Shown here: one piece after another, positions 1 to 49,623 of the stretch
How the letters are laid out: each line of letters begins with the position of its first letter
Numbering within the stretch: position 1 is the stretch's first letter
Origin: Flavobacteriaceae bacterium
Lineage (GTDB): Bacteria; Bacteroidota; Bacteroidia; Flavobacteriales; Flavobacteriaceae
Assembly (NCBI GenBank): GCA_024644725.1
Contig: JAHEHE010000010.1
Span: 1 to 49,623 of the forward strand
Direction: 5' to 3'
Length of the DNA: 49,623 nt
The notes under the pieces: model-generated
What the model saw: only the letters and a program-made list of their open reading frames with translations
Databases searched by the model: none
Told to the model about the DNA's origin: nothing
Translations under genes and position numbers: made by a program

Positions 1-2274
1 GCTCCTCAATCCCTTGACCTTGGAAAGGCTCTTTTCATCTGTTCCAAAGATATGGCCCAGTTTAAGCCCCGGAATCAGCTTGGCGATGCGATCCGCCTCC
101 GACAGGGGCAGGTCAAGCACCCGCGCCGTGTCCCGAATCGAAGATTTGGCTGCCATGGTTCCATAGGTGATAATCTGTGCGACCTGGTTGGAGCCGTACT
201 TGTCAATCACATAATCAATCACCTTCTGCCGCCCCTCGTCGTCAAAATCGATGTCTATATCCGGCAAAGAAACCCGGTCCGGATTCAGGAAACGCTCAAA
301 AAGGAGATCGTACTTGATCGGGTCAATGTTGGTTATGCCCAGACAGTAGGCGACTGCTGAACCGGCTGCCGAACCACGGCCCGGTCCTACCGACACTCCC
401 ATGCGCTTCGCTTCTTTTATAAAGTCTTCAACGATCAAAAAATACCCCGGATAACCCGTGTTCTCAATAATCGACAGTTCAAAGTCGAGCCTTTCCCTGA
501 TATCATCAGTCAGATCCGGATAACGCGTTTTTGCTCCTTCATAGGTAAGATGACGCAGGTATTTGTTCTCGCCTCTTTTTCCTCCATCCTCCTCGTCCCG
601 GGCATCATAGAAAGCTTCCGGCATTTCAAATTTGGGAAGCAGCACATCCCTGGCCAGGTCATAAATCTCTACTTTGTCTTCAATCTCCTGAATATTGAGA
701 ATGGCTTCCGGGGTTCGACTGAAAAGAGCCTTCATTTCGTCCTGATCCTTGAAATAGTATTCCTCATTGGGAAGTCCGTATCGGAATCCCCGGCCTCGCC
801 CCTTTGGGGTTGCCAGCTTCTCTCCGTCCTTCACGCATAGTAAGATGTCATGAGCGAGTGAGTCTTCTTTATTCAGGTAGAAGCTGTTATTGGTTGCCAC
901 AAGCTTCACTCCATGCTTCTTTGAAAATCGAATCAGAACCTCGTTGACGTGTGCCTCATTTTCCTGTTTATGGTCATTGAGCTCGAGGTAGAAATCGGAT
1001 CCGAATTCCTCTTTCCACCAAAGAAGCGCCTCCTCAGCCTGCCTCTCCCCCACATTGAGAATTAGGTGAGCGATCTCTCCGTAAATGCCTCCACTGAGCA
1101 CGATAACGTCCTCTTTGTATTCCCTGATCAAATTCTTGTCGACTCGCGGAACGTAATAGAAGCCTTCAATGTAGGCGAGAGAGGCCATTTTGGCCAGGTT
1201 GTGGTACCCGTTTTTGTTCTTGGCCAACAAAACAACCTGCCGACCGTTGTCCTTGACCGAACGGTCCCTCATATTTTCGCACACATAAAACTCGCAACCC
1301 AAAATAGGTTTTATCTGATGGTCCCCCTTCTTGTTGTGAGCCAGGGCTTCACTGACAAAAACAAATGCCCCCATCATATTCCCCGTGTCGGTCAATGCGA
1401 CAGCCGGCATTTTTCGTTCAGCCGCGGCCCTTACCAGGTCAGAAGCACTCGTGGTCGACTGCAAAATGGAATACTGGCTGTGATTGTGCAAATGGGAAAA
1501 TGATGCTTTTTCCAGTTCAGGCGAACTGCCGACTCCTGCCCCGGGCTGTGGAGCCTCTTTTTTCTGTTGCTTTTTTTTGAGCTTTTTGCTCTCTGCCTTC
1601 AGGTTCTGATGATCGAGTCCGACAAGGCCGATCGGCTTTGTATTGCTCTGTTTGAAATCTTCGATATATCCGGGTTCCGCCAACAGTTCTTCTGCTGAAT
1701 AGTTTCCGCGCCGGATCAATTCCAAAAAACATCGGGTGGTTGCCTCCACGTCTGCAGTGGCATTGTGCGCCTCTACAAAAGCCTCCCCAAAAAGCTCCTG
1801 GTGCAATTCCGTAAGGGTGGGAAGTTTGAACTTCCCGTATCTGCCCCCGGGAATCTGACACAGTTCTGCCGTCTTTTCCGTGCACGTATCGAGAACCGGT
1901 TTTGCGTCCAATACCGTTTCGATTCCCGCCCGATAGAACTCGGAGCCCATGATCTTGAGATCAAAACCCAGATTTTGCCCCACCAAATGAGTTGCTTTCG
2001 ATAAAGCCTCATTGAAACTATTGAGAACGCTTTCGAGCTTCTCCCCTTCCTGCTGCGCAAGTTCGGTTGAAATCCCATGAACCTGCTCCGCGTCGTAGGG
2101 GATGTTGAATCCGTCAGGCTGAATCAGGTAATCCTGATGCTCCACCAGCTCTCCCATGCTGTCGTGCAATTGCCAGGCGATCTGAACACATCGGGGCCAA
2201 TTGTCGGTATCGGTGATTGGAGCGTTCCAATTCTTGGGCAATCCCGTAGTTTCGGTATCGAAGATCAAATACAT
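1..2274 (-). CDS. dnaE: DNA polymerase III alpha subunit with fused DEDDh exonuclease (3' end beyond the window)
   Basis: Replicative polymerase; 758 codons are visible from the ATG at 2274 and the frame is still open at base 1. Residues 1-200 form a DnaQ-like proofreading exonuclease: FDTETTG (Exo I), a NLGFD motif (Exo II) and H-x4-D in EAHNATAD (Exo III). A Lys-rich linker (about 210-250) leads into a PHP domain with H261/H263/H265 (SHLHNHSQYS). Then come the polymerase palm motif GPGRGSAAGS and the catalytic PDIDIDF at 671-677. The usual PHP TDH motif reads TDT (D296, T297), so a metal ligand is missing, which suits a polymerase carrying its own exonuclease. It is divergent from rpsP. A weak TAnnTTT-like box lies upstream at about 2307-2314. 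The identity is very secure; inactivity of the PHP site is inferred. Confidence 0.97.
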   Translation of the reverse strand, partial: MYLIFDTETTGLPKNWNAPITDTDNWPRCVQIAWQLHDSMGELVEHQDYLIQPDGFNIPYDAEQVHGISTELAQQEGEKLESVLNSFNEALSKATHLVGQNLGFDLKIMGSEFYRAGIETVLDAKPVLDTCTEKTAELCQIPGGRYGKFKLPTLTELHQELFGEAFVEAHNATADVEATTRCFLELIRRGNYSAEELLAEPGYIEDFKQSNTKPIGLVGLDHQNLKAESKKLKKKQQKKEAPQPGAGVGSSPELEKASFSHLHNHSQYSILQSTTSASDLVRAAAERKMPAVALTDTGNMMGAFVFVSEALAHNKKGDHQIKPILGCEFYVCENMRDRSVKDNGRQVVLLAKNKNGYHNLAKMASLAYIEGFYYVPRVDKNLIREYKEDVIVLSGGIYGEIAHLILNVGERQAEEALLWWKEEFGSDFYLELNDHKQENEAHVNEVLIRFSKKHGVKLVATNNSFYLNKEDSLAHDILLCVKDGEKLATPKGRGRGFRYGLPNEEYYFKDQDEMKALFSRTPEAILNIQEIEDKVEIYDLARDVLLPKFEMPEAFYDARDEEDGGKRGENKYLRHLTYEGAKTRYPDLTDDIRERLDFELSIIENTGYPGYFLIVEDFIKEAKRMGVSVGPGRGSAAGSAVAYCLGITNIDPIKYDLLFERFLNPDRVSLPDIDIDFDDEGRQKVIDYVIDKYGSNQVAQIITYGTMAAKSSIRDTARVLDLPLSEADRIAKLIPGLKLGHIFGTDEKSLSKVKGLRS

Positions 2275-2407
2275 GAGGTCCTGTTTTCGGAAAGAATATT
2301 GAAGGTTAAAAATAGAGATTTCATCGAATTGCCCCAGTCTTGCGGGTCAATTTTTATCAACAACAATTTAGTGAATCCTCCATGTGTCAAAATTCAAAAA
2401 TTATGAT

Positions 2408-2415
2408 TACTTTTG
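2408..2415 (+). promoter_or_regulatory. Bacteroidota-type -7 box for rpsP
   Basis: The sequence is TACTTTTG, a full match to TAnnTTTG, 65 bases before the rpsP ATG. No convincing -33 TTG is visible at the usual spacing. Confidence 0.6.
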
Positions 2416-2480
2416 CGGCCTACTTCGAGAAAGTAGTTTAATATTAATAACCTAGGTCGAGTACCTTAAAAATTAAAGAG

Positions 2481-3068
2481 ATGCCAGTAAAAATCAGATT
2501 ACAAAGACATGGTAAAAAAGGCAAGCCGTTCTATTGGGTGGTAGCCGCAGACTCAAGATCAAAGCGAGACGGAAGATCTTTGGAGAAATTGGGAACCTAC
2601 AACCCGAACGTCAACCCGGCGAGCATTGAGCTCGACATCGACGCTGCAGTGCAGTGGTTGCAAAATGGAGCCCAGCCTACCGACACGGCAAGAGCCATCC
2701 TTTCATACAAAGGAGCCTTGTTGAAAAATCATCTCCTCGGAGGTGTTAAAAAAGGCGCCCTGACGGAGGAGCAGGCTGAAGCGAAGTTCCAGGCTTGGAT
2801 GGATGAGAAGAATTCAAAGATCGAAGCCAAGGCAAATTCAATTGCGAAAGCAAAAGAAGAGGAGATTGCAAAACAGCTGGAGGCTGAAAAAGAAATCAGT
2901 GAGAAACGCCAGGCTGCAGCAGATGAAGCCGAAAATGAGGCAATTCGCGCTGAAGCGGATGCCAAAGCAGCTGCTGAGGCAGAAGCGAAAGCAGAAGAGC
3001 CTGTTGAAGACGATACTCCTCAAACCATAGATGAAGCGGCTGAAGAAGCCAAGAAAGAGGAAAAATAA
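2481..3068 (+). CDS. rpsP: 30S ribosomal protein S16 with long C-terminal extension
   Basis: Small-subunit ribosomal protein needed for 30S assembly. The first 80 or so residues are classic S16 (MPVKIRLQRHGKKGKPFY, then VAADSRSKRDGR and LGTYNP). S16 is usually 80-100 residues; here the product is 195 residues because of an Ala/Glu/Lys-rich helical tail from about residue 105 to the end, as is common in Bacteroidota. It is followed directly by a hairpin terminator and then rimM, the usual S16-RimM pairing. The ATG start follows a perfect -7 box with a leader of roughly 60 bases. The function of the tail is unknown. Confidence 0.97.
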   Translation: MPVKIRLQRHGKKGKPFYWVVAADSRSKRDGRSLEKLGTYNPNVNPASIELDIDAAVQWLQNGAQPTDTARAILSYKGALLKNHLLGGVKKGALTEEQAEAKFQAWMDEKNSKIEAKANSIAKAKEEEIAKQLEAEKEISEKRQAAADEAENEAIRAEADAKAAAEAEAKAEEPVEDDTPQTIDEAAEEAKKEEK

Positions 3069-3091
3069 TTCTTACGAATTCACACATTTTG

Positions 3092-3122
3092 AAAACCTGA
3101 TATCTTCATATCAGGTTTTTTC
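3092..3122 (+). terminator. Rho-independent terminator after rpsP
   Basis: A 9-11 bp stem (AACCTGATA / TATCAGGTT) with a 6-base loop, followed by a run of T. It lies 24 bases after the rpsP stop codon. Confidence 0.85.
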
Positions 3123-3126
3123 ATTT

Positions 3127-3134
3127 TATATTTG
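3127..3134 (+). promoter_or_regulatory. -7 box for rimM
   Basis: TATATTTG is a perfect TAnnTTTG match, placed between the rpsP terminator and the rimM ATG 39 bases downstream. This suggests rimM is transcribed separately from rpsP. Confidence 0.6.
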
Positions 3135-3173
3135 AGGCATCAGCAACCAATTTGAGGCATTATAAACAGGGCC

Positions 3174-3698
3174 ATGAAAAAATCGGAATGTTTCTATCTC
3201 GGCAGGGTAACCAAAAAGTACAGCTTTAAAGGGGAGGTGATCATCAAACTCGATACGGATGAGCCCCAAATCTACCAAAACCTCGATGCGGTTTTTATCG
3301 AAATAGGCAAGGATTTGCTTCCGTTTTTTATCGAAAAGAGCTCCTTTCAGAGAGGTAGCGAGCTTCGCGTCCGGTTTGAGGATGTGAAAACGGAGCAGGA
3401 CGCAGATGCCATTTTGAAAAAGGAGGTCTATCTCCCACTGGAGCTTCTGCCGAAGCTGAGCGGTGAAAAATTCTATTTTCACGAAGTCATCGGGTTTTCG
3501 CTGGTGGATGTTAACCACGGAAGGATCGGAACCATCGAGTCGATAAACGACAGTACGGCACAGGCCCTGTTCATTGTTTCTGCCGGAGAAGATGAGATAC
3601 TGGTTCCCATGGTGGATGATTTTGTAAAAAAGGTAGACAGAAAAAGGCGCGAGGTACTCGTGGAAACTCCTGATGGACTCATCGAAATGAACAAATAG
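3174..3698 (+). CDS. rimM: Ribosome maturation factor RimM
   Basis: Assists 30S head maturation around S19. The 174 residues match the family length. The N-terminal RimM barrel begins YLGRVTKKYSFKGEV (residues 8-22), and the C-terminal PRC-barrel carries FHEVIGFSLVD and GRIGTIESI, followed by ILVPMVDDFV near the end, the usual closing motif. It lies between rpsP and a tRNA methyltransferase, with 15 bases to the latter, so these two are probably co-transcribed. The assignment is secure. Confidence 0.96.
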   Translation: MKKSECFYLGRVTKKYSFKGEVIIKLDTDEPQIYQNLDAVFIEIGKDLLPFFIEKSSFQRGSELRVRFEDVKTEQDADAILKKEVYLPLELLPKLSGEKFYFHEVIGFSLVDVNHGRIGTIESINDSTAQALFIVSAGEDEILVPMVDDFVKKVDRKRREVLVETPDGLIEMNK

Positions 3699-3713
3699 AA
3701 AGAATCCATTCCA

Positions 3714-4430
3714 ATGCCCGAATCCCCGTTTCGCTTCAAACAATTCAATGTAGCCCAGAGCAAGAGTGCCATGAAAGTGGGAACAGACGGGGTTCTGCTG
3801 GGGGCCTGGGTTCGGATTCCGGACGAGGTCGATTCGGTACTTGATATCGGTACCGGCACGGGGCTGATCGCCCTGCAAATCGCTCAGCGATGTGACGGTG
3901 AGATTATTGATGCCCTTGAAATAGAATCAGGGGCCTTTGAGCAAGCCGTGGAAAATTTCGAGAATAGCCCGTGGTCGGATCGCCTTTTCTGCTATCACGC
4001 GTCCCTTCAGGAATTTGCTTTGGAAATGGACGAAGGATATGACCTGATCGTCTGCAATCCCCCGTTTTTCAATAACAGTTATCAGGCTAAGGGTGAAAAG
4101 CGAAACCTCGCCAGGCAGGCTGAGCAACTCGATTTTGAGACTTTGCTCAAATGCACATCACGACTATTGAACCCGGAGGGTTCCTGCGCCTTCATCATTC
4201 CCATGGATCAGGAAGAGATATTCACTGCAGCAGGTAAGAAAAACAGCCTCTATCCGAACCGCATAACCCGTGTCAAGGGGAGCCCGTCAAGTCCGGTCAA
4301 AAGGAGTCTCATACAATTCGAGCGGGAAAAAGCCAGCCTCGATCTCTCAGAACTTGTCGTTGAAACATCCAGGCACGTCTACACCCAGGAATATGTGGAT
4401 CTGGTGAAAGACTTCTATCTGAAGATGTGA
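3714..4430 (+). CDS. trmN6: tRNA1(Val) (adenine(37)-N6)-methyltransferase TrmN6-like
   Basis: SAM-dependent N6-adenine methyltransferase of the YfiC/TrmN6 family, 238 residues as usual for the family. The N-terminus FRFKQFNVAQSKSAMKVGTD is typical. The SAM site is LDIGTGTGLIALQIAQR (about residues 43-59), and the catalytic N6-amino methylase motif NPPF is in DLIVCNPPFFNNS (about 107-119). It follows rimM by 15 bases. The family assignment is strong; the exact tRNA target is inferred from E. coli YfiC. Confidence 0.92.
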   Translation: MPESPFRFKQFNVAQSKSAMKVGTDGVLLGAWVRIPDEVDSVLDIGTGTGLIALQIAQRCDGEIIDALEIESGAFEQAVENFENSPWSDRLFCYHASLQEFALEMDEGYDLIVCNPPFFNNSYQAKGEKRNLARQAEQLDFETLLKCTSRLLNPEGSCAFIIPMDQEEIFTAAGKKNSLYPNRITRVKGSPSSPVKRSLIQFEREKASLDLSELVVETSRHVYTQEYVDLVKDFYLKM

Positions 4431-4433
4431 GTC

Positions 4434-5804
4434 TCAGGCTCCCAAATTATAAGGGTTGTAGCCCAGGTATTCCACTTCCTTCTCTACAAAACGAACCCCG
4501 TGTTTTTCGAGCTCCGTGAGAACGTCCTGGTACATCTCTTTCTTCAAAGGCAACTGAACGCCCGGAGTGTGCACGCGACCATTGAGGATCTGCAAACAGG
4601 CCATGGCTACCGGTAGCCCAACGGTCTTCGCCATGGCGGTGTAAGTCTGGTCCTCTCCGACAACAACCATGCTCGATTCAATCTGTCTCTTCTTACCCTC
4701 CTTTTCAAAGCCAAACTTGTGATACATGACGATCATATCCTTGTCATCTTTCTTGAGCGACCAGCTGTCCATGAGAATCTTTTGAAGAATTTGCGCAGGG
4801 GTCGCATCTTTGAGACCGACCTTTTTCTTGTCGTTGAACAGATCCAGTTCGAGAAGCTTGTCCCAGATCACGTCATCCTGATCGATCTTCAGGTAGTGAC
4901 GAAGCTTTAGCTCCACGGAGTCATGGGGCTTATAGGTCAGAAAGGAATTGGTGAAATCCCTGTAGGTCATGTCTTCTGAGCCTTGCATGACATAACTGTC
5001 ATCGGTCATTCCCAATTGCACGAATATGTTCCAGGCACGAGAAAATCCTACCCTCCGGATAGTGCCCCTGAAGAGCGTCAAGGCGTCTTCCAGGCCGTAA
5101 ACCTCTCTGTAATTCAAAGAATCCCGGTTGGCATAGGCCTCGAATTTGCCGTATCCTTCGATGGACAGAAACTCGGTCCTTCTGAAAAGCTTGTGGTATG
5201 GGATGTACTTGTACTTGCCTTCCTGGATGAACTTTGCAATCCCTCCCTGACCGGCTACCACAACGTTTCTCGGGTTCCATGTGAACTTGTAATTCCACAA
5301 ATTATCATCACTTTCCGGGGCAATGAGCCCTCCTGTGAACGACTCAAACAGGAGCATTCGGGCTCCGCTTCCCTTGATCCTGTCGATGACCTGCATCGCA
5401 CTCATGTGATCGATCCCCGGGTCGAGCCCCACCTCGTTCATGAAGACCAGGCCTCTCTCTTTTACCTTGGAATCCAGCTCCTTTAGCTCTTTGGACACAT
5501 AGGACGCCGTCACCAGGTTCTTTCCGAACTCGATGCAATCCCTGGCGATCTCAAGATGGAATCGTGCAGGAAGCATGGAAATGACGATATCCGATTCGGC
5601 AACAGCTTTCTTTCTCGATTCCACATCGAAGATGTCCAGTTCAATCACCTTGCCATTCGGATGCCCTCCTACAAGCTTTGCGGCATTTTCGGTATTGATA
5701 TCGGCGATGATCACCTCGAGCTGTTCTTCGCCCGATTTCTCCAACAGATACCTGACCAGAGCGGAGGATGATCTGCCCGCTCCTACAATCAAAATTCTTC
5801 TCAT
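4434..5804 (-). CDS. Saccharopine dehydrogenase family oxidoreductase (Lys9-like)
   Basis: NAD(P)-dependent oxidoreductase of 456 residues. The Rossmann fingerprint VGAGRSSSALVRYLL sits at residues 5-19 from the chosen start. VVISMLPARFH and the EVGLDPGIDHMSA segment are typical of saccharopine reductases. I chose the ATG at 5804 over a TTG at 5828 because the longer start would lie inside a perfect -7 box (5826-5833). It is convergent with the TrmN6 gene (3 bases between the stops) and divergent from the DUF423 gene. No lysine-pathway genes are adjacent, so the substrate (saccharopine or a related opine-like compound) is inferred from the family only. Confidence 0.88.
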   Translation of the reverse strand: MRRILIVGAGRSSSALVRYLLEKSGEEQLEVIIADINTENAAKLVGGHPNGKVIELDIFDVESRKKAVAESDIVISMLPARFHLEIARDCIEFGKNLVTASYVSKELKELDSKVKERGLVFMNEVGLDPGIDHMSAMQVIDRIKGSGARMLLFESFTGGLIAPESDDNLWNYKFTWNPRNVVVAGQGGIAKFIQEGKYKYIPYHKLFRRTEFLSIEGYGKFEAYANRDSLNYREVYGLEDALTLFRGTIRRVGFSRAWNIFVQLGMTDDSYVMQGSEDMTYRDFTNSFLTYKPHDSVELKLRHYLKIDQDDVIWDKLLELDLFNDKKKVGLKDATPAQILQKILMDSWSLKKDDKDMIVMYHKFGFEKEGKKRQIESSMVVVGEDQTYTAMAKTVGLPVAMACLQILNGRVHTPGVQLPLKKEMYQDVLTELEKHGVRFVEKEVEYLGYNPYNLGA

Positions 5805-5825
5805 AGAAATGTGTGTACAGTTGCT

Positions 5826-5833
5826 CAAATTTA
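5826..5833 (-). promoter_or_regulatory. -7 box for the saccharopine dehydrogenase gene
   Basis: On the minus strand this reads TAAATTTG, 21 bases before the chosen ATG at 5804. It sets the start choice for that gene. Confidence 0.6.
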
Positions 5834-5873
5834 ATCAAACGCCATTATAAAACTCTCGCATAAATCAAAATCT

Positions 5874-5881
5874 TATCTTTG
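5874..5881 (+). promoter_or_regulatory. -7 box immediately upstream of the DUF423 gene
   Basis: TATCTTTG is a perfect match and ends only 3 bases before the ATG at 5885, so the transcript should start at or next to the start codon (leaderless). Confidence 0.55.
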
Positions 5882-5884
5882 TTT

Positions 5885-6283
5885 ATGAACTCAAATTTCA
5901 ATCCCTTGAAAAACCTCATATTCGCATCTGTTTTCGGGCTTGTTGCCGTCGCCATGGGCGCCTTCGGGGCTCATGCACTTAAGGATATCCTGGAACCCGA
6001 GGCACTCCAAAGTTACGAAACCGGCGTGAGGTACATGATGGTCCACGCCCTGGTTCTGCTTTTTCTCAACAATTCGTCTGCCTTGGATCAGAAGACCAAA
6101 AACACCCTGAGTTATTTGTTCATATCCGGCATTATTTTGTTCTCAGGTTCGATTTTTGCCATCCAACTAAAACTCGTTGGCGCGTCATCCATCTGGTTCA
6201 TCACTCCCCTGGGTGGGCTTCTCCTGATATCGGGCTGGTTTGGAATGATGCTGGCTTTTTTCAGAAAATCGCGGTCGAATTAG
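5885..6283 (+). CDS. DUF423 family small membrane protein (YgdD-like)
   Basis: 132-residue integral membrane protein. The DUF423 signature is clear: VFGLVAVAMGAFGAHAL near residues 16-32, followed by YETGVRYMMVHALVLL. About four hydrophobic segments can be seen, the last being GLLLISGWFGMMLAFF. The ATG at 5885 is preferred over an in-frame TTG two codons upstream. The role of the family is unknown. It sits alone between two divergently or separately transcribed metabolic genes. Confidence 0.9.
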   Translation: MNSNFNPLKNLIFASVFGLVAVAMGAFGAHALKDILEPEALQSYETGVRYMMVHALVLLFLNNSSALDQKTKNTLSYLFISGIILFSGSIFAIQLKLVGASSIWFITPLGGLLLISGWFGMMLAFFRKSRSN

Positions 6284-6307
6284 CTGTATAAAATTTTGTG
6301 CCTGAGT

Positions 6308-6338
6308 TTTGTCATGGCTCTAAAATTAACTACTTTTA
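6308..6338 (+). promoter_or_regulatory. Candidate pckA promoter with a leader of about 140 bases
   Basis: TTTG (6308-6311), a 19-base spacer, then TACTTTTA (6331-6338, one mismatch to TAnnTTTG). A second perfect box, TAAATTTG, lies at 6434-6441, nearer the pckA ATG. The leader between them holds the short hairpins CCTC-CACG-GAGG (near 6343-6354) and AACC-GAGGAA-GGTT (near 6415-6427). Confidence 0.5.
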
Positions 6339-6482
6339 GGTGCCTCCACGGAGGGTCTTTTCCAACGAAATCGTATTCGTAAAAAGGCTGCTAACACTGA
6401 CATATATCATAAAACCGAGGAAGGTTTAATCCGTAAATTTGTTGGTGAAATCAAAAACAATTAACACTTAAATTTTTGACTT

Positions 6483-8108
6483 ATGGAAGTTCTAACAAAA
6501 TCAGTTATCAATTCACTAGATGAATTAGGAATCAAAAATCCCAAGGAGATCATATACAATCCATCCTATGATGAATTATTCAAATTTGAACTCTCTCCCG
6601 AATTGGAAGGTTTTGAAAAAGGATACGAGACTGAATTGGGAGCTGTAAATGTGATGACTGGAAAATTCACAGGGCGCTCTCCAAAGGACAAATACATAGT
6701 CAAGGACGATGTGACAAGAGATACGATTTGGTGGACTTCCGAAAAAGCCAAAAACGATAACAAGCCGATCACACAAGAGGTATGGAATGATCTAAAGGAA
6801 CTCGTCCTGGAGGAGCTTTCAGGCAAGAAACTCTATGTGGTTGACACGTTTTGCGGTGCGAACGAAGATACCCGCTTGAAAGTGCGCTTCGTGGTTGAGG
6901 TACCCTGGCAAGCTCATTTTGTAAAAAACATGTTCATCCGACCCACGGCTGAAGAGCTTGAAACCTATGGAGATCCTGATTTTGTTGTACTCAACGGCTC
7001 TGAAACAGTTAATGACAAGTGGAAAGAACACGGTCTGAACTCTGAAGTGTTCACTGTTTTCAACCTGACTGAAAAAATGCAGGTCATCGGCGGAACCTGG
7101 TACGGAGGTGAGATGAAAAAAGGAATGTTCGCCATGATGAACTACTACCTTCCCAAAAGAGGCATGGCTGCGATGCACTGTTCAGCTAACGTAGGTGAAG
7201 AAGGCGACACTGCAATTTTCTTCGGACTTTCCGGAACCGGTAAAACTACGCTATCAACAGATCCAGCGAGAAAACTGATCGGAGATGACGAGCATGGTTG
7301 GGACGACGAAGGTATTTTCAACTTTGAAGGGGGCTGCTATGCCAAGACGATCGATCTTGACCATGAGGCTGAACCGGACATTTATGATGCGATCAAAAGA
7401 GATGCGCTTCTTGAGAATGTGACCGTGGACGAAAATGGCAAAATTGACTTCACAGACGGTTCCGTTACTCAGAATACAAGAGTTTCCTATCCGATTTACC
7501 ACATTGAGAATATCGTGAAGCCGGTTTCAAAGGCAGGACATGCCAACAAAGTGATCTTCCTGACAGCTGACGCATTTGGAGTGATGCCTCCAGTTGCGAA
7601 ACTGACCCCTGAACAAACCAAGTACCACTTCCTTTCTGGATTTACCGCGAAGCTCGCAGGTACTGAAAGAGGTGTGAACGAGCCAACTCCAACATTCTCA
7701 GCTTGTTTCGGTGAAGCCTTCCTGACCTTGCACCCAACCAAGTACGGTGAGGAACTTGTCAAGAAAATGGAAGAGCACAATGCCACGGCTTACCTGGTGA
7801 ATACCGGATGGAACGGTACGGGCAAACGAATCTCGATTCAGGATACACGGGGTATCATCCACAGAATTCTCGATGGATCAATAGACCGTGCTGAGACCAA
7901 AGTGATACCGGTTTTCAACCTGGAAGTACCAACTTCACTTACCGAAGTTCACGATGAGATTCTCGACCCAAGAGATACATACGAAGACAGAGAGGAATGG
8001 AATCGTCGAGCCCACAAGCTCGCAGGTTTGTTCATCAAAAACTTCGAGAAATACACTGACAATGAAGAAGGAAAAGCGCTAGTTGCTGCAGGACCTCAGT
8101 TGGATTAA
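6483..8108 (+). CDS. pckA: Phosphoenolpyruvate carboxykinase (ATP)
   Basis: Converts oxaloacetate and ATP to PEP, CO2 and ADP; the first step of gluconeogenesis, in the cytosol. The 541 residues match the ATP-dependent family. The P-loop is [14 protein letters not shown] (about residues 248-261), followed by the kinase-2 motif [11 protein letters not shown]-terminal [14 protein letters not shown] and [14 protein letters not shown] are further signatures. It stands alone, with its own long leader upstream and a strong hairpin terminator 21 bases downstream. The ATG start follows an A/T-rich stretch without an SD. The assignment is secure. Confidence 0.98.
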
Positions 8109-8129
8109 TTATTTGCTTTAATTGTTTAA

Positions 8130-8161
8130 GTGCGCATTCGATGAATGCGCACTTTTTTTTG
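8130..8161 (+). terminator. Rho-independent terminator after pckA
   Basis: An 11 bp perfect stem (AGTGCGCATTC / GAATGCGCACT) with a 3-base loop and a run of nine T. On the other strand there is no T-run, so it serves pckA and not dinB. Confidence 0.92.
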
Positions 8162-8162
8162 C

Positions 8163-9278
8163 TCAAAATTCGAGTTTAAGCTGAATATCCATCACTTTGT
8201 GCTCTGAATGCGGATCATTGTCCAGGTTTGACACCGAGATGCCCAGCAGCCGAACCGATTCCTTCAACTTATCCTGATAGAGAAGAGCCTCGACTGTTTT
8301 GAGCAATGTGTCTTTGTCTTTGACAAACTCTTCTAGGGTTTTGCTGCGTGTCTGCTGCGTAAAATCACTGTATTTGATCTTCAAGGTTATCGTCCTCCCG
8401 GAAACTTTCGAACGCTTCAAACGGCTTTCAAGTTCTTCAGCGATGGATTCGAGGCGCTGCATCATAAAGACTTCCGAAGTCAGATTTTTGGAAAAAGTGT
8501 GCTCTGCCGCCACTGACTTTTGAATCCTGTTAGGTTTGACTTCACTCCTGTTTAGTCCCCGAACCATCTTGTAATAATTCTCCCCGGAGCTCTTGAAGTG
8601 CTCCTTGAGGAATTCAAGTGATTTCCCTTTCAGGTCGAGCCCCGTGAAGATTCCGAGTCGATACATCTTCGAGGCCGTGACTTTGCCTATGCCAAAGAAC
8701 TTCTCGACGGGCAACTTCTCCAAAAACCCGAGAACCTCTTCCGGGGGAATCGTCTTCTGTCCGTTGGGCTTATTGATATCGGATGCGATCTTCGCCACAA
8801 ACTTGCTGTTCGAAATCCCCGCAGAGGCGGTTAATTGAAGTTCGTCAAAGATTCTCTGTCTGATTTCCCTGGCGATAAGAGTGGCTGATGGGTGATTCTT
8901 CTTATTGGACGTCACATCCAGATAGGCCTCGTCGAGCGAGAGGGGCTCCACCAGGTCGGTGTATTCAAAAAAAATTGCCCTTATTTTCTGAGAGACCTCC
9001 TTGTAGCGTGAGAACCTGGGTTTGACAAATGTGAGACCCGGACATAGTCTCCGGGCCTGAACACCGCTCATAGCTGATCGAACCCCGTAATGACGGGCCT
9101 CATAACTGGCTGCAGCGACAACACCTCGCTCACCCCCTCCTCCAACAGCCAGGGGTTTGCCCCTCAGTTCCGGGTTGTCGAGTTGCTCCACTGAGGCATA
9201 AAATGCATCCATGTCCACGTGTATGATCTTTTGCGTGCTCAAAGGCTCTTTGACATCCTTGGCTGGCTTTGAATTCAT
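8163..9278 (-). CDS. dinB: DNA polymerase IV (Y-family translesion polymerase)
   Basis: Error-prone lesion-bypass polymerase, 371 residues. The Y-family catalytic motifs are present: HVDMDAFYASVEQ (first Asp near residue 22) and SLDEAYLDVT (near 118), plus GISNSKFVAKIASD and the helix-hairpin-helix region VEKFFGIGKVTASKM. The end contains the little-finger domain, but no obvious canonical clamp-binding QxxLxLF motif; the final residues read MDIQLKLEF. It is divergent from rlmD, and the two promoter boxes lie within 20 bases of each other. No LexA-like operator was recognised. Confidence 0.96.
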   Translation of the reverse strand: MNSKPAKDVKEPLSTQKIIHVDMDAFYASVEQLDNPELRGKPLAVGGGGERGVVAAASYEARHYGVRSAMSGVQARRLCPGLTFVKPRFSRYKEVSQKIRAIFFEYTDLVEPLSLDEAYLDVTSNKKNHPSATLIAREIRQRIFDELQLTASAGISNSKFVAKIASDINKPNGQKTIPPEEVLGFLEKLPVEKFFGIGKVTASKMYRLGIFTGLDLKGKSLEFLKEHFKSSGENYYKMVRGLNRSEVKPNRIQKSVAAEHTFSKNLTSEVFMMQRLESIAEELESRLKRSKVSGRTITLKIKYSDFTQQTRSKTLEEFVKDKDTLLKTVEALLYQDKLKESVRLLGISVSNLDNDPHSEHKVMDIQLKLEF

Positions 9279-9293
9279 GGGGCAGGGATCGGG

Positions 9294-9322
9294 TTTGAAA
9301 TCACAAAAATAAACTACTTTTG
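9294..9322 (+). promoter_or_regulatory. Promoter of rlmD with -33 and -7 elements
   Basis: TTTG (9294-9297), a 17-base spacer and TACTTTTG (9315-9322, perfect). The ATG begins at 9327, 4 bases after the box, so the mRNA is probably leaderless or nearly so. Confidence 0.65.
9304..9311 (-). promoter_or_regulatory. -7 box for dinB
   Basis: On the minus strand this reads TATTTTTG, 25 bases before the dinB ATG. It lies inside the spacer of the divergent rlmD promoter. Confidence 0.55.
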
Positions 9323-9326
9323 CTGC

Positions 9327-10745
9327 ATGTCAAGAAAGAAAAAATCGTACCTGTTTGAAAATATCGAGGTCATAGACGCCGGGGCCCGTGGAAAATCCGT
9401 TGCGAAGTCCCCGGATGGTCGCGTGATTTTCCTTGACAATGCGATTCCCGGTGATGTTGTAGACATACGAACGGGTCGGAAAAGAAAATCCTATTTTGAA
9501 GGAAAGGCCGTAAAGTTCCACAAGCATTCCGACAAACGGACAGAACCGGTATGTGAACATTTCGGGACTTGCGGAGGCTGCAAATGGCAGCATATGAAAT
9601 ACGAGGACCAGTTGCACTACAAAGAGAAGGAGGTGACCAACAACCTGGTGAGAATCGGTCACCTGGAGATTCCTGAAATCCTCCCGATTGCAGGCAGCGA
9701 GAAGATCTACTGGTACCGAAATAAAATGGAATTCTCGTTTTCAAATTCCCGCTGGCTGACCCAGGACGAGTTGAACAGCGACGAAACCATCCAGGACAGA
9801 GATGCCTGCGGATTTCACATTCCGGGGATGTGGGACAAAATTCTAGACATTAAAAAATGTCATTTGCAAGAGGATCCGTCAAACGCCATTAGAAACAGCG
9901 TGAAAAGCTTTGCCATTGAAAAGGGACTGAGTTTTTTTAGTCCGCGCGAGGGAAAAGGCCTTCTTCGAAATCTGATGATCCGCACCAGTTCAACGGGAGA
10001 GATCATGGTTGTGGTGCAGTTTTTTGACGATGAACCGCTGGAAAGAGTGGAATTACTTGAATACGTGGCAGATGAATTCCCTGAAATTACGTCTCTGCAA
10101 TATGTGGTCAATCAAAAAGGCAATGACTCCATCTATGATCAGCAGGTAGTGCTCTTTCGGGGAAGGGACCACATTTTTGAGGAAATGGAAGGTTTGCGAT
10201 TCAAAATCAACGCCAAGTCTTTTTATCAAACCAATTCAGATCAGGCACATGTTCTTTATAAAATTGGGCGTGATTTTGCAGGTCTGACCGGCGAGGAGAT
10301 TGTATATGACCTCTACACTGGAACCGGGACAATAGCCCAGTTCGTATCCAAAAAAGCCAGCAAGGTAATCGGCATAGAAGCCGTTCCGGAGGCCATTGAA
10401 GATGCCCGGGAAAATGCCCGAATCAATGAAATAGACAATGTTGAGTTTTTTGCAGGGGATATGGCCGGGGTCTTCACGGATGATTTTATCCAACAGCACG
10501 GCAAACCCGACGTAATAATAACGGATCCCCCGAGAGATGGCATGCACAAAAAGGTAGTGGCCCAAATAGCCGCGATCCGGCCAAAAAAAATTGTCTATAT
10601 CAGTTGCAATTCAGCCACACAGGCCCGAGATTTGTCTTTGCTGAAGGATCACTACGAGGTGGTAAAAAGTCAGGCGGTCGATATGTTCCCCCAGACGCAC
10701 CACGTTGAAAATGTGGTTCTGCTAACAAGAAAAGAAGACGAATGA
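9327..10745 (+). CDS. rlmD: 23S rRNA (uracil-C5)-methyltransferase RlmD/RumA family
   Basis: Makes m5U in 23S rRNA using SAM. 472 residues. An N-terminal TRAM-like barrel (about 1-65) precedes the [4Fe-4S] cysteines C76, C82, C85 and C178. The SAM motif is YDLYTGTGTIAQF. DPPRDGMHKKV and the catalytic Cys C427 in YISCNSAT complete the family pattern. It is the first gene of a tight operon; its stop overlaps the next ATG (ATGA). The family is secure; whether U1939 or another uracil (as in RlmCD) is the target is inferred. Confidence 0.93.
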   Translation: MSRKKKSYLFENIEVIDAGARGKSVAKSPDGRVIFLDNAIPGDVVDIRTGRKRKSYFEGKAVKFHKHSDKRTEPVCEHFGTCGGCKWQHMKYEDQLHYKEKEVTNNLVRIGHLEIPEILPIAGSEKIYWYRNKMEFSFSNSRWLTQDELNSDETIQDRDACGFHIPGMWDKILDIKKCHLQEDPSNAIRNSVKSFAIEKGLSFFSPREGKGLLRNLMIRTSSTGEIMVVVQFFDDEPLERVELLEYVADEFPEITSLQYVVNQKGNDSIYDQQVVLFRGRDHIFEEMEGLRFKINAKSFYQTNSDQAHVLYKIGRDFAGLTGEEIVYDLYTGTGTIAQFVSKKASKVIGIEAVPEAIEDARENARINEIDNVEFFAGDMAGVFTDDFIQQHGKPDVIITDPPRDGMHKKVVAQIAAIRPKKIVYISCNSATQARDLSLLKDHYEVVKSQAVDMFPQTHHVENVVLLTRKEDE

Positions 10746-11248
10746 AACCCTCGATGCGATCCGTATTTTTGATGCTGGCAGTCTTGTTATCGCTGTCCTG
10801 CGAACGAGATGACATCTGCATCGACGAGACAACCCCAAAATTGATCATCCGTTTCTACGACTTTGAAAATCCTGAATTATTCAAAGATGTGGCAAATTTA
10901 AAGGTCAACATTGAAGGCGCAGATGGAGACTATATAAACGAGACCATAACAACCCTTACCGACTCGATTGCCCTACCCATCAATGTTGTCGAAAACCAAA
11001 CGCGTTTTACGCTCACCCTGCAGGAAAACGAAGTGCTCGAGCAAGAAGAGAATGCCGACATCCTGGAGATCACCTATACCCAGGAGGACGTATTCGTCTC
11101 AAGACCTTGTGGTTACAAAGCGATTTTCAATGAGGTGGTGCCCGACGTCGAGAAAGATGAAGACAACTGGATCGACGACATCGTTCCCCTGAAGGACCCT
11201 CTGGATATAAACAATGAAAGCTCTGCCCATGTCAAGATCTATCATTAG
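10742..11248 (+). CDS. DUF6452-like lipoprotein
   Basis: 168-residue protein with an N-terminal hydrophobic segment (RSVFLMLAVLLSLSC). The Cys at residue 20 fits a lipoprotein cleavage site, though the -3 residue is Ser rather than Leu. After it comes ERDDICIDETTPKLIIRFYD, which I recognise as the DUF6452 opening. It overlaps rlmD by 4 bases and the next gene by 35 bases, so all three are translationally coupled. The function is unknown. The order rlmD-DUF6452-DUF6048 is, as I recall, conserved in flavobacteria. Confidence 0.8.
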   Translation: MKPSMRSVFLMLAVLLSLSCERDDICIDETTPKLIIRFYDFENPELFKDVANLKVNIEGADGDYINETITTLTDSIALPINVVENQTRFTLTLQENEVLEQEENADILEITYTQEDVFVSRPCGYKAIFNEVVPDVEKDEDNWIDDIVPLKDPLDINNESSAHVKIYH

Positions 11249-11915
11249 CCTGCTGTTTCTGCTGCTTTGTGTCACAAGTACGGCGCAGAGACTGGGCAAG
11301 GAAAAGGACACGACAGAATACAAAGATCGGTACGGAATTCGCGTGGGACTCGACATTGTACGACCGATTTATTCCTTTTTTGACGAAAATGACAAGGGTT
11401 TTGAACTGGTGGGCGATTATCGACTCACCAAAAGGTTCTATTTAGCGGCCGAACTGGGATATCGCGATCACACGAGACAAGAAGACTTCTACAACTTCAC
11501 AACAAAGGGACAGTACATCAAGGCAGGGGTCGACTACAATGCCTATAAAAACTGGCTGGGGATGGAGAATATGATCATAACCGGACTTCGATATGGCTTC
11601 AGCACGTTCAACACGACATTGAACGAGTCTACCATCAATTCTGACCCGTTCCTGCCGGAAAGAACAGAAACCGACCCCGTCGATTACGACAATCTCAATG
11701 CGAGCTGGGCCGAACTCGTCCTGGGACTCAAGGTCGAGGTCCTGCAAAACGTCTTTCTCGGGTTTTCTTTCCGGGGAAACGTAAAGATCAGTAGCTCAGA
11801 ACCCGAGAATTTCAGAAACCTGTATGTTCCCGGATTCGAGAGGGTATATGTCAATGACTATGGTTTCAGTTTCAACTATACGATTTCCTATCTGATTCCT
11901 TTTTACCGAAAATGA
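11214..11915 (+). CDS. DUF6048-like outer-membrane-type beta-barrel protein
   Basis: 233 residues with a signal peptide (SIISLLFLLLCVTSTAQ) likely cleaved after the AQ near residue 25. The mature start KDTTEYKDRYGIRVGLDI is typical of DUF6048. Alternating aromatic/hydrophobic strands and a terminal aromatic-rich strand (FSFNYTISYLIPFY) suggest a small outer-membrane barrel. An ATG at 11229 is an alternative start and would give a shorter signal peptide. The function is unknown; it may pair with the DUF6452 lipoprotein encoded just upstream. Confidence 0.8.
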   Translation: MKALPMSRSIISLLFLLLCVTSTAQRLGKEKDTTEYKDRYGIRVGLDIVRPIYSFFDENDKGFELVGDYRLTKRFYLAAELGYRDHTRQEDFYNFTTKGQYIKAGVDYNAYKNWLGMENMIITGLRYGFSTFNTTLNESTINSDPFLPERTETDPVDYDNLNASWAELVLGLKVEVLQNVFLGFSFRGNVKISSSEPENFRNLYVPGFERVYVNDYGFSFNYTISYLIPFYRK

Positions 11916-11919
11916 GCAG

Positions 11920-12093
11920 ATGATGAGCATGCGTGTGATTTCTTTCTTCAGCTTCGGGATCCTTCTGATCCTCATCGGAGCTGTGGGATCTTTCTTTGAC
12001 TGGTCCCAGTCAACGCTGTTTATAGGGCTGGGTCTTACCATGGAATCTTTGGCCCTCATCCTTTTCGCATGGAACAAGATCAAGAATCGTTAG
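11920..12093 (+). CDS. Small two-helix membrane protein (57 aa), GldL-N-terminus-like in layout
   Basis: 57-residue ORF starting 4 bases after the DUF6048 stop. It has two hydrophobic helices: ISFFSFGILLILIGAVGSFF (residues 7-26) and TLFIGLGLTMESLALILFAW (about 32-51), separated by DWSQS. The tail is NKIKNR. Two adjacent ATG codons open the frame (11920 and 11923). The pattern of helix, short loop, then GLGxxxE helix resembles the membrane anchor of GldL, but without GldL's long cytoplasmic part. It is likely the last gene of the rlmD operon. Homology to GldL is a guess. Confidence 0.6.
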   Translation: MMSMRVISFFSFGILLILIGAVGSFFDWSQSTLFIGLGLTMESLALILFAWNKIKNR

Positions 12094-12117
12094 GCCGAAT
12101 AGCAGCGTATTTTTATC

Positions 12118-12125
12118 TATATTTG
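12118..12125 (+). promoter_or_regulatory. -7 box for the SUI1 gene
   Basis: TATATTTG is a perfect match, 26 bases before the ATG at 12152. Confidence 0.55.
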
Positions 12126-12151
12126 ATCTGAAAGCTTTATGCCCTGAAGAA

Positions 12152-12508
12152 ATGGCTAAAAAGAAATTAAACAGTTTGTCCGACCTCGGCGGATTCGTTT
12201 ACTCCACGAATGAAAGAGAAGACTTTTCACAGTTCCAGGACCAGGAAGCCGAAAATCTTTCTCCCGGTGATCAAAACCTGGAGGCCCACTTCTCGAACAA
12301 GGGACGGGGCGGGAAGACCGTAACGGTCATCAAAGGATTCATCGGTTCGGATGATGAACGCAAAGCGCTCGCCAAATTGTTGAAGACCAAATGCAGCGTC
12401 GGAGGAAGTGTCAAGGACGGAGATATTGTCATCCAAGGGAAATTCAGGGACAAAATCATCGAAATTCTGAAATCAGAGGGATATTCGGTCAAAAGAGTCG
12501 GGGGCTGA
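12152..12508 (+). CDS. SUI1/eIF1 family translation factor (YciH-like)
   Basis: 118 residues. The C-terminal half is a SUI1 domain: GGKTVTVIKGFIG (about 49-61), LAKLLKTKCSVGGSVKDG and DIVIQGKFRDKIIEIL, ending GYSVKRVGG. Bacterial SUI1 proteins such as YciH bind the 30S subunit and affect start-site selection. The N-terminal 45 residues are polar and poorly structured. It is followed 18 bases later by a nucleoside phosphorylase gene, so the two are probably co-transcribed. Confidence 0.92.
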   Translation: MAKKKLNSLSDLGGFVYSTNEREDFSQFQDQEAENLSPGDQNLEAHFSNKGRGGKTVTVIKGFIGSDDERKALAKLLKTKCSVGGSVKDGDIVIQGKFRDKIIEILKSEGYSVKRVGG

Positions 12509-12526
12509 GAACCTTGAAGCACAAAA

Positions 12527-13402
12527 ATGCACATGGAACATATTGGCTCTTCAGAACTCATTCTCAATCCGGATGGCAGCGTCTATCACATAAATCTCAA
12601 ACCTGAGCACGTAAGCCCCAACGTGATTTTTGTCGGGGATCCGGCCCGGGTCGATCGGGTCTCCAAACATTTCCAGAAAATTGAATTCTCAACCGAAAAG
12701 CGAGAGTTCAGAACGGTTGTCGGACAGTTGAAAGGTCAGCGCTTCACAGTAATCTCAACAGGGATCGGGCCCGACAACATTGACATTGTCATCAACGAGC
12801 TGGATGCCCTGGTGAACATCGACCTGAAAAAACGGATCAAAAAGGAGAAACACACGAGTCTGAACCTGGTTCGAATTGGCACTTCAGGCTCCCTGCAACG
12901 CGATATACCGGTAGATTCCATGGTCCTCGGAAAATACGGTCTCGGCTTCGAGGGCCTCCTCCATTTTTACAAGGCCGACCATATCTTCGAGAAAGAACTC
13001 CAGGAAGCCTTTGTCAAACACACAAACTACCCCAAAAACAGGTCACTTCCCTATTTCGTGAAGAACGACAACAAACTCGAATCGAAGCTACTGTCTGAAG
13101 AGGTTTTCTCGGGAATCACAGCCACTGCAGGTGGGTTTTACGGGCCACAGGGACGTGTGCTGCGACTGGAGCTCGATCGGGCCGACATGAATCAAAAAAT
13201 AGAAAGTTTTCGATTCAAGGAGCTGAGAATAAGCAACCTCGAAATGGAGACATCTGCCATCTACGGCCTATCCAAACTCCTGGGGCACAAAGCGGTGTCC
13301 ATGAATGCCATTATCGCCAACCGGGCTGACCTGACCTTCAGCCAGGACCCGTATCGAGCTGTGGACCGCCTCATTGAATACACACTTAACGGTTTGACAT
13401 AA
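12527..13402 (+). CDS. Nucleoside phosphorylase (uridine phosphorylase-like)
   Basis: Phosphorolysis of nucleosides for base salvage. 291 residues in the PNP_UDP fold. The phosphate-binding opening is NVIFVGDPARVDRVSKHF, then ISTGIGPDNIDIVINEL and RIGTSGSLQRDIPV. The ribose/base site is NLEMETSAIYGLSKLLGH near residues 235-252. A second ATG at 12533 is equally possible. Uridine phosphorylase is the closest match by motif, but purine or other nucleosides cannot be excluded from sequence alone. Confidence 0.88.
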   Translation: MHMEHIGSSELILNPDGSVYHINLKPEHVSPNVIFVGDPARVDRVSKHFQKIEFSTEKREFRTVVGQLKGQRFTVISTGIGPDNIDIVINELDALVNIDLKKRIKKEKHTSLNLVRIGTSGSLQRDIPVDSMVLGKYGLGFEGLLHFYKADHIFEKELQEAFVKHTNYPKNRSLPYFVKNDNKLESKLLSEEVFSGITATAGGFYGPQGRVLRLELDRADMNQKIESFRFKELRISNLEMETSAIYGLSKLLGHKAVSMNAIIANRADLTFSQDPYRAVDRLIEYTLNGLT

Positions 13403-13505
13403 AGGATTTTAAAACAATCGGTCTTCTAATATACTAAATCTCCTTTTTTTTCGTTAATAATACGTTCTCCCTGCTTGCTATGTTATTAACCAAAATTATT
13501 GACCT

Positions 13506-13685
13506 ATGAAAAAGATAGTCTATTTACTCGTAATTGTAATCGCTTCAGCCAGCATGGCTTCCTGCGGGGGATCAAGCACAAGTTGCGCGACATCCGACAA
13601 GTACATCATCAAGAATATGAAGTTTGAGAACCAGGAGATGGTACTTTCTGAAGAATTTAAAGCTGACGACGAGATTATCAACTAA
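13506..13685 (+). CDS. Small lipoprotein (59 aa), unknown function
   Basis: 59 residues. It has a clear lipoprotein signal: KK, a hydrophobic run IVYLLVIVIASAS, then MASC with Cys20 as the lipidation site, followed by GGSSTS. The mature part is only about 40 residues, holds one more Cys (C27) and is acidic towards the C-terminus (EEFKADDEIIN). It is monocistronic: its own terminator follows 28 bases later and the upstream gene ends 103 bases before. I do not recognise a family. Confidence 0.7.
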   Translation: MKKIVYLLVIVIASASMASCGGSSTSCATSDKYIIKNMKFENQEMVLSEEFKADDEIIN

Positions 13686-13712
13686 GACCGGTTGGAAATC
13701 CTTGTATAAGGA

Positions 13713-13746
13713 AAGATCGCTGTGCTATGACAGCGGTCTTTTTTTT
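13713..13746 (+). terminator. Rho-independent terminator after the small lipoprotein gene
   Basis: An 11 bp stem (AAGATCGCTGT / ACAGCGGTCTT, one G-T pair) with a 6-base loop and a run of eight T. Confidence 0.88.
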
Positions 13747-13770
13747 GTCCAAATTAAAAAATGAAAATTC

Positions 13771-15430
<1,660 letters not shown>

Positions 15431-15467
15431 CCTTGTCAATCTCAAGCGAAATGCAGTCTTTTCCGGT

Positions 15468-17885
15468 TTAAATTCGAGCTTTTCTCAATCGGAGTGAATT
15501 TGAGATCACAGAAACCGAACTGAAGCTCATGGCAGCAGCTGCGATCATAGGAGATAGCAAAATGCCAAAGAAAGGAAAAAGAATTCCTGCAGCCACAGGC
15601 ACACCGATTGAATTGTAAACAAAAGCGAAAAAGAGATTTTCCCTGATATTTCGCAACATGGCCCTGCTGAGATTCTCAGCCTTGACTATGCCCTTTAAAT
15701 CCCCTTTTACCAGGGTGATTCCTGCTGTCTCTATTGCGACATCAGAACCTGTTCCCATCGCGATGCCGATGTCCGCTTGTGCAAGTGCCGGTGCATCATT
15801 GATGCCATCTCCGGCCATGCCCACAATTTTGCCCTCTTTCTGCAATCCCTTGATCAATTCCAATTTATCCTCCGGACTGCACTGAGCCCTGAATTCGTCA
15901 ATTCCAAGTTCCTCTGCCACAGACTGAGTCGTAAAAGGGTTGTCCCCCGTCGCCACGATCAGTTTGATCCCCATGGACCTCAACTCTTGCACTGCGGCAG
16001 GCGTAGAAGGCTTTATCGGATCGGAGATGCTCAAATATGCAGCCAACTCGCCTTCGAGGGCAACATAAGAAATGGTCTTCCCTTTACTCTGTTCCTCCAG
16101 TACTTGCTCCGCCTGAATATCATCCATGGCTATTCCCTCACGAAGCATCAGACTCTCATTTCCCACAAGAACTCTTTTTGAGTTGATCTCCCCGGAAACA
16201 CCAAGACCCACAAGGTTCTTAAAATTCTGAACGGGTTCAAGGCTGACTCCTTTTGACATGCCGTAACGCACAATGGCCTGCGCTATGGGATGCTCGCTCA
16301 ATTGGTTCAGGGAACACAGGGCTCTTAAAATGTCCTCCTCGCCGAAATCTTCCAATACTTTTAGATTGTCCAAAGTAGGTCTTCCCTCGGTCAGTGTACC
16401 TGTTTTGTCGGTGATGAGTACATCGATTCTGCTCATCTTCTCCAACATCTCTGCGTCTCGCACGAGAATCCCGTTTTGCGCTCCTTTCCCAACTCCGACC
16501 ATGACCGACATGGGGGTAGCGAGCCCGAGGGCACACGGACAGGCAATAATCAGAACAGCGATCGCATTGGCAAAAGCATAAAGAAGAGATGGTTCCGGAC
16601 CAAAAGCCTTCCACACAATAAAAGTCACCAGAGCTATCGCAATCACTATCGGCACAAAATAACGGGATACACGGTCAGCAAGATTCTGCATCGGAGATCG
16701 GGATCGGCTTGCCGAATTGACCATTTCGACAATTTGCGACAGGAGGGTCTCCTCCCCTACCTTCTCTGCTACCATCACAAAGGAGCCCGAACCATTTAGG
16801 GTGCCGGCGCGAACTTCGTCGCCAACTACCTTATCAGCCGGTATGGGCTCGCCAGTGATCATGGATTCATCCACATCACTCATACCGAAAGCAATTCTAC
16901 CATCCACCGGTATTTTACCTCCTGGTTTCACCCGAAGCTTGTCTCCTTTTTTGATGGAGCTTACTTGTATTTTCAATTCCGTACCATCCGATTGGATTCT
17001 GAATGCCTCGGCCGGAGCCAGGTCGAGCAGACTCCTGATGGCACTTTTTGTGCGACTGTGCGCTCGGGCCTCAAGTACCTGACCCAGTAGAACCAGAGTA
17101 AGGATCACGGTAACCGCCTCGAAATAAACATGGACACTTCCGCTGGATGACAGGAATTCCTTCGGAAACATACCGGGGGCAATCAGGGCCAGGAGGCTGA
17201 AAACAAAAGCAGCACCGGCTCCAATACCAATTAGGGTGAACATATTGAGGTTCCGTGAGACTATCGATCGATAGGCCCTTTGAAAGAACATCCATGCTGC
17301 ATAGAACACCACAGGCAGTGAAAGGGCGAATTGAACCCAGTTCCAAAGGCTTGCGGGAGCCCAGCTGTAAAGTGGATTACCGGGTATCATTTCGCTCATG
17401 GAAATGATAAATACAGGAACGGTAAAGAGGAGAGCCACTTTGAATTTTCTCAACAAATCGGTGTAAGTCTGGCTCTCGAGATGGTTATCGGGCTCACTAC
17501 TCACCAGGTCCATGCCGCAAACAGGGCAATCTCCCGGTTTTTCATAAATCTTGTCTCCTTCGCATTGCATCGGGCAGTAAAAAACCGGTTTCCCGCTTTG
17601 GTGTTTGAAGACTTTATGATTTGGTTTGTGAGTATGGTGATTCTTGGTTGCCGAAACCCTCTCGGGTTCTGATCCCTCCGGGTGAAGGGTATAATGCAAA
17701 CCTGACTCCTTCAATTGTCCCTGCAATGTTTCAATGGAAAGTTCCTCACCCACTCGAAGGGACACTTCAGCCTTGTTCAGGTCGGCATGGACCTCCTCTA
17801 CCTCCGGAAGAGCCGTCAAAGCCTTCTCAACATTCATCTTGCAACCGTTGCAAGACATACCTGCAATTGCGAATTTTTGATCCAT
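15468..17885 (-). CDS. copA: Copper-translocating P1B-type ATPase with HMA and Cys-rich heavy-metal-binding domains
   Basis: Exports Cu(I) (or possibly Ag(I)) across the inner membrane. 805 residues. An N-terminal HMA domain has C12 and C15 in [11 protein letters not shown] His-rich linker (residues 81-90, [10 protein letters not shown]) leads into a second small metal domain with C104, C108, C120 and C123 (YCPMQC and CPVCGM). After eight or so membrane helices come TGEP (344-347), the CPC ion motif (449-451), the phosphorylated D493 in DKTGTLT, the SEHP nucleotide motif and [10 protein letters not shown]. It converges on pyrG. No copper regulator or chaperone gene is adjacent. Confidence 0.95.
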
Positions 17886-17907
17886 GGATATCTTTGTTCC
17901 TGACCCG

Positions 17908-17915
17908 CAAATTTA
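17908..17915 (-). promoter_or_regulatory. -7 box for copA
   Basis: On the minus strand this reads TAAATTTG, 22 bases before the copA ATG. No clear -33 element is visible; an inverted repeat (17934-17953) sits 18 bases upstream instead, which could be an operator. Confidence 0.5.
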
Positions 17916-17933
17916 GCAAATTAGGTGGATTCG

Positions 17934-17953
17934 AAGGTTCCTGATTGAACCTT
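17934..17953. repeat. Perfect 7+7 inverted repeat between copA and a tiny ORF
   Basis: AAGGTTC and GAACCTT are separated by 6 bases. It has no T-run on either strand. It may be the 3' hairpin of the short transcript starting near 18040, or an operator for copA. Sequence alone does not decide. Confidence 0.55.
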
Positions 17954-17971
17954 GGTGAGATAAAAACTGTG

Positions 17972-18040
17972 CTACAACGTACTCAGAAGAACGGCCAGCA
18001 CAAGTATCAGTACGAGAATCTTATCGAGGATTTGTATCAT
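17972..18040 (-). CDS. Tiny hydrophobic peptide ORF (22 aa), possible type I toxin-like or leader peptide
   Basis: 22 codons opened by ATG at 18040. The peptide is MIQILDKI followed by an unbroken Leu/Val/Ile run ending LLSTL, so it would form one membrane helix. A perfect -7 box (TACATTTG) ends 4 bases before the ATG, and a 14-base-stem inverted repeat follows 18 bases after the stop. This compact layout of promoter, short hydrophobic ORF and hairpin resembles Ibs/ShoB-type small membrane toxins or a leader peptide. It lies between the xrtF pair and copA on the same strand. Whether it is translated is unproven. Confidence 0.35.
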   Translation of the reverse strand: MIQILDKILVLILVLAVLLSTL

Positions 18041-18044
18041 ACCT

Positions 18045-18052
18045 CAAATGTA
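18045..18052 (-). promoter_or_regulatory. -7 box ahead of the tiny hydrophobic ORF
   Basis: On the minus strand this reads TACATTTG, a full TAnnTTTG match. It sits in the 46-base gap between the XrtF-associated gene and the tiny ORF. No TTG at the proper -33 spacing was found. Confidence 0.5.
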
Positions 18053-18086
18053 CACACAAAACCGTTTCGCCTATTTTAAATTCTTG

Positions 18087-18527
18087 TTAAATAATTCGAT
18101 TAGAAGTCAGCTGCTTGTAATAGAAAGCAGGAAGCAACAGGAGGACAAAAAGTGGGTGGATCAAAAACCGGCGAATGTAAAACGCAAAGAGGTATCCGTT
18201 GGCCAATTCTCCTTTGAGGATGATAAAAAAGGTCACTGCAAGCACCACATAGGCCAAAAGATAGAATTTCACCGAAAATCGGGTAAAACTCCAGTTTTGA
18301 AACGCAACATGAATAATGACAAGCGAGATAAGGGCATTGAGTATATACCGGAAAGTCATACTCAACAACAGTTTTCGACCACTGAATACCGGTATTGGCG
18401 AATGAAGGAAATCATCTTCAAAATACAGGATGAACGGGTCATAAAAAAGCACCGATTCAAAGGCTCTCACCAGGATCAGAGCCAGGAAAAGCAGGAGGAT
18501 TATCGCTATGCGGTATTTCTTATCCAT
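18087..18527 (-). CDS. Exosortase F system-associated membrane protein
   Basis: 146-residue membrane protein with about four hydrophobic helices: IAIILLLFLALILVRA (7-22), a central pair around residues 58-75 and 88-104, and LFVLLLLPAFYY near the C-terminus. The opening, followed by FESVLFYDPFILYFEDDF, matches what I know as the protein always found beside XrtF (TIGR04127 type). Its ATG overlaps the xrtF stop by 8 bases, so the two are translationally coupled. The function is unknown; it is presumably a partner of the XrtF protease. Confidence 0.85.
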   Translation of the reverse strand: MDKKYRIAIILLLFLALILVRAFESVLFYDPFILYFEDDFLHSPIPVFSGRKLLLSMTFRYILNALISLVIIHVAFQNWSFTRFSVKFYLLAYVVLAVTFFIILKGELANGYLFAFYIRRFLIHPLFVLLLLPAFYYKQLTSNRII

Positions 18528-19113
18528 TCTCAGCCTTTTTGTTCAGGTGAGAGAAAAACTTGACCCAGGTGACCCAAAGCATAAAGGTTAACCCGTAGAT
18601 GATCGCCGGAAAAAACAGGTCGTGAAGAATGTCCTGATACTCCGGGAATCGGTGATACATTATAGTCAAGGCAATGATCCTGAGAATATTGACTGCATAG
18701 ATCAACAGGGCTCCAAAAAGTCCGAATAGAATAGTTTCTTTCAGATCCCCCGAAAAAGCGACGATAAACGACAAAAACAGTATGATCACGCTGACAGAAT
18801 TGCAACCTTCGATAATCCTCGAGGTGTAGGAGTCGTTGATCGTAACCAGAATCGACAATTCATAAGGGCTTTGCTCAATGACGGTGTCGTAACCCAACAT
18901 ATTGGAGATCTTGTTTACATGACTTGCAACGGTTCTTGTCACAGGGGCACACTGAAAAACATCTCCCTTCTGTTGCGTTCTGCTGAGGTAAAAGGAATAG
19001 ATTCCAAAAAGAATGAAATAGGTCGCAAAGAATTTTGCTAAAAAAACGACTATGGTTTTATTCTTGTGCAAAGAATTGAATATTTTTACGACCCATGACA
19101 ACACAGTTGACAA
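18520..19113 (-). CDS. xrtF: Exosortase family protein XrtF
   Basis: Membrane cysteine protease/transpeptidase of the exosortase superfamily. Up to 197 residues. The catalytic triad is visible: C104 in IIEGCNSVSV, R145 in VNILRIIALT and H164 in ILHDLFFPA, numbered from 19113. Five or more helices surround it. There is no ATG: the candidates are TTG at 19113, GTG at 19104 and TTG at 19071; the last gives an N-terminus (HKNKTIVVFLAKFF) that looks most like the family. It is divergent from the GAF-protein gene. Its substrate is not evident in this window. Confidence 0.88.
   Translation of the reverse strand: MSTVLSWVVKIFNSLHKNKTIVVFLAKFFATYFILFGIYSFYLSRTQQKGDVFQCAPVTRTVASHVNKISNMLGYDTVIEQSPYELSILVTINDSYTSRIIEGCNSVSVIILFLSFIVAFSGDLKETILFGLFGALLIYAVNILRIIALTIMYHRFPEYQDILHDLFFPAIIYGLTFMLWVTWVKFFSHLNKKAENG
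19081..19088 (+). promoter_or_regulatory. Possible -7 box for the GAF-domain gene
   Basis: TATTTTTA has one mismatch to TAnnTTTG and lies 54 bases before the ATG at 19142. It supports the short start and argues against an in-frame start at 19052. Confidence 0.4.
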
Positions 19114-19141
19114 GGATCTGATTACGAAAGTAGAGGAAAAA

Positions 19142-19621
19142 ATGGAAACCCGAAATAAAATCGATCAAATTCTGGAAAGTACCGACCCGGTGACGAACAA
19201 GCTGAAAAGTCTGTGTAATCTGCTCAAAAATAGCATTCCCCATTTTCATTGGGTAGGATTCTATTTTGTGCATGGAAACCGGAAAGAACTCAAACTCTCC
19301 GAGTTTGCAGGAAAGCCGACCGAACATACAATTATTCCTTTCGGTAAGGGAATCTGTGGACAAGTAGCTGTCAGCAATGAGAACTTTGTGGTGCAGGACG
19401 TCAGCGAACAGGATAATTACATCTCCTGTGGCATCGATGTGAAATCAGAGATCGTCGTCCCCATTTTCGTGAACGGACGGAACATCGGGCAGATTGATAT
19501 CGACTCCCACGATGTGGCCCCTTTCACCAAAGAAGATGAAATGCTGCTTGAATATGTTTGCCAAAGGGTATCCCAACTCGATCTCAAATCGATTCTTGAG
19601 TCGTCTGCATCCGAAGTTTGA
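19142..19621 (+). CDS. GAF-domain protein, free methionine-(R)-sulfoxide reductase-like
   Basis: 159 residues, nearly all one GAF domain. Motifs HFHWVGFYFV (34-43), PFGKGICGQ (66-74), ISCGIDVKSEIVVPI (94-108) and IGQIDIDS (115-122) follow the YebR/fRMsr pattern. Of the family's three conserved Cys positions, C72 and C96 (24 apart, as in YebR) are kept. The third, 10 residues before C72, is His62. This protects methionine pools from oxidation if active. I chose the ATG at 19142. It is divergent from xrtF, a neighbourhood I recall from other flavobacteria. The 3' end overlaps the opposing MFS gene by 38 bases. Confidence 0.85.
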   Translation: METRNKIDQILESTDPVTNKLKSLCNLLKNSIPHFHWVGFYFVHGNRKELKLSEFAGKPTEHTIIPFGKGICGQVAVSNENFVVQDVSEQDNYISCGIDVKSEIVVPIFVNGRNIGQIDIDSHDVAPFTKEDEMLLEYVCQRVSQLDLKSILESSASEV

Positions 19622-20801
19622 TGATCAATGAGGAAAGAAGGGTCAGACCAGCAATGGCGCCCAGAGAAACACCCATCCCAAAGAAGTCCGCTAGAATTCC
19701 CGTCAATAGTGCTCCGATTGCATAACCTAAATCTCTCCAGAGCCTAAAAACTCCTATGCTTTTGGCTCGCTGATCGGGAGCTGAGTATTCTGCTATCCCG
19801 GCGAGAAAGGTAGGATAGACCAGTGCTGTGCCTATACCGAGTCCGGCACAAAGAATCACATAGGAAGTGAAATCTTTGGCAGGGATCATCAAAAGCAGGC
19901 AAATCCCCTGCAGAAGCATGCCCCAAAAGAGCAGGCCTTTCTTGGGAAGCAGATCAGCGAGTTTGCCTGTTATGAGCTGACCTAATCCCCATACGGAAGG
20001 ATAGATGGCGGCGACAAGCCCTATCTCACTTATCGAAAATCCGGTTCCGGATAAAATCAGGGGTAAAAGTCCCCAGATCATACCGTCATTCAGGTTATTT
20101 ACAAGTCCTGCCTGTGTGATCGAGCCGAGATTTCGATCCTTCCAGGTGGTTTCCCAAAAGACATTCTTAAGTTTTCTGCCGGAATGGCCGGCCGACTCCA
20201 CAGCGACATGGTGTACCGTGTCCCGAATCAGAAAAACAGAGAAGAACAAACCCAATAATGCGAGGACAATGCCCAGGTAAAACGGATAGGGAATCAATCC
20301 CCACTCCGAAGCGATCCAGCCTGTGAGAAAGGCAGTTGCTCCGACCGCCAGATAACCGGCCGACTCATTGAGTCCCATGGCCAAACCCCGATCCTTCTTA
20401 CCCACCAGGTCAATTTTCATTACGACCGTGCTCGACCAGGTCAGTCCCTGGTTTATCCCCAGCAGGAGATTGGCAAAAACGATCCAGCTCCAGGAGGGTG
20501 CATAGATCAAAATAAACGGTATGGGAAGAGCGATCAGCCAACCCATTATAAGCAGTCGCCTTCGTCCGTATCGATCTGCAAAAGCTCCCATGAAATAATT
20601 GGTGACAGCCTTGCTAACACCAAATATGATGATAAATGAAAAAATGGCTGTCTTGGCTTCCAGGCCGAACCGGATCTCGGCAAGTTCGGGTAAAATACTC
20701 CTTTCAAGGCCCACCATGCCGCCGACAAAGCTGTTGACGATGACAAGCAGGGTGAATTGCTTCCAATTGTTTCTGAGCCCCAGTCTGATCTCTTTGTTCA
20801 T
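19584..20801 (-). CDS. MFS transporter
   Basis: 405-residue major facilitator with twelve likely helices. The signature between helices 2 and 3 is GAFADRYGRRRLLIMG (about 71-86). The second half repeats the motif weakly as GKLADLLPKKGLLFWG. The helix-5 region LNESAGYLAVGATAFLTG is typical of drug/metabolite exporters. The substrate cannot be told. Its stop lies 38 bases inside the opposing GAF gene, a convergent overlap. It is transcribed away from purH. Confidence 0.9.
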   Translation of the reverse strand: MNKEIRLGLRNNWKQFTLLVIVNSFVGGMVGLERSILPELAEIRFGLEAKTAIFSFIIIFGVSKAVTNYFMGAFADRYGRRRLLIMGWLIALPIPFILIYAPSWSWIVFANLLLGINQGLTWSSTVVMKIDLVGKKDRGLAMGLNESAGYLAVGATAFLTGWIASEWGLIPYPFYLGIVLALLGLFFSVFLIRDTVHHVAVESAGHSGRKLKNVFWETTWKDRNLGSITQAGLVNNLNDGMIWGLLPLILSGTGFSISEIGLVAAIYPSVWGLGQLITGKLADLLPKKGLLFWGMLLQGICLLLMIPAKDFTSYVILCAGLGIGTALVYPTFLAGIAEYSAPDQRAKSIGVFRLWRDLGYAIGALLTGILADFFGMGVSLGAIAGLTLLSSLIIKLRMQTTQESI

Positions 20802-20883
20802 TGGGAAATGGTATCCTGATCCTTCGGGTCAAAGGTAGGAATTAAGTCTTTGCCGGACGGGTCGCGTTTAATCCATTTTTCTG

Positions 20884-20914
20884 TTGTCAGACATGACTTG
20901 ATTTCCTATTTTTG
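20884..20914 (+). promoter_or_regulatory. purH promoter
   Basis: TTG (20884-20886), a 20-base spacer and TATTTTTG (20907-20914, perfect). It lies downstream of an apparent in-frame start at 20850, which rules that start out. Confidence 0.7.
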
Positions 20915-20936
20915 CCGTACACTTCACAAGATAATC

Positions 20937-22469
20937 ATGAGCGACATCAAAAGAGTAAAATCAGCCCTAATTTCTGTATTTCACAAAGACGGACTCGAAC
21001 CTATTGTAAGACAGCTGAACGACCTGGGAGTAACCCTGTTTTCAACCGGGGGAACCGAAAAATTCATTCGCGAACTTGGCGTGGACGTAGTTCCTGTTGA
21101 GGACCTCACCTCCTACCCTTCTATTTTGGGAGGGCGCGTTAAAACCCTGCATCCGAAGGTGTTTGGAGGCATTTTGGGAAGAAGGGAGAACACAGGCGAC
21201 CTGGAACAGCTTGAAACCTATGAAATACCTGAGATTGACATTGTGATTGTCGACCTTTATCCTTTCGAAAAAACGGTAGCCAGCGGTGCCTCCGAGCAGG
21301 ACATCATCGAAAAAATCGATATAGGCGGAATTTCCCTGATCCGGGCGGCCGCCAAAAACTTCAAAGACGTTATTTGCGTATCGCACATGGATCAGTACCC
21401 CGAATTCCTGGACCTGATTTCAAAACAGAATGGAGAATTGAGCATAGAGGATAGAAAGCGATTTGCGGCCAAGGCTTTTGGCGTATCAAGCCATTACGAT
21501 ACGGCGATCTTCAAATACTTGAACCGCGATGCCGGAGAGCTCCAGTTCAGGGAGAGTTTCGATCTGGCCAAAACCCTTCGCTATGGAGAGAACCCACATC
21601 AGAAAGGCTATTTCTACGGAAACCTGGAGCAATTGTTTGACAAGTTGCACGGCAAAGAGCTATCTTACAACAATCTGCTCGATGTAGATGCGGCAGTGAA
21701 CCTGATGAACGAGTTCAAAGGTGAAAAACCGACATTTGCCATCCTGAAACACAACAACGCCTGCGGCCTGGCTCAAAGGGACACGATGCATCAGGCCTAT
21801 GTGGACGCCCTTGCCGGAGATCCTATATCAGCGTTTGGTGGCATACTCATCGCCAATGGACGAATAGATGCCCGAACAGCCGAAGAAATTCACAAGCTCT
21901 TTTGTGAAGTTGTGATCGCACCCTCTTATGAAGATGATGCGCTTCAGATCTTAAAGGGTAAAAAGAACAGGATCATACTCGTTCAAAAGGATATCGCGTT
22001 GCCCGAGTCGAATTTCAGAACGGCATTGAACGGGGTGCTTTTTCAGGACAAAGACAACGTGACAGACAAAAAAGAGGACCTGAAACAGGCAACAAGTCAT
22101 CAACCATCAGATTCTGAGGTGGAAGACTTGCTATTTGCATCCAAGATCTGCAAGCACACCAAGTCGAATACTATAGTGTTGGCTCGCAACAGGCAATTAT
22201 GTGCCAGTGGCACCGGTCAGACCTCAAGGGTGGATGCTCTCAATCAGGCTATTGAAAAAGCCGGGCACTTTGAATTCGACCTGAACGGAGCGGTCATGGC
22301 CAGCGACGCCTTCTTCCCGTTTCCGGACTGCGTGGAGATTGCCGACAAAGCGGGAATCAAAGCCGTGATACAGCCTGGAGGTTCAATCAAGGACCAGCTT
22401 TCGATCGATTATTGCAATGAACACAAAATGTCGATGGTCTTCACCGGAACGCGGCATTTCAAACACTGA
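20937..22469 (+). CDS. purH: Bifunctional AICAR formyltransferase / IMP cyclohydrolase
   Basis: Last two steps of purine synthesis (AICAR to FAICAR to IMP). 510 residues from the ATG at 20937 (MSDIKRVKSALISVFHK). The N-terminal cyclohydrolase has FSTGGTEKFI, GGRVKTLHPKVFGG and IDIGGISLIRAAAKNF. The C-terminal transformylase has LRYGENPHQKGYFYG and the Lys-His catalytic pair in ILKHNNACG. It ends in GGSIKDQLSIDYCNEH and FTGTRHFKH. It precedes the mre operon, as in many Bacteroidota. Length and motifs are normal. Confidence 0.97.
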   Translation: MSDIKRVKSALISVFHKDGLEPIVRQLNDLGVTLFSTGGTEKFIRELGVDVVPVEDLTSYPSILGGRVKTLHPKVFGGILGRRENTGDLEQLETYEIPEIDIVIVDLYPFEKTVASGASEQDIIEKIDIGGISLIRAAAKNFKDVICVSHMDQYPEFLDLISKQNGELSIEDRKRFAAKAFGVSSHYDTAIFKYLNRDAGELQFRESFDLAKTLRYGENPHQKGYFYGNLEQLFDKLHGKELSYNNLLDVDAAVNLMNEFKGEKPTFAILKHNNACGLAQRDTMHQAYVDALAGDPISAFGGILIANGRIDARTAEEIHKLFCEVVIAPSYEDDALQILKGKKNRIILVQKDIALPESNFRTALNGVLFQDKDNVTDKKEDLKQATSHQPSDSEVEDLLFASKICKHTKSNTIVLARNRQLCASGTGQTSRVDALNQAIEKAGHFEFDLNGAVMASDAFFPFPDCVEIADKAGIKAVIQPGGSIKDQLSIDYCNEHKMSMVFTGTRHFKH

Positions 22470-22568
22470 TTTTTACCTTGCCGACACCCTCCCTCACGAC
22501 AGGCAGAAACCATTGAAAAGTCATGGAAACAAATTTGTTTCACGGCTTTTTCAATTGGCTAATTTTAT

Positions 22569-22576
22569 TACATTTG
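22569..22576 (+). promoter_or_regulatory. -7 box for the mreB operon
   Basis: TACATTTG is a perfect match, 39 bases before the mreB ATG. It suggests the elongasome operon can be transcribed apart from purH. Confidence 0.55.
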
Positions 22577-22615
22577 TGAAATTCGCATCGCATACAAACT
22601 AACAAGGGAGCTTTT

Positions 22616-23644
22616 ATGGGGTTTTTTGACTTTATGACCGAAGATATTGCAATCGATTTGGGGACTGCAAATACTTTAATCATACACAAAGGAAAGGTTG
22701 TCATCGACAGTCCTTCCATCGTGGCCATGGATCGGAGCAGCAATAAGATCATCGCCATCGGAAAGAAGGCCAATATGATGCAGGGAAAAACCCATGAGAA
22801 CATCAAGACGATACGTCCTCTGAAGGATGGGGTAATTGCAGATTTCGAGGCCTCGGAGCAAATGATAAGGGAGTTCATTAGGAGCATCCCAACAATCAAG
22901 AAGCGGTTTTTCAGACCTTCCTTACGGATGGTCATTTGCATACCTTCTGGGATAACGGAGGTCGAAAAGAGAGCTGTTCGGGATTCGGCCGAACAGATGA
23001 ATGCCAAGGACATCTACCTGATTTATGAGCCCATGGCGGCCGCCATCGGTATTGGGATTGACATCATGCAACCCAAAGGAAACATGATAATAGATATCGG
23101 TGGAGGTACCACCGAGATCGCGGTCATCGCCCTAAGCGGGATCGTTTGTGACAAGTCCGTGAAAGTGGCCGGTGACGTCTTTACCAGTGACATCTCCATG
23201 TACATGCGTACCCAGCACAACTTGTATATTGGAGAAACAACGGCTGAAAAGATAAAAATCCAGATTGGTGCGGCGACCGAGGAACTCGACACCCCGCCTG
23301 ATGACATGTCAATCCAGGGTCGGGACCTGCTCAGCGGCAAGCCCAAGCAGATTGAACTCTCGTACAGGGAAATCGCCAAGGCCCTCGAGAAATCGATTCT
23401 CAGGATCGAGGATGCCGTGATGGAAACCCTTTCACAGACCCCACCGGAACTGGCAGCTGACATTTACAACACCGGGATTTACCTGGCCGGAGGGGGTTCC
23501 ATGCTGAGAGGTCTTGATCGAAGACTCTCCCGAAAAACCGATTTGCCGGTCTATGTGGCTGAGGATCCGCTACGAGCGGTGGTCCGAGGAACCGGAACAG
23601 CTTTGAAAGATATCGAAAAATACAAAAGTGTCTTAATGAAATAG
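22616..23644 (+). CDS. mreB: Rod shape-determining protein MreB
   Basis: Actin-like ATPase whose filaments guide the elongation machinery on the inner membrane face. 342 residues. The phosphate-1 motif is AIDLGTANTLIIHKG (about 12-26), the phosphate-2 motif is IDIGGGTTEIAVI, the connect motif is IYEPMAAAIGIG, and the adenosine motif is YLAGGGSMLRGLDRR. It is the first gene of mreB-mreC-mreD-mrdA-rodA; the mreC ATG is 16 bases downstream. The assignment is secure. Confidence 0.98.
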   Translation: MGFFDFMTEDIAIDLGTANTLIIHKGKVVIDSPSIVAMDRSSNKIIAIGKKANMMQGKTHENIKTIRPLKDGVIADFEASEQMIREFIRSIPTIKKRFFRPSLRMVICIPSGITEVEKRAVRDSAEQMNAKDIYLIYEPMAAAIGIGIDIMQPKGNMIIDIGGGTTEIAVIALSGIVCDKSVKVAGDVFTSDISMYMRTQHNLYIGETTAEKIKIQIGAATEELDTPPDDMSIQGRDLLSGKPKQIELSYREIAKALEKSILRIEDAVMETLSQTPPELAADIYNTGIYLAGGGSMLRGLDRRLSRKTDLPVYVAEDPLRAVVRGTGTALKDIEKYKSVLMK

Positions 23645-23660
23645 AGCCTAGGGAAATACC

Positions 23661-24491
23661 ATGCAGCAAATCATTTCATTTCTTTATAAGAATAAATTGT
23701 TCATTCTCTTTTTGTTGCTCGAAGTTCTCGCCGTCCTCTTTACCATTCAAAGCCACTCCTTTCACAAGAGCAAATTTGTCAATTCTGCGAATTTCATAAG
23801 TGGTGGCATCTATGACCGCGTTAACAATTTCAAGGAGTTCTTCCTGCTCAAGAAGGAGAACCAGAGATTGTCAGAAGAAAACGCCTACCTCAGGAACTTG
23901 CTCGCCATTGAGAACAAGGATTCTGTGTCAACTGATGTTTTGGTCCTTGACAGCCTGAAATACAATCAGAAATACAGTTATACAGCGGCCAAAGTGATCA
24001 ATAACAACTACCGGAAAAACAACAACTATCTGACCATAGACAGAGGGAGCAACAGTGGGGTTGAGCCTGACCTGGGCGTGATCAACAGCAAGGGGATCGT
24101 GGGAATCACGAAAAGCGTTAGCAACAACTACGCCACCGTGCTCTCAATTCTGAACGTGAACTCACGGATCAATGCCAAGCTTCTGAACAGCGATTATTTT
24201 GGAAGTCTGAGTTGGGACAATGAAGACTACAATGTGGTCCAGTTGCAGGATCTTCCGGTGCAGGCATCGATTTATGTGGGTGACACCATTGTGACCGGAG
24301 GAAAATCAACCATATTCCCTGAGGGAATCCCCATTGGGACAATTCGGGATTTCAAAACACTGAACAATCGTTACGAATACATCAACATAGGGCTTTTCAA
24401 CGATATGAGCTCGATTGGATACGTGCAGGTGATAAAGAATTTTGACAAACTCGAGATCCAGAATCTCGAAGAAAAATCGACAAATGAATAG
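23661..24491 (+). CDS. mreC: Rod shape-determining protein MreC
   Basis: Periplasmic scaffold that links MreB to PBP2/RodA. 276 residues. One N-terminal membrane helix (NKLFILFLLLEVLAVLFTI, about 11-29), a coiled coil around residues 60-90 (KKENQRLSEENAYLRNLL), then the beta-domain with NNYLTIDRGSNSGVEPDLGV and GIVGITKSV. The stop overlaps the mreD ATG by 8 bases. Family length and order are normal. Confidence 0.95.
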   Translation: MQQIISFLYKNKLFILFLLLEVLAVLFTIQSHSFHKSKFVNSANFISGGIYDRVNNFKEFFLLKKENQRLSEENAYLRNLLAIENKDSVSTDVLVLDSLKYNQKYSYTAAKVINNNYRKNNNYLTIDRGSNSGVEPDLGVINSKGIVGITKSVSNNYATVLSILNVNSRINAKLLNSDYFGSLSWDNEDYNVVQLQDLPVQASIYVGDTIVTGGKSTIFPEGIPIGTIRDFKTLNNRYEYINIGLFNDMSSIGYVQVIKNFDKLEIQNLEEKSTNE

Positions 24492-24990
24492 AGAGAATAT
24501 CAGCACAGCGCTCCTTTTCATCGGTCTGATCCTACTACAGGTCATTGTACTGAACAACATCAACTTTTTGGGGTACATCAATCCCTTGTATTACATCTGG
24601 TTCGTTTTTCTGTACCCCGTAAGGAAAGACGACGCATCCATCCTGGTGTTGGGCTTCCTCCTCGGTTTGATCATTGACATGTTCGCGGATTCGGGTGGGA
24701 TCAATGCTGCTGCCACGCTGCTCATCGCCTTCATTCGCATACCGGTGCTCCAAAGCGTACTGGGCAAACGGGAGCTCGATTATGCGACCATGAACATATT
24801 CAAGCTTCCGTTTTCCAAGCTTCTCGCCTATGTGGTCATTCTGACCACAATCCACCATTTCGCAGTATTTGGCATGGAATACTTCAAATGGAGCAAGTTT
24901 GGAACCATTTTGCTCAATACGGTTTTAACCAGTATTTTCACAATAATTCTGACCCTGATAAGTTTTACTTTTGTAATGAGAAAAAGATAG
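24484..24990 (+). CDS. mreD: Rod shape-determining protein MreD
   Basis: Small integral membrane protein of the elongasome, 168 residues with about five helices: ISTALLFIGLILLQVIVLNNI (6-26), LYYIWFVFLYP, ILVLGFLLGLIIDMFADS (a typical MreD motif), and two more toward the C-terminus. ATG at 24484 is used; an upstream in-frame TTG at 24442 would extend far into mreC without gain. It overlaps mreC by 8 bases and has a 3-base gap to the PBP2 gene. Confidence 0.92.
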   Translation: MNRENISTALLFIGLILLQVIVLNNINFLGYINPLYYIWFVFLYPVRKDDASILVLGFLLGLIIDMFADSGGINAAATLLIAFIRIPVLQSVLGKRELDYATMNIFKLPFSKLLAYVVILTTIHHFAVFGMEYFKWSKFGTILLNTVLTSIFTIILTLISFTFVMRKR

Positions 24991-24993
24991 AAG

Positions 24994-26874
24994 ATGCCGA
25001 GAAAATCCTTGTTATACTTTTTGATACTGAGCGTGGGAACGATCTTTGTGGGAAGACTCTTCTTCCTGCAGGTGATTGACAAAACCCACCAACAGAATCC
25101 GCTCAACAACTCAGCAGTCACAATCAAATACGCCTATCCTGACCGCGGATTCATCTACGACAGGAATGGAAAGCTGCTCGTGGCCAACGAGGTTTCCTAT
25201 GACATCATGATCATCCCCAAGGATGTGGAACCCCTCGACACCCTGGAATTTTGCTCCCTGCTCAAGATCACCAAAGAAGACTTCCTGAAGCGATTCGAAC
25301 GGACCAACAACTATTCGCCAAGAATCCCTTCGATTTTCCTGGGGCAGGTTTCCAAGGAGGATTTCGCCTTTCTCCAGGAAAAGATGTATCGATACAAGGG
25401 CTTTTACATCCAAAAGCGTTTTCTCAGGCAATACCCGAACAGCACAAGCGCCAACGTGTTGGGCTATATCAGCGAGGTCAATGAACGGATGCTCAAAAAC
25501 AATCCGAACTATCAGCTGGGAGAGCTCGTAGGCTATCACGGAATAGAAAAACAATACGAACCCCTGCTCAAAGGGAAAAAAGGGGTGAATTTCATACAGA
25601 AGAACCGGTTCAACAAAGAAATCGGACCTTACAAGGACGGGATTTATGACACGCTGCCCGTACCGGGACAGGATATCTCCCTGACCCTGGACAGGGACCT
25701 TCAGATGTATGCCGAAAGTCTCATGGCGAACAAACGGGGTGGTATCGTGGCTCTGGAGCCCGCATCAGGTGAGATTCTTTCCCTGGTTTCTACGCCGAGT
25801 TACGATCCGAACATGCTGGTAGGCAGAAAGAGGTCCAGAAACTCCTTCATGCTCTTCAATGACACCATAAGCAAACCTATGCTCGACAGGGGGCTGCAGG
25901 CTCAGTATCCGCCCGGCTCACCTTTTAAGCTCATCAATGCCCTGGTGGCCCTTCAGGAGGAAGTCATCGATCCAAAAACCGCTTTTTACTGCTACCACGG
26001 CTACAAATACGGACGCGGCGGGTTCATGAAGTGCCACTGCGGCATTGTGGGGGCACCCATCAGCATGAATACGGGTATCTACCGATCGTGCAACGCCTAT
26101 TTTGCTAATATTTACAAGAGGACCATTGAGAAATACGAAGATCCCAAAGAAGGAATGGATGTATGGAGCAATCACGTGAAAAGCTTTGGCCTTGGAAACT
26201 ACCTCGGCTATGATCTTCCGTCGGGCCAAAAGGGATTGATCCCGGATTCAAATCTCTACAATCGCTACTATCCCAACCACAAGTGGAAGGCCATCACTAC
26301 CATCTCCAACGCCATTGGGCAGGGCGAGGTACTGACCACCCCGATACAATTGGCCAACATGACGGCGGCAATTGCCAACAGGGGATACTATTACACGCCT
26401 CACATTCTCAAAAAAGTAGGGGACAGCACGATTCAGAACAAGAACTACACGAGTCCGAAATACACGAGCATCAATGCAAGACATTTTGAACCCGTGATCG
26501 ACGGGATGTTCAACGTGTTTGAGATAGGAACAGCCAGAGGTTCCAAGATCGAGGATATCGAAATTTGCGGAAAGACAGGAACCGCTGAGAATTTCGCCCG
26601 GATAAACGGAGAGAAAGTGCAGTTTACTGACCACTCAATCTTCATCGCCTTTGCGCCCAAAGACGATCCGAAGATCGCCATTGCCGTATTCGTCGAAAAC
26701 GGTTACTGGGGTTCACGATGGGCAGCTCCGATAGCCAGTTTGATGATTGAAAAATACATCAATGGATCGATTTCCAGGGACTGGCTGGAAAAACGCATGC
26801 TCGAGGGTAGCCTAGAGGAGGAATACGAAAAACAACTGGAAATAGAGACTTACGTTGCGCAAAAGGAAGAGTAA
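24994..26874 (+). CDS. mrdA: Penicillin-binding protein 2 (elongasome transpeptidase)
   Basis: Class B PBP that crosslinks peptidoglycan during elongation. 626 residues with one N-terminal anchor (YFLILSVGTIFVGRLFFLQV, about 8-27). The dimerization/pedestal region starts DRGFIYDRNGKLLV. Transpeptidase motifs: S309-x-x-K312 (SPFK), S365-C-N367 and K527-T-G529. Cys/His-rich stretches at 333-349 (FYCYHG and KCHCG) may bind a metal, as known for the E. coli PBP2 zinc site. The end overlaps rodA by 20 bases. Confidence 0.95.
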   Translation: MPRKSLLYFLILSVGTIFVGRLFFLQVIDKTHQQNPLNNSAVTIKYAYPDRGFIYDRNGKLLVANEVSYDIMIIPKDVEPLDTLEFCSLLKITKEDFLKRFERTNNYSPRIPSIFLGQVSKEDFAFLQEKMYRYKGFYIQKRFLRQYPNSTSANVLGYISEVNERMLKNNPNYQLGELVGYHGIEKQYEPLLKGKKGVNFIQKNRFNKEIGPYKDGIYDTLPVPGQDISLTLDRDLQMYAESLMANKRGGIVALEPASGEILSLVSTPSYDPNMLVGRKRSRNSFMLFNDTISKPMLDRGLQAQYPPGSPFKLINALVALQEEVIDPKTAFYCYHGYKYGRGGFMKCHCGIVGAPISMNTGIYRSCNAYFANIYKRTIEKYEDPKEGMDVWSNHVKSFGLGNYLGYDLPSGQKGLIPDSNLYNRYYPNHKWKAITTISNAIGQGEVLTTPIQLANMTAAIANRGYYYTPHILKKVGDSTIQNKNYTSPKYTSINARHFEPVIDGMFNVFEIGTARGSKIEDIEICGKTGTAENFARINGEKVQFTDHSIFIAFAPKDDPKIAIAVFVENGYWGSRWAAPIASLMIEKYINGSISRDWLEKRMLEGSLEEEYEKQLEIETYVAQKEE

Positions 26875-28132
26875 TATATTCAAGGGAGTCGATTGGCTGC
26901 TGATCGGCATGTATCTCCTTTTTGTCTTTCTCGGTTGGCTCAGTATATACGCCGCTACCTATTCGGATACCGAATACGAGGTGTTTGACCTGACCACCAA
27001 ATATGGAAAGCAAATGATCTGGATCCTGCTGAGCTTTATTCTGATCATCGTCATCCTGGCCATAGACAAAAAGTTCTATGAGCAATTTTCAGGAATTTTC
27101 TATCTGGTTTCCCTGGCGTCCCTGATAGGATTATTCGTTTTTGGCAATAACATCAACGGGGCCACTTCCTGGTATACCTTTGGTTCCTTCGGGATTCAAC
27201 CCTCAGAATTCGCCAAGGCAGCTACTGCCCTTGCTCTGGCCAACTATCTCAATGAGCGAAACCAGGATCTTAGAAAACTATCCAATCAGCTCAAGGCATT
27301 CACTATCATATTTTTACCGGCCTTCCTGATCACTTTGCAACCCGACCCGGGATCCGCATTGGTTTACCTGTCATTGATCCTGGTACTTTACAGGTTCGGG
27401 CTCCCTTTGTACTACCTCGTCATCGGTTTTCTGGCCCTTCTTCTCTTTGTAATTACCTTGTATTTCGGAATCCTTGTCACGCTTGGAATTGCGACGTTGA
27501 CAATTTCTCTGCTCTTCGGATATCTGTCTTACAAGAGCCGTAATTATTTCAGGCACAACTGGATGCGTTTTGCCTTGATTTATCTTTTCGCGGGGCTTTT
27601 TATAGTCAGCGTCGATTACGTCTTCAACAATGTATTCGAGCAACGCCACCGGGATCGCTTCAACATTCTTCTGGGCAAGGATGTAGATGATCAGGGAATC
27701 GGGTACAATACGGCGCAATCAGTGATCACAATTGGATCAGGCGGCCTTGCCGGCAAAGGCTTTCTTCAGGGTGACAGGACCCAGGGGGATTTCGTACCCG
27801 AGCAACAAACAGACTACATCTTCAGCACTGTGGGAGAAGAATGGGGCTTCCTTGGGAGCAGTTTTGTCATTTTCTTGTTTGTGGCTTTCCTGATACGACT
27901 GCTCTACATTGCAGATCGTCAGAAATCGGTGTTCAGCCAGGTCTTTGCCTATGCCACGGTAGCCATATTTTTCTTTCATTTCACGATCAACATAGGTATG
28001 GTCATCGGGATTTTACCAACTATTGGAATACCCTTGCCCTTCTTCAGCTATGGGGGTTCCTCGCTTTGGGGGTTCACCGTCTTGCTTTTCATTATGATTC
28101 GCCTGGACGCGGATCGAATCTACGAGTGGTAG
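26855..28132 (+). CDS. rodA: Rod shape-determining protein RodA (SEDS glycosyltransferase)
   Basis: SEDS-family peptidoglycan polymerase, partner of PBP2. 425 residues, around ten helices. SEDS marks are LQPDPGSALVYLSL (catalytic Asp region near residue 165), QSVITIGSGGLAGKGFLQGDRTQ with FVPEQQTDYIFSTVGEEWG, and GIPLPFFSYGGSSLWGF near the end. The start is TTG (26855), inside the PBP2 gene; no ATG fits, since the first in-frame ATG would cut into the first helix. It ends the operon. Confidence 0.95.
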   Translation: MRKRKSNIFKGVDWLLIGMYLLFVFLGWLSIYAATYSDTEYEVFDLTTKYGKQMIWILLSFILIIVILAIDKKFYEQFSGIFYLVSLASLIGLFVFGNNINGATSWYTFGSFGIQPSEFAKAATALALANYLNERNQDLRKLSNQLKAFTIIFLPAFLITLQPDPGSALVYLSLILVLYRFGLPLYYLVIGFLALLLFVITLYFGILVTLGIATLTISLLFGYLSYKSRNYFRHNWMRFALIYLFAGLFIVSVDYVFNNVFEQRHRDRFNILLGKDVDDQGIGYNTAQSVITIGSGGLAGKGFLQGDRTQGDFVPEQQTDYIFSTVGEEWGFLGSSFVIFLFVAFLIRLLYIADRQKSVFSQVFAYATVAIFFFHFTINIGMVIGILPTIGIPLPFFSYGGSSLWGFTVLLFIMIRLDADRIYEW

Positions 28133-28136
28133 GGAG

Positions 28137-28166
28137 CAAAAAAAAAGCAACCCAAAAGGATTGCTC
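28137..28166 (-). terminator. Rho-independent terminator of the tRNA-Glu/rpsT unit
   Basis: Minus strand stem AGCAATCC / GGGTTGCT (one G-T pair) with a TTTT loop, then a run of nine T. It lies 27 bases after the rpsT stop. Confidence 0.88.
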
Positions 28167-28192
28167 TTATCTCTGTTGAAGTAAGTTTCTGT

Positions 28193-28444
28193 TTACAATG
28201 CTGCCACATGCTGCGCCAATTGAGATTTCAAATGGGCCGCTTTGTTGCTGTGGATCACATTTTTCTTGGCAAGTTTGTCGATCATTGAAACGACACCTGG
28301 AAACATTTCTTCAGCTTCCTTCTTGCCTTCAAGAGACTTGAGCTTCTTGATCGCATTTCGGGTTGTCTTGTGCTGATACTTGTTCCTCAAATGCTTGGCC
28401 TCATTGCTTCTAATTCTTTTCAGGGCCGATTTGTGATTTGCCAT
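28193..28444 (-). CDS. rpsT: 30S ribosomal protein S20
   Basis: 83 residues, normal size, very basic. The opening is [20 protein letters not shown], and the end [18 protein letters not shown] is typical. S20 binds 16S rRNA early in assembly. It lies downstream of tRNA-Glu on the same strand (26 bases between), shares its promoter and ends at a clear terminator. It is convergent with rodA. Confidence 0.97.
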
Positions 28445-28470
28445 AATTTATGTCTTAATTACTTAATTTG

Positions 28471-28542
28471 TAGCCCGTAGGGGAATCGAACCCCTCTTAC
28501 CAGGATGAAAACCTGGCGTCCTAGCCGATAGACGAACGGGCC
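28471..28542 (-). tRNA. tRNA-Glu (anticodon TTC)
   Basis: 72 bases. The minus strand starts GGCCCGTTCGTCTATCGGCT. The anticodon arm is CCAGG-TTTTCAT-CCTGG, placing TTC at positions 34-36. The T arm is GAGGGGTTCGATTCCCCTA. The acceptor stem pairs GGCCCGT with ACGGGCT, with a G-T pair at position 1-72 and an A discriminator. CCA is not encoded. It follows an ideal promoter and precedes rpsT. Confidence 0.96.
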
Positions 28543-28571
28543 ATGGTTGCTTTTATTGACCAAAGCGAGTG

Positions 28572-28601
28572 CAAAAATAATACAAAAATTAAACTCTGCA
28601 A
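28572..28601 (-). promoter_or_regulatory. Promoter of tRNA-Glu/rpsT
   Basis: Minus strand TTG (28601-28599), a 19-base spacer, then TATTTTTG (28579-28572). This is a consensus promoter about 30 bases before the tRNA 5' end. Confidence 0.8.
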
Positions 28602-28627
28602 GTACTTTTATTTTTTTTTTGATTTTT

Positions 28628-30103
28628 TTAGTACGCCTTGGCAAAGATCACTCTTCTTGATGAAGGCCTGCCTGTCAGTACGCATTTGCCCTCTTTTTCA
28701 GCCGCGTTGAGCGGAATACATCGGATTGTCGCTTTTGTTTTCGTTTTGATCTCCTCCTCGGTTTCCCCGGTACCGTCCCAGTGCGCTGATACAAATCCTC
28801 CCTTGGTTTCCAAAACTTCTTTAAACTCCTCGAAAGTATCGACCTCGGTGATCATGGAATCCCGGTAAGAAATCGCTTTTTTGAAGAGATTCTCCTGGAT
28901 CTCATCCAGCAACTCTTTTACTTTGATTACCAGGTCGTCCTGCGAAATCACCTGCTTCTCCAGGGTATCTCTTCGGGCAAGCTCAGCTGTTCCGTTCTCG
29001 AGGTCTCTTGGTCCCAATCCGAGTCGAAGAGGAACTCCTTTCAATTCGTATTCAGCAAACTTCCACCCCGGCTTATGCGTGGTCCGATTGTCGTATTTCA
29101 CGGTGACGCCCATTTCTCTGAGGGGCTTGATCAGCTCCTGAACTCTTTCGTCAATCCTTTGAAGTTGCTCCTCCGACTTATAAATAGGCACAACGACCAA
29201 TTGAATCGGGGCCAGTCTCGGCGGAAGAACCAGTCCATGATCATCGCTATGAGACATGACGAGGGCACCCATCAGTCGGGTTGACACCCCCCAGGAAGTG
29301 GCCCAAACGTAATCTTGTTTTCCTTCTCTGGTGGTAAACTTAACATCGAAAGCCTTGGCAAAATTTTGCCCTAAAAAGTGGGATGTACCCGCCTGGAGCG
29401 CCTTGCCATCCTGCATAATCGCCTCAATGGTATAGGTCTCGAGAGCTCCAGCAAATCTTTCGCTCTCTGTTTTGGTCCCTTTGATGACCGGCATAGCCAT
29501 GAATTTTTCTGCGAACTCAGCGTATACCTCCTGCATTTTCTCGGCTTCTTCCAAGGCCTCCTCTCGAGTCGCGTGAGCCGTGTGACCTTCCTGCCATAAA
29601 AACTCCGCCGTTCTCAGGAACAGTCTTGTTCTCATTTCCCATCGCATCACGTTGGCCCATTGGTTGATCAAAAGAGGCAAATCCCGATAGGATTGTATCC
29701 ATTTTCTGTATGAATCCCAGATAATCGTCTCGGATGTGGGTCTTATAATAAGCTCCTCTTCGAGTTTGGCCTTTTCATCGACTACGATGCCTTTCCCATC
29801 CTCATCATTCTTAAGGCGATAATGGGTGACAACAGCGCACTCTTTGGCAAATCCGTCAACGTGACTCGCCTCCCTGGAGAAATAGGACTTGGGTATCAAC
29901 AACGGGAAATAAGCATTCTCATGACCCGTCTCCTTGAACATGCGATCGAGCTCTGCCTGCATCTTTTCCCATATGGCGTAACCATAGGGTTTGATCACCA
30001 TCATTCCCCGGACACCCGAGTTTTCAGCCAGGTCAGCTTTAACGACCAATTCGTTGTACCATTTGGAATAATCCTCCGCTCTTTTCGTCAGTTTACTACC
30101 CAT
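28628..30103 (-). CDS. proS: Prolyl-tRNA synthetase
   Basis: Charges tRNA-Pro. 491 residues, matching the archaeal/eukaryote-like short ProS form used by Bacteroidota (no YbaK editing insert). Class II motifs: motif 1 around [19 protein letters not shown], motif 2 in [23 protein letters not shown], motif 3 in [11 protein letters not shown]-type C-terminal anticodon-domain neighbourhood. [12 protein letters not shown] binds ATP/proline. It ends with the family's zinc-like domain, in which few Cys remain. It is separate from the downstream tRNA-Glu by 85 bases. The start ATG at 30103 is well placed. Confidence 0.96.
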
Positions 30104-30110
30104 GAAAAAC

Positions 30111-30118
30111 TAATTTTG
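30111..30118 (+). promoter_or_regulatory. Possible -7 box for the Gly/Trp-rich lipoprotein gene
   Basis: TAATTTTG is a perfect match, 90 bases before the ATG at 30209. The upstream -33 region falls inside the divergent proS start. Confidence 0.4.
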
Positions 30119-30208
30119 GCATAAATATTGTAATATTCAATACTGAAAGTCGAAATCAGGTTGCAAATCTAGCTTTTTTTTGGCTTCTAACCATAAAGAT
30201 CAGACACT

Positions 30209-31543
30209 ATGAAAAACATTACTCAGACAAGAAATTTACTATTCTCTGGCCTATCAATGGTCATTCTTCTGGGCGTGTTTTCATCGTGCAGCTCATCGAA
30301 GAACACGCATTATTCCGACGATGGAATTTACGGCACCACCCCGAGTCAACCTCAGGAGGAGGTTGTAATGGTAAGGGATACCAGAAGCGACTATTATCAG
30401 AACTACTTTTCAGGAGAAAAAGAGATTCACGAAGAGATTTTCACCGACGTGGATTCATACCAGGGGTATCAGGATACCGATACAGTTTATGTGGATGAAC
30501 AGTATGCAGGTGGATATCCACCCTGGGAATATTCAAACAGCAACGTATCAGTCAATTTCAGCGTTGGTTTTGGCGGTGGCTGGGGCTACGGCTGGGGCTA
30601 TCCCTGCTACGGCTGGGGATGGGGTTGGTCAGGCTACGGCTGGGGCTACCCTTGCGGAGGCTGGGGCTATGGCTGGGGCTGGGGCTATCCGGGCTATGGT
30701 TGGGGATATCCGGGCTGGGGTTGGGGTCCAGGCTGGGGTTACTATCCACCCTATTACGGACACTACACGTATGGGAAACGCTATGCACACAACACGAGCA
30801 GGCTCAACACGAGAGGTGTCTACAATGAAAGAACTTTGAGTTCGAGATACAATCGTTCGTCTTCAAATTACGATCGACGATTGGCTTCAAACAATTACAG
30901 CCGGGGAAGATATCCGAACTCAGCCCGGAATCTGGACAGGTCGTATCAGAGATCCACGAGAAATAGAAGTGGTTCAAATTACAATCGTTCAACGAACAGA
31001 GGATACAATTCGCGATCGTACAACCGATCCGCACCGGGATCGCGTTCTTACCGGGGTACCAGATCCTCTTCAGGAATGAGCCGGGGTGGCATGAGCAGAG
31101 GCGGCATGAGCCGGGGCGGTATGAGCAGAAGCTCAGGAAGACGAAACATGTCCTATATAGACCTTGATAACTCATCCTACGGTTCAAACAGAACCTTTGT
31201 AAAAAGGAATACGGGAGTCAAAAGTGTTGCGACCAACAACAACCGAATCTCGTATAGCGCGGCCAGGAGCAATCCGAATTACCAGAGAACCATACGTACC
31301 AATCCGGCCGTGTCGAGAGGAAATTCCGGCAGCTATCGCGGAGGGACATATGGAAATGTCAGAAGTAGCTCCGCTCGCTCGTCATCCGGAAGATCAAACA
31401 GCTCATCCCGATCGGGATCCTACTCCAGGTCGAGTTCAAGAAGCAGTTCGGGTAGTTCATTCAGATCCTCAGGTGGTGGTTCGCGCTCTTCAGGAACATC
31501 AAGATCCGGTGGTTCGGGAAGATCGTCCAGTCGAAACAGATAG
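30209..31543 (+). CDS. Gly/Trp/Tyr-rich and Ser/Arg/Asn-rich putative lipoprotein, unknown function
   Basis: 444 residues. A signal region (GLSMVILLGVFSSCSSSKN) puts a probable lipidation Cys near residue 27. Residues 30-110 are acidic. About residues 119-180 are GWGYGWGYP-type repeats with two isolated Cys (PCYG and PCGG). From there on the protein is Ser/Arg/Asn/Tyr/Gly-rich and very basic, including MSRGG x3 (near 290-304) and a Ser/Arg tail. Such low-complexity surface proteins beside proS and FadL occur in flavobacteria; some are mis-named vitellogenin-like. It lies 15 bases upstream of the FadL gene. No enzymatic motif is visible. Confidence 0.8.
   Translation: MKNITQTRNLLFSGLSMVILLGVFSSCSSSKNTHYSDDGIYGTTPSQPQEEVVMVRDTRSDYYQNYFSGEKEIHEEIFTDVDSYQGYQDTDTVYVDEQYAGGYPPWEYSNSNVSVNFSVGFGGGWGYGWGYPCYGWGWGWSGYGWGYPCGGWGYGWGWGYPGYGWGYPGWGWGPGWGYYPPYYGHYTYGKRYAHNTSRLNTRGVYNERTLSSRYNRSSSNYDRRLASNNYSRGRYPNSARNLDRSYQRSTRNRSGSNYNRSTNRGYNSRSYNRSAPGSRSYRGTRSSSGMSRGGMSRGGMSRGGMSRSSGRRNMSYIDLDNSSYGSNRTFVKRNTGVKSVATNNNRISYSAARSNPNYQRTIRTNPAVSRGNSGSYRGGTYGNVRSSSARSSSGRSNSSSRSGSYSRSSSRSSSGSSFRSSGGGSRSSGTSRSGGSGRSSSRNR
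30571..30750 (+). repeat. Degenerate Gly-Trp-Gly-Tyr coding repeats
   Basis: Imperfect repeats of units such as GGCTGGGGCTAC/T, encoding GWGY and GWGYPGYGW blocks. The third codon position varies between copies, so the peptide pattern is conserved more than the DNA. Confidence 0.8.
31076..31120 (+). repeat. Three 15-base tandem repeats encoding MSRGG
   Basis: ATGAGCCGGGGTGGC, ATGAGCAGAGGCGGC and ATGAGCCGGGGCGGT, then a fourth partial copy. The Arg codons alternate CGG/AGA/CGG/AGA, suggesting duplication of a 30-base unit. Confidence 0.85.
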
Positions 31544-31558
31544 TCCAAAAAAATTTCT

Positions 31559-32920
31559 ATGAAGTCAAACATACCTTTAGTCCTGCTTTTGGCCTTTAAT
31601 TTCAGCTTGTTTTCTCAGGTCATGAGCTATTCAGATCAAGCCGTCCTTTTCTCGACAGAGGACCATCTGGGAACTGCCCGATTCATGGGTATGAGTGGAG
31701 CCTTTGGCGCCCTCGGAAATGATCTCACGGCCGTTGAAATAAATCCTGCCGGAGTGGCGGTTTACAACCGCAGTGAATTCTCTTCCTCCATTGCTTACAG
31801 GGACAGCCAAATCAATTCTACGTTTTACGGCCCCACGATCAGCAACCAGGACGACTATTTCAGATTCTCTCAAATTGGAGGCGTGGCTTCCTGGGAGACC
31901 TTTGGGAATCCGGATGTGTACAGATTCTCCATGGGATTCAACTATTCAGTCATCAAGGATTACAACAACAACTACATAGTGAATGGCAACAGCGGAGTCC
32001 CCGAATTCGTGGATGATCCGTTTTTGAACTACGACGACGATCCCAATAATGATGTCTTCTACACCAATGTGGAGGATCAGTACTTTGTGAATTACACCTC
32101 CGGTATCAATGACCGGTTCACCTTCAGCTTTGGAACGCTCTACAAGGAAAAATTCTACCTGGGTGCCTCCATGGCCTTTCACCATATCAACTTCTACCAG
32201 AACACGGTTTATGAAGAGTTCAACAATGATGGAGAGGGGGACTTCCTCGATGCTTATAACAACCAGAGTTTATCCACATATGGCAACGGATTCAATTTTG
32301 GCCTTGGAGCCATCCTTCTGCCCACGGACAACTTTCGCGTAGGACTCGCCTATCAGTCGCCCATCTGGTACAATCTTTCGGAGAGATACAACGAATACCT
32401 CGATATAATTCTATCGAATACGAGTGACGTTTACGTCGAAAGCTATGACCCCAACTATTTTGACTATAAGCTCAAAACTCCGAGCAAGTTCATTGGAAGC
32501 CTTGCCTATGTTTTCGGTTCTGCCGGCTTGATCAGCTTTGACTATACCTATCAGAATTTCAAAAACACAACCCTTCAGCCTTCGAGCGCTTTTATCGATG
32601 AAAATCAGGATCTTAGCTCAGGCTTGAGAAATACCTCTACCTTTAAGGTGGGAACCGAGTGGAGATACAACATCTTCAGCTTCAGGGGAGGATATCGTTA
32701 CGTGCAGAGTCCTTACCGGGACGCCGGAAGCGATTTTGATCTCAGCGGATATTCCTTTGGGCTGGGTATCCGGTTCACACCCAACTTCGGGCTCGATTTT
32801 TCATATGACAGGTCCACGAACGAGGAACAGTACCGCTTCCTGGACATTGCCGGGGTAGAACCCGCTCAACTTGATGTGACCAACTCGCGGTTCATCTCCT
32901 CCCTGGTCATCAACTTTTAG
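31559..32920 (+). CDS. OmpP1/FadL-family outer membrane transport protein
   Basis: 453 residues with a signal peptide (LVLLLAFNFSLFSQ, cleavage near residue 21). The N-terminal hatch-like stretch GTARFMGMSGAFGALGNDLTAVEINPAGVAVYN is split here as FMGMSGAFGALGND and AVEINPAGVAVYNRSEF, typical of FadL/TodX. The rest alternates beta-strands, ending in SLVINF with the C-terminal Phe of outer membrane barrels. It is probably an uptake channel for hydrophobic molecules; the substrate is unknown. It follows the Gly/Trp-rich lipoprotein gene by 15 bases. Confidence 0.9.
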   Translation: MKSNIPLVLLLAFNFSLFSQVMSYSDQAVLFSTEDHLGTARFMGMSGAFGALGNDLTAVEINPAGVAVYNRSEFSSSIAYRDSQINSTFYGPTISNQDDYFRFSQIGGVASWETFGNPDVYRFSMGFNYSVIKDYNNNYIVNGNSGVPEFVDDPFLNYDDDPNNDVFYTNVEDQYFVNYTSGINDRFTFSFGTLYKEKFYLGASMAFHHINFYQNTVYEEFNNDGEGDFLDAYNNQSLSTYGNGFNFGLGAILLPTDNFRVGLAYQSPIWYNLSERYNEYLDIILSNTSDVYVESYDPNYFDYKLKTPSKFIGSLAYVFGSAGLISFDYTYQNFKNTTLQPSSAFIDENQDLSSGLRNTSTFKVGTEWRYNIFSFRGGYRYVQSPYRDAGSDFDLSGYSFGLGIRFTPNFGLDFSYDRSTNEEQYRFLDIAGVEPAQLDVTNSRFISSLVINF

Positions 32921-32922
32921 GA

Positions 32923-32953
32923 TTTGCGTTCAATTCAGAAATGAGTACATTTA
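32923..32953 (+). promoter_or_regulatory. Promoter of the polysaccharide cluster
   Basis: TTTG (32923-32926), a 19-base spacer and TACATTTA (32946-32953, one mismatch). It lies 21 bases before the ATG of the chain-length-protein gene. Confidence 0.6.
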
Positions 32954-32974
32954 CCCAGCCTTTTTAAATGACTC

Positions 32975-34051
32975 ATGACGAAACCGAATCCCAAACCAAA
33001 AAAGCAAGGCGCACAAGACACAGACGAGGAAATCGATCTGGGGCATTTGTTCTACGTCCTGGGCAAAGCCATCTCTTCGGTTTTTGCCTGGATCTTTAAT
33101 TTGCTCGCTCGAATCTGGGACCTTTTCATTTCTTTATTGCTCCTAATCCGGGCTAATTTCAAAGCTTTGGCGGCAGCAGCTTTGCTGGGCGGTCTAATGG
33201 GCGGCATTTACCAATACGGCATCAAAACCAAGGAGTTTGAAAGCTCGATGACCCTTCAACCGAATTTCGGGTCCTCGGTTCAACTTTACAAGAATATAGA
33301 CTTGTACCAAAGTTTGATCGAACAGGAGGACTACGACAGATTGATGGAAAGTCTGAGCATCTCTGAAGAGGAGGCCCGAAGTTTGAATAAGATAGAAGTC
33401 GAGCCTTATGAAAACGACAACCAGGTTCTTCTTGCCTACAAGGATTTTGTCCAAAACCTCGATTCCCTGACCTTTGATCTCGTCGGTTTCGAAGAGTTCG
33501 CGAAAGCCCAACCCGAGGAGTCTTTCAAATATCACGTTGTCACGGTCAGAGCCATTGATCGATTTGTTTTCGAAAAACTCGAGGATCCCATAATCAACTC
33601 CATCATCAACAACAGATATTACGACAAGGTGAAATCCAACGCCAATGAGAACCTTCTCAGCAAGAAAAAAGCGCTGGAGAGCTCGTTGCTCGAACTGGAT
33701 TCCCTGCGGAGCATCTACAAGAAAGTGATGATCGCCGAAAGTCAAAAGGAGAATTCGGGAACCAACATTTACCTGGCTGAATTGAATGCCAGCAACAAGG
33801 AAGTCATGGTCTTTGACAAATACCTGTCTTTGAATGAAGATCTGTTCGAAGTCAACAACCGATTGACCGAAGAAAGGGAAGTCATCAATGTCGTGTCCAG
33901 CTTCAATTCGGTCGGGATGAATGCCACAGGCTGGTATAGAAACTATGCGGTTCTTGGATTTGTCGCTGGGTTCGCGCTGGTTTTCGTTTGGATTCAAATA
34001 GTGCGGATCAATGGCTTTCTCCAAAAAGTAGAGGAGTCGCGCCAAAGCTGA
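32975..34051 (+). CDS. Wzz-like polysaccharide chain-length/export protein
   Basis: 358 residues. A polar N-terminus, an amphipathic stretch, then a hydrophobic helix around residues 50-85 (ALAAAALLGGLMGGIYQYGI), a long periplasmic part with two coiled-coil stretches (near 225-245 and 280-300), and a second helix near the C-terminus (AVLGFVAGFALVFVWIQIV). This two-helix hairpin layout is that of Wzz/co-polymerase proteins, but the usual PxxP motif by the second helix is not seen. Gene position before a flippase supports the role. The assignment is moderately sure. Confidence 0.65.
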   Translation: MTKPNPKPKKQGAQDTDEEIDLGHLFYVLGKAISSVFAWIFNLLARIWDLFISLLLLIRANFKALAAAALLGGLMGGIYQYGIKTKEFESSMTLQPNFGSSVQLYKNIDLYQSLIEQEDYDRLMESLSISEEEARSLNKIEVEPYENDNQVLLAYKDFVQNLDSLTFDLVGFEEFAKAQPEESFKYHVVTVRAIDRFVFEKLEDPIINSIINNRYYDKVKSNANENLLSKKKALESSLLELDSLRSIYKKVMIAESQKENSGTNIYLAELNASNKEVMVFDKYLSLNEDLFEVNNRLTEEREVINVVSSFNSVGMNATGWYRNYAVLGFVAGFALVFVWIQIVRINGFLQKVEESRQS

Positions 34052-34082
34052 TTTCAGCATCTCTTTTTTAGATAAGTCACGG

Positions 34083-35327
34083 GTGAGCTTAACTGTTTTC
34101 AAGAACACTTTTCATTACGGAGCACTTCAGCTCCTGTCCTACATCATGCCCCTTATCCTCGTTCCTTACGTGTCAAGGACAGTGGGTATAGAGCGTTATG
34201 GAATCACCGAATTCTCATTGGAAATTGCCCTGTTTTTTGGAGCCATGCTCCTGTTTGGCTACGATTTCACGATGTCCCGCAAACTGAGTCAAAACCGGAA
34301 TGACGTCCAAATGGTAAATGGGCTTTTCTGGAACGTGTTTTATTCGCGACTCCTGATGAGCTCTGTTCTGCTGCCTGCTTTCCTGATTTTGGGAATGTTT
34401 TTTCTAAGTGAATTATTCACGGCTGAAATACTGTTGTACTGCTCCCTGTTCATCGCTTCAAGAATCTTTTCCTCCTGGTGGTTCTATCAGGGACTCGAGA
34501 AAATAAAATGGATAGCCTGGGGCAACTTTGCTTCCAAATTGATACTCCTGTCGATGGTCCTGGTGATGGTCAATGATCAGGAAGACTACCCATGGGTTGT
34601 TTTTGGATATGCGGCCTCTCAATTGACGGTAAATTTTCTCTCCTGGTGGATTCTGATAAAAATGGAGAAACTCAGGGCGATTGCCCTGGTAGCAAAAGAC
34701 ATTTTCAGCCTCATCGCATCTTCTGTTTATGTTTTCCTGAATGAATTCTCCGTCATTGGTTTCGCAGCATTGAACCTATTGTTGGTCAAGGAATACCTGA
34801 CTCCCCGAGATTTAGGCATCTATGTGGCTGCCATGAAGATTGTCGTGATCAGTCACAACCTGGTCATTCAGTCATTGTCAAAATCCCTTTTTCCCAACCT
34901 CGCACTCACTCTGAAAAACAATCGGGAAGCGTATTTCTCTCAGTGGAAAAAATTCAGGTTTTACCTGGGGGGCTTTCTGGTGGTCTTGGGGTTTGGAATT
35001 CTTTTGTTGAGAAACCAAATCGTGTTCCTTCTTTTCGGACCGGAATACAAAGAAGTGGGCTCCTATTTGGTTTACACGGCATTTCTTCCTTTCTTTAAGG
35101 GAATGACCAATATACATGGCTGGCAGGGGCTTTATGTCATCGAGAAAGAGAGGACAATGGCAGGCATCACCCTGGTCATTGGAATCACCACCTTGTCCCT
35201 TCTCCTCTGGGTCCTTCCCAAATATGGAGTTACCGGGGTTTTGGCAGTTCGAAACCTGCACGAGTTCCTATTGATGATATCAACCGCTCTGTTTTTTAAC
35301 AAATTATGGAAAAAAGAAAGGTTCTGA
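34083..35327 (+). CDS. Polysaccharide flippase (Wzx/MOP superfamily)
   Basis: 414 residues, about twelve helices. The opening FKNTFHYGALQLLSYIMPLILVPYVSRTVGIERYG is here given as QLLSYIMPLILVPYVSRTVG, typical of Wzx proteins, as is LGIYVAAMKIVVIS. It moves lipid-linked repeat units across the inner membrane. The start is GTG at 34083; no ATG fits. The end overlaps the next gene by 22 bases. The family is sure; the exact substrate is not known. Confidence 0.9.
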   Translation: MSLTVFKNTFHYGALQLLSYIMPLILVPYVSRTVGIERYGITEFSLEIALFFGAMLLFGYDFTMSRKLSQNRNDVQMVNGLFWNVFYSRLLMSSVLLPAFLILGMFFLSELFTAEILLYCSLFIASRIFSSWWFYQGLEKIKWIAWGNFASKLILLSMVLVMVNDQEDYPWVVFGYAASQLTVNFLSWWILIKMEKLRAIALVAKDIFSLIASSVYVFLNEFSVIGFAALNLLLVKEYLTPRDLGIYVAAMKIVVISHNLVIQSLSKSLFPNLALTLKNNREAYFSQWKKFRFYLGGFLVVLGFGILLLRNQIVFLLFGPEYKEVGSYLVYTAFLPFFKGMTNIHGWQGLYVIEKERTMAGITLVIGITTLSLLLWVLPKYGVTGVLAVRNLHEFLLMISTALFFNKLWKKERF

Positions 35328-36508
35328 TCACATTTCTCTGGGTATTGAGCCTTATGGCCCTGCCCTTGTCCAATCTTCCCAACAGGATATTGATCGGGCT
35401 ATTGTTGATCTGGTTCTTCACAGAGCACGGGGCCAGCGCACTTCGAATTTCCCGATTTAAACTCTTTGCGGGCATTTCAGTGACCCTCTTGATTCTGAGT
35501 GCGATGACCAATAAAGTGCTGTCCAAGGAACTCATGCTCGGTTTGAGCATTCCAGCCCAGGGATTCTTATTGCTCATAGTACGACCGAGTCGTACAGAAT
35601 TCAAAAAGGGTTTTCACATGGCAGTCATCACCGTGATGACGGTGCTTCTAGTCATAAAAACAACTACGGTTTTTCAAACGGGTTTTCCGACCTATTTTCG
35701 ACAGGAGCAATGGTGGAACCTTTGGCATTACAAGAGTCTGACTGAAGGCCTATCCCTGCATCCGACCTACCTCAGCCTTTTTCTTCTTGCAGGTTGGGTC
35801 ATGCTTCTTTTCGGAAACGATCTGAAAGCCTTTAAAAGCAGGGCGAGCCGGGGTGGTTGGACCCTTTTGCTGTTTTACTTGATCAGTCTTTGGCTCGTTT
35901 CTTCGAAAATAGCCCTCATCGCCCTGGGGCTAATTCTTTTGATTTTCTGGATCTACACTGTGAATCACTCATCCAGACGGCAGACGATCCTATCCGGCGT
36001 GCTCATTTCAATTGCTCTTGCCCTGCCTTTTGCATCTCCTTCGATTCGGTACAGGATTACTCATGAACTCTCTAATGCCAGGCAAGCTTTACCGGCAGAA
36101 GTGCCCAATCGCATGACGGAACGAAGGGCTCTTTGGAAATCGGCCCTTATTGAAATGGACCGGCATCCAATAGCAGGAACCAGTTTTAGGGGCGTCAAAT
36201 CCAGGGACGCCATCTACACGAAGGCAAAATTCTTTTACACTCCCTTGGAGAAGCCAATGAATGCCCATAACAATTTTATAGAGTTTGGTCTACGTTACGG
36301 GATTTTGATTGGGATTCTTTTATTGTTTACGAGTATATTTGGCCTTTACAAGGCTTTTCGCCATGGGTCCCCAGAGATTCTGAGCTTTGGGATAGCCCTG
36401 ATTGCGGTATCGATGACCGAGAGTTTTCTTTTACGCGAACAGGGGCTGTCACTGGCAAGTCTTATGCTTCTTTTTTATTGTCTTAAAGAAAATGAAAGGA
36501 ATATTTGA
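35306..36508 (+). CDS. O-antigen ligase/polymerase family membrane protein
   Basis: 400 residues, eleven or so helices. The large periplasmic loop contains IAGTSFRGVKSRD (about 290-302) and the conserved HNNFIEFGLRYGILIG near 325-340, both hallmarks of the O-antigen ligase (Wzy_C/WaaL) fold. It overlaps the genes on both sides (22 and 17 bases). Ligase and polymerase functions share this fold, so which one it performs is open. Confidence 0.82.
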   Translation: MEKRKVLITFLWVLSLMALPLSNLPNRILIGLLLIWFFTEHGASALRISRFKLFAGISVTLLILSAMTNKVLSKELMLGLSIPAQGFLLLIVRPSRTEFKKGFHMAVITVMTVLLVIKTTTVFQTGFPTYFRQEQWWNLWHYKSLTEGLSLHPTYLSLFLLAGWVMLLFGNDLKAFKSRASRGGWTLLLFYLISLWLVSSKIALIALGLILLIFWIYTVNHSSRRQTILSGVLISIALALPFASPSIRYRITHELSNARQALPAEVPNRMTERRALWKSALIEMDRHPIAGTSFRGVKSRDAIYTKAKFFYTPLEKPMNAHNNFIEFGLRYGILIGILLLFTSIFGLYKAFRHGSPEILSFGIALIAVSMTESFLLREQGLSLASLMLLFYCLKENERNI

Positions 36509-37757
36509 ATATGACATTTGGTCGATTGCCCTGACATGTTGCTATGTCCTGGCCTGTCTGTTCATACTGACAATTCTTCTTTCAAAGAGGTCAAGCGTCC
36601 GAAAAAATGATTTTGTGTCCCTGGTTTTGAGCTTCGGGATCTTGCTTGCTTTTTTCCTGTTGAACCACTTTTTTCAATTCAAATCTCTCCCGCCTGACTC
36701 CTCCTTTTATGCCGATATTGTAAGGGATTTCTGGAAACACTACGATTCGTGGTCTCCAGGAGTAAAGGTATACGCGCTTCTCAATTTTGTGCCCATACAA
36801 TTGAGCTTCAGCTACCCGGTGGTCCTGGTGATCCTGCACGTGTTCTTTTATTTGGTCGGGATCGTTTTCCTCGGAAAAGCCATTGCTATTTATTCGGCCA
36901 AGCACCAGAGAAACCTTCCCAAAGACTTTTTAGGTCAACTTCTTCTTCTCGCCGCGATCTATCCGGCAGCCCTGATTGTGATTCCCAGTCTGTTGCGCGA
37001 AGGAAGCATGTTTTTTTTCTTGGGCTTGACCACTTATATTTTGATGCTTATCCGATTCCCAAATGGAAGGTATCGCAAATTGAAATTCATTCTCTTTTTT
37101 GTATCTCTTTTTATCCTGACCCTGATACGTCCAATAGGCGGAGTCAGCTATATCCTGGCTATTCTGACCATTTATTTTCTCGAGAATTGGAAGCGAAACA
37201 AGTTAAAAGCGATTCTGAAAACGCTTCTTCCTGCTGCTATCGGTCTGTGGTTCATCAATAAAGTCGCGGATACATTCTACAACCTTCAGTTCACCCCTGA
37301 CTGGTTGGGTCGCTATCGCGCATCGCATGCCGACCTTTTTCAGTCTGAAGCCTATGGGACAGACTTGCCCTGGGAGGGTTTGATCAATGTAATTCACAGT
37401 TCCTCGCTGCTGTTTTTTCAATACTCCCTGGCCCCCCTTCCCTTGATTATTGGACCCGAGGCCATGTTGGAAAAGACTATTCCGCTGATTGATTCGATCT
37501 TTCTTCTCTTGTGCTTCTTACCTCTGCTCTACCTGATGCGGGAAAAAACATACCGAAAAGTTATTGTCTTTGCCTTTGTCCTTTTGTTTGTTTCAGCTCT
37601 TTTCGAAACCAATATAAACGGATCCTACCGTCACAGAATGAACGGCATTGTCCTCCTGTTGCCCCTGGTCGTGATAGGTTTAAACAAATTGTTGGTGGAC
37701 CTGACCCGGTTTGCTCTTAACATTCTAAAGAATGCCAAAGAAATCCGTGAAGCTTGA
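36492..37757 (+). CDS. Multi-pass membrane protein, possible Wzy polymerase
   Basis: 421 residues with about ten to eleven hydrophobic helices and a central loop (about 265-305) with RASHADLFQSEAYGTDLPWEG. SYRHRMNGIVLLLPL near the C-terminus resembles the helix-end motif of EpsG/Wzy polymerases and of PMT-type glycosyltransferases. I do not recognise a definite family. Position between a ligase-like gene and two glycosyltransferases, with overlaps at both ends, implies a role in building or polymerising the glycan. Confidence 0.6.
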   Translation: MKGIFEYDIWSIALTCCYVLACLFILTILLSKRSSVRKNDFVSLVLSFGILLAFFLLNHFFQFKSLPPDSSFYADIVRDFWKHYDSWSPGVKVYALLNFVPIQLSFSYPVVLVILHVFFYLVGIVFLGKAIAIYSAKHQRNLPKDFLGQLLLLAAIYPAALIVIPSLLREGSMFFFLGLTTYILMLIRFPNGRYRKLKFILFFVSLFILTLIRPIGGVSYILAILTIYFLENWKRNKLKAILKTLLPAAIGLWFINKVADTFYNLQFTPDWLGRYRASHADLFQSEAYGTDLPWEGLINVIHSSSLLFFQYSLAPLPLIIGPEAMLEKTIPLIDSIFLLLCFLPLLYLMREKTYRKVIVFAFVLLFVSALFETNINGSYRHRMNGIVLLLPLVVIGLNKLLVDLTRFALNILKNAKEIREA

Positions 37758-38547
37758 AGTTTTGATAGCTGCTCAAAACATTAGCAGCACAGATCAACTG
37801 CCCGAAGTAGCAGAACAACTGATTTCTGCAGGTTGTGAGGCTGTTCTGATCAATCAATCCATTAAAGACCCAAGACTCAAAAGCCCTTCACAATACCTGA
37901 GAATTTACAGCTATCCGGAATCCGGCATCTGCAGAAGTAGAAACAGGGCATTGCAACACGCAGAAGGTGACCTCCTTTTAATCACAGATGATGATGTCGA
38001 ATTCCTTGATGGTTTTGCAGAAACAATAGTCGAAGCCTTTGCAACAAACCCGGAGGCGGACATCATCACTTTTCAGTGTCTGAACCAACGCGGAGAAAAA
38101 AGAAAGGATTATTCAGATTCATCCTTTTGGCACAACCTTCGAACCCTGATGCAGGTCTCCTCGGTTGAAGTCGCCATGCGCCATGAGTCTTTGGTTCGGA
38201 TCCCCCTGCAGTTCGATTCGAGATTCGGAATTGGAAGTCAAATTCCAACAGGGGGTGAGACTGTTTTTTTAACCGATGCCTTGAGACGAGGATTCAAAAT
38301 TCTGTACCTGCCCTATCCTATCGTGAAGCATCCGGATGCATCATCCGGCAGGGACCTCTATCGAAATCCCGCTTTGATAAGGGCCAAAGGAGGAATGTTC
38401 TTCCGAATTTTTGGATGGAAAGCCTATGGAGTGTGCGTCCTTTTTGCCTTGAAAAAGCAAAGAGAAACTGGCTATTCACTAGTGAAAAACATCCAACTCC
38501 TGTACAAAGGGATACGAGAATTCAAAGCGATGAACCATGGCAAATAA
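37732..38547 (+). CDS. Glycosyltransferase, family 2-like (GT-A fold)
   Basis: 271 residues. The sequence SGICRSRNRALQHAEGDLLLITDDDVEF (here: SGICRSRNRALQHAEGD, then LLITDDDVEF) gives the nucleotide-sugar Arg/Asn motif and the metal-binding DDD at about residues 85-87. The second domain has GGETVFLTDALRRG, with the ED-like acceptor-side acids. It lacks the usual first strand VSIIIPVYN; the N-terminus LEVLIAAQNISS takes its place. It overlaps its neighbours by 26 and 11 bases. Donor and acceptor sugars are unknown. Confidence 0.82.
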   Translation: MPKKSVKLEVLIAAQNISSTDQLPEVAEQLISAGCEAVLINQSIKDPRLKSPSQYLRIYSYPESGICRSRNRALQHAEGDLLLITDDDVEFLDGFAETIVEAFATNPEADIITFQCLNQRGEKRKDYSDSSFWHNLRTLMQVSSVEVAMRHESLVRIPLQFDSRFGIGSQIPTGGETVFLTDALRRGFKILYLPYPIVKHPDASSGRDLYRNPALIRAKGGMFFRIFGWKAYGVCVLFALKKQRETGYSLVKNIQLLYKGIREFKAMNHGK

Positions 38548-39301
38548 TTTCGTTTCAGTCATAATGCCCGTCTACAATGCTGAGTCGCACGTGGTTGAAG
38601 CTATCAACTCAGTTCTGCATCAAAGTCATCAAAACTTCGAGCTCATCACGGTTGATGATGCCTCTACGGACGATTCCTTCAAAATAATAAGCAATATCCG
38701 GGATCAACGGCTCAAATGCGTTCGACTCAAAAAAAACAGTGGTGCAGGAAAGGCCAGGAACGAAGGGATTCGAATGGCAAAAGGAAGGTTCATTGCCTTT
38801 CTCGATGCCGATGACATTTGGCTTGAAGAAAAGCTATCGGCTCAAATTGAGTTGATGCTGGAGACGGGCGTTGCGTTGTCCTATACCGATTACTACCTGA
38901 TGGATGGAGAATCCAAATTCACCCATCGTGTTTCGAGCCTGCCGAGTTTGAATCACAGGACCATGATAAAAAATAACTATATCGGCTGTCTGACCGCAAT
39001 GTACGACACATCCCTTGTGGGTAAAATGTACATGCCTGAAAGGAGGAAAAGACAGGACTGGGCTCTGTGGATCGAAATTCTGAGTAAATCGGATCGGTCT
39101 ATGGGCCTGAAAATTCCGCTGGCTGCTTACAGAAGAACGCAAAACTCCCTGAGCCGTAACAAATTGAATCTGATGCGTGAGAATTACCGTTTCTACAGAG
39201 AAGTGCTGGGGTACAACCCACTGGTCGCAAGCCTATTTTTCGTGCGATTTCTTTGTGCATATCTCTGGTACAAGATGACCTCAGTCAAGTCAATTGATTA
39301 A
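38537..39301 (+). CDS. Glycosyltransferase family 2
   Basis: 254 residues. Canonical GT2: FVSVIMPVYNAESHV (5-19), VDDASTDDS (38-46), GAGKARNEGIRMAKGRFIAFLDADD with the DxD at about 94-96, and the acceptor-side RKRQDWALWIEILSKSD. The C-terminal helix (YNPLVASLFFVRFLCAYLWY) likely associates with the membrane. It is the last gene of the overlapping block 34083-39301; the next gene has its own -7 box. Confidence 0.92.
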   Translation: MANNFVSVIMPVYNAESHVVEAINSVLHQSHQNFELITVDDASTDDSFKIISNIRDQRLKCVRLKKNSGAGKARNEGIRMAKGRFIAFLDADDIWLEEKLSAQIELMLETGVALSYTDYYLMDGESKFTHRVSSLPSLNHRTMIKNNYIGCLTAMYDTSLVGKMYMPERRKRQDWALWIEILSKSDRSMGLKIPLAAYRRTQNSLSRNKLNLMRENYRFYREVLGYNPLVASLFFVRFLCAYLWYKMTSVKSID

Positions 39302-39303
39302 CC

Positions 39304-39311
39304 TATATTTG
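39304..39311 (+). promoter_or_regulatory. -7 box for the sugar-transferase genes
   Basis: TATATTTG is a perfect match 3 bases after the preceding stop and 30 bases before the ATG at 39342. Confidence 0.5.
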
Positions 39312-39341
39312 TGGCATATTTCAGATCTGATGTAGAATCCA

Positions 39342-40763
39342 ATGCCTGAGAAAGTAGTTTCATTTCACGCGAGCCGAAAAGATGCCCTTAAGGATTACCG
39401 CGTTTTCGAACGAAAAGTACTTCTCGCCTCAGTCGATCTGCTCATTCTTCTATTGGCTTTTTATATAACCTATGCCCTGAATTCAGGCGTCTCGAAGGAG
39501 ATGGATTTTTTCAGTGGAATGGGAAGAGAACTGGTCTTCGGCCTGGCGCTGTTCTTCTCACTGGGATTGGTCTTCAATATTTATGAGCTCGAATACGTCA
39601 ATAAAACCCGTAAAGTTCTCCCTTTGATGACCTTCATCAGTGGATTAACCTGGATACTGACACTTTTGGCAGCTATTCTCACGGAATCCGAAATATCGGT
39701 GCAGTATTTTTTGCTGTTGGGATCTCTAATCGTGTTCCCGTTAGCAGTCTGGAGAATTGTTTTTGCAACCTGGATCCATACGTTCATTTACGCTCAAAAT
39801 GTGATTCTAATTGGGTCAGATGCGATGAGCGGCAAAGACATGAAAAAGATTCAGACCTCAATTGAAGGAAGAGACTACGATCACGGTTTTCGAGTTCTTC
39901 AATCGTATCGTTTGTCGGAGGGTTTGAAAGAGGAACATTTGGTCAAAACTTTAAAAAGAGGTTGTGAACAAGGGTTAATCGATTATCTGGTGATCGTGGA
40001 AACTGAAAGAGGAATGGTTTCACGAAAGCTCAATGGAGAGCTCATACACCTTATGAGTTCAGGGGTCAAAGTGAAGAGTTACCCCCAAATGTATGAGGAA
40101 ATCAAAGAGGCCCTTGCCATTGGATTCTCTGAGCCCGGATTTTATTCCATTATGCCGGATGCACGAATAACGGCAAATCACGCCTATGAGTTTTGGCATC
40201 AGTCCATCAACGTGATCTCATCTCTTTTCGGCATGGCTTTGTTCGCTATGGTAGCTCCCCTTCTGATGCTACTCAATCCTTTTTTTAACAAAGGACCTCT
40301 TTTCTATGTTCAAAAGAGAGTAGGGAAAAACGGAAAAGAATTCGATTTGATCAAATTCAGGTCGATGGTTGAGGATGCAGAGAAGAATGGAGCCAGGATG
40401 TCGGCAAAAGATGACCAAAGGGTGACACCGCTTGGTAAGCTTCTAAGAAGGTCCAGAATGGATGAATTACCACAATTCTGGAGTGTACTGAAGGGAGAGA
40501 TGAATTTGATCGGTCCCAGGCCCGAAAGAAAATATTTTATCGATCAGTGGAAAGACCTTCTTCCTCAGTTTGAGTCCAGGAATTTGATAAAACCTGGTAT
40601 AACTGGGTGGGCCCAGGTCAAATATCCCTATGGAGAAAACGTCGAAGACAGTGCCAAAAAGTTGGAATACGACTTGTATTATCTCAAGAACAGATCCATC
40701 ATTTTGGACATTAGAATCATTTACAAAACGGTTTATACCATGATTGTATCGAAAGGTCAGTAG
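39342..40763 (+). CDS. Polyprenyl-phosphate sugar-1-phosphate transferase (WbaP/WcaJ type)
   Basis: Starts glycan synthesis by moving a sugar-phosphate from a UDP-sugar to undecaprenyl phosphate. 473 residues: four N-terminal helices (about 25-135), a soluble middle domain, one further helix (about 285-310), then the catalytic domain. Motifs in that domain: KGPLFYVQKRVGKNGKEF, IKFRSMVEDAE, RMDELPQFWSVLKGEMNLIG (Asp-Glu pair), PRPERKYF and KPGITGWAQVKY. The large-form architecture is complete. It has its own promoter box. The donor sugar cannot be told. Confidence 0.92.
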   Translation: MPEKVVSFHASRKDALKDYRVFERKVLLASVDLLILLLAFYITYALNSGVSKEMDFFSGMGRELVFGLALFFSLGLVFNIYELEYVNKTRKVLPLMTFISGLTWILTLLAAILTESEISVQYFLLLGSLIVFPLAVWRIVFATWIHTFIYAQNVILIGSDAMSGKDMKKIQTSIEGRDYDHGFRVLQSYRLSEGLKEEHLVKTLKRGCEQGLIDYLVIVETERGMVSRKLNGELIHLMSSGVKVKSYPQMYEEIKEALAIGFSEPGFYSIMPDARITANHAYEFWHQSINVISSLFGMALFAMVAPLLMLLNPFFNKGPLFYVQKRVGKNGKEFDLIKFRSMVEDAEKNGARMSAKDDQRVTPLGKLLRRSRMDELPQFWSVLKGEMNLIGPRPERKYFIDQWKDLLPQFESRNLIKPGITGWAQVKYPYGENVEDSAKKLEYDLYYLKNRSIILDIRIIYKTVYTMIVSKGQ

Positions 40764-40798
40764 TGCATCAAGGAAAAAAACGCTTTAAGGAGAAATAA

Positions 40799-41491
40799 GT
40801 GAGTAAGGCATATATACTAGCAGCGAGTACTTCAATACCCCGGATCAGCCGTTGGGCGGACTTTTCTTTTCCGGATTTTCAAGGTATTCATTTGTTTTTC
40901 ATAAGCAAACGTTTCCTGGACCTGATTCTCGCTTTTTCCTTTATCATGGTCTTTCTGCCTTTTTATATCCTGTTGGCAGTTTCAACCTATGTCAGCTCCC
41001 GTGGACCGGCTATATACAAACAACAAAGGGTAGGAAGAAACGGACAAATCTTCACCATGTACAAGTTCAGAAGCATGCAGCCGGGGGCGGAGGGAAAGAT
41101 TCCTCTACTCGCCGTTCCAAATGACCCGAGAATCACAAAGTGGGGCCGCTTCATGAGACGCTATAAACTCGATGAAACCCCTCAATTCTTCAATGTGCTC
41201 GAGGGCTCAATGTCTATCGTTGGTCCGAGACCGGAAAGAGCCTACTTCAGAGAGAAACTTATGCATCTGAACCCTCAGATCGCAGATTTGAATGGAGTAA
41301 AACCAGGTATCACTTCCCTGGGTCAGATTAAATTCGGTTATGCCAGCAATCTAAAGCAAATGCACAAGAGAGCTCGTTTTGACCTTCTGTATTTGAGCAA
41401 TCTCTCTTTGATTACGGATGTGAAGATCATTGCCATGACCATCGCTCATGTGATCCAGGGCAATGGGTCACTAAGCAGAGTGGAAAAATGA
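40799..41491 (+). CDS. Second sugar transferase, small form (catalytic domain only)
   Basis: 230 residues. It contains one membrane segment (LDLILAFSFIMVFLPFYILLA, about 40-60) and a complete catalytic domain: GPAIYKQQRVGRNGQIF, MYKFRSMQPGAE, KLDETPQFFNVLEGSMSIVG, PRPERAYF and KPGITSLGQIKFG. It is a small-form phosphoglycosyltransferase like PglC. The start is GTG at 40799, preceded by AAGGAG 6 bases upstream, one of the few good SD sites here. It follows the large-form enzyme by 35 bases. TSLGQI replaces the usual TGWAQV. Confidence 0.88.
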   Translation: MSKAYILAASTSIPRISRWADFSFPDFQGIHLFFISKRFLDLILAFSFIMVFLPFYILLAVSTYVSSRGPAIYKQQRVGRNGQIFTMYKFRSMQPGAEGKIPLLAVPNDPRITKWGRFMRRYKLDETPQFFNVLEGSMSIVGPRPERAYFREKLMHLNPQIADLNGVKPGITSLGQIKFGYASNLKQMHKRARFDLLYLSNLSLITDVKIIAMTIAHVIQGNGSLSRVEK

Positions 41492-42150
41492 GCATCAGGC
41501 ACGAGCATCCCTATTCACCCTTTATCCCGGAAAAATGCACAAAACTGATTGTAGGAACGATTCCACCGCCCCGTTTCTCGAAAGGAGAAATCGACCAGAG
41601 AGATGTGGATTTCTGCTACGGAAGCCGATTTGGACTCCTTTGGCCCATCCTCGAGCGTATCTTCGACTTCCCTCTCGCTTACGACAACACGGCTGAGGCG
41701 ATTGAGCAGAGAAAACAGCTGTTGGTCAAAAATCGAATCGGCATATGCGATATGGTGCAATCCTGCACCCGTGAGCGGATGGAAGCCTCTGACATGGGGA
41801 TGAAAGAAATCAGGCTTCGCAATCTCAAAAGAATTCTCGAAAAATACAATGATATTGAAACGCTCCTTTTCATGGGCGGAAATTCTAAAAATGGTCCGGA
41901 GTACCTGTTCAAAAGACACGCCAGAGAAAATGACTTGAAGCTGATCCTGAAGAGATCCGAAAGTCCCAGAATCAATGAATTGGATATTTCTGACAGGAAA
42001 ATAAAGTGCGTCTCACTGATCTCCCCGTCGAGTGCGGCAAACAGGGCCATAGGCGGGCATCCTCTCTATAAAGCGAAACGAGCTGCAGACAAGAACTACA
42101 CGACTCTCGATTTCAGATTGGAACAGTATCAAGCCTTTTTTGTAAATTAA
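41488..42150 (+). CDS. Uracil-DNA glycosylase superfamily protein
   Basis: 220 residues. The N-terminal LIVGTIPPPRFSKGE (about 19-33) corresponds to the UDG motif 1 (G-x-x-P), and the C-terminal SLISPSSAANRAIGG (about 175-189) to motif 2 (H/S-P-S). The sequence is far from classical Ung; it belongs to a flavobacterial UDG-like group. Its ATG overlaps the sugar-transferase stop (ATGA), so it is translationally coupled to the polysaccharide genes. Base-excision activity is inferred, not shown. Confidence 0.75.
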   Translation: MSIRHEHPYSPFIPEKCTKLIVGTIPPPRFSKGEIDQRDVDFCYGSRFGLLWPILERIFDFPLAYDNTAEAIEQRKQLLVKNRIGICDMVQSCTRERMEASDMGMKEIRLRNLKRILEKYNDIETLLFMGGNSKNGPEYLFKRHARENDLKLILKRSESPRINELDISDRKIKCVSLISPSSAANRAIGGHPLYKAKRAADKNYTTLDFRLEQYQAFFVN

Positions 42151-42174
42151 CCGGAATTAAAGCCTTGTGGAAAA

Positions 42175-42375
42175 TTGACTCGTTTACAAAAAGTAACCTT
42201 CGTTCTGTTGATCGGTTATATCATCTGGGAATTTGCCGTCCGACTCTGGATGCGCCAATTGCCCCCAAGTGATCCTGTAATTCGGGCGGACCTGCTTATC
42301 ATTTACCCTATCCTTTTGATTTTCATTTTACTTTCTATTTGGCAATATATACGTAACAAAAAAACCCTCCAATGA
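42175..42375 (+). CDS. Small two-helix membrane protein (66 aa)
   Basis: 66 residues, two membrane helices: VTFVLLIGYIIWEFAVRLW (about 7-25) and LLIIYPILLIFILLSIWQYI (about 40-59), with a short loop between and a basic tail RNKKTLQ. The start is TTG (42175); no ATG is in frame. It follows the UDG-like gene by 24 bases. Its last bases overlap the terminator of the opposite-strand odhB. I recognise no family. It could be part of the same operon. Confidence 0.55.
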   Translation: MTRLQKVTFVLLIGYIIWEFAVRLWMRQLPPSDPVIRADLLIIYPILLIFILLSIWQYIRNKKTLQ

Positions 42376-42383
42376 ATTGAAGG
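42358..42383 (-). terminator. Rho-independent terminator of sucA-odhB
   Basis: Minus strand stem CCTTCAA / TTGGAGG (one G-T pair) with a 4-base loop, then G and seven T. It is 36 bases after the odhB stop and overlaps the 3' end of the small membrane-protein gene. Confidence 0.7.
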
Positions 42384-42419
42384 TAAAAGAATTATGAACC
42401 GATTTAAGCTAAGTCCGTT

Positions 42420-43637
42420 CTACAATTCCAGGGCTTTCTTTTCTTTCCCATCCATAAGATGCTCGACCGGGTTTTCAAGTGCCTCTTTTACAGCTACAAG
42501 GAACCCTACGGATTCCCGACCATCGATGATTCGATGATCATAAGACAGGGCCACATACATGACAGGTCGGATAACCACCTTTCCGTCTAAGGCAACAGGA
42601 CGTTCCACAATGTTGTGCATCCCAAGGATGGCACTCTGGGGAGGGTTGATGATCGGTGTAGAGAGCATGGAGCCAAACACCCCACCATTGGTTATGGTAA
42701 AAGTTCCTCCGGTCATTTCTTCCACTGTGATCTCTCCTTCCCGAGCTCGAATTGCCAAACGCTTGACCTCCTTCTCCACGCCGCTAAAAGTCAACTTTTC
42801 CGCATTGCGAATCACCGGAACCATAAGTCCTTTCGGGCCCGAAACAGCTATTGAAATGTCTGCGAAGTCATAGGAAATCTTAAAATCCCCGTCAATCATC
42901 GAATTTACCTCAGGAAACAGCTTCAGGGCACGTACCACAGCAAGCGTGAAAAAACTCATGAAGCCGAGACTCACCTCGTGCTTTTCCTTGAACTGCTCCT
43001 TGTACTTCTTTCTCAAATCAAATATCGGTTGCATGTCGACTTCATTGAAAGTCGTCAGCATAGCGGTTTCGTTCTTTACGGAAACCAATCGCTCGGCAAC
43101 CTTGCGTCGCAGCATCGACAATTTCTTACGCTCACTCTTCCTGTCTTCATCATTCAAGGCCTCGCCCATGGAGGGAGTAGCCTTCATTGCGTCCTCTTTG
43201 GTGATTCTTCCACCTTTGCCCGTTCCTTTTACCTGGGCAGGCTCTATGTTCTTTTCATCCAAAATCTTACGCGCTGCCGGTGAGGGAGTGCCTGAAGCAT
43301 ATGATTTTTCCTCCGTTTTCTCCGGTTCGGGTTTCTTCTCCGTATCAGATGACTCTTTTTTCTGAGTCTTTTTTTCTGCCCCGGAAGAAGCAGGTTTGGC
43401 AGCATCCATATCAATCAGGCATACTACGGCCCCAACGTCCACTGCATCTCCTTCCTCGGCCTTGAGGGTGATCACCCCACTCTCTTCTGCGGGCAACTCC
43501 AGGGTTGCCTTGTCTGAGTCCACCTCAGCGATTGCCTGGTCTTTTTCGACATAGTCACCGTCTTCAACCAACCATGCAGCAATTTCAACTTCGGTTATCG
43601 ATTCTCCCGGAGAAGGGACTTTCATTTCTAATACCAT
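42420..43637 (-). CDS. odhB: 2-oxoglutarate dehydrogenase E2, dihydrolipoyl succinyltransferase
   Basis: Transfers succinyl groups to CoA in the TCA cycle. 405 residues. The N-terminal lipoyl domain has the modified Lys in [13 protein letters not shown] (K44). An acidic/Lys/Ser-rich linker (about 80-115) leads to the E3/E1-binding domain [13 protein letters not shown] with [11 protein letters not shown]. The catalytic domain ends [20 protein letters not shown], with the active His/Asp in DHRIIDG. An ATG four codons in (MKVPSPGES) could be the true start. It follows sucA by 91 bases. Confidence 0.96.
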
Positions 43638-43728
43638 TTCTTATCTCTGTTTCTAATTCTAGTTTTCTTTAAATGTCTATCTGAAACTCTACAGGCACCA
43701 AAACCTGTGTTCTATATTTTCAGGTGTT

Positions 43729-46464
43729 TCAATCGTCATTGAAAACACTCTCGATCACTTTTTTCTGTCGCAATTTGAATCGTGCTGAAGAACCTGCGGC
43801 CGGGACCGCGTAATATTTCCTGGATCTGACCTCAAGATTCCTCAGGTTGAATCGCTGTAGCATATAGCTCCATGCCCCCATGTTCCTTGGTTCTTCCTGT
43901 GCCCAGATAAATCGGTCAGCATTTTTGTAGCGCGAGATGATCCGCTCCAACTTTTCTTCATGTAACGGAAAAAGCTGCTCGACCCGGATAAGGGCAATGT
44001 TCTCACTTTTCCTGTTTGTGCGTTCTGCGAGAAGGTCATAATAGAACTTTCCGGAACAAAACACGAGTTTGGTCACCTTTTCAGGGTCCAACACATCATC
44101 GATGACTTCCTGGAACTCTCCGTTGACCAGGTCGTTCATCGGAGAAACGGCCAGTGGATGTCTCAAGAGGCTTTTGGGGGTGAAAACAATCAATGGTTTT
44201 CTGAAATTCCGCTTCATCTGACGCCTCAGCAGGTGAAAGAAATTTGCGGGAGTCGTGCAATTCGCTACGGTCATGTTGTCTTCGCCACAAAGCTGCAAAA
44301 AGCGTTCGATTCGTGCTGAGGAATGCTCTGAACCCTGCCCCTCATAACCATGGGGCAAAAGCACCACAATCCCGTTCTGCTGCTTCCACTTGTCTTCCGC
44401 CGCAGAAATATACTGGTCGAAAATGATCTGGGCCCCGTTGCTGAAATCCCCAAACTGGGCCTCCCATATCGTCAGTGAATTTGGAGCCGCCATGGCATAG
44501 CCATAATCAAAACCCAACACCCCATATTCCGACAGGGGCGAGTTGTATATTGTCATGGTTCCCTTGTTCTTCGGGTTGCTGTTCAGCAAATTGAATCTTT
44601 CTGAGGAAATCTCATCTCTTAATATGGCATGTCGATGCGAAAATGTGCCTCGTTCCACATCCTGGCCCGAGATTCTCACATTGTACCCCTCCTCGAGCAA
44701 GCTGCCGTAGGCCAAGGTCTCACCCATGCCCCAATCCAGCCTGTCGGTCTCAAAAACCATTTTTGCCCGCTCTTTGAGAATTCGTTCTGCTTTTCTCAAA
44801 AATTTGATCCCCTCGGGAACGGTCGAGACAACTCTCGCAATATTCTCCAGGTGACTCTTCGGGTATTTTGTGCCAACACTGAGCAGCATAGCATCGCGAT
44901 CCTGACTCATAAAACCATGCCACACATTGTCCATGAAGGGAACGACCTTCGCCGCATCGTCTTTCTTGGCCTTGTTGAATTCGGTCTCCAAAAGATTCTT
45001 GTACTCCGAAATCAAGCCCGGCAAATAGTCTTCATCGATTACTCCCTCTTCAATGAGCTTTTTATTGTAGATATCCCTGGGGTTGGGCTGCTTGGATATG
45101 GCCTTGTAAAGGATGGGCTGCGTAAACCGGGGCTCATCCCCTTCATTGTGACCGTATTTGCGATAACCTAACAGATCAATGAATACATCCCTTTTGAATT
45201 GCATCCTGAAATCAAGAGCCATCAGGACGGCATGGGTAACCGCCTCAACGTCATCCGCATTTACGTGCAGCACCGGTGACAACGTGACCTTGGCCACATC
45301 CGTACAATAGGTACTTGAGCGCGCATCCAGGTAATTTGTAGTAAAACCTATCTGATTGTTGACGACAATGTGTATCGTTCCTCCTGTTGTATAGCCTTTG
45401 AGTTTGCTCATTTGAATGAGCTCGTACGCAATTCCCTGTCCTGCCACCGCCGCATCCCCGTGCACGACCACAGGCAGAAGTTTGGATGAGTTTCCGTCGT
45501 AATCGTCTTCAATTTTTGCACGGGCTATTCCCTCAGCCACCGCTCCAACTGTTTCCAAATGAGATGGATTGGGCACCAGGTTCATAGTGATCCGCTTGTT
45601 GCTCTTGAGAGTTTTCGAAATTGTCGACCCGAGATGATATTTCACGTCTCCATCAAAGTCATCGTCATCGAAATCTTTTCCCTCAAATTCATTGAAAAGC
45701 TCGCGAATCGGTTTTCTGAAAATATTTACCAACGTGTTCAGACGACCGCGATGTGCCATTCCTAAAACAAACTCATCCACATCAAACTGCTCCGCTGCAA
45801 TTCTGAAAAGACCTCCAAGGGCCGGAATCAAGGTCTCTCCCCCTTCCAGGGAAAATCTTTTTTGTCCTACGTATTTGGTTTGAAGGAACTGCTCGAAACT
45901 CACAGCCTGGTTCAATTTTGCCAGGACATATTTCTTGGTTTCAGGGGTGTAATTCGGGTGGTTGTCATTCTCATTGAGCTTGTTTTGCCACCATGCGATC
46001 TCCTCCGGTTTGCGAATGAACATGTACTCAATTCCGATTGAATCGCAATAAATTCTCTCTAAGTGACCGATAATGACCTTGAGGCTGCTCGGTGGTAAGC
46101 CAAGAATGCTCCCTGCGTTAAAAACCCGGTCCAGATCCTCTTTTCCCAGGCCAAAGTTGTCCAGTTCAAGCGTCGGGCGGTAGGTCCGCCTGTTTCTCAC
46201 CGGATTGGTCTTGGTAAACAAATGACCCCGGGTCCTGTAACCGTTGATGAGCTCGATTACCTTGAATTCCTTGTAGACCTGCTCGGGAATCTCAACTTCA
46301 TCATCTTCCTCTCCTTCCAGGCTGAAATCCGAGTTCGCCAGGTCGTATCCCTGGAAGAAACTTCTCCAGCTCGGTTCGACCTCATCGGGATTTTCCAGGT
46401 ACTTCTGGTATAAGTCTTCAATAAAACCCGTATGTACCGTATTCAAAAAGGAAAACCTGTCCAT
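43729..46464 (-). CDS. sucA: 2-oxoglutarate dehydrogenase E1 component
   Basis: ThDP-dependent decarboxylase of the TCA cycle. 911 residues from the ATG at 46464 (MDRFSFLNTVHTGFIEDLYQ). E2-binding N-terminus, then GMAHRGRLNTLVNI, the ThDP/Mg motif VHGDAAVAGQGIAYELIQMS with NNQIGFTT, and the C-terminal transketolase part with HGYEGQGSEHSSARIERFLQ and WAQEEPRNMGAWSY. An upstream start at 46551 is rejected because a perfect -7 box (46500-46507) lies between. It is probably in an operon with odhB; the E3 gene is elsewhere. Confidence 0.97.
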   Translation of the reverse strand: MDRFSFLNTVHTGFIEDLYQKYLENPDEVEPSWRSFFQGYDLANSDFSLEGEEDDEVEIPEQVYKEFKVIELINGYRTRGHLFTKTNPVRNRRTYRPTLELDNFGLGKEDLDRVFNAGSILGLPPSSLKVIIGHLERIYCDSIGIEYMFIRKPEEIAWWQNKLNENDNHPNYTPETKKYVLAKLNQAVSFEQFLQTKYVGQKRFSLEGGETLIPALGGLFRIAAEQFDVDEFVLGMAHRGRLNTLVNIFRKPIRELFNEFEGKDFDDDDFDGDVKYHLGSTISKTLKSNKRITMNLVPNPSHLETVGAVAEGIARAKIEDDYDGNSSKLLPVVVHGDAAVAGQGIAYELIQMSKLKGYTTGGTIHIVVNNQIGFTTNYLDARSSTYCTDVAKVTLSPVLHVNADDVEAVTHAVLMALDFRMQFKRDVFIDLLGYRKYGHNEGDEPRFTQPILYKAISKQPNPRDIYNKKLIEEGVIDEDYLPGLISEYKNLLETEFNKAKKDDAAKVVPFMDNVWHGFMSQDRDAMLLSVGTKYPKSHLENIARVVSTVPEGIKFLRKAERILKERAKMVFETDRLDWGMGETLAYGSLLEEGYNVRISGQDVERGTFSHRHAILRDEISSERFNLLNSNPKNKGTMTIYNSPLSEYGVLGFDYGYAMAAPNSLTIWEAQFGDFSNGAQIIFDQYISAAEDKWKQQNGIVVLLPHGYEGQGSEHSSARIERFLQLCGEDNMTVANCTTPANFFHLLRRQMKRNFRKPLIVFTPKSLLRHPLAVSPMNDLVNGEFQEVIDDVLDPEKVTKLVFCSGKFYYDLLAERTNRKSENIALIRVEQLFPLHEEKLERIISRYKNADRFIWAQEEPRNMGAWSYMLQRFNLRNLEVRSRKYYAVPAAGSSARFKLRQKKVIESVFNDD

Positions 46465-46499
46465 GTTTACTATTCGTTCAAAAAATGAGAAATGAGTGA

Positions 46500-46507
46500 C
46501 AAAAATA
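46500..46507 (-). promoter_or_regulatory. -7 box for sucA-odhB
   Basis: On the minus strand this reads TATTTTTG, 35 bases before the sucA ATG at 46464. It decides the start codon. Confidence 0.6.
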
Positions 46508-46689
46508 AGGGGTTTTGCGCGAATTGTTGTAAAAAAAATGATAAATATCACTTTTGATTATGGTCTCAATAAAACTCTGATCAGCCTATGATTCTCAGGG
46601 ATTCAGGCAGTTTCGGGAGTTCTAAATACCCCAATAAAAAAAGAGTTGGAAAAATGCGAAAAATCATATTTTCGATTTGATTTTTTTCA

Positions 46690-46697
46690 TACATTTG
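46690..46697 (+). promoter_or_regulatory. -7 box for the Cys-rich small protein
   Basis: TACATTTG is a perfect match 43 bases before the ATG at 46741. Confidence 0.55.
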
Positions 46698-46740
46698 AAT
46701 ATTATTTAGAATTAGTTTAAATAAAAATAGTGATTGCGCA

Positions 46741-46881
46741 ATGAGTCAGGCTTCCCACTACTACGTTTTTGACTACAACATGATTGATTTCAATGGGTGT
46801 TCAAGGAAGTCGAAATGTTGCAAGCGCTACAAGAAAAAAGGAAAGAGCAATTGTTCAGACTGCCCCAAATTGCAATTCTGA
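46741..46881 (+). CDS. Small basic Cys-rich protein (46 aa)
   Basis: 46 residues opened by ATG after a TAnnTTTG box. The N-terminal half is aromatic (SHYYVFDYNMIDF); the rest is strongly basic with five Cys at 20, 26, 27, 38 and 41 (KCCKRYKKKGKS, then CSDCP). The C-x2-C near the end and the CC pair suggest metal binding, or a structural Cys cluster near nucleic acid or membrane. I recall short CCxKYKKKGK-type proteins in Bacteroidota without known function. It stands alone between sucA (divergent) and the secreted-protein gene. Confidence 0.65.
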   Translation: MSQASHYYVFDYNMIDFNGCSRKSKCCKRYKKKGKSNCSDCPKLQF

Positions 46882-47059
46882 TCCTTCATCTGGTACTTTT
46901 TTGAATTTCCTTCGGTAAAAAAAAGCGTATCTACGAACTAACAAACCGGCTATTCGTCCTAAGCCATTTTTAAAGCTTGCCTCTCATTATTACTTTGCGG
47001 CTCCCTGAGTGGGAGAACTTTTCCCCCGTAGGGATATCAATTAACCAAACTTTATTTAC

Positions 47060-47830
47060 ATGAAACAACTATTTACACTTTTGCTAATCGTGGTTATCTC
47101 GATAGGCAGCACCAATGAACTCCTGGCACAGGACGATTCTTTCACCCCGATGTGGGAGAGCTTTTACATTACTCCCGACAATACCAAATTAAAAGAACTT
47201 GGGGAAGCAATGGCCAAGCACAATAAAAAATATCACAGCGAAGAAGGCCCGCACCGGGCAGTGGTGTACAACGTGGTATCCGGACCCAACATGGGCAAGA
47301 TGGTATGGCAGATGGGACCACTTAAGTTTGCTCATCTCGATTCAAGACCCAAAGGAGGAGGACATGACGAAGACTGGAGAGACAATGTCATGCCTTATGT
47401 CAAGAAACTGAGTCATGGTGAATACTGGGAGCAGGATATGGAACTGTCGAACACCGATATGATGGATGGAAATGTTGGCAGCACCCCGATCCTTCACATT
47501 CGCTTTCACGAAGTTGCGAAAGGCCACGGATACAGTGTCGATCACTTGCTGGACCAAATCAGCTCGACTATCAAAGCCATGGACGGCGACAACCCCTGGG
47601 GCGTTTACGACAATCAATTCCGTCAGGGATATCGAATTGGCAGACACCTGGCAACTGTGAGCTTTCTGAAAAACTATGCAGAATACGACGAGCCGAATAC
47701 CTTCAAAGACACCTTCATCAAAGTTCATGGAGAAGATGCCTGGCAGCCCTTTATCCGGGGTATGGCAGATTCCATGTCGAACAGCTGGGATGAGGTCTGG
47801 GAATACAATGCAGCTCTAAGCGGAAACTAA
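47060..47830 (+). CDS. Secreted protein of unknown function (256 aa)
   Basis: Signal peptide MKQLFTLLLIVVISIGSTNELLAQ, here given as LFTLLLIVVISIGS with cleavage after LLAQ (about residue 24). The mature part appears to be two similar alpha/beta halves: FTPMWESFYITPDNTKLKEL and ILHIRFHEVAKGHGYSVDHL begin them, each followed by a helix, then a strand. This resembles tandem dimeric-barrel (antibiotic-monooxygenase/NIPSNAP-like) folds, by inference. It has no Cys. The C-terminus is WEYNAALSGN. It is monocistronic, with a folded-looking leader and a strong bidirectional terminator. Confidence 0.75.
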   Translation: MKQLFTLLLIVVISIGSTNELLAQDDSFTPMWESFYITPDNTKLKELGEAMAKHNKKYHSEEGPHRAVVYNVVSGPNMGKMVWQMGPLKFAHLDSRPKGGGHDEDWRDNVMPYVKKLSHGEYWEQDMELSNTDMMDGNVGSTPILHIRFHEVAKGHGYSVDHLLDQISSTIKAMDGDNPWGVYDNQFRQGYRIGRHLATVSFLKNYAEYDEPNTFKDTFIKVHGEDAWQPFIRGMADSMSNSWDEVWEYNAALSGN

Positions 47831-47855
47831 TCGACTGAAATTAAAATAGCGAAAA

Positions 47856-47894
47856 AAAAGAGGGACTTCCACATATTGTGTAAGTCCCTCTTTT
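47856..47894. terminator. Bidirectional terminator between convergent genes
   Basis: A perfect 13 bp stem (AAAAGAGGGACTT / AAGTCCCTCTTTT) with A-run on one side and T-run on the other, so it can stop transcription of both the secreted-protein gene (plus) and the adaptor gene (minus). Confidence 0.93.
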
Positions 47895-47917
47895 CTTTTT
47901 AAGATCAGACACTTCAA

Positions 47918-49018
47918 TTATAGGCCTTCAATTTTGTTCCAGATTTTGATCTCATCGTCCTCGCTGAGACCTTCCTTCACCTCTACCTGAATCCCATCAC
48001 TGATGCCCAGGGTGATATCCCTTCTTTCGAACTCCTTTTCTCCCGTTTTAACTTCAACATAGGGTGATTTGGACTCGTCGTCAAACTGGACCAAAGCCTC
48101 TTTAATCGTAAGAACGCTGTCGGCCCGGGCCAGGATAATTGAAGCGTTGGCACTTAAGCCTGCGCGAATGAAGGTGCTATCCTGCTTCTGCAAAGTCCCC
48201 TTGATCTCGAACTGTATGGCTCCGTTTTCGAGTTTGCCCTTGGGTGCGATATAATCGAGAACAGCGTCAAAAGTTGCGTTTTCAATGGCTCCTACGGTGA
48301 TTTCCAGAGGATAGCCCTCTTTGATCTTGCCCACTTCAGACTCATCCACCTTGCCTTCGAAAATCATGCGGTTGACGTCTGCCAGAGCGGCAATGGTCGT
48401 ACCCTCATTGAAGTTATTGCTTTGAATCACCTGGTTCCCGACTTCCACCGGCAGTTCCAGGATCATACCGGGAACCGTGGATCGAATCAGTGTGTTGGCT
48501 GAGCTTCCCAAACCTTTGGTAGAGCCCGTCTTAACGATGTCATAGTTCTGGCGAGCCGCTTCGTAGGCCTGTTCGGCTTGTTTGAAGGTTACTTCAAAAC
48601 GCTCCAGGTCCTGTTTCGAGATCACGCCTTTTTCGTACAGGCTTTTCTGACGATCGTATTTTCGTCTCTCATCATCCAGGGTGATCTTCGCCTGATCAAT
48701 CGCATTTCGGGCCTGGTTCAAACTTGAAAGATTTGGGATCACCTTGATCTTGGCAATCAGGTCGTTGGCCTTAACAAGGTCGCCTGCTTCCACGTAAATC
48801 TCATCAATCACACCCGAGATATTCGGTTTGATCAGCACCTCCTCCATAGGAAGGATGCTTCCTGTGGCCACGGTCTTGTTCACAATGGATTGCTTCGAAG
48901 GTTTTTCCGTGTTGTAAACAACCGGATCCTCCTGGTTCTTGGAATACAGATAGTACATGGCACCTGCAAAGGTCACCGTGATGAATACCAAAGTTATTAT
49001 GGTTACTGATTTTTTCAT
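47918..49018 (-). CDS. HlyD/MacA-family periplasmic adaptor subunit
   Basis: Membrane-fusion protein of a tripartite efflux pump. 366 residues: a short cytoplasmic start, one helix (SVTIITLVFITVTFAGAMYYL, about 4-24), the lipoyl/barrel-sandwich half starting VLIKPNISGVIDEIYVEAGD, a coiled-coil hairpin (about 100-170), the second lipoyl half, and a beta-barrel near DESEVGKIKEGYPLEI. It lies 65 bases after the MacB-like permease, so it is the downstream member of the pump operon. Substrate unknown. Confidence 0.9.
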   Translation of the reverse strand: MKKSVTIITLVFITVTFAGAMYYLYSKNQEDPVVYNTEKPSKQSIVNKTVATGSILPMEEVLIKPNISGVIDEIYVEAGDLVKANDLIAKIKVIPNLSSLNQARNAIDQAKITLDDERRKYDRQKSLYEKGVISKQDLERFEVTFKQAEQAYEAARQNYDIVKTGSTKGLGSSANTLIRSTVPGMILELPVEVGNQVIQSNNFNEGTTIAALADVNRMIFEGKVDESEVGKIKEGYPLEITVGAIENATFDAVLDYIAPKGKLENGAIQFEIKGTLQKQDSTFIRAGLSANASIILARADSVLTIKEALVQFDDESKSPYVEVKTGEKEFERRDITLGISDGIQVEVKEGLSEDDEIKIWNKIEGL

Positions 49019-49083
49019 TTTCTATTGATTTCGTGCTTTATTTAGTTCTCTGCTCTTCTATTTTGATTTTTTTTACTTTCTTT

Positions 49084-49623
49084 TTACTCGGATCTCAAGG
49101 CGTCGACGGGTTTCAGTTTAATTGCGGTTTGAGCCGGGATCATTCCTGCCAGCAAGCCTGAACCTACCAAGATCACAAGCGCTGTAGTGACTACTCCCAG
49201 ATTCACGCTCGGATTGGCAAACATATCTATCGGATCTACCATATCAAGCGCGTAGTTGATTCCGTAGATCAAAAAGGCCCCAAAAGCTATTCCGGCCATA
49301 CCCGCTATAATGGTAAGAAATACGGATTCGGTCAGAATCTGAGCCCTTATCTTTGTAGGAGTAGCTCCGACAGCACGTCGGATGCCGATTTCCTTGGTTC
49401 TTTCTTTGACGACGATCAGCATGATATTGCTCACTCCAATCACGCCTGACAGCAAGACCAGGGTGCCGACAAAATAAGCGATCACCTTGAGAGCCATAAA
49501 CAGGCTTTCCACTCGATTGTACTGCTCATACAGGTCAAAATGCCCGACAGCCCTATTATCCTCAGGATGTATCTTGTGGTTTTTTTTCACGATGTCAAAA
49601 ATTTGACTTTTAATCTCGGTGAT
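49084..49623 (-). CDS. MacB-like ABC transporter permease (5' end beyond the window)
   Basis: 179 residues of the C-terminal part; the frame stays open to base 49623. A periplasmic piece is followed by three helices: the FtsX-type core VLLSGVIGVSNIMLIVVKERTKEIGIRRAVGA is here given as GVIGVSNIMLIVVKERTKEI and IRRAVGATPTKI, then ILTESVFLTIIAGMAGIAFG and a last helix in VTTALVILVGSGLLAG, ending PAQTAIKLKPVDALRSE. This is the MacB/FtsX signature. A GTG at 49590 is not the true start. The ATPase domain is probably a separate gene upstream. Confidence 0.92.
   Translation of the reverse strand: MTEIKSQIFDIVKKNHKIHPEDNRAVGHFDLYEQYNRVESLFMALKVIAYFVGTLVLLSGVIGVSNIMLIVVKERTKEIGIRRAVGATPTKIRAQILTESVFLTIIAGMAGIAFGAFLIYGINYALDMVDPIDMFANPSVNLGVVTTALVILVGSGLLAGMIPAQTAIKLKPVDALRSE

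Follow-up and report, generated by a model that had tools for sequence, protein, structure and literature searches.

What does a 46-residue, cysteine-rich basic protein do in a member of the Flavobacteriaceae, and is its reading frame a gene at all? The frame lies on the forward strand at 46741..46881 of the window, by which we mean the whole 49,623-nucleotide stretch of DNA analysed here (contig C117 of a 2.83-Mb draft genome, G000). It encodes MSQASHYYVFDYNMIDFNGCSRKSKCCKRYKKKGKSNCSDCPKLQF (translation of the open reading frame) and ends in a TGA stop. The initial annotation, made from the sequence alone, had described a 46-residue protein with five cysteines in 22 residues and had taken it for a metal- or nucleic-acid-binding module. 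Coordinates, length and cysteine count (residues 20, 26, 27, 38 and 41) all proved correct.

Coding evidence

The small gene is flanked by the divergent sucA gene and a secreted-protein gene, which most plausibly start at the ATG ending at 46465 and at 47060, respectively. The gap between them measures 594 nt, one fewer than first given. The frame had been called the sole gene there, and no support was found for the other short frames of the gap, which were taken from a mechanical ORF list rather than from an ORF-by-ORF search.

Selection was examined in six orthologues (the window's own, L026, L105, L137, L140 and L145); sucA itself was seen at five of these six loci, with L137 showing the other flank, and the SucA of Lutimonas saemankumensis (L140), the closest relative with a name among those seen, is 86% identical to that of the window over the 590 residues compared. 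Over the 20 codons that precede the CC pair, which no search pattern fixes (the core codons are largely fixed by the pattern), pS was 0.66–1.42 and pN 0.06–0.43, both being crude proportions with silent sites saturated. The variable N-terminal part of the protein (46741..46803, +) contains a VFDY motif common to the six sucA-clade orthologues. It also includes C20, which is absent from the orthologues' shared set; we therefore rejected this fifth cysteine as a conserved one, and the conserved set across the family numbers four. The frame is very short and has no curated domain match, as might be expected of a chance ORF. However, the excess of pS over pN already contradicts that reading, and a wide family with one core and a conserved promoter and upstream box (see below) also speak against it, so that we consider it practically untenable. 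The 46-residue ORF is a real gene under purifying selection, and its coding nature is well supported. Within it, on the minus strand (window:46866-46844), a terminator-like stem followed by a T run is directed at sucA; it is a consensus match only.

A family of short proteins in Bacteroidota

The small protein is a member of a family of short Bacteroidota proteins. Its core, CC-x10-C-x2-C-P, occupies residues 26–42 (46816..46866, +). As a DNA pattern, CC-x10-C-x2-CP had matches, many of them due to chance, in 41 of 60 genomes from the taxonomic family of the window organism; after translation, 29 of the 60 proved to contain a short ORF that combines CC-x2-[YF] with a Lys/Arg-rich core, and the x10 form was without a match in 31. 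Sixteen pattern matches were translated separately; one of them, a second match in the already counted genome G223, has CC-x2-[YF] but lacks the Lys-rich core. Two sequence groups can be told apart. Group A sequences begin MGKKK and contain CPCFDLIKKVA, and group B, which includes the window protein, carries CCKKYKKKGK-x2-C-x2-CP.

Most loci in our larger sets were chosen by their cysteine pattern, for which both the family-level search and the wider pattern search (at least 80 loci kept, at least 110 stretches) select; the set of 120 loci holds 119 distinct ones, L032 and L149 being identical. A profile search with no fixed cysteine pattern matched 40 of 395 genomes of the phylum at E 0.01. 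CC-x8 to x10-C-x2-C was kept in 29 of the 30 loci from this search over which conservation was counted (the 11 weaker matches being left out), and the spacing was x10 in all 23 loci with E < 1e-6, the window included. A core-only profile found matches in 36 of the 395 genomes. Spacings of x8 or x9 occur in seven relatives examined, five outside the taxonomic family and two inside it (L069 and L070). Among the matches listed, named loci place members in Sphingobacteriales, Chitinophagales, Cytophagales and Saprospiraceae, where the x10 spacing follows from the construction of the search pattern. The check on homologues and cysteine conservation proposed in the initial annotation has thus been run: homologues are present, four cysteines are kept, and the reading as a module is not refuted.

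No Pfam or NCBIfam family scored over its cut-off for the window protein or the members tested. A single-sequence search of 196 genomes of the order gave only two weak matches besides the window, one of which (L002) has no small cysteine-rich ORF listed; of 592 stretches put to a related-locus search, none was confirmed at E 1e-3, and tblastn against plasmids gave no match. A profile search of the PDB returned one chance-level match, to a lectin domain (E 0.27). The AlphaFold2 model of the window protein is weak (pLDDT 62, pTM 0.34), and Foldseek found nothing with it. Among the open-licence papers that literature searches listed, none names the family in its title or at the start of its abstract.

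Some members deviate from the common form. Aquimarina loci (L081, L085, L088, L103 and others) have extra cysteines in the N-terminal half, in a pattern near SPC..MNCE.ACGG, besides the core four, so that a second metal site may exist in some of these proteins. The forms at L074, L147 and L150, of Saprospiraceae type or related to it, are very short and show a doubled CC (CCKKKCCKKYKKKGK) and more C-terminal cysteines.

Linkage to ferritin genes

In the window and its close relatives the small gene adjoins sucA instead of ferritin. Synteny with sucA, which the initial annotation had suggested looking for, does exist, but it is confined to a small clade, for which reason we rejected it as a clue to function; ferritin is the commoner neighbour. 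In an even sample of the taxonomic family, 19 of 29 genomes have a ferritin gene immediately upstream and in the same orientation, and the small gene is not next to ferritin in the other 10. In the larger sets the same arrangement is found at 30 of 36 loci in group A and at 53 of 84 in group B, where 77 loci have at least 450 nt of upstream sequence. Calling of ferritins relied on an HMM derived from four ferritin sequences at these loci. Ferritin-linked homologues occur, for instance, in Aquimarina muelleri (L095) and Psychroserpens luteolus (L096). Each of eight genomes searched has just one to three PF00210 genes, so this linkage is far above chance. Three ferritins that were scanned fitted the non-heme model best, with scores below its cut-off, and the closest solved relatives of the window organism's ferritin are ferritins. 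Its gene is not linked to the small gene: it lies on contig C30, with neighbours that by eye look dapA-like and bamD-like. In Portibacter lacus (L150:4973-5667) the small gene lies beside ferritin on the opposite strand, and the linkage thus survives inversion.

Promoter and Fur-type box

The Bacteroidetes -7 promoter consensus is TAnnTTTG. The box TACATTTG at 46690..46697 (+) fits it perfectly, as originally noted. Among relatives, TAnnTTTG occurs in 76 of 83 intergenic regions between ferritin and the small gene, and TTTAGA[AT]T in 74 of the 83. A terminator-like hairpin, called by a simple ad hoc rule, is present in 46 of these regions (42 of the 53 from group B and 4 of the 30 from group A). 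An independent transcript is therefore clearer in group B, and read-through from ferritin is possible in group A.

Between this promoter box and the gene, 18 nt before the ATG, lies the Fur-type box ATTTAGAATTAGTTTAAAT (46704..46722, +). Of its 19 bases, 17 are those of the Fur box ATTTAGAATTATTCTAAAT of Riemerella anatipestifer, a consensus that is itself a prediction (PMC5609570). The same source describes gel shifts on four Riemerella promoters, among them that of sprT, for which a poor match is given. We had first read the palindrome as a DtxR/IdeR box because DtxR-type proteins are present, a reading that was replaced by the Fur-type one on the basis of that consensus. The genome encodes a Fur homologue (G000:C23:16118-16474; PF01475, E 4.8e-28) as well as three DtxR-type matches, and DtxR might yet control the palindrome.

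Scored against TTTAGA-N5-TCTAAA, 100 of the 120 loci (119 distinct) reach at least 10 of 12, as against 8.3% of first-order Markov resamples of the upstream regions (20 per locus); the window site has 11 of 12 in the scored arms. Where ferritin is linked, a score of 10 is reached by 73 of 82 regions before the small gene, compared with 16 of 82 ferritin promoters, and 26 of 37 loci without ferritin also reach 10 of 12. The sucA-linked relatives have the same box site, and TCTAAA and then TAnnTTTG are kept in seven relatives that are distant or variant and have different genes beside them (read by eye). Thus, promoter and Fur-type box persist when the neighbours change, and the box at the window promoter is well supported as a predicted site.

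A draft iron regulon

With one mismatch allowed, the genome contains eight box sites, against two for a reversed control; the excess is smaller in two less related genomes (11 versus 8 and 16 versus 12). The seven sites outside the window (C98:534 (L226), C98:6828 (L230), C18:30973 (L199), C112:12226 and 12296 (L201), C119:13502 (L232) and C68:5482 (L223)) lie before a PF01521 Fe–S gene that is followed by sufB; before a class-V aminotransferase gene, interpreted as sufS; in the gap that separates sufE from a PF01883 gene; between a TonB receptor gene and a methyltransferase-like gene (two sites); between genes for a ferredoxin and a POR-type oxidoreductase (with Pfam applied to the copy in the same genus); and between an unnamed gene and one for cytochrome c. 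A genome of the same genus (G219) has like sites for seven of the eight, with neighbours compared at four; at the TonB position the downstream gene differs. The sites at suf, TonB receptor, ferredoxin/oxidoreductase and cytochrome c genes may be taken as a draft iron regulon for the genus, made of predicted sites. The genes reported up in iron restriction in Riemerella include suf genes and that of ferritin (PMC5609570), and opposite regulation of an iron store and its opener is therefore not a given. A perfect TTTAGATTCATTCTAAA palindrome occurs in two other genera (L219 and L221; G252:C1:231897 and G243:C6:34003), between a hemA-like gene (read by eye) and a divergent gene.

The cysteine core resembles the FhuF cluster site

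FhuF has the motif C-C-x10-C-x2-C, which holds a 2Fe-2S cluster with a potential near -310 mV, and it is Fur-derepressed in low iron (PMC8068687). The C terminus of Escherichia coli K-12 FhuF, RRTCCQRYRLPDVQQCGDCTLK, can be set against KSKCCKRYKKKGKSNCSDCP of the window protein. By blastp 8 of 24 residues are identical (E 3e-5 for the single comparison), and a profile comparison gave P 0.0011 with a probability of 21%. The curated model TIGR03950 hits the window protein with E 0.0027 (17.6 bits; cut-off 137.9) and 14 of 15 family members at E up to 1, and TIGR03951 gives 11.6 bits (cut-off 63.85); the Pfam FhuF models have no match in the window protein or the members tested. The likeness spans about 21 residues, and a short cysteine motif can converge; it is thus a modest lead on the type of cofactor and no proof of descent. 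From it we infer a putative [2Fe-2S] cluster of the FhuF type at the core.

The metal half of the module first proposed is the stronger one, given the four conserved cysteines in FhuF [2Fe-2S] spacing and the Fur-type box; for the nucleic-acid half, nothing was found beyond positive charge. That charge is strong, four cysteines can also hold zinc, and the wider family has spacings between x8 and x10, all of which would suit a Fur-controlled, zinc-bound basic regulator with RNA, DNA or another protein as its binding target, for example to spare iron. However, a zinc ribbon has two C-x2-C knuckles, whereas the first pair here is an adjacent CC (also found in 25 diverse aligned rows, most of them selected for CC), and the steady link to ferritin genes in relatives argues against a regulator, which we judge improbable.

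The FhuF spacing, together with a TonB receptor gene under the same box in the genome, could instead point to a stand-alone FhuF-like ferric-siderophore reductase tail acting on imported siderophore iron. Against this, nothing of the 262-residue FhuF fold is present beyond the tail, the gene usually adjoins ferritin, and no siderophore genes were seen beside the inspected loci; we regard this as very improbable.

A candidate partner for non-heme ferritin

We tentatively favour a stand-alone mini iron–sulfur protein, controlled by Fur and carrying a FhuF-type motif, that does Bfd-like work on heme-free ferritin during starvation. As Fe2+ falls, Fur would leave the promoter box and the peptide would be made; its four conserved cysteines (CC-x10-C-x2-C) would hold the cluster, and its Lys-rich body would dock on non-heme ferritin. 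Electrons could then pass from the cluster to the ferric core, and the Fe2+ released would serve Suf among others, suf genes having the same type of box. We infer the cluster type, the docking, the electron transfer and the direction in which the small gene is regulated. The likening to Bfd is suggested by a tiny iron–sulfur protein encoded beside the store it would open, and ferric reduction by a motif shared with FhuF, whose job it is. Core potentials of -190 and -420 mV are given for horse spleen ferritin and a bacterioferritin (PMC4771812), and the FhuF potential falls between these values.

Ferritin linkage and a box common to suf genes would equally suit an iron or cluster chaperone, which takes Fe2+ or a nascent cluster as ferritin empties and, under starvation, delivers it to Suf; PMC4771812 remarks that iron chaperones had not been reported from prokaryotes. 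By contrast, the cysteine spacing is that of the redox cluster site of FhuF, and no likeness to a known iron chaperone emerged in Pfam or NCBIfam. A chaperone is therefore unlikely in our view.

The favoured reading, a reductant for heme-free ferritin, admits a wider claim, which we hold with more doubt: that a second Bfd-like system has evolved independently in Bacteroidota, in which a FhuF-tail-type [2Fe-2S] protein released from Fur mobilizes ferritin iron by reduction. Iron release is described as less well understood than uptake (PMC4771812) and, for ferritins other than bacterioferritins, as generally poorly understood (PMC12363616). A small protein with a Fur-type box, whose gene often comes next after that of a non-heme ferritin, offers a concrete candidate for such a partner and can be tested in Flavobacteriaceae. 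If the proposal is true, a ferritin class with a poorly understood release route would gain a partner protein, and the FhuF-type cluster motif would be able to stand alone in about 50 residues.

Comparison with FhuF and Bfd

The small protein as a whole belongs to neither the FhuF nor the Bfd family. With FhuF (PDB 7qp5; TIGR03951, TIGR03950) it shares the C-terminal CC-x10-C-x2-C spacing, CC-x-R-Y and an aspartate before the last cysteine. However, FhuF has 262 residues with a substrate domain, whereas the window protein is a tail-like module only, not a full-length domain, and scores below both curated NCBIfam cut-offs. Its wider relatives also differ in having x8 or x9 spacing, and its gene adjoins ferritin in many of them.

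Bfd (PF04324) uses a 2Fe-2S cluster to supply bacterioferritin with electrons (PMC4771812). It is, like the small protein, a tiny cysteine-rich protein encoded beside a ferritin-type gene. The two are unrelated in sequence: a profile comparison gave P 0.17, and PF04324 (Fer2_BFD) has no match in the window protein up to E 10 and none in 15 members up to E 1. PF04324 is absent from five of six genomes searched, and its two matches in the sixth lie in open frames of 1179 and 848 residues. The cysteine arrangements differ as well, C-x-C ... C-x2-C in Bfd (C4, C6, C39 and C42 in E. coli) versus CC-x10-C-x2-C here. Finally, E. coli bfd adjoins and precedes bfr, whereas the small gene follows the ferritin gene, and the partner of Bfd is bacterioferritin, whereas the neighbour of the small gene, where linked, encodes a heme-free ferritin.
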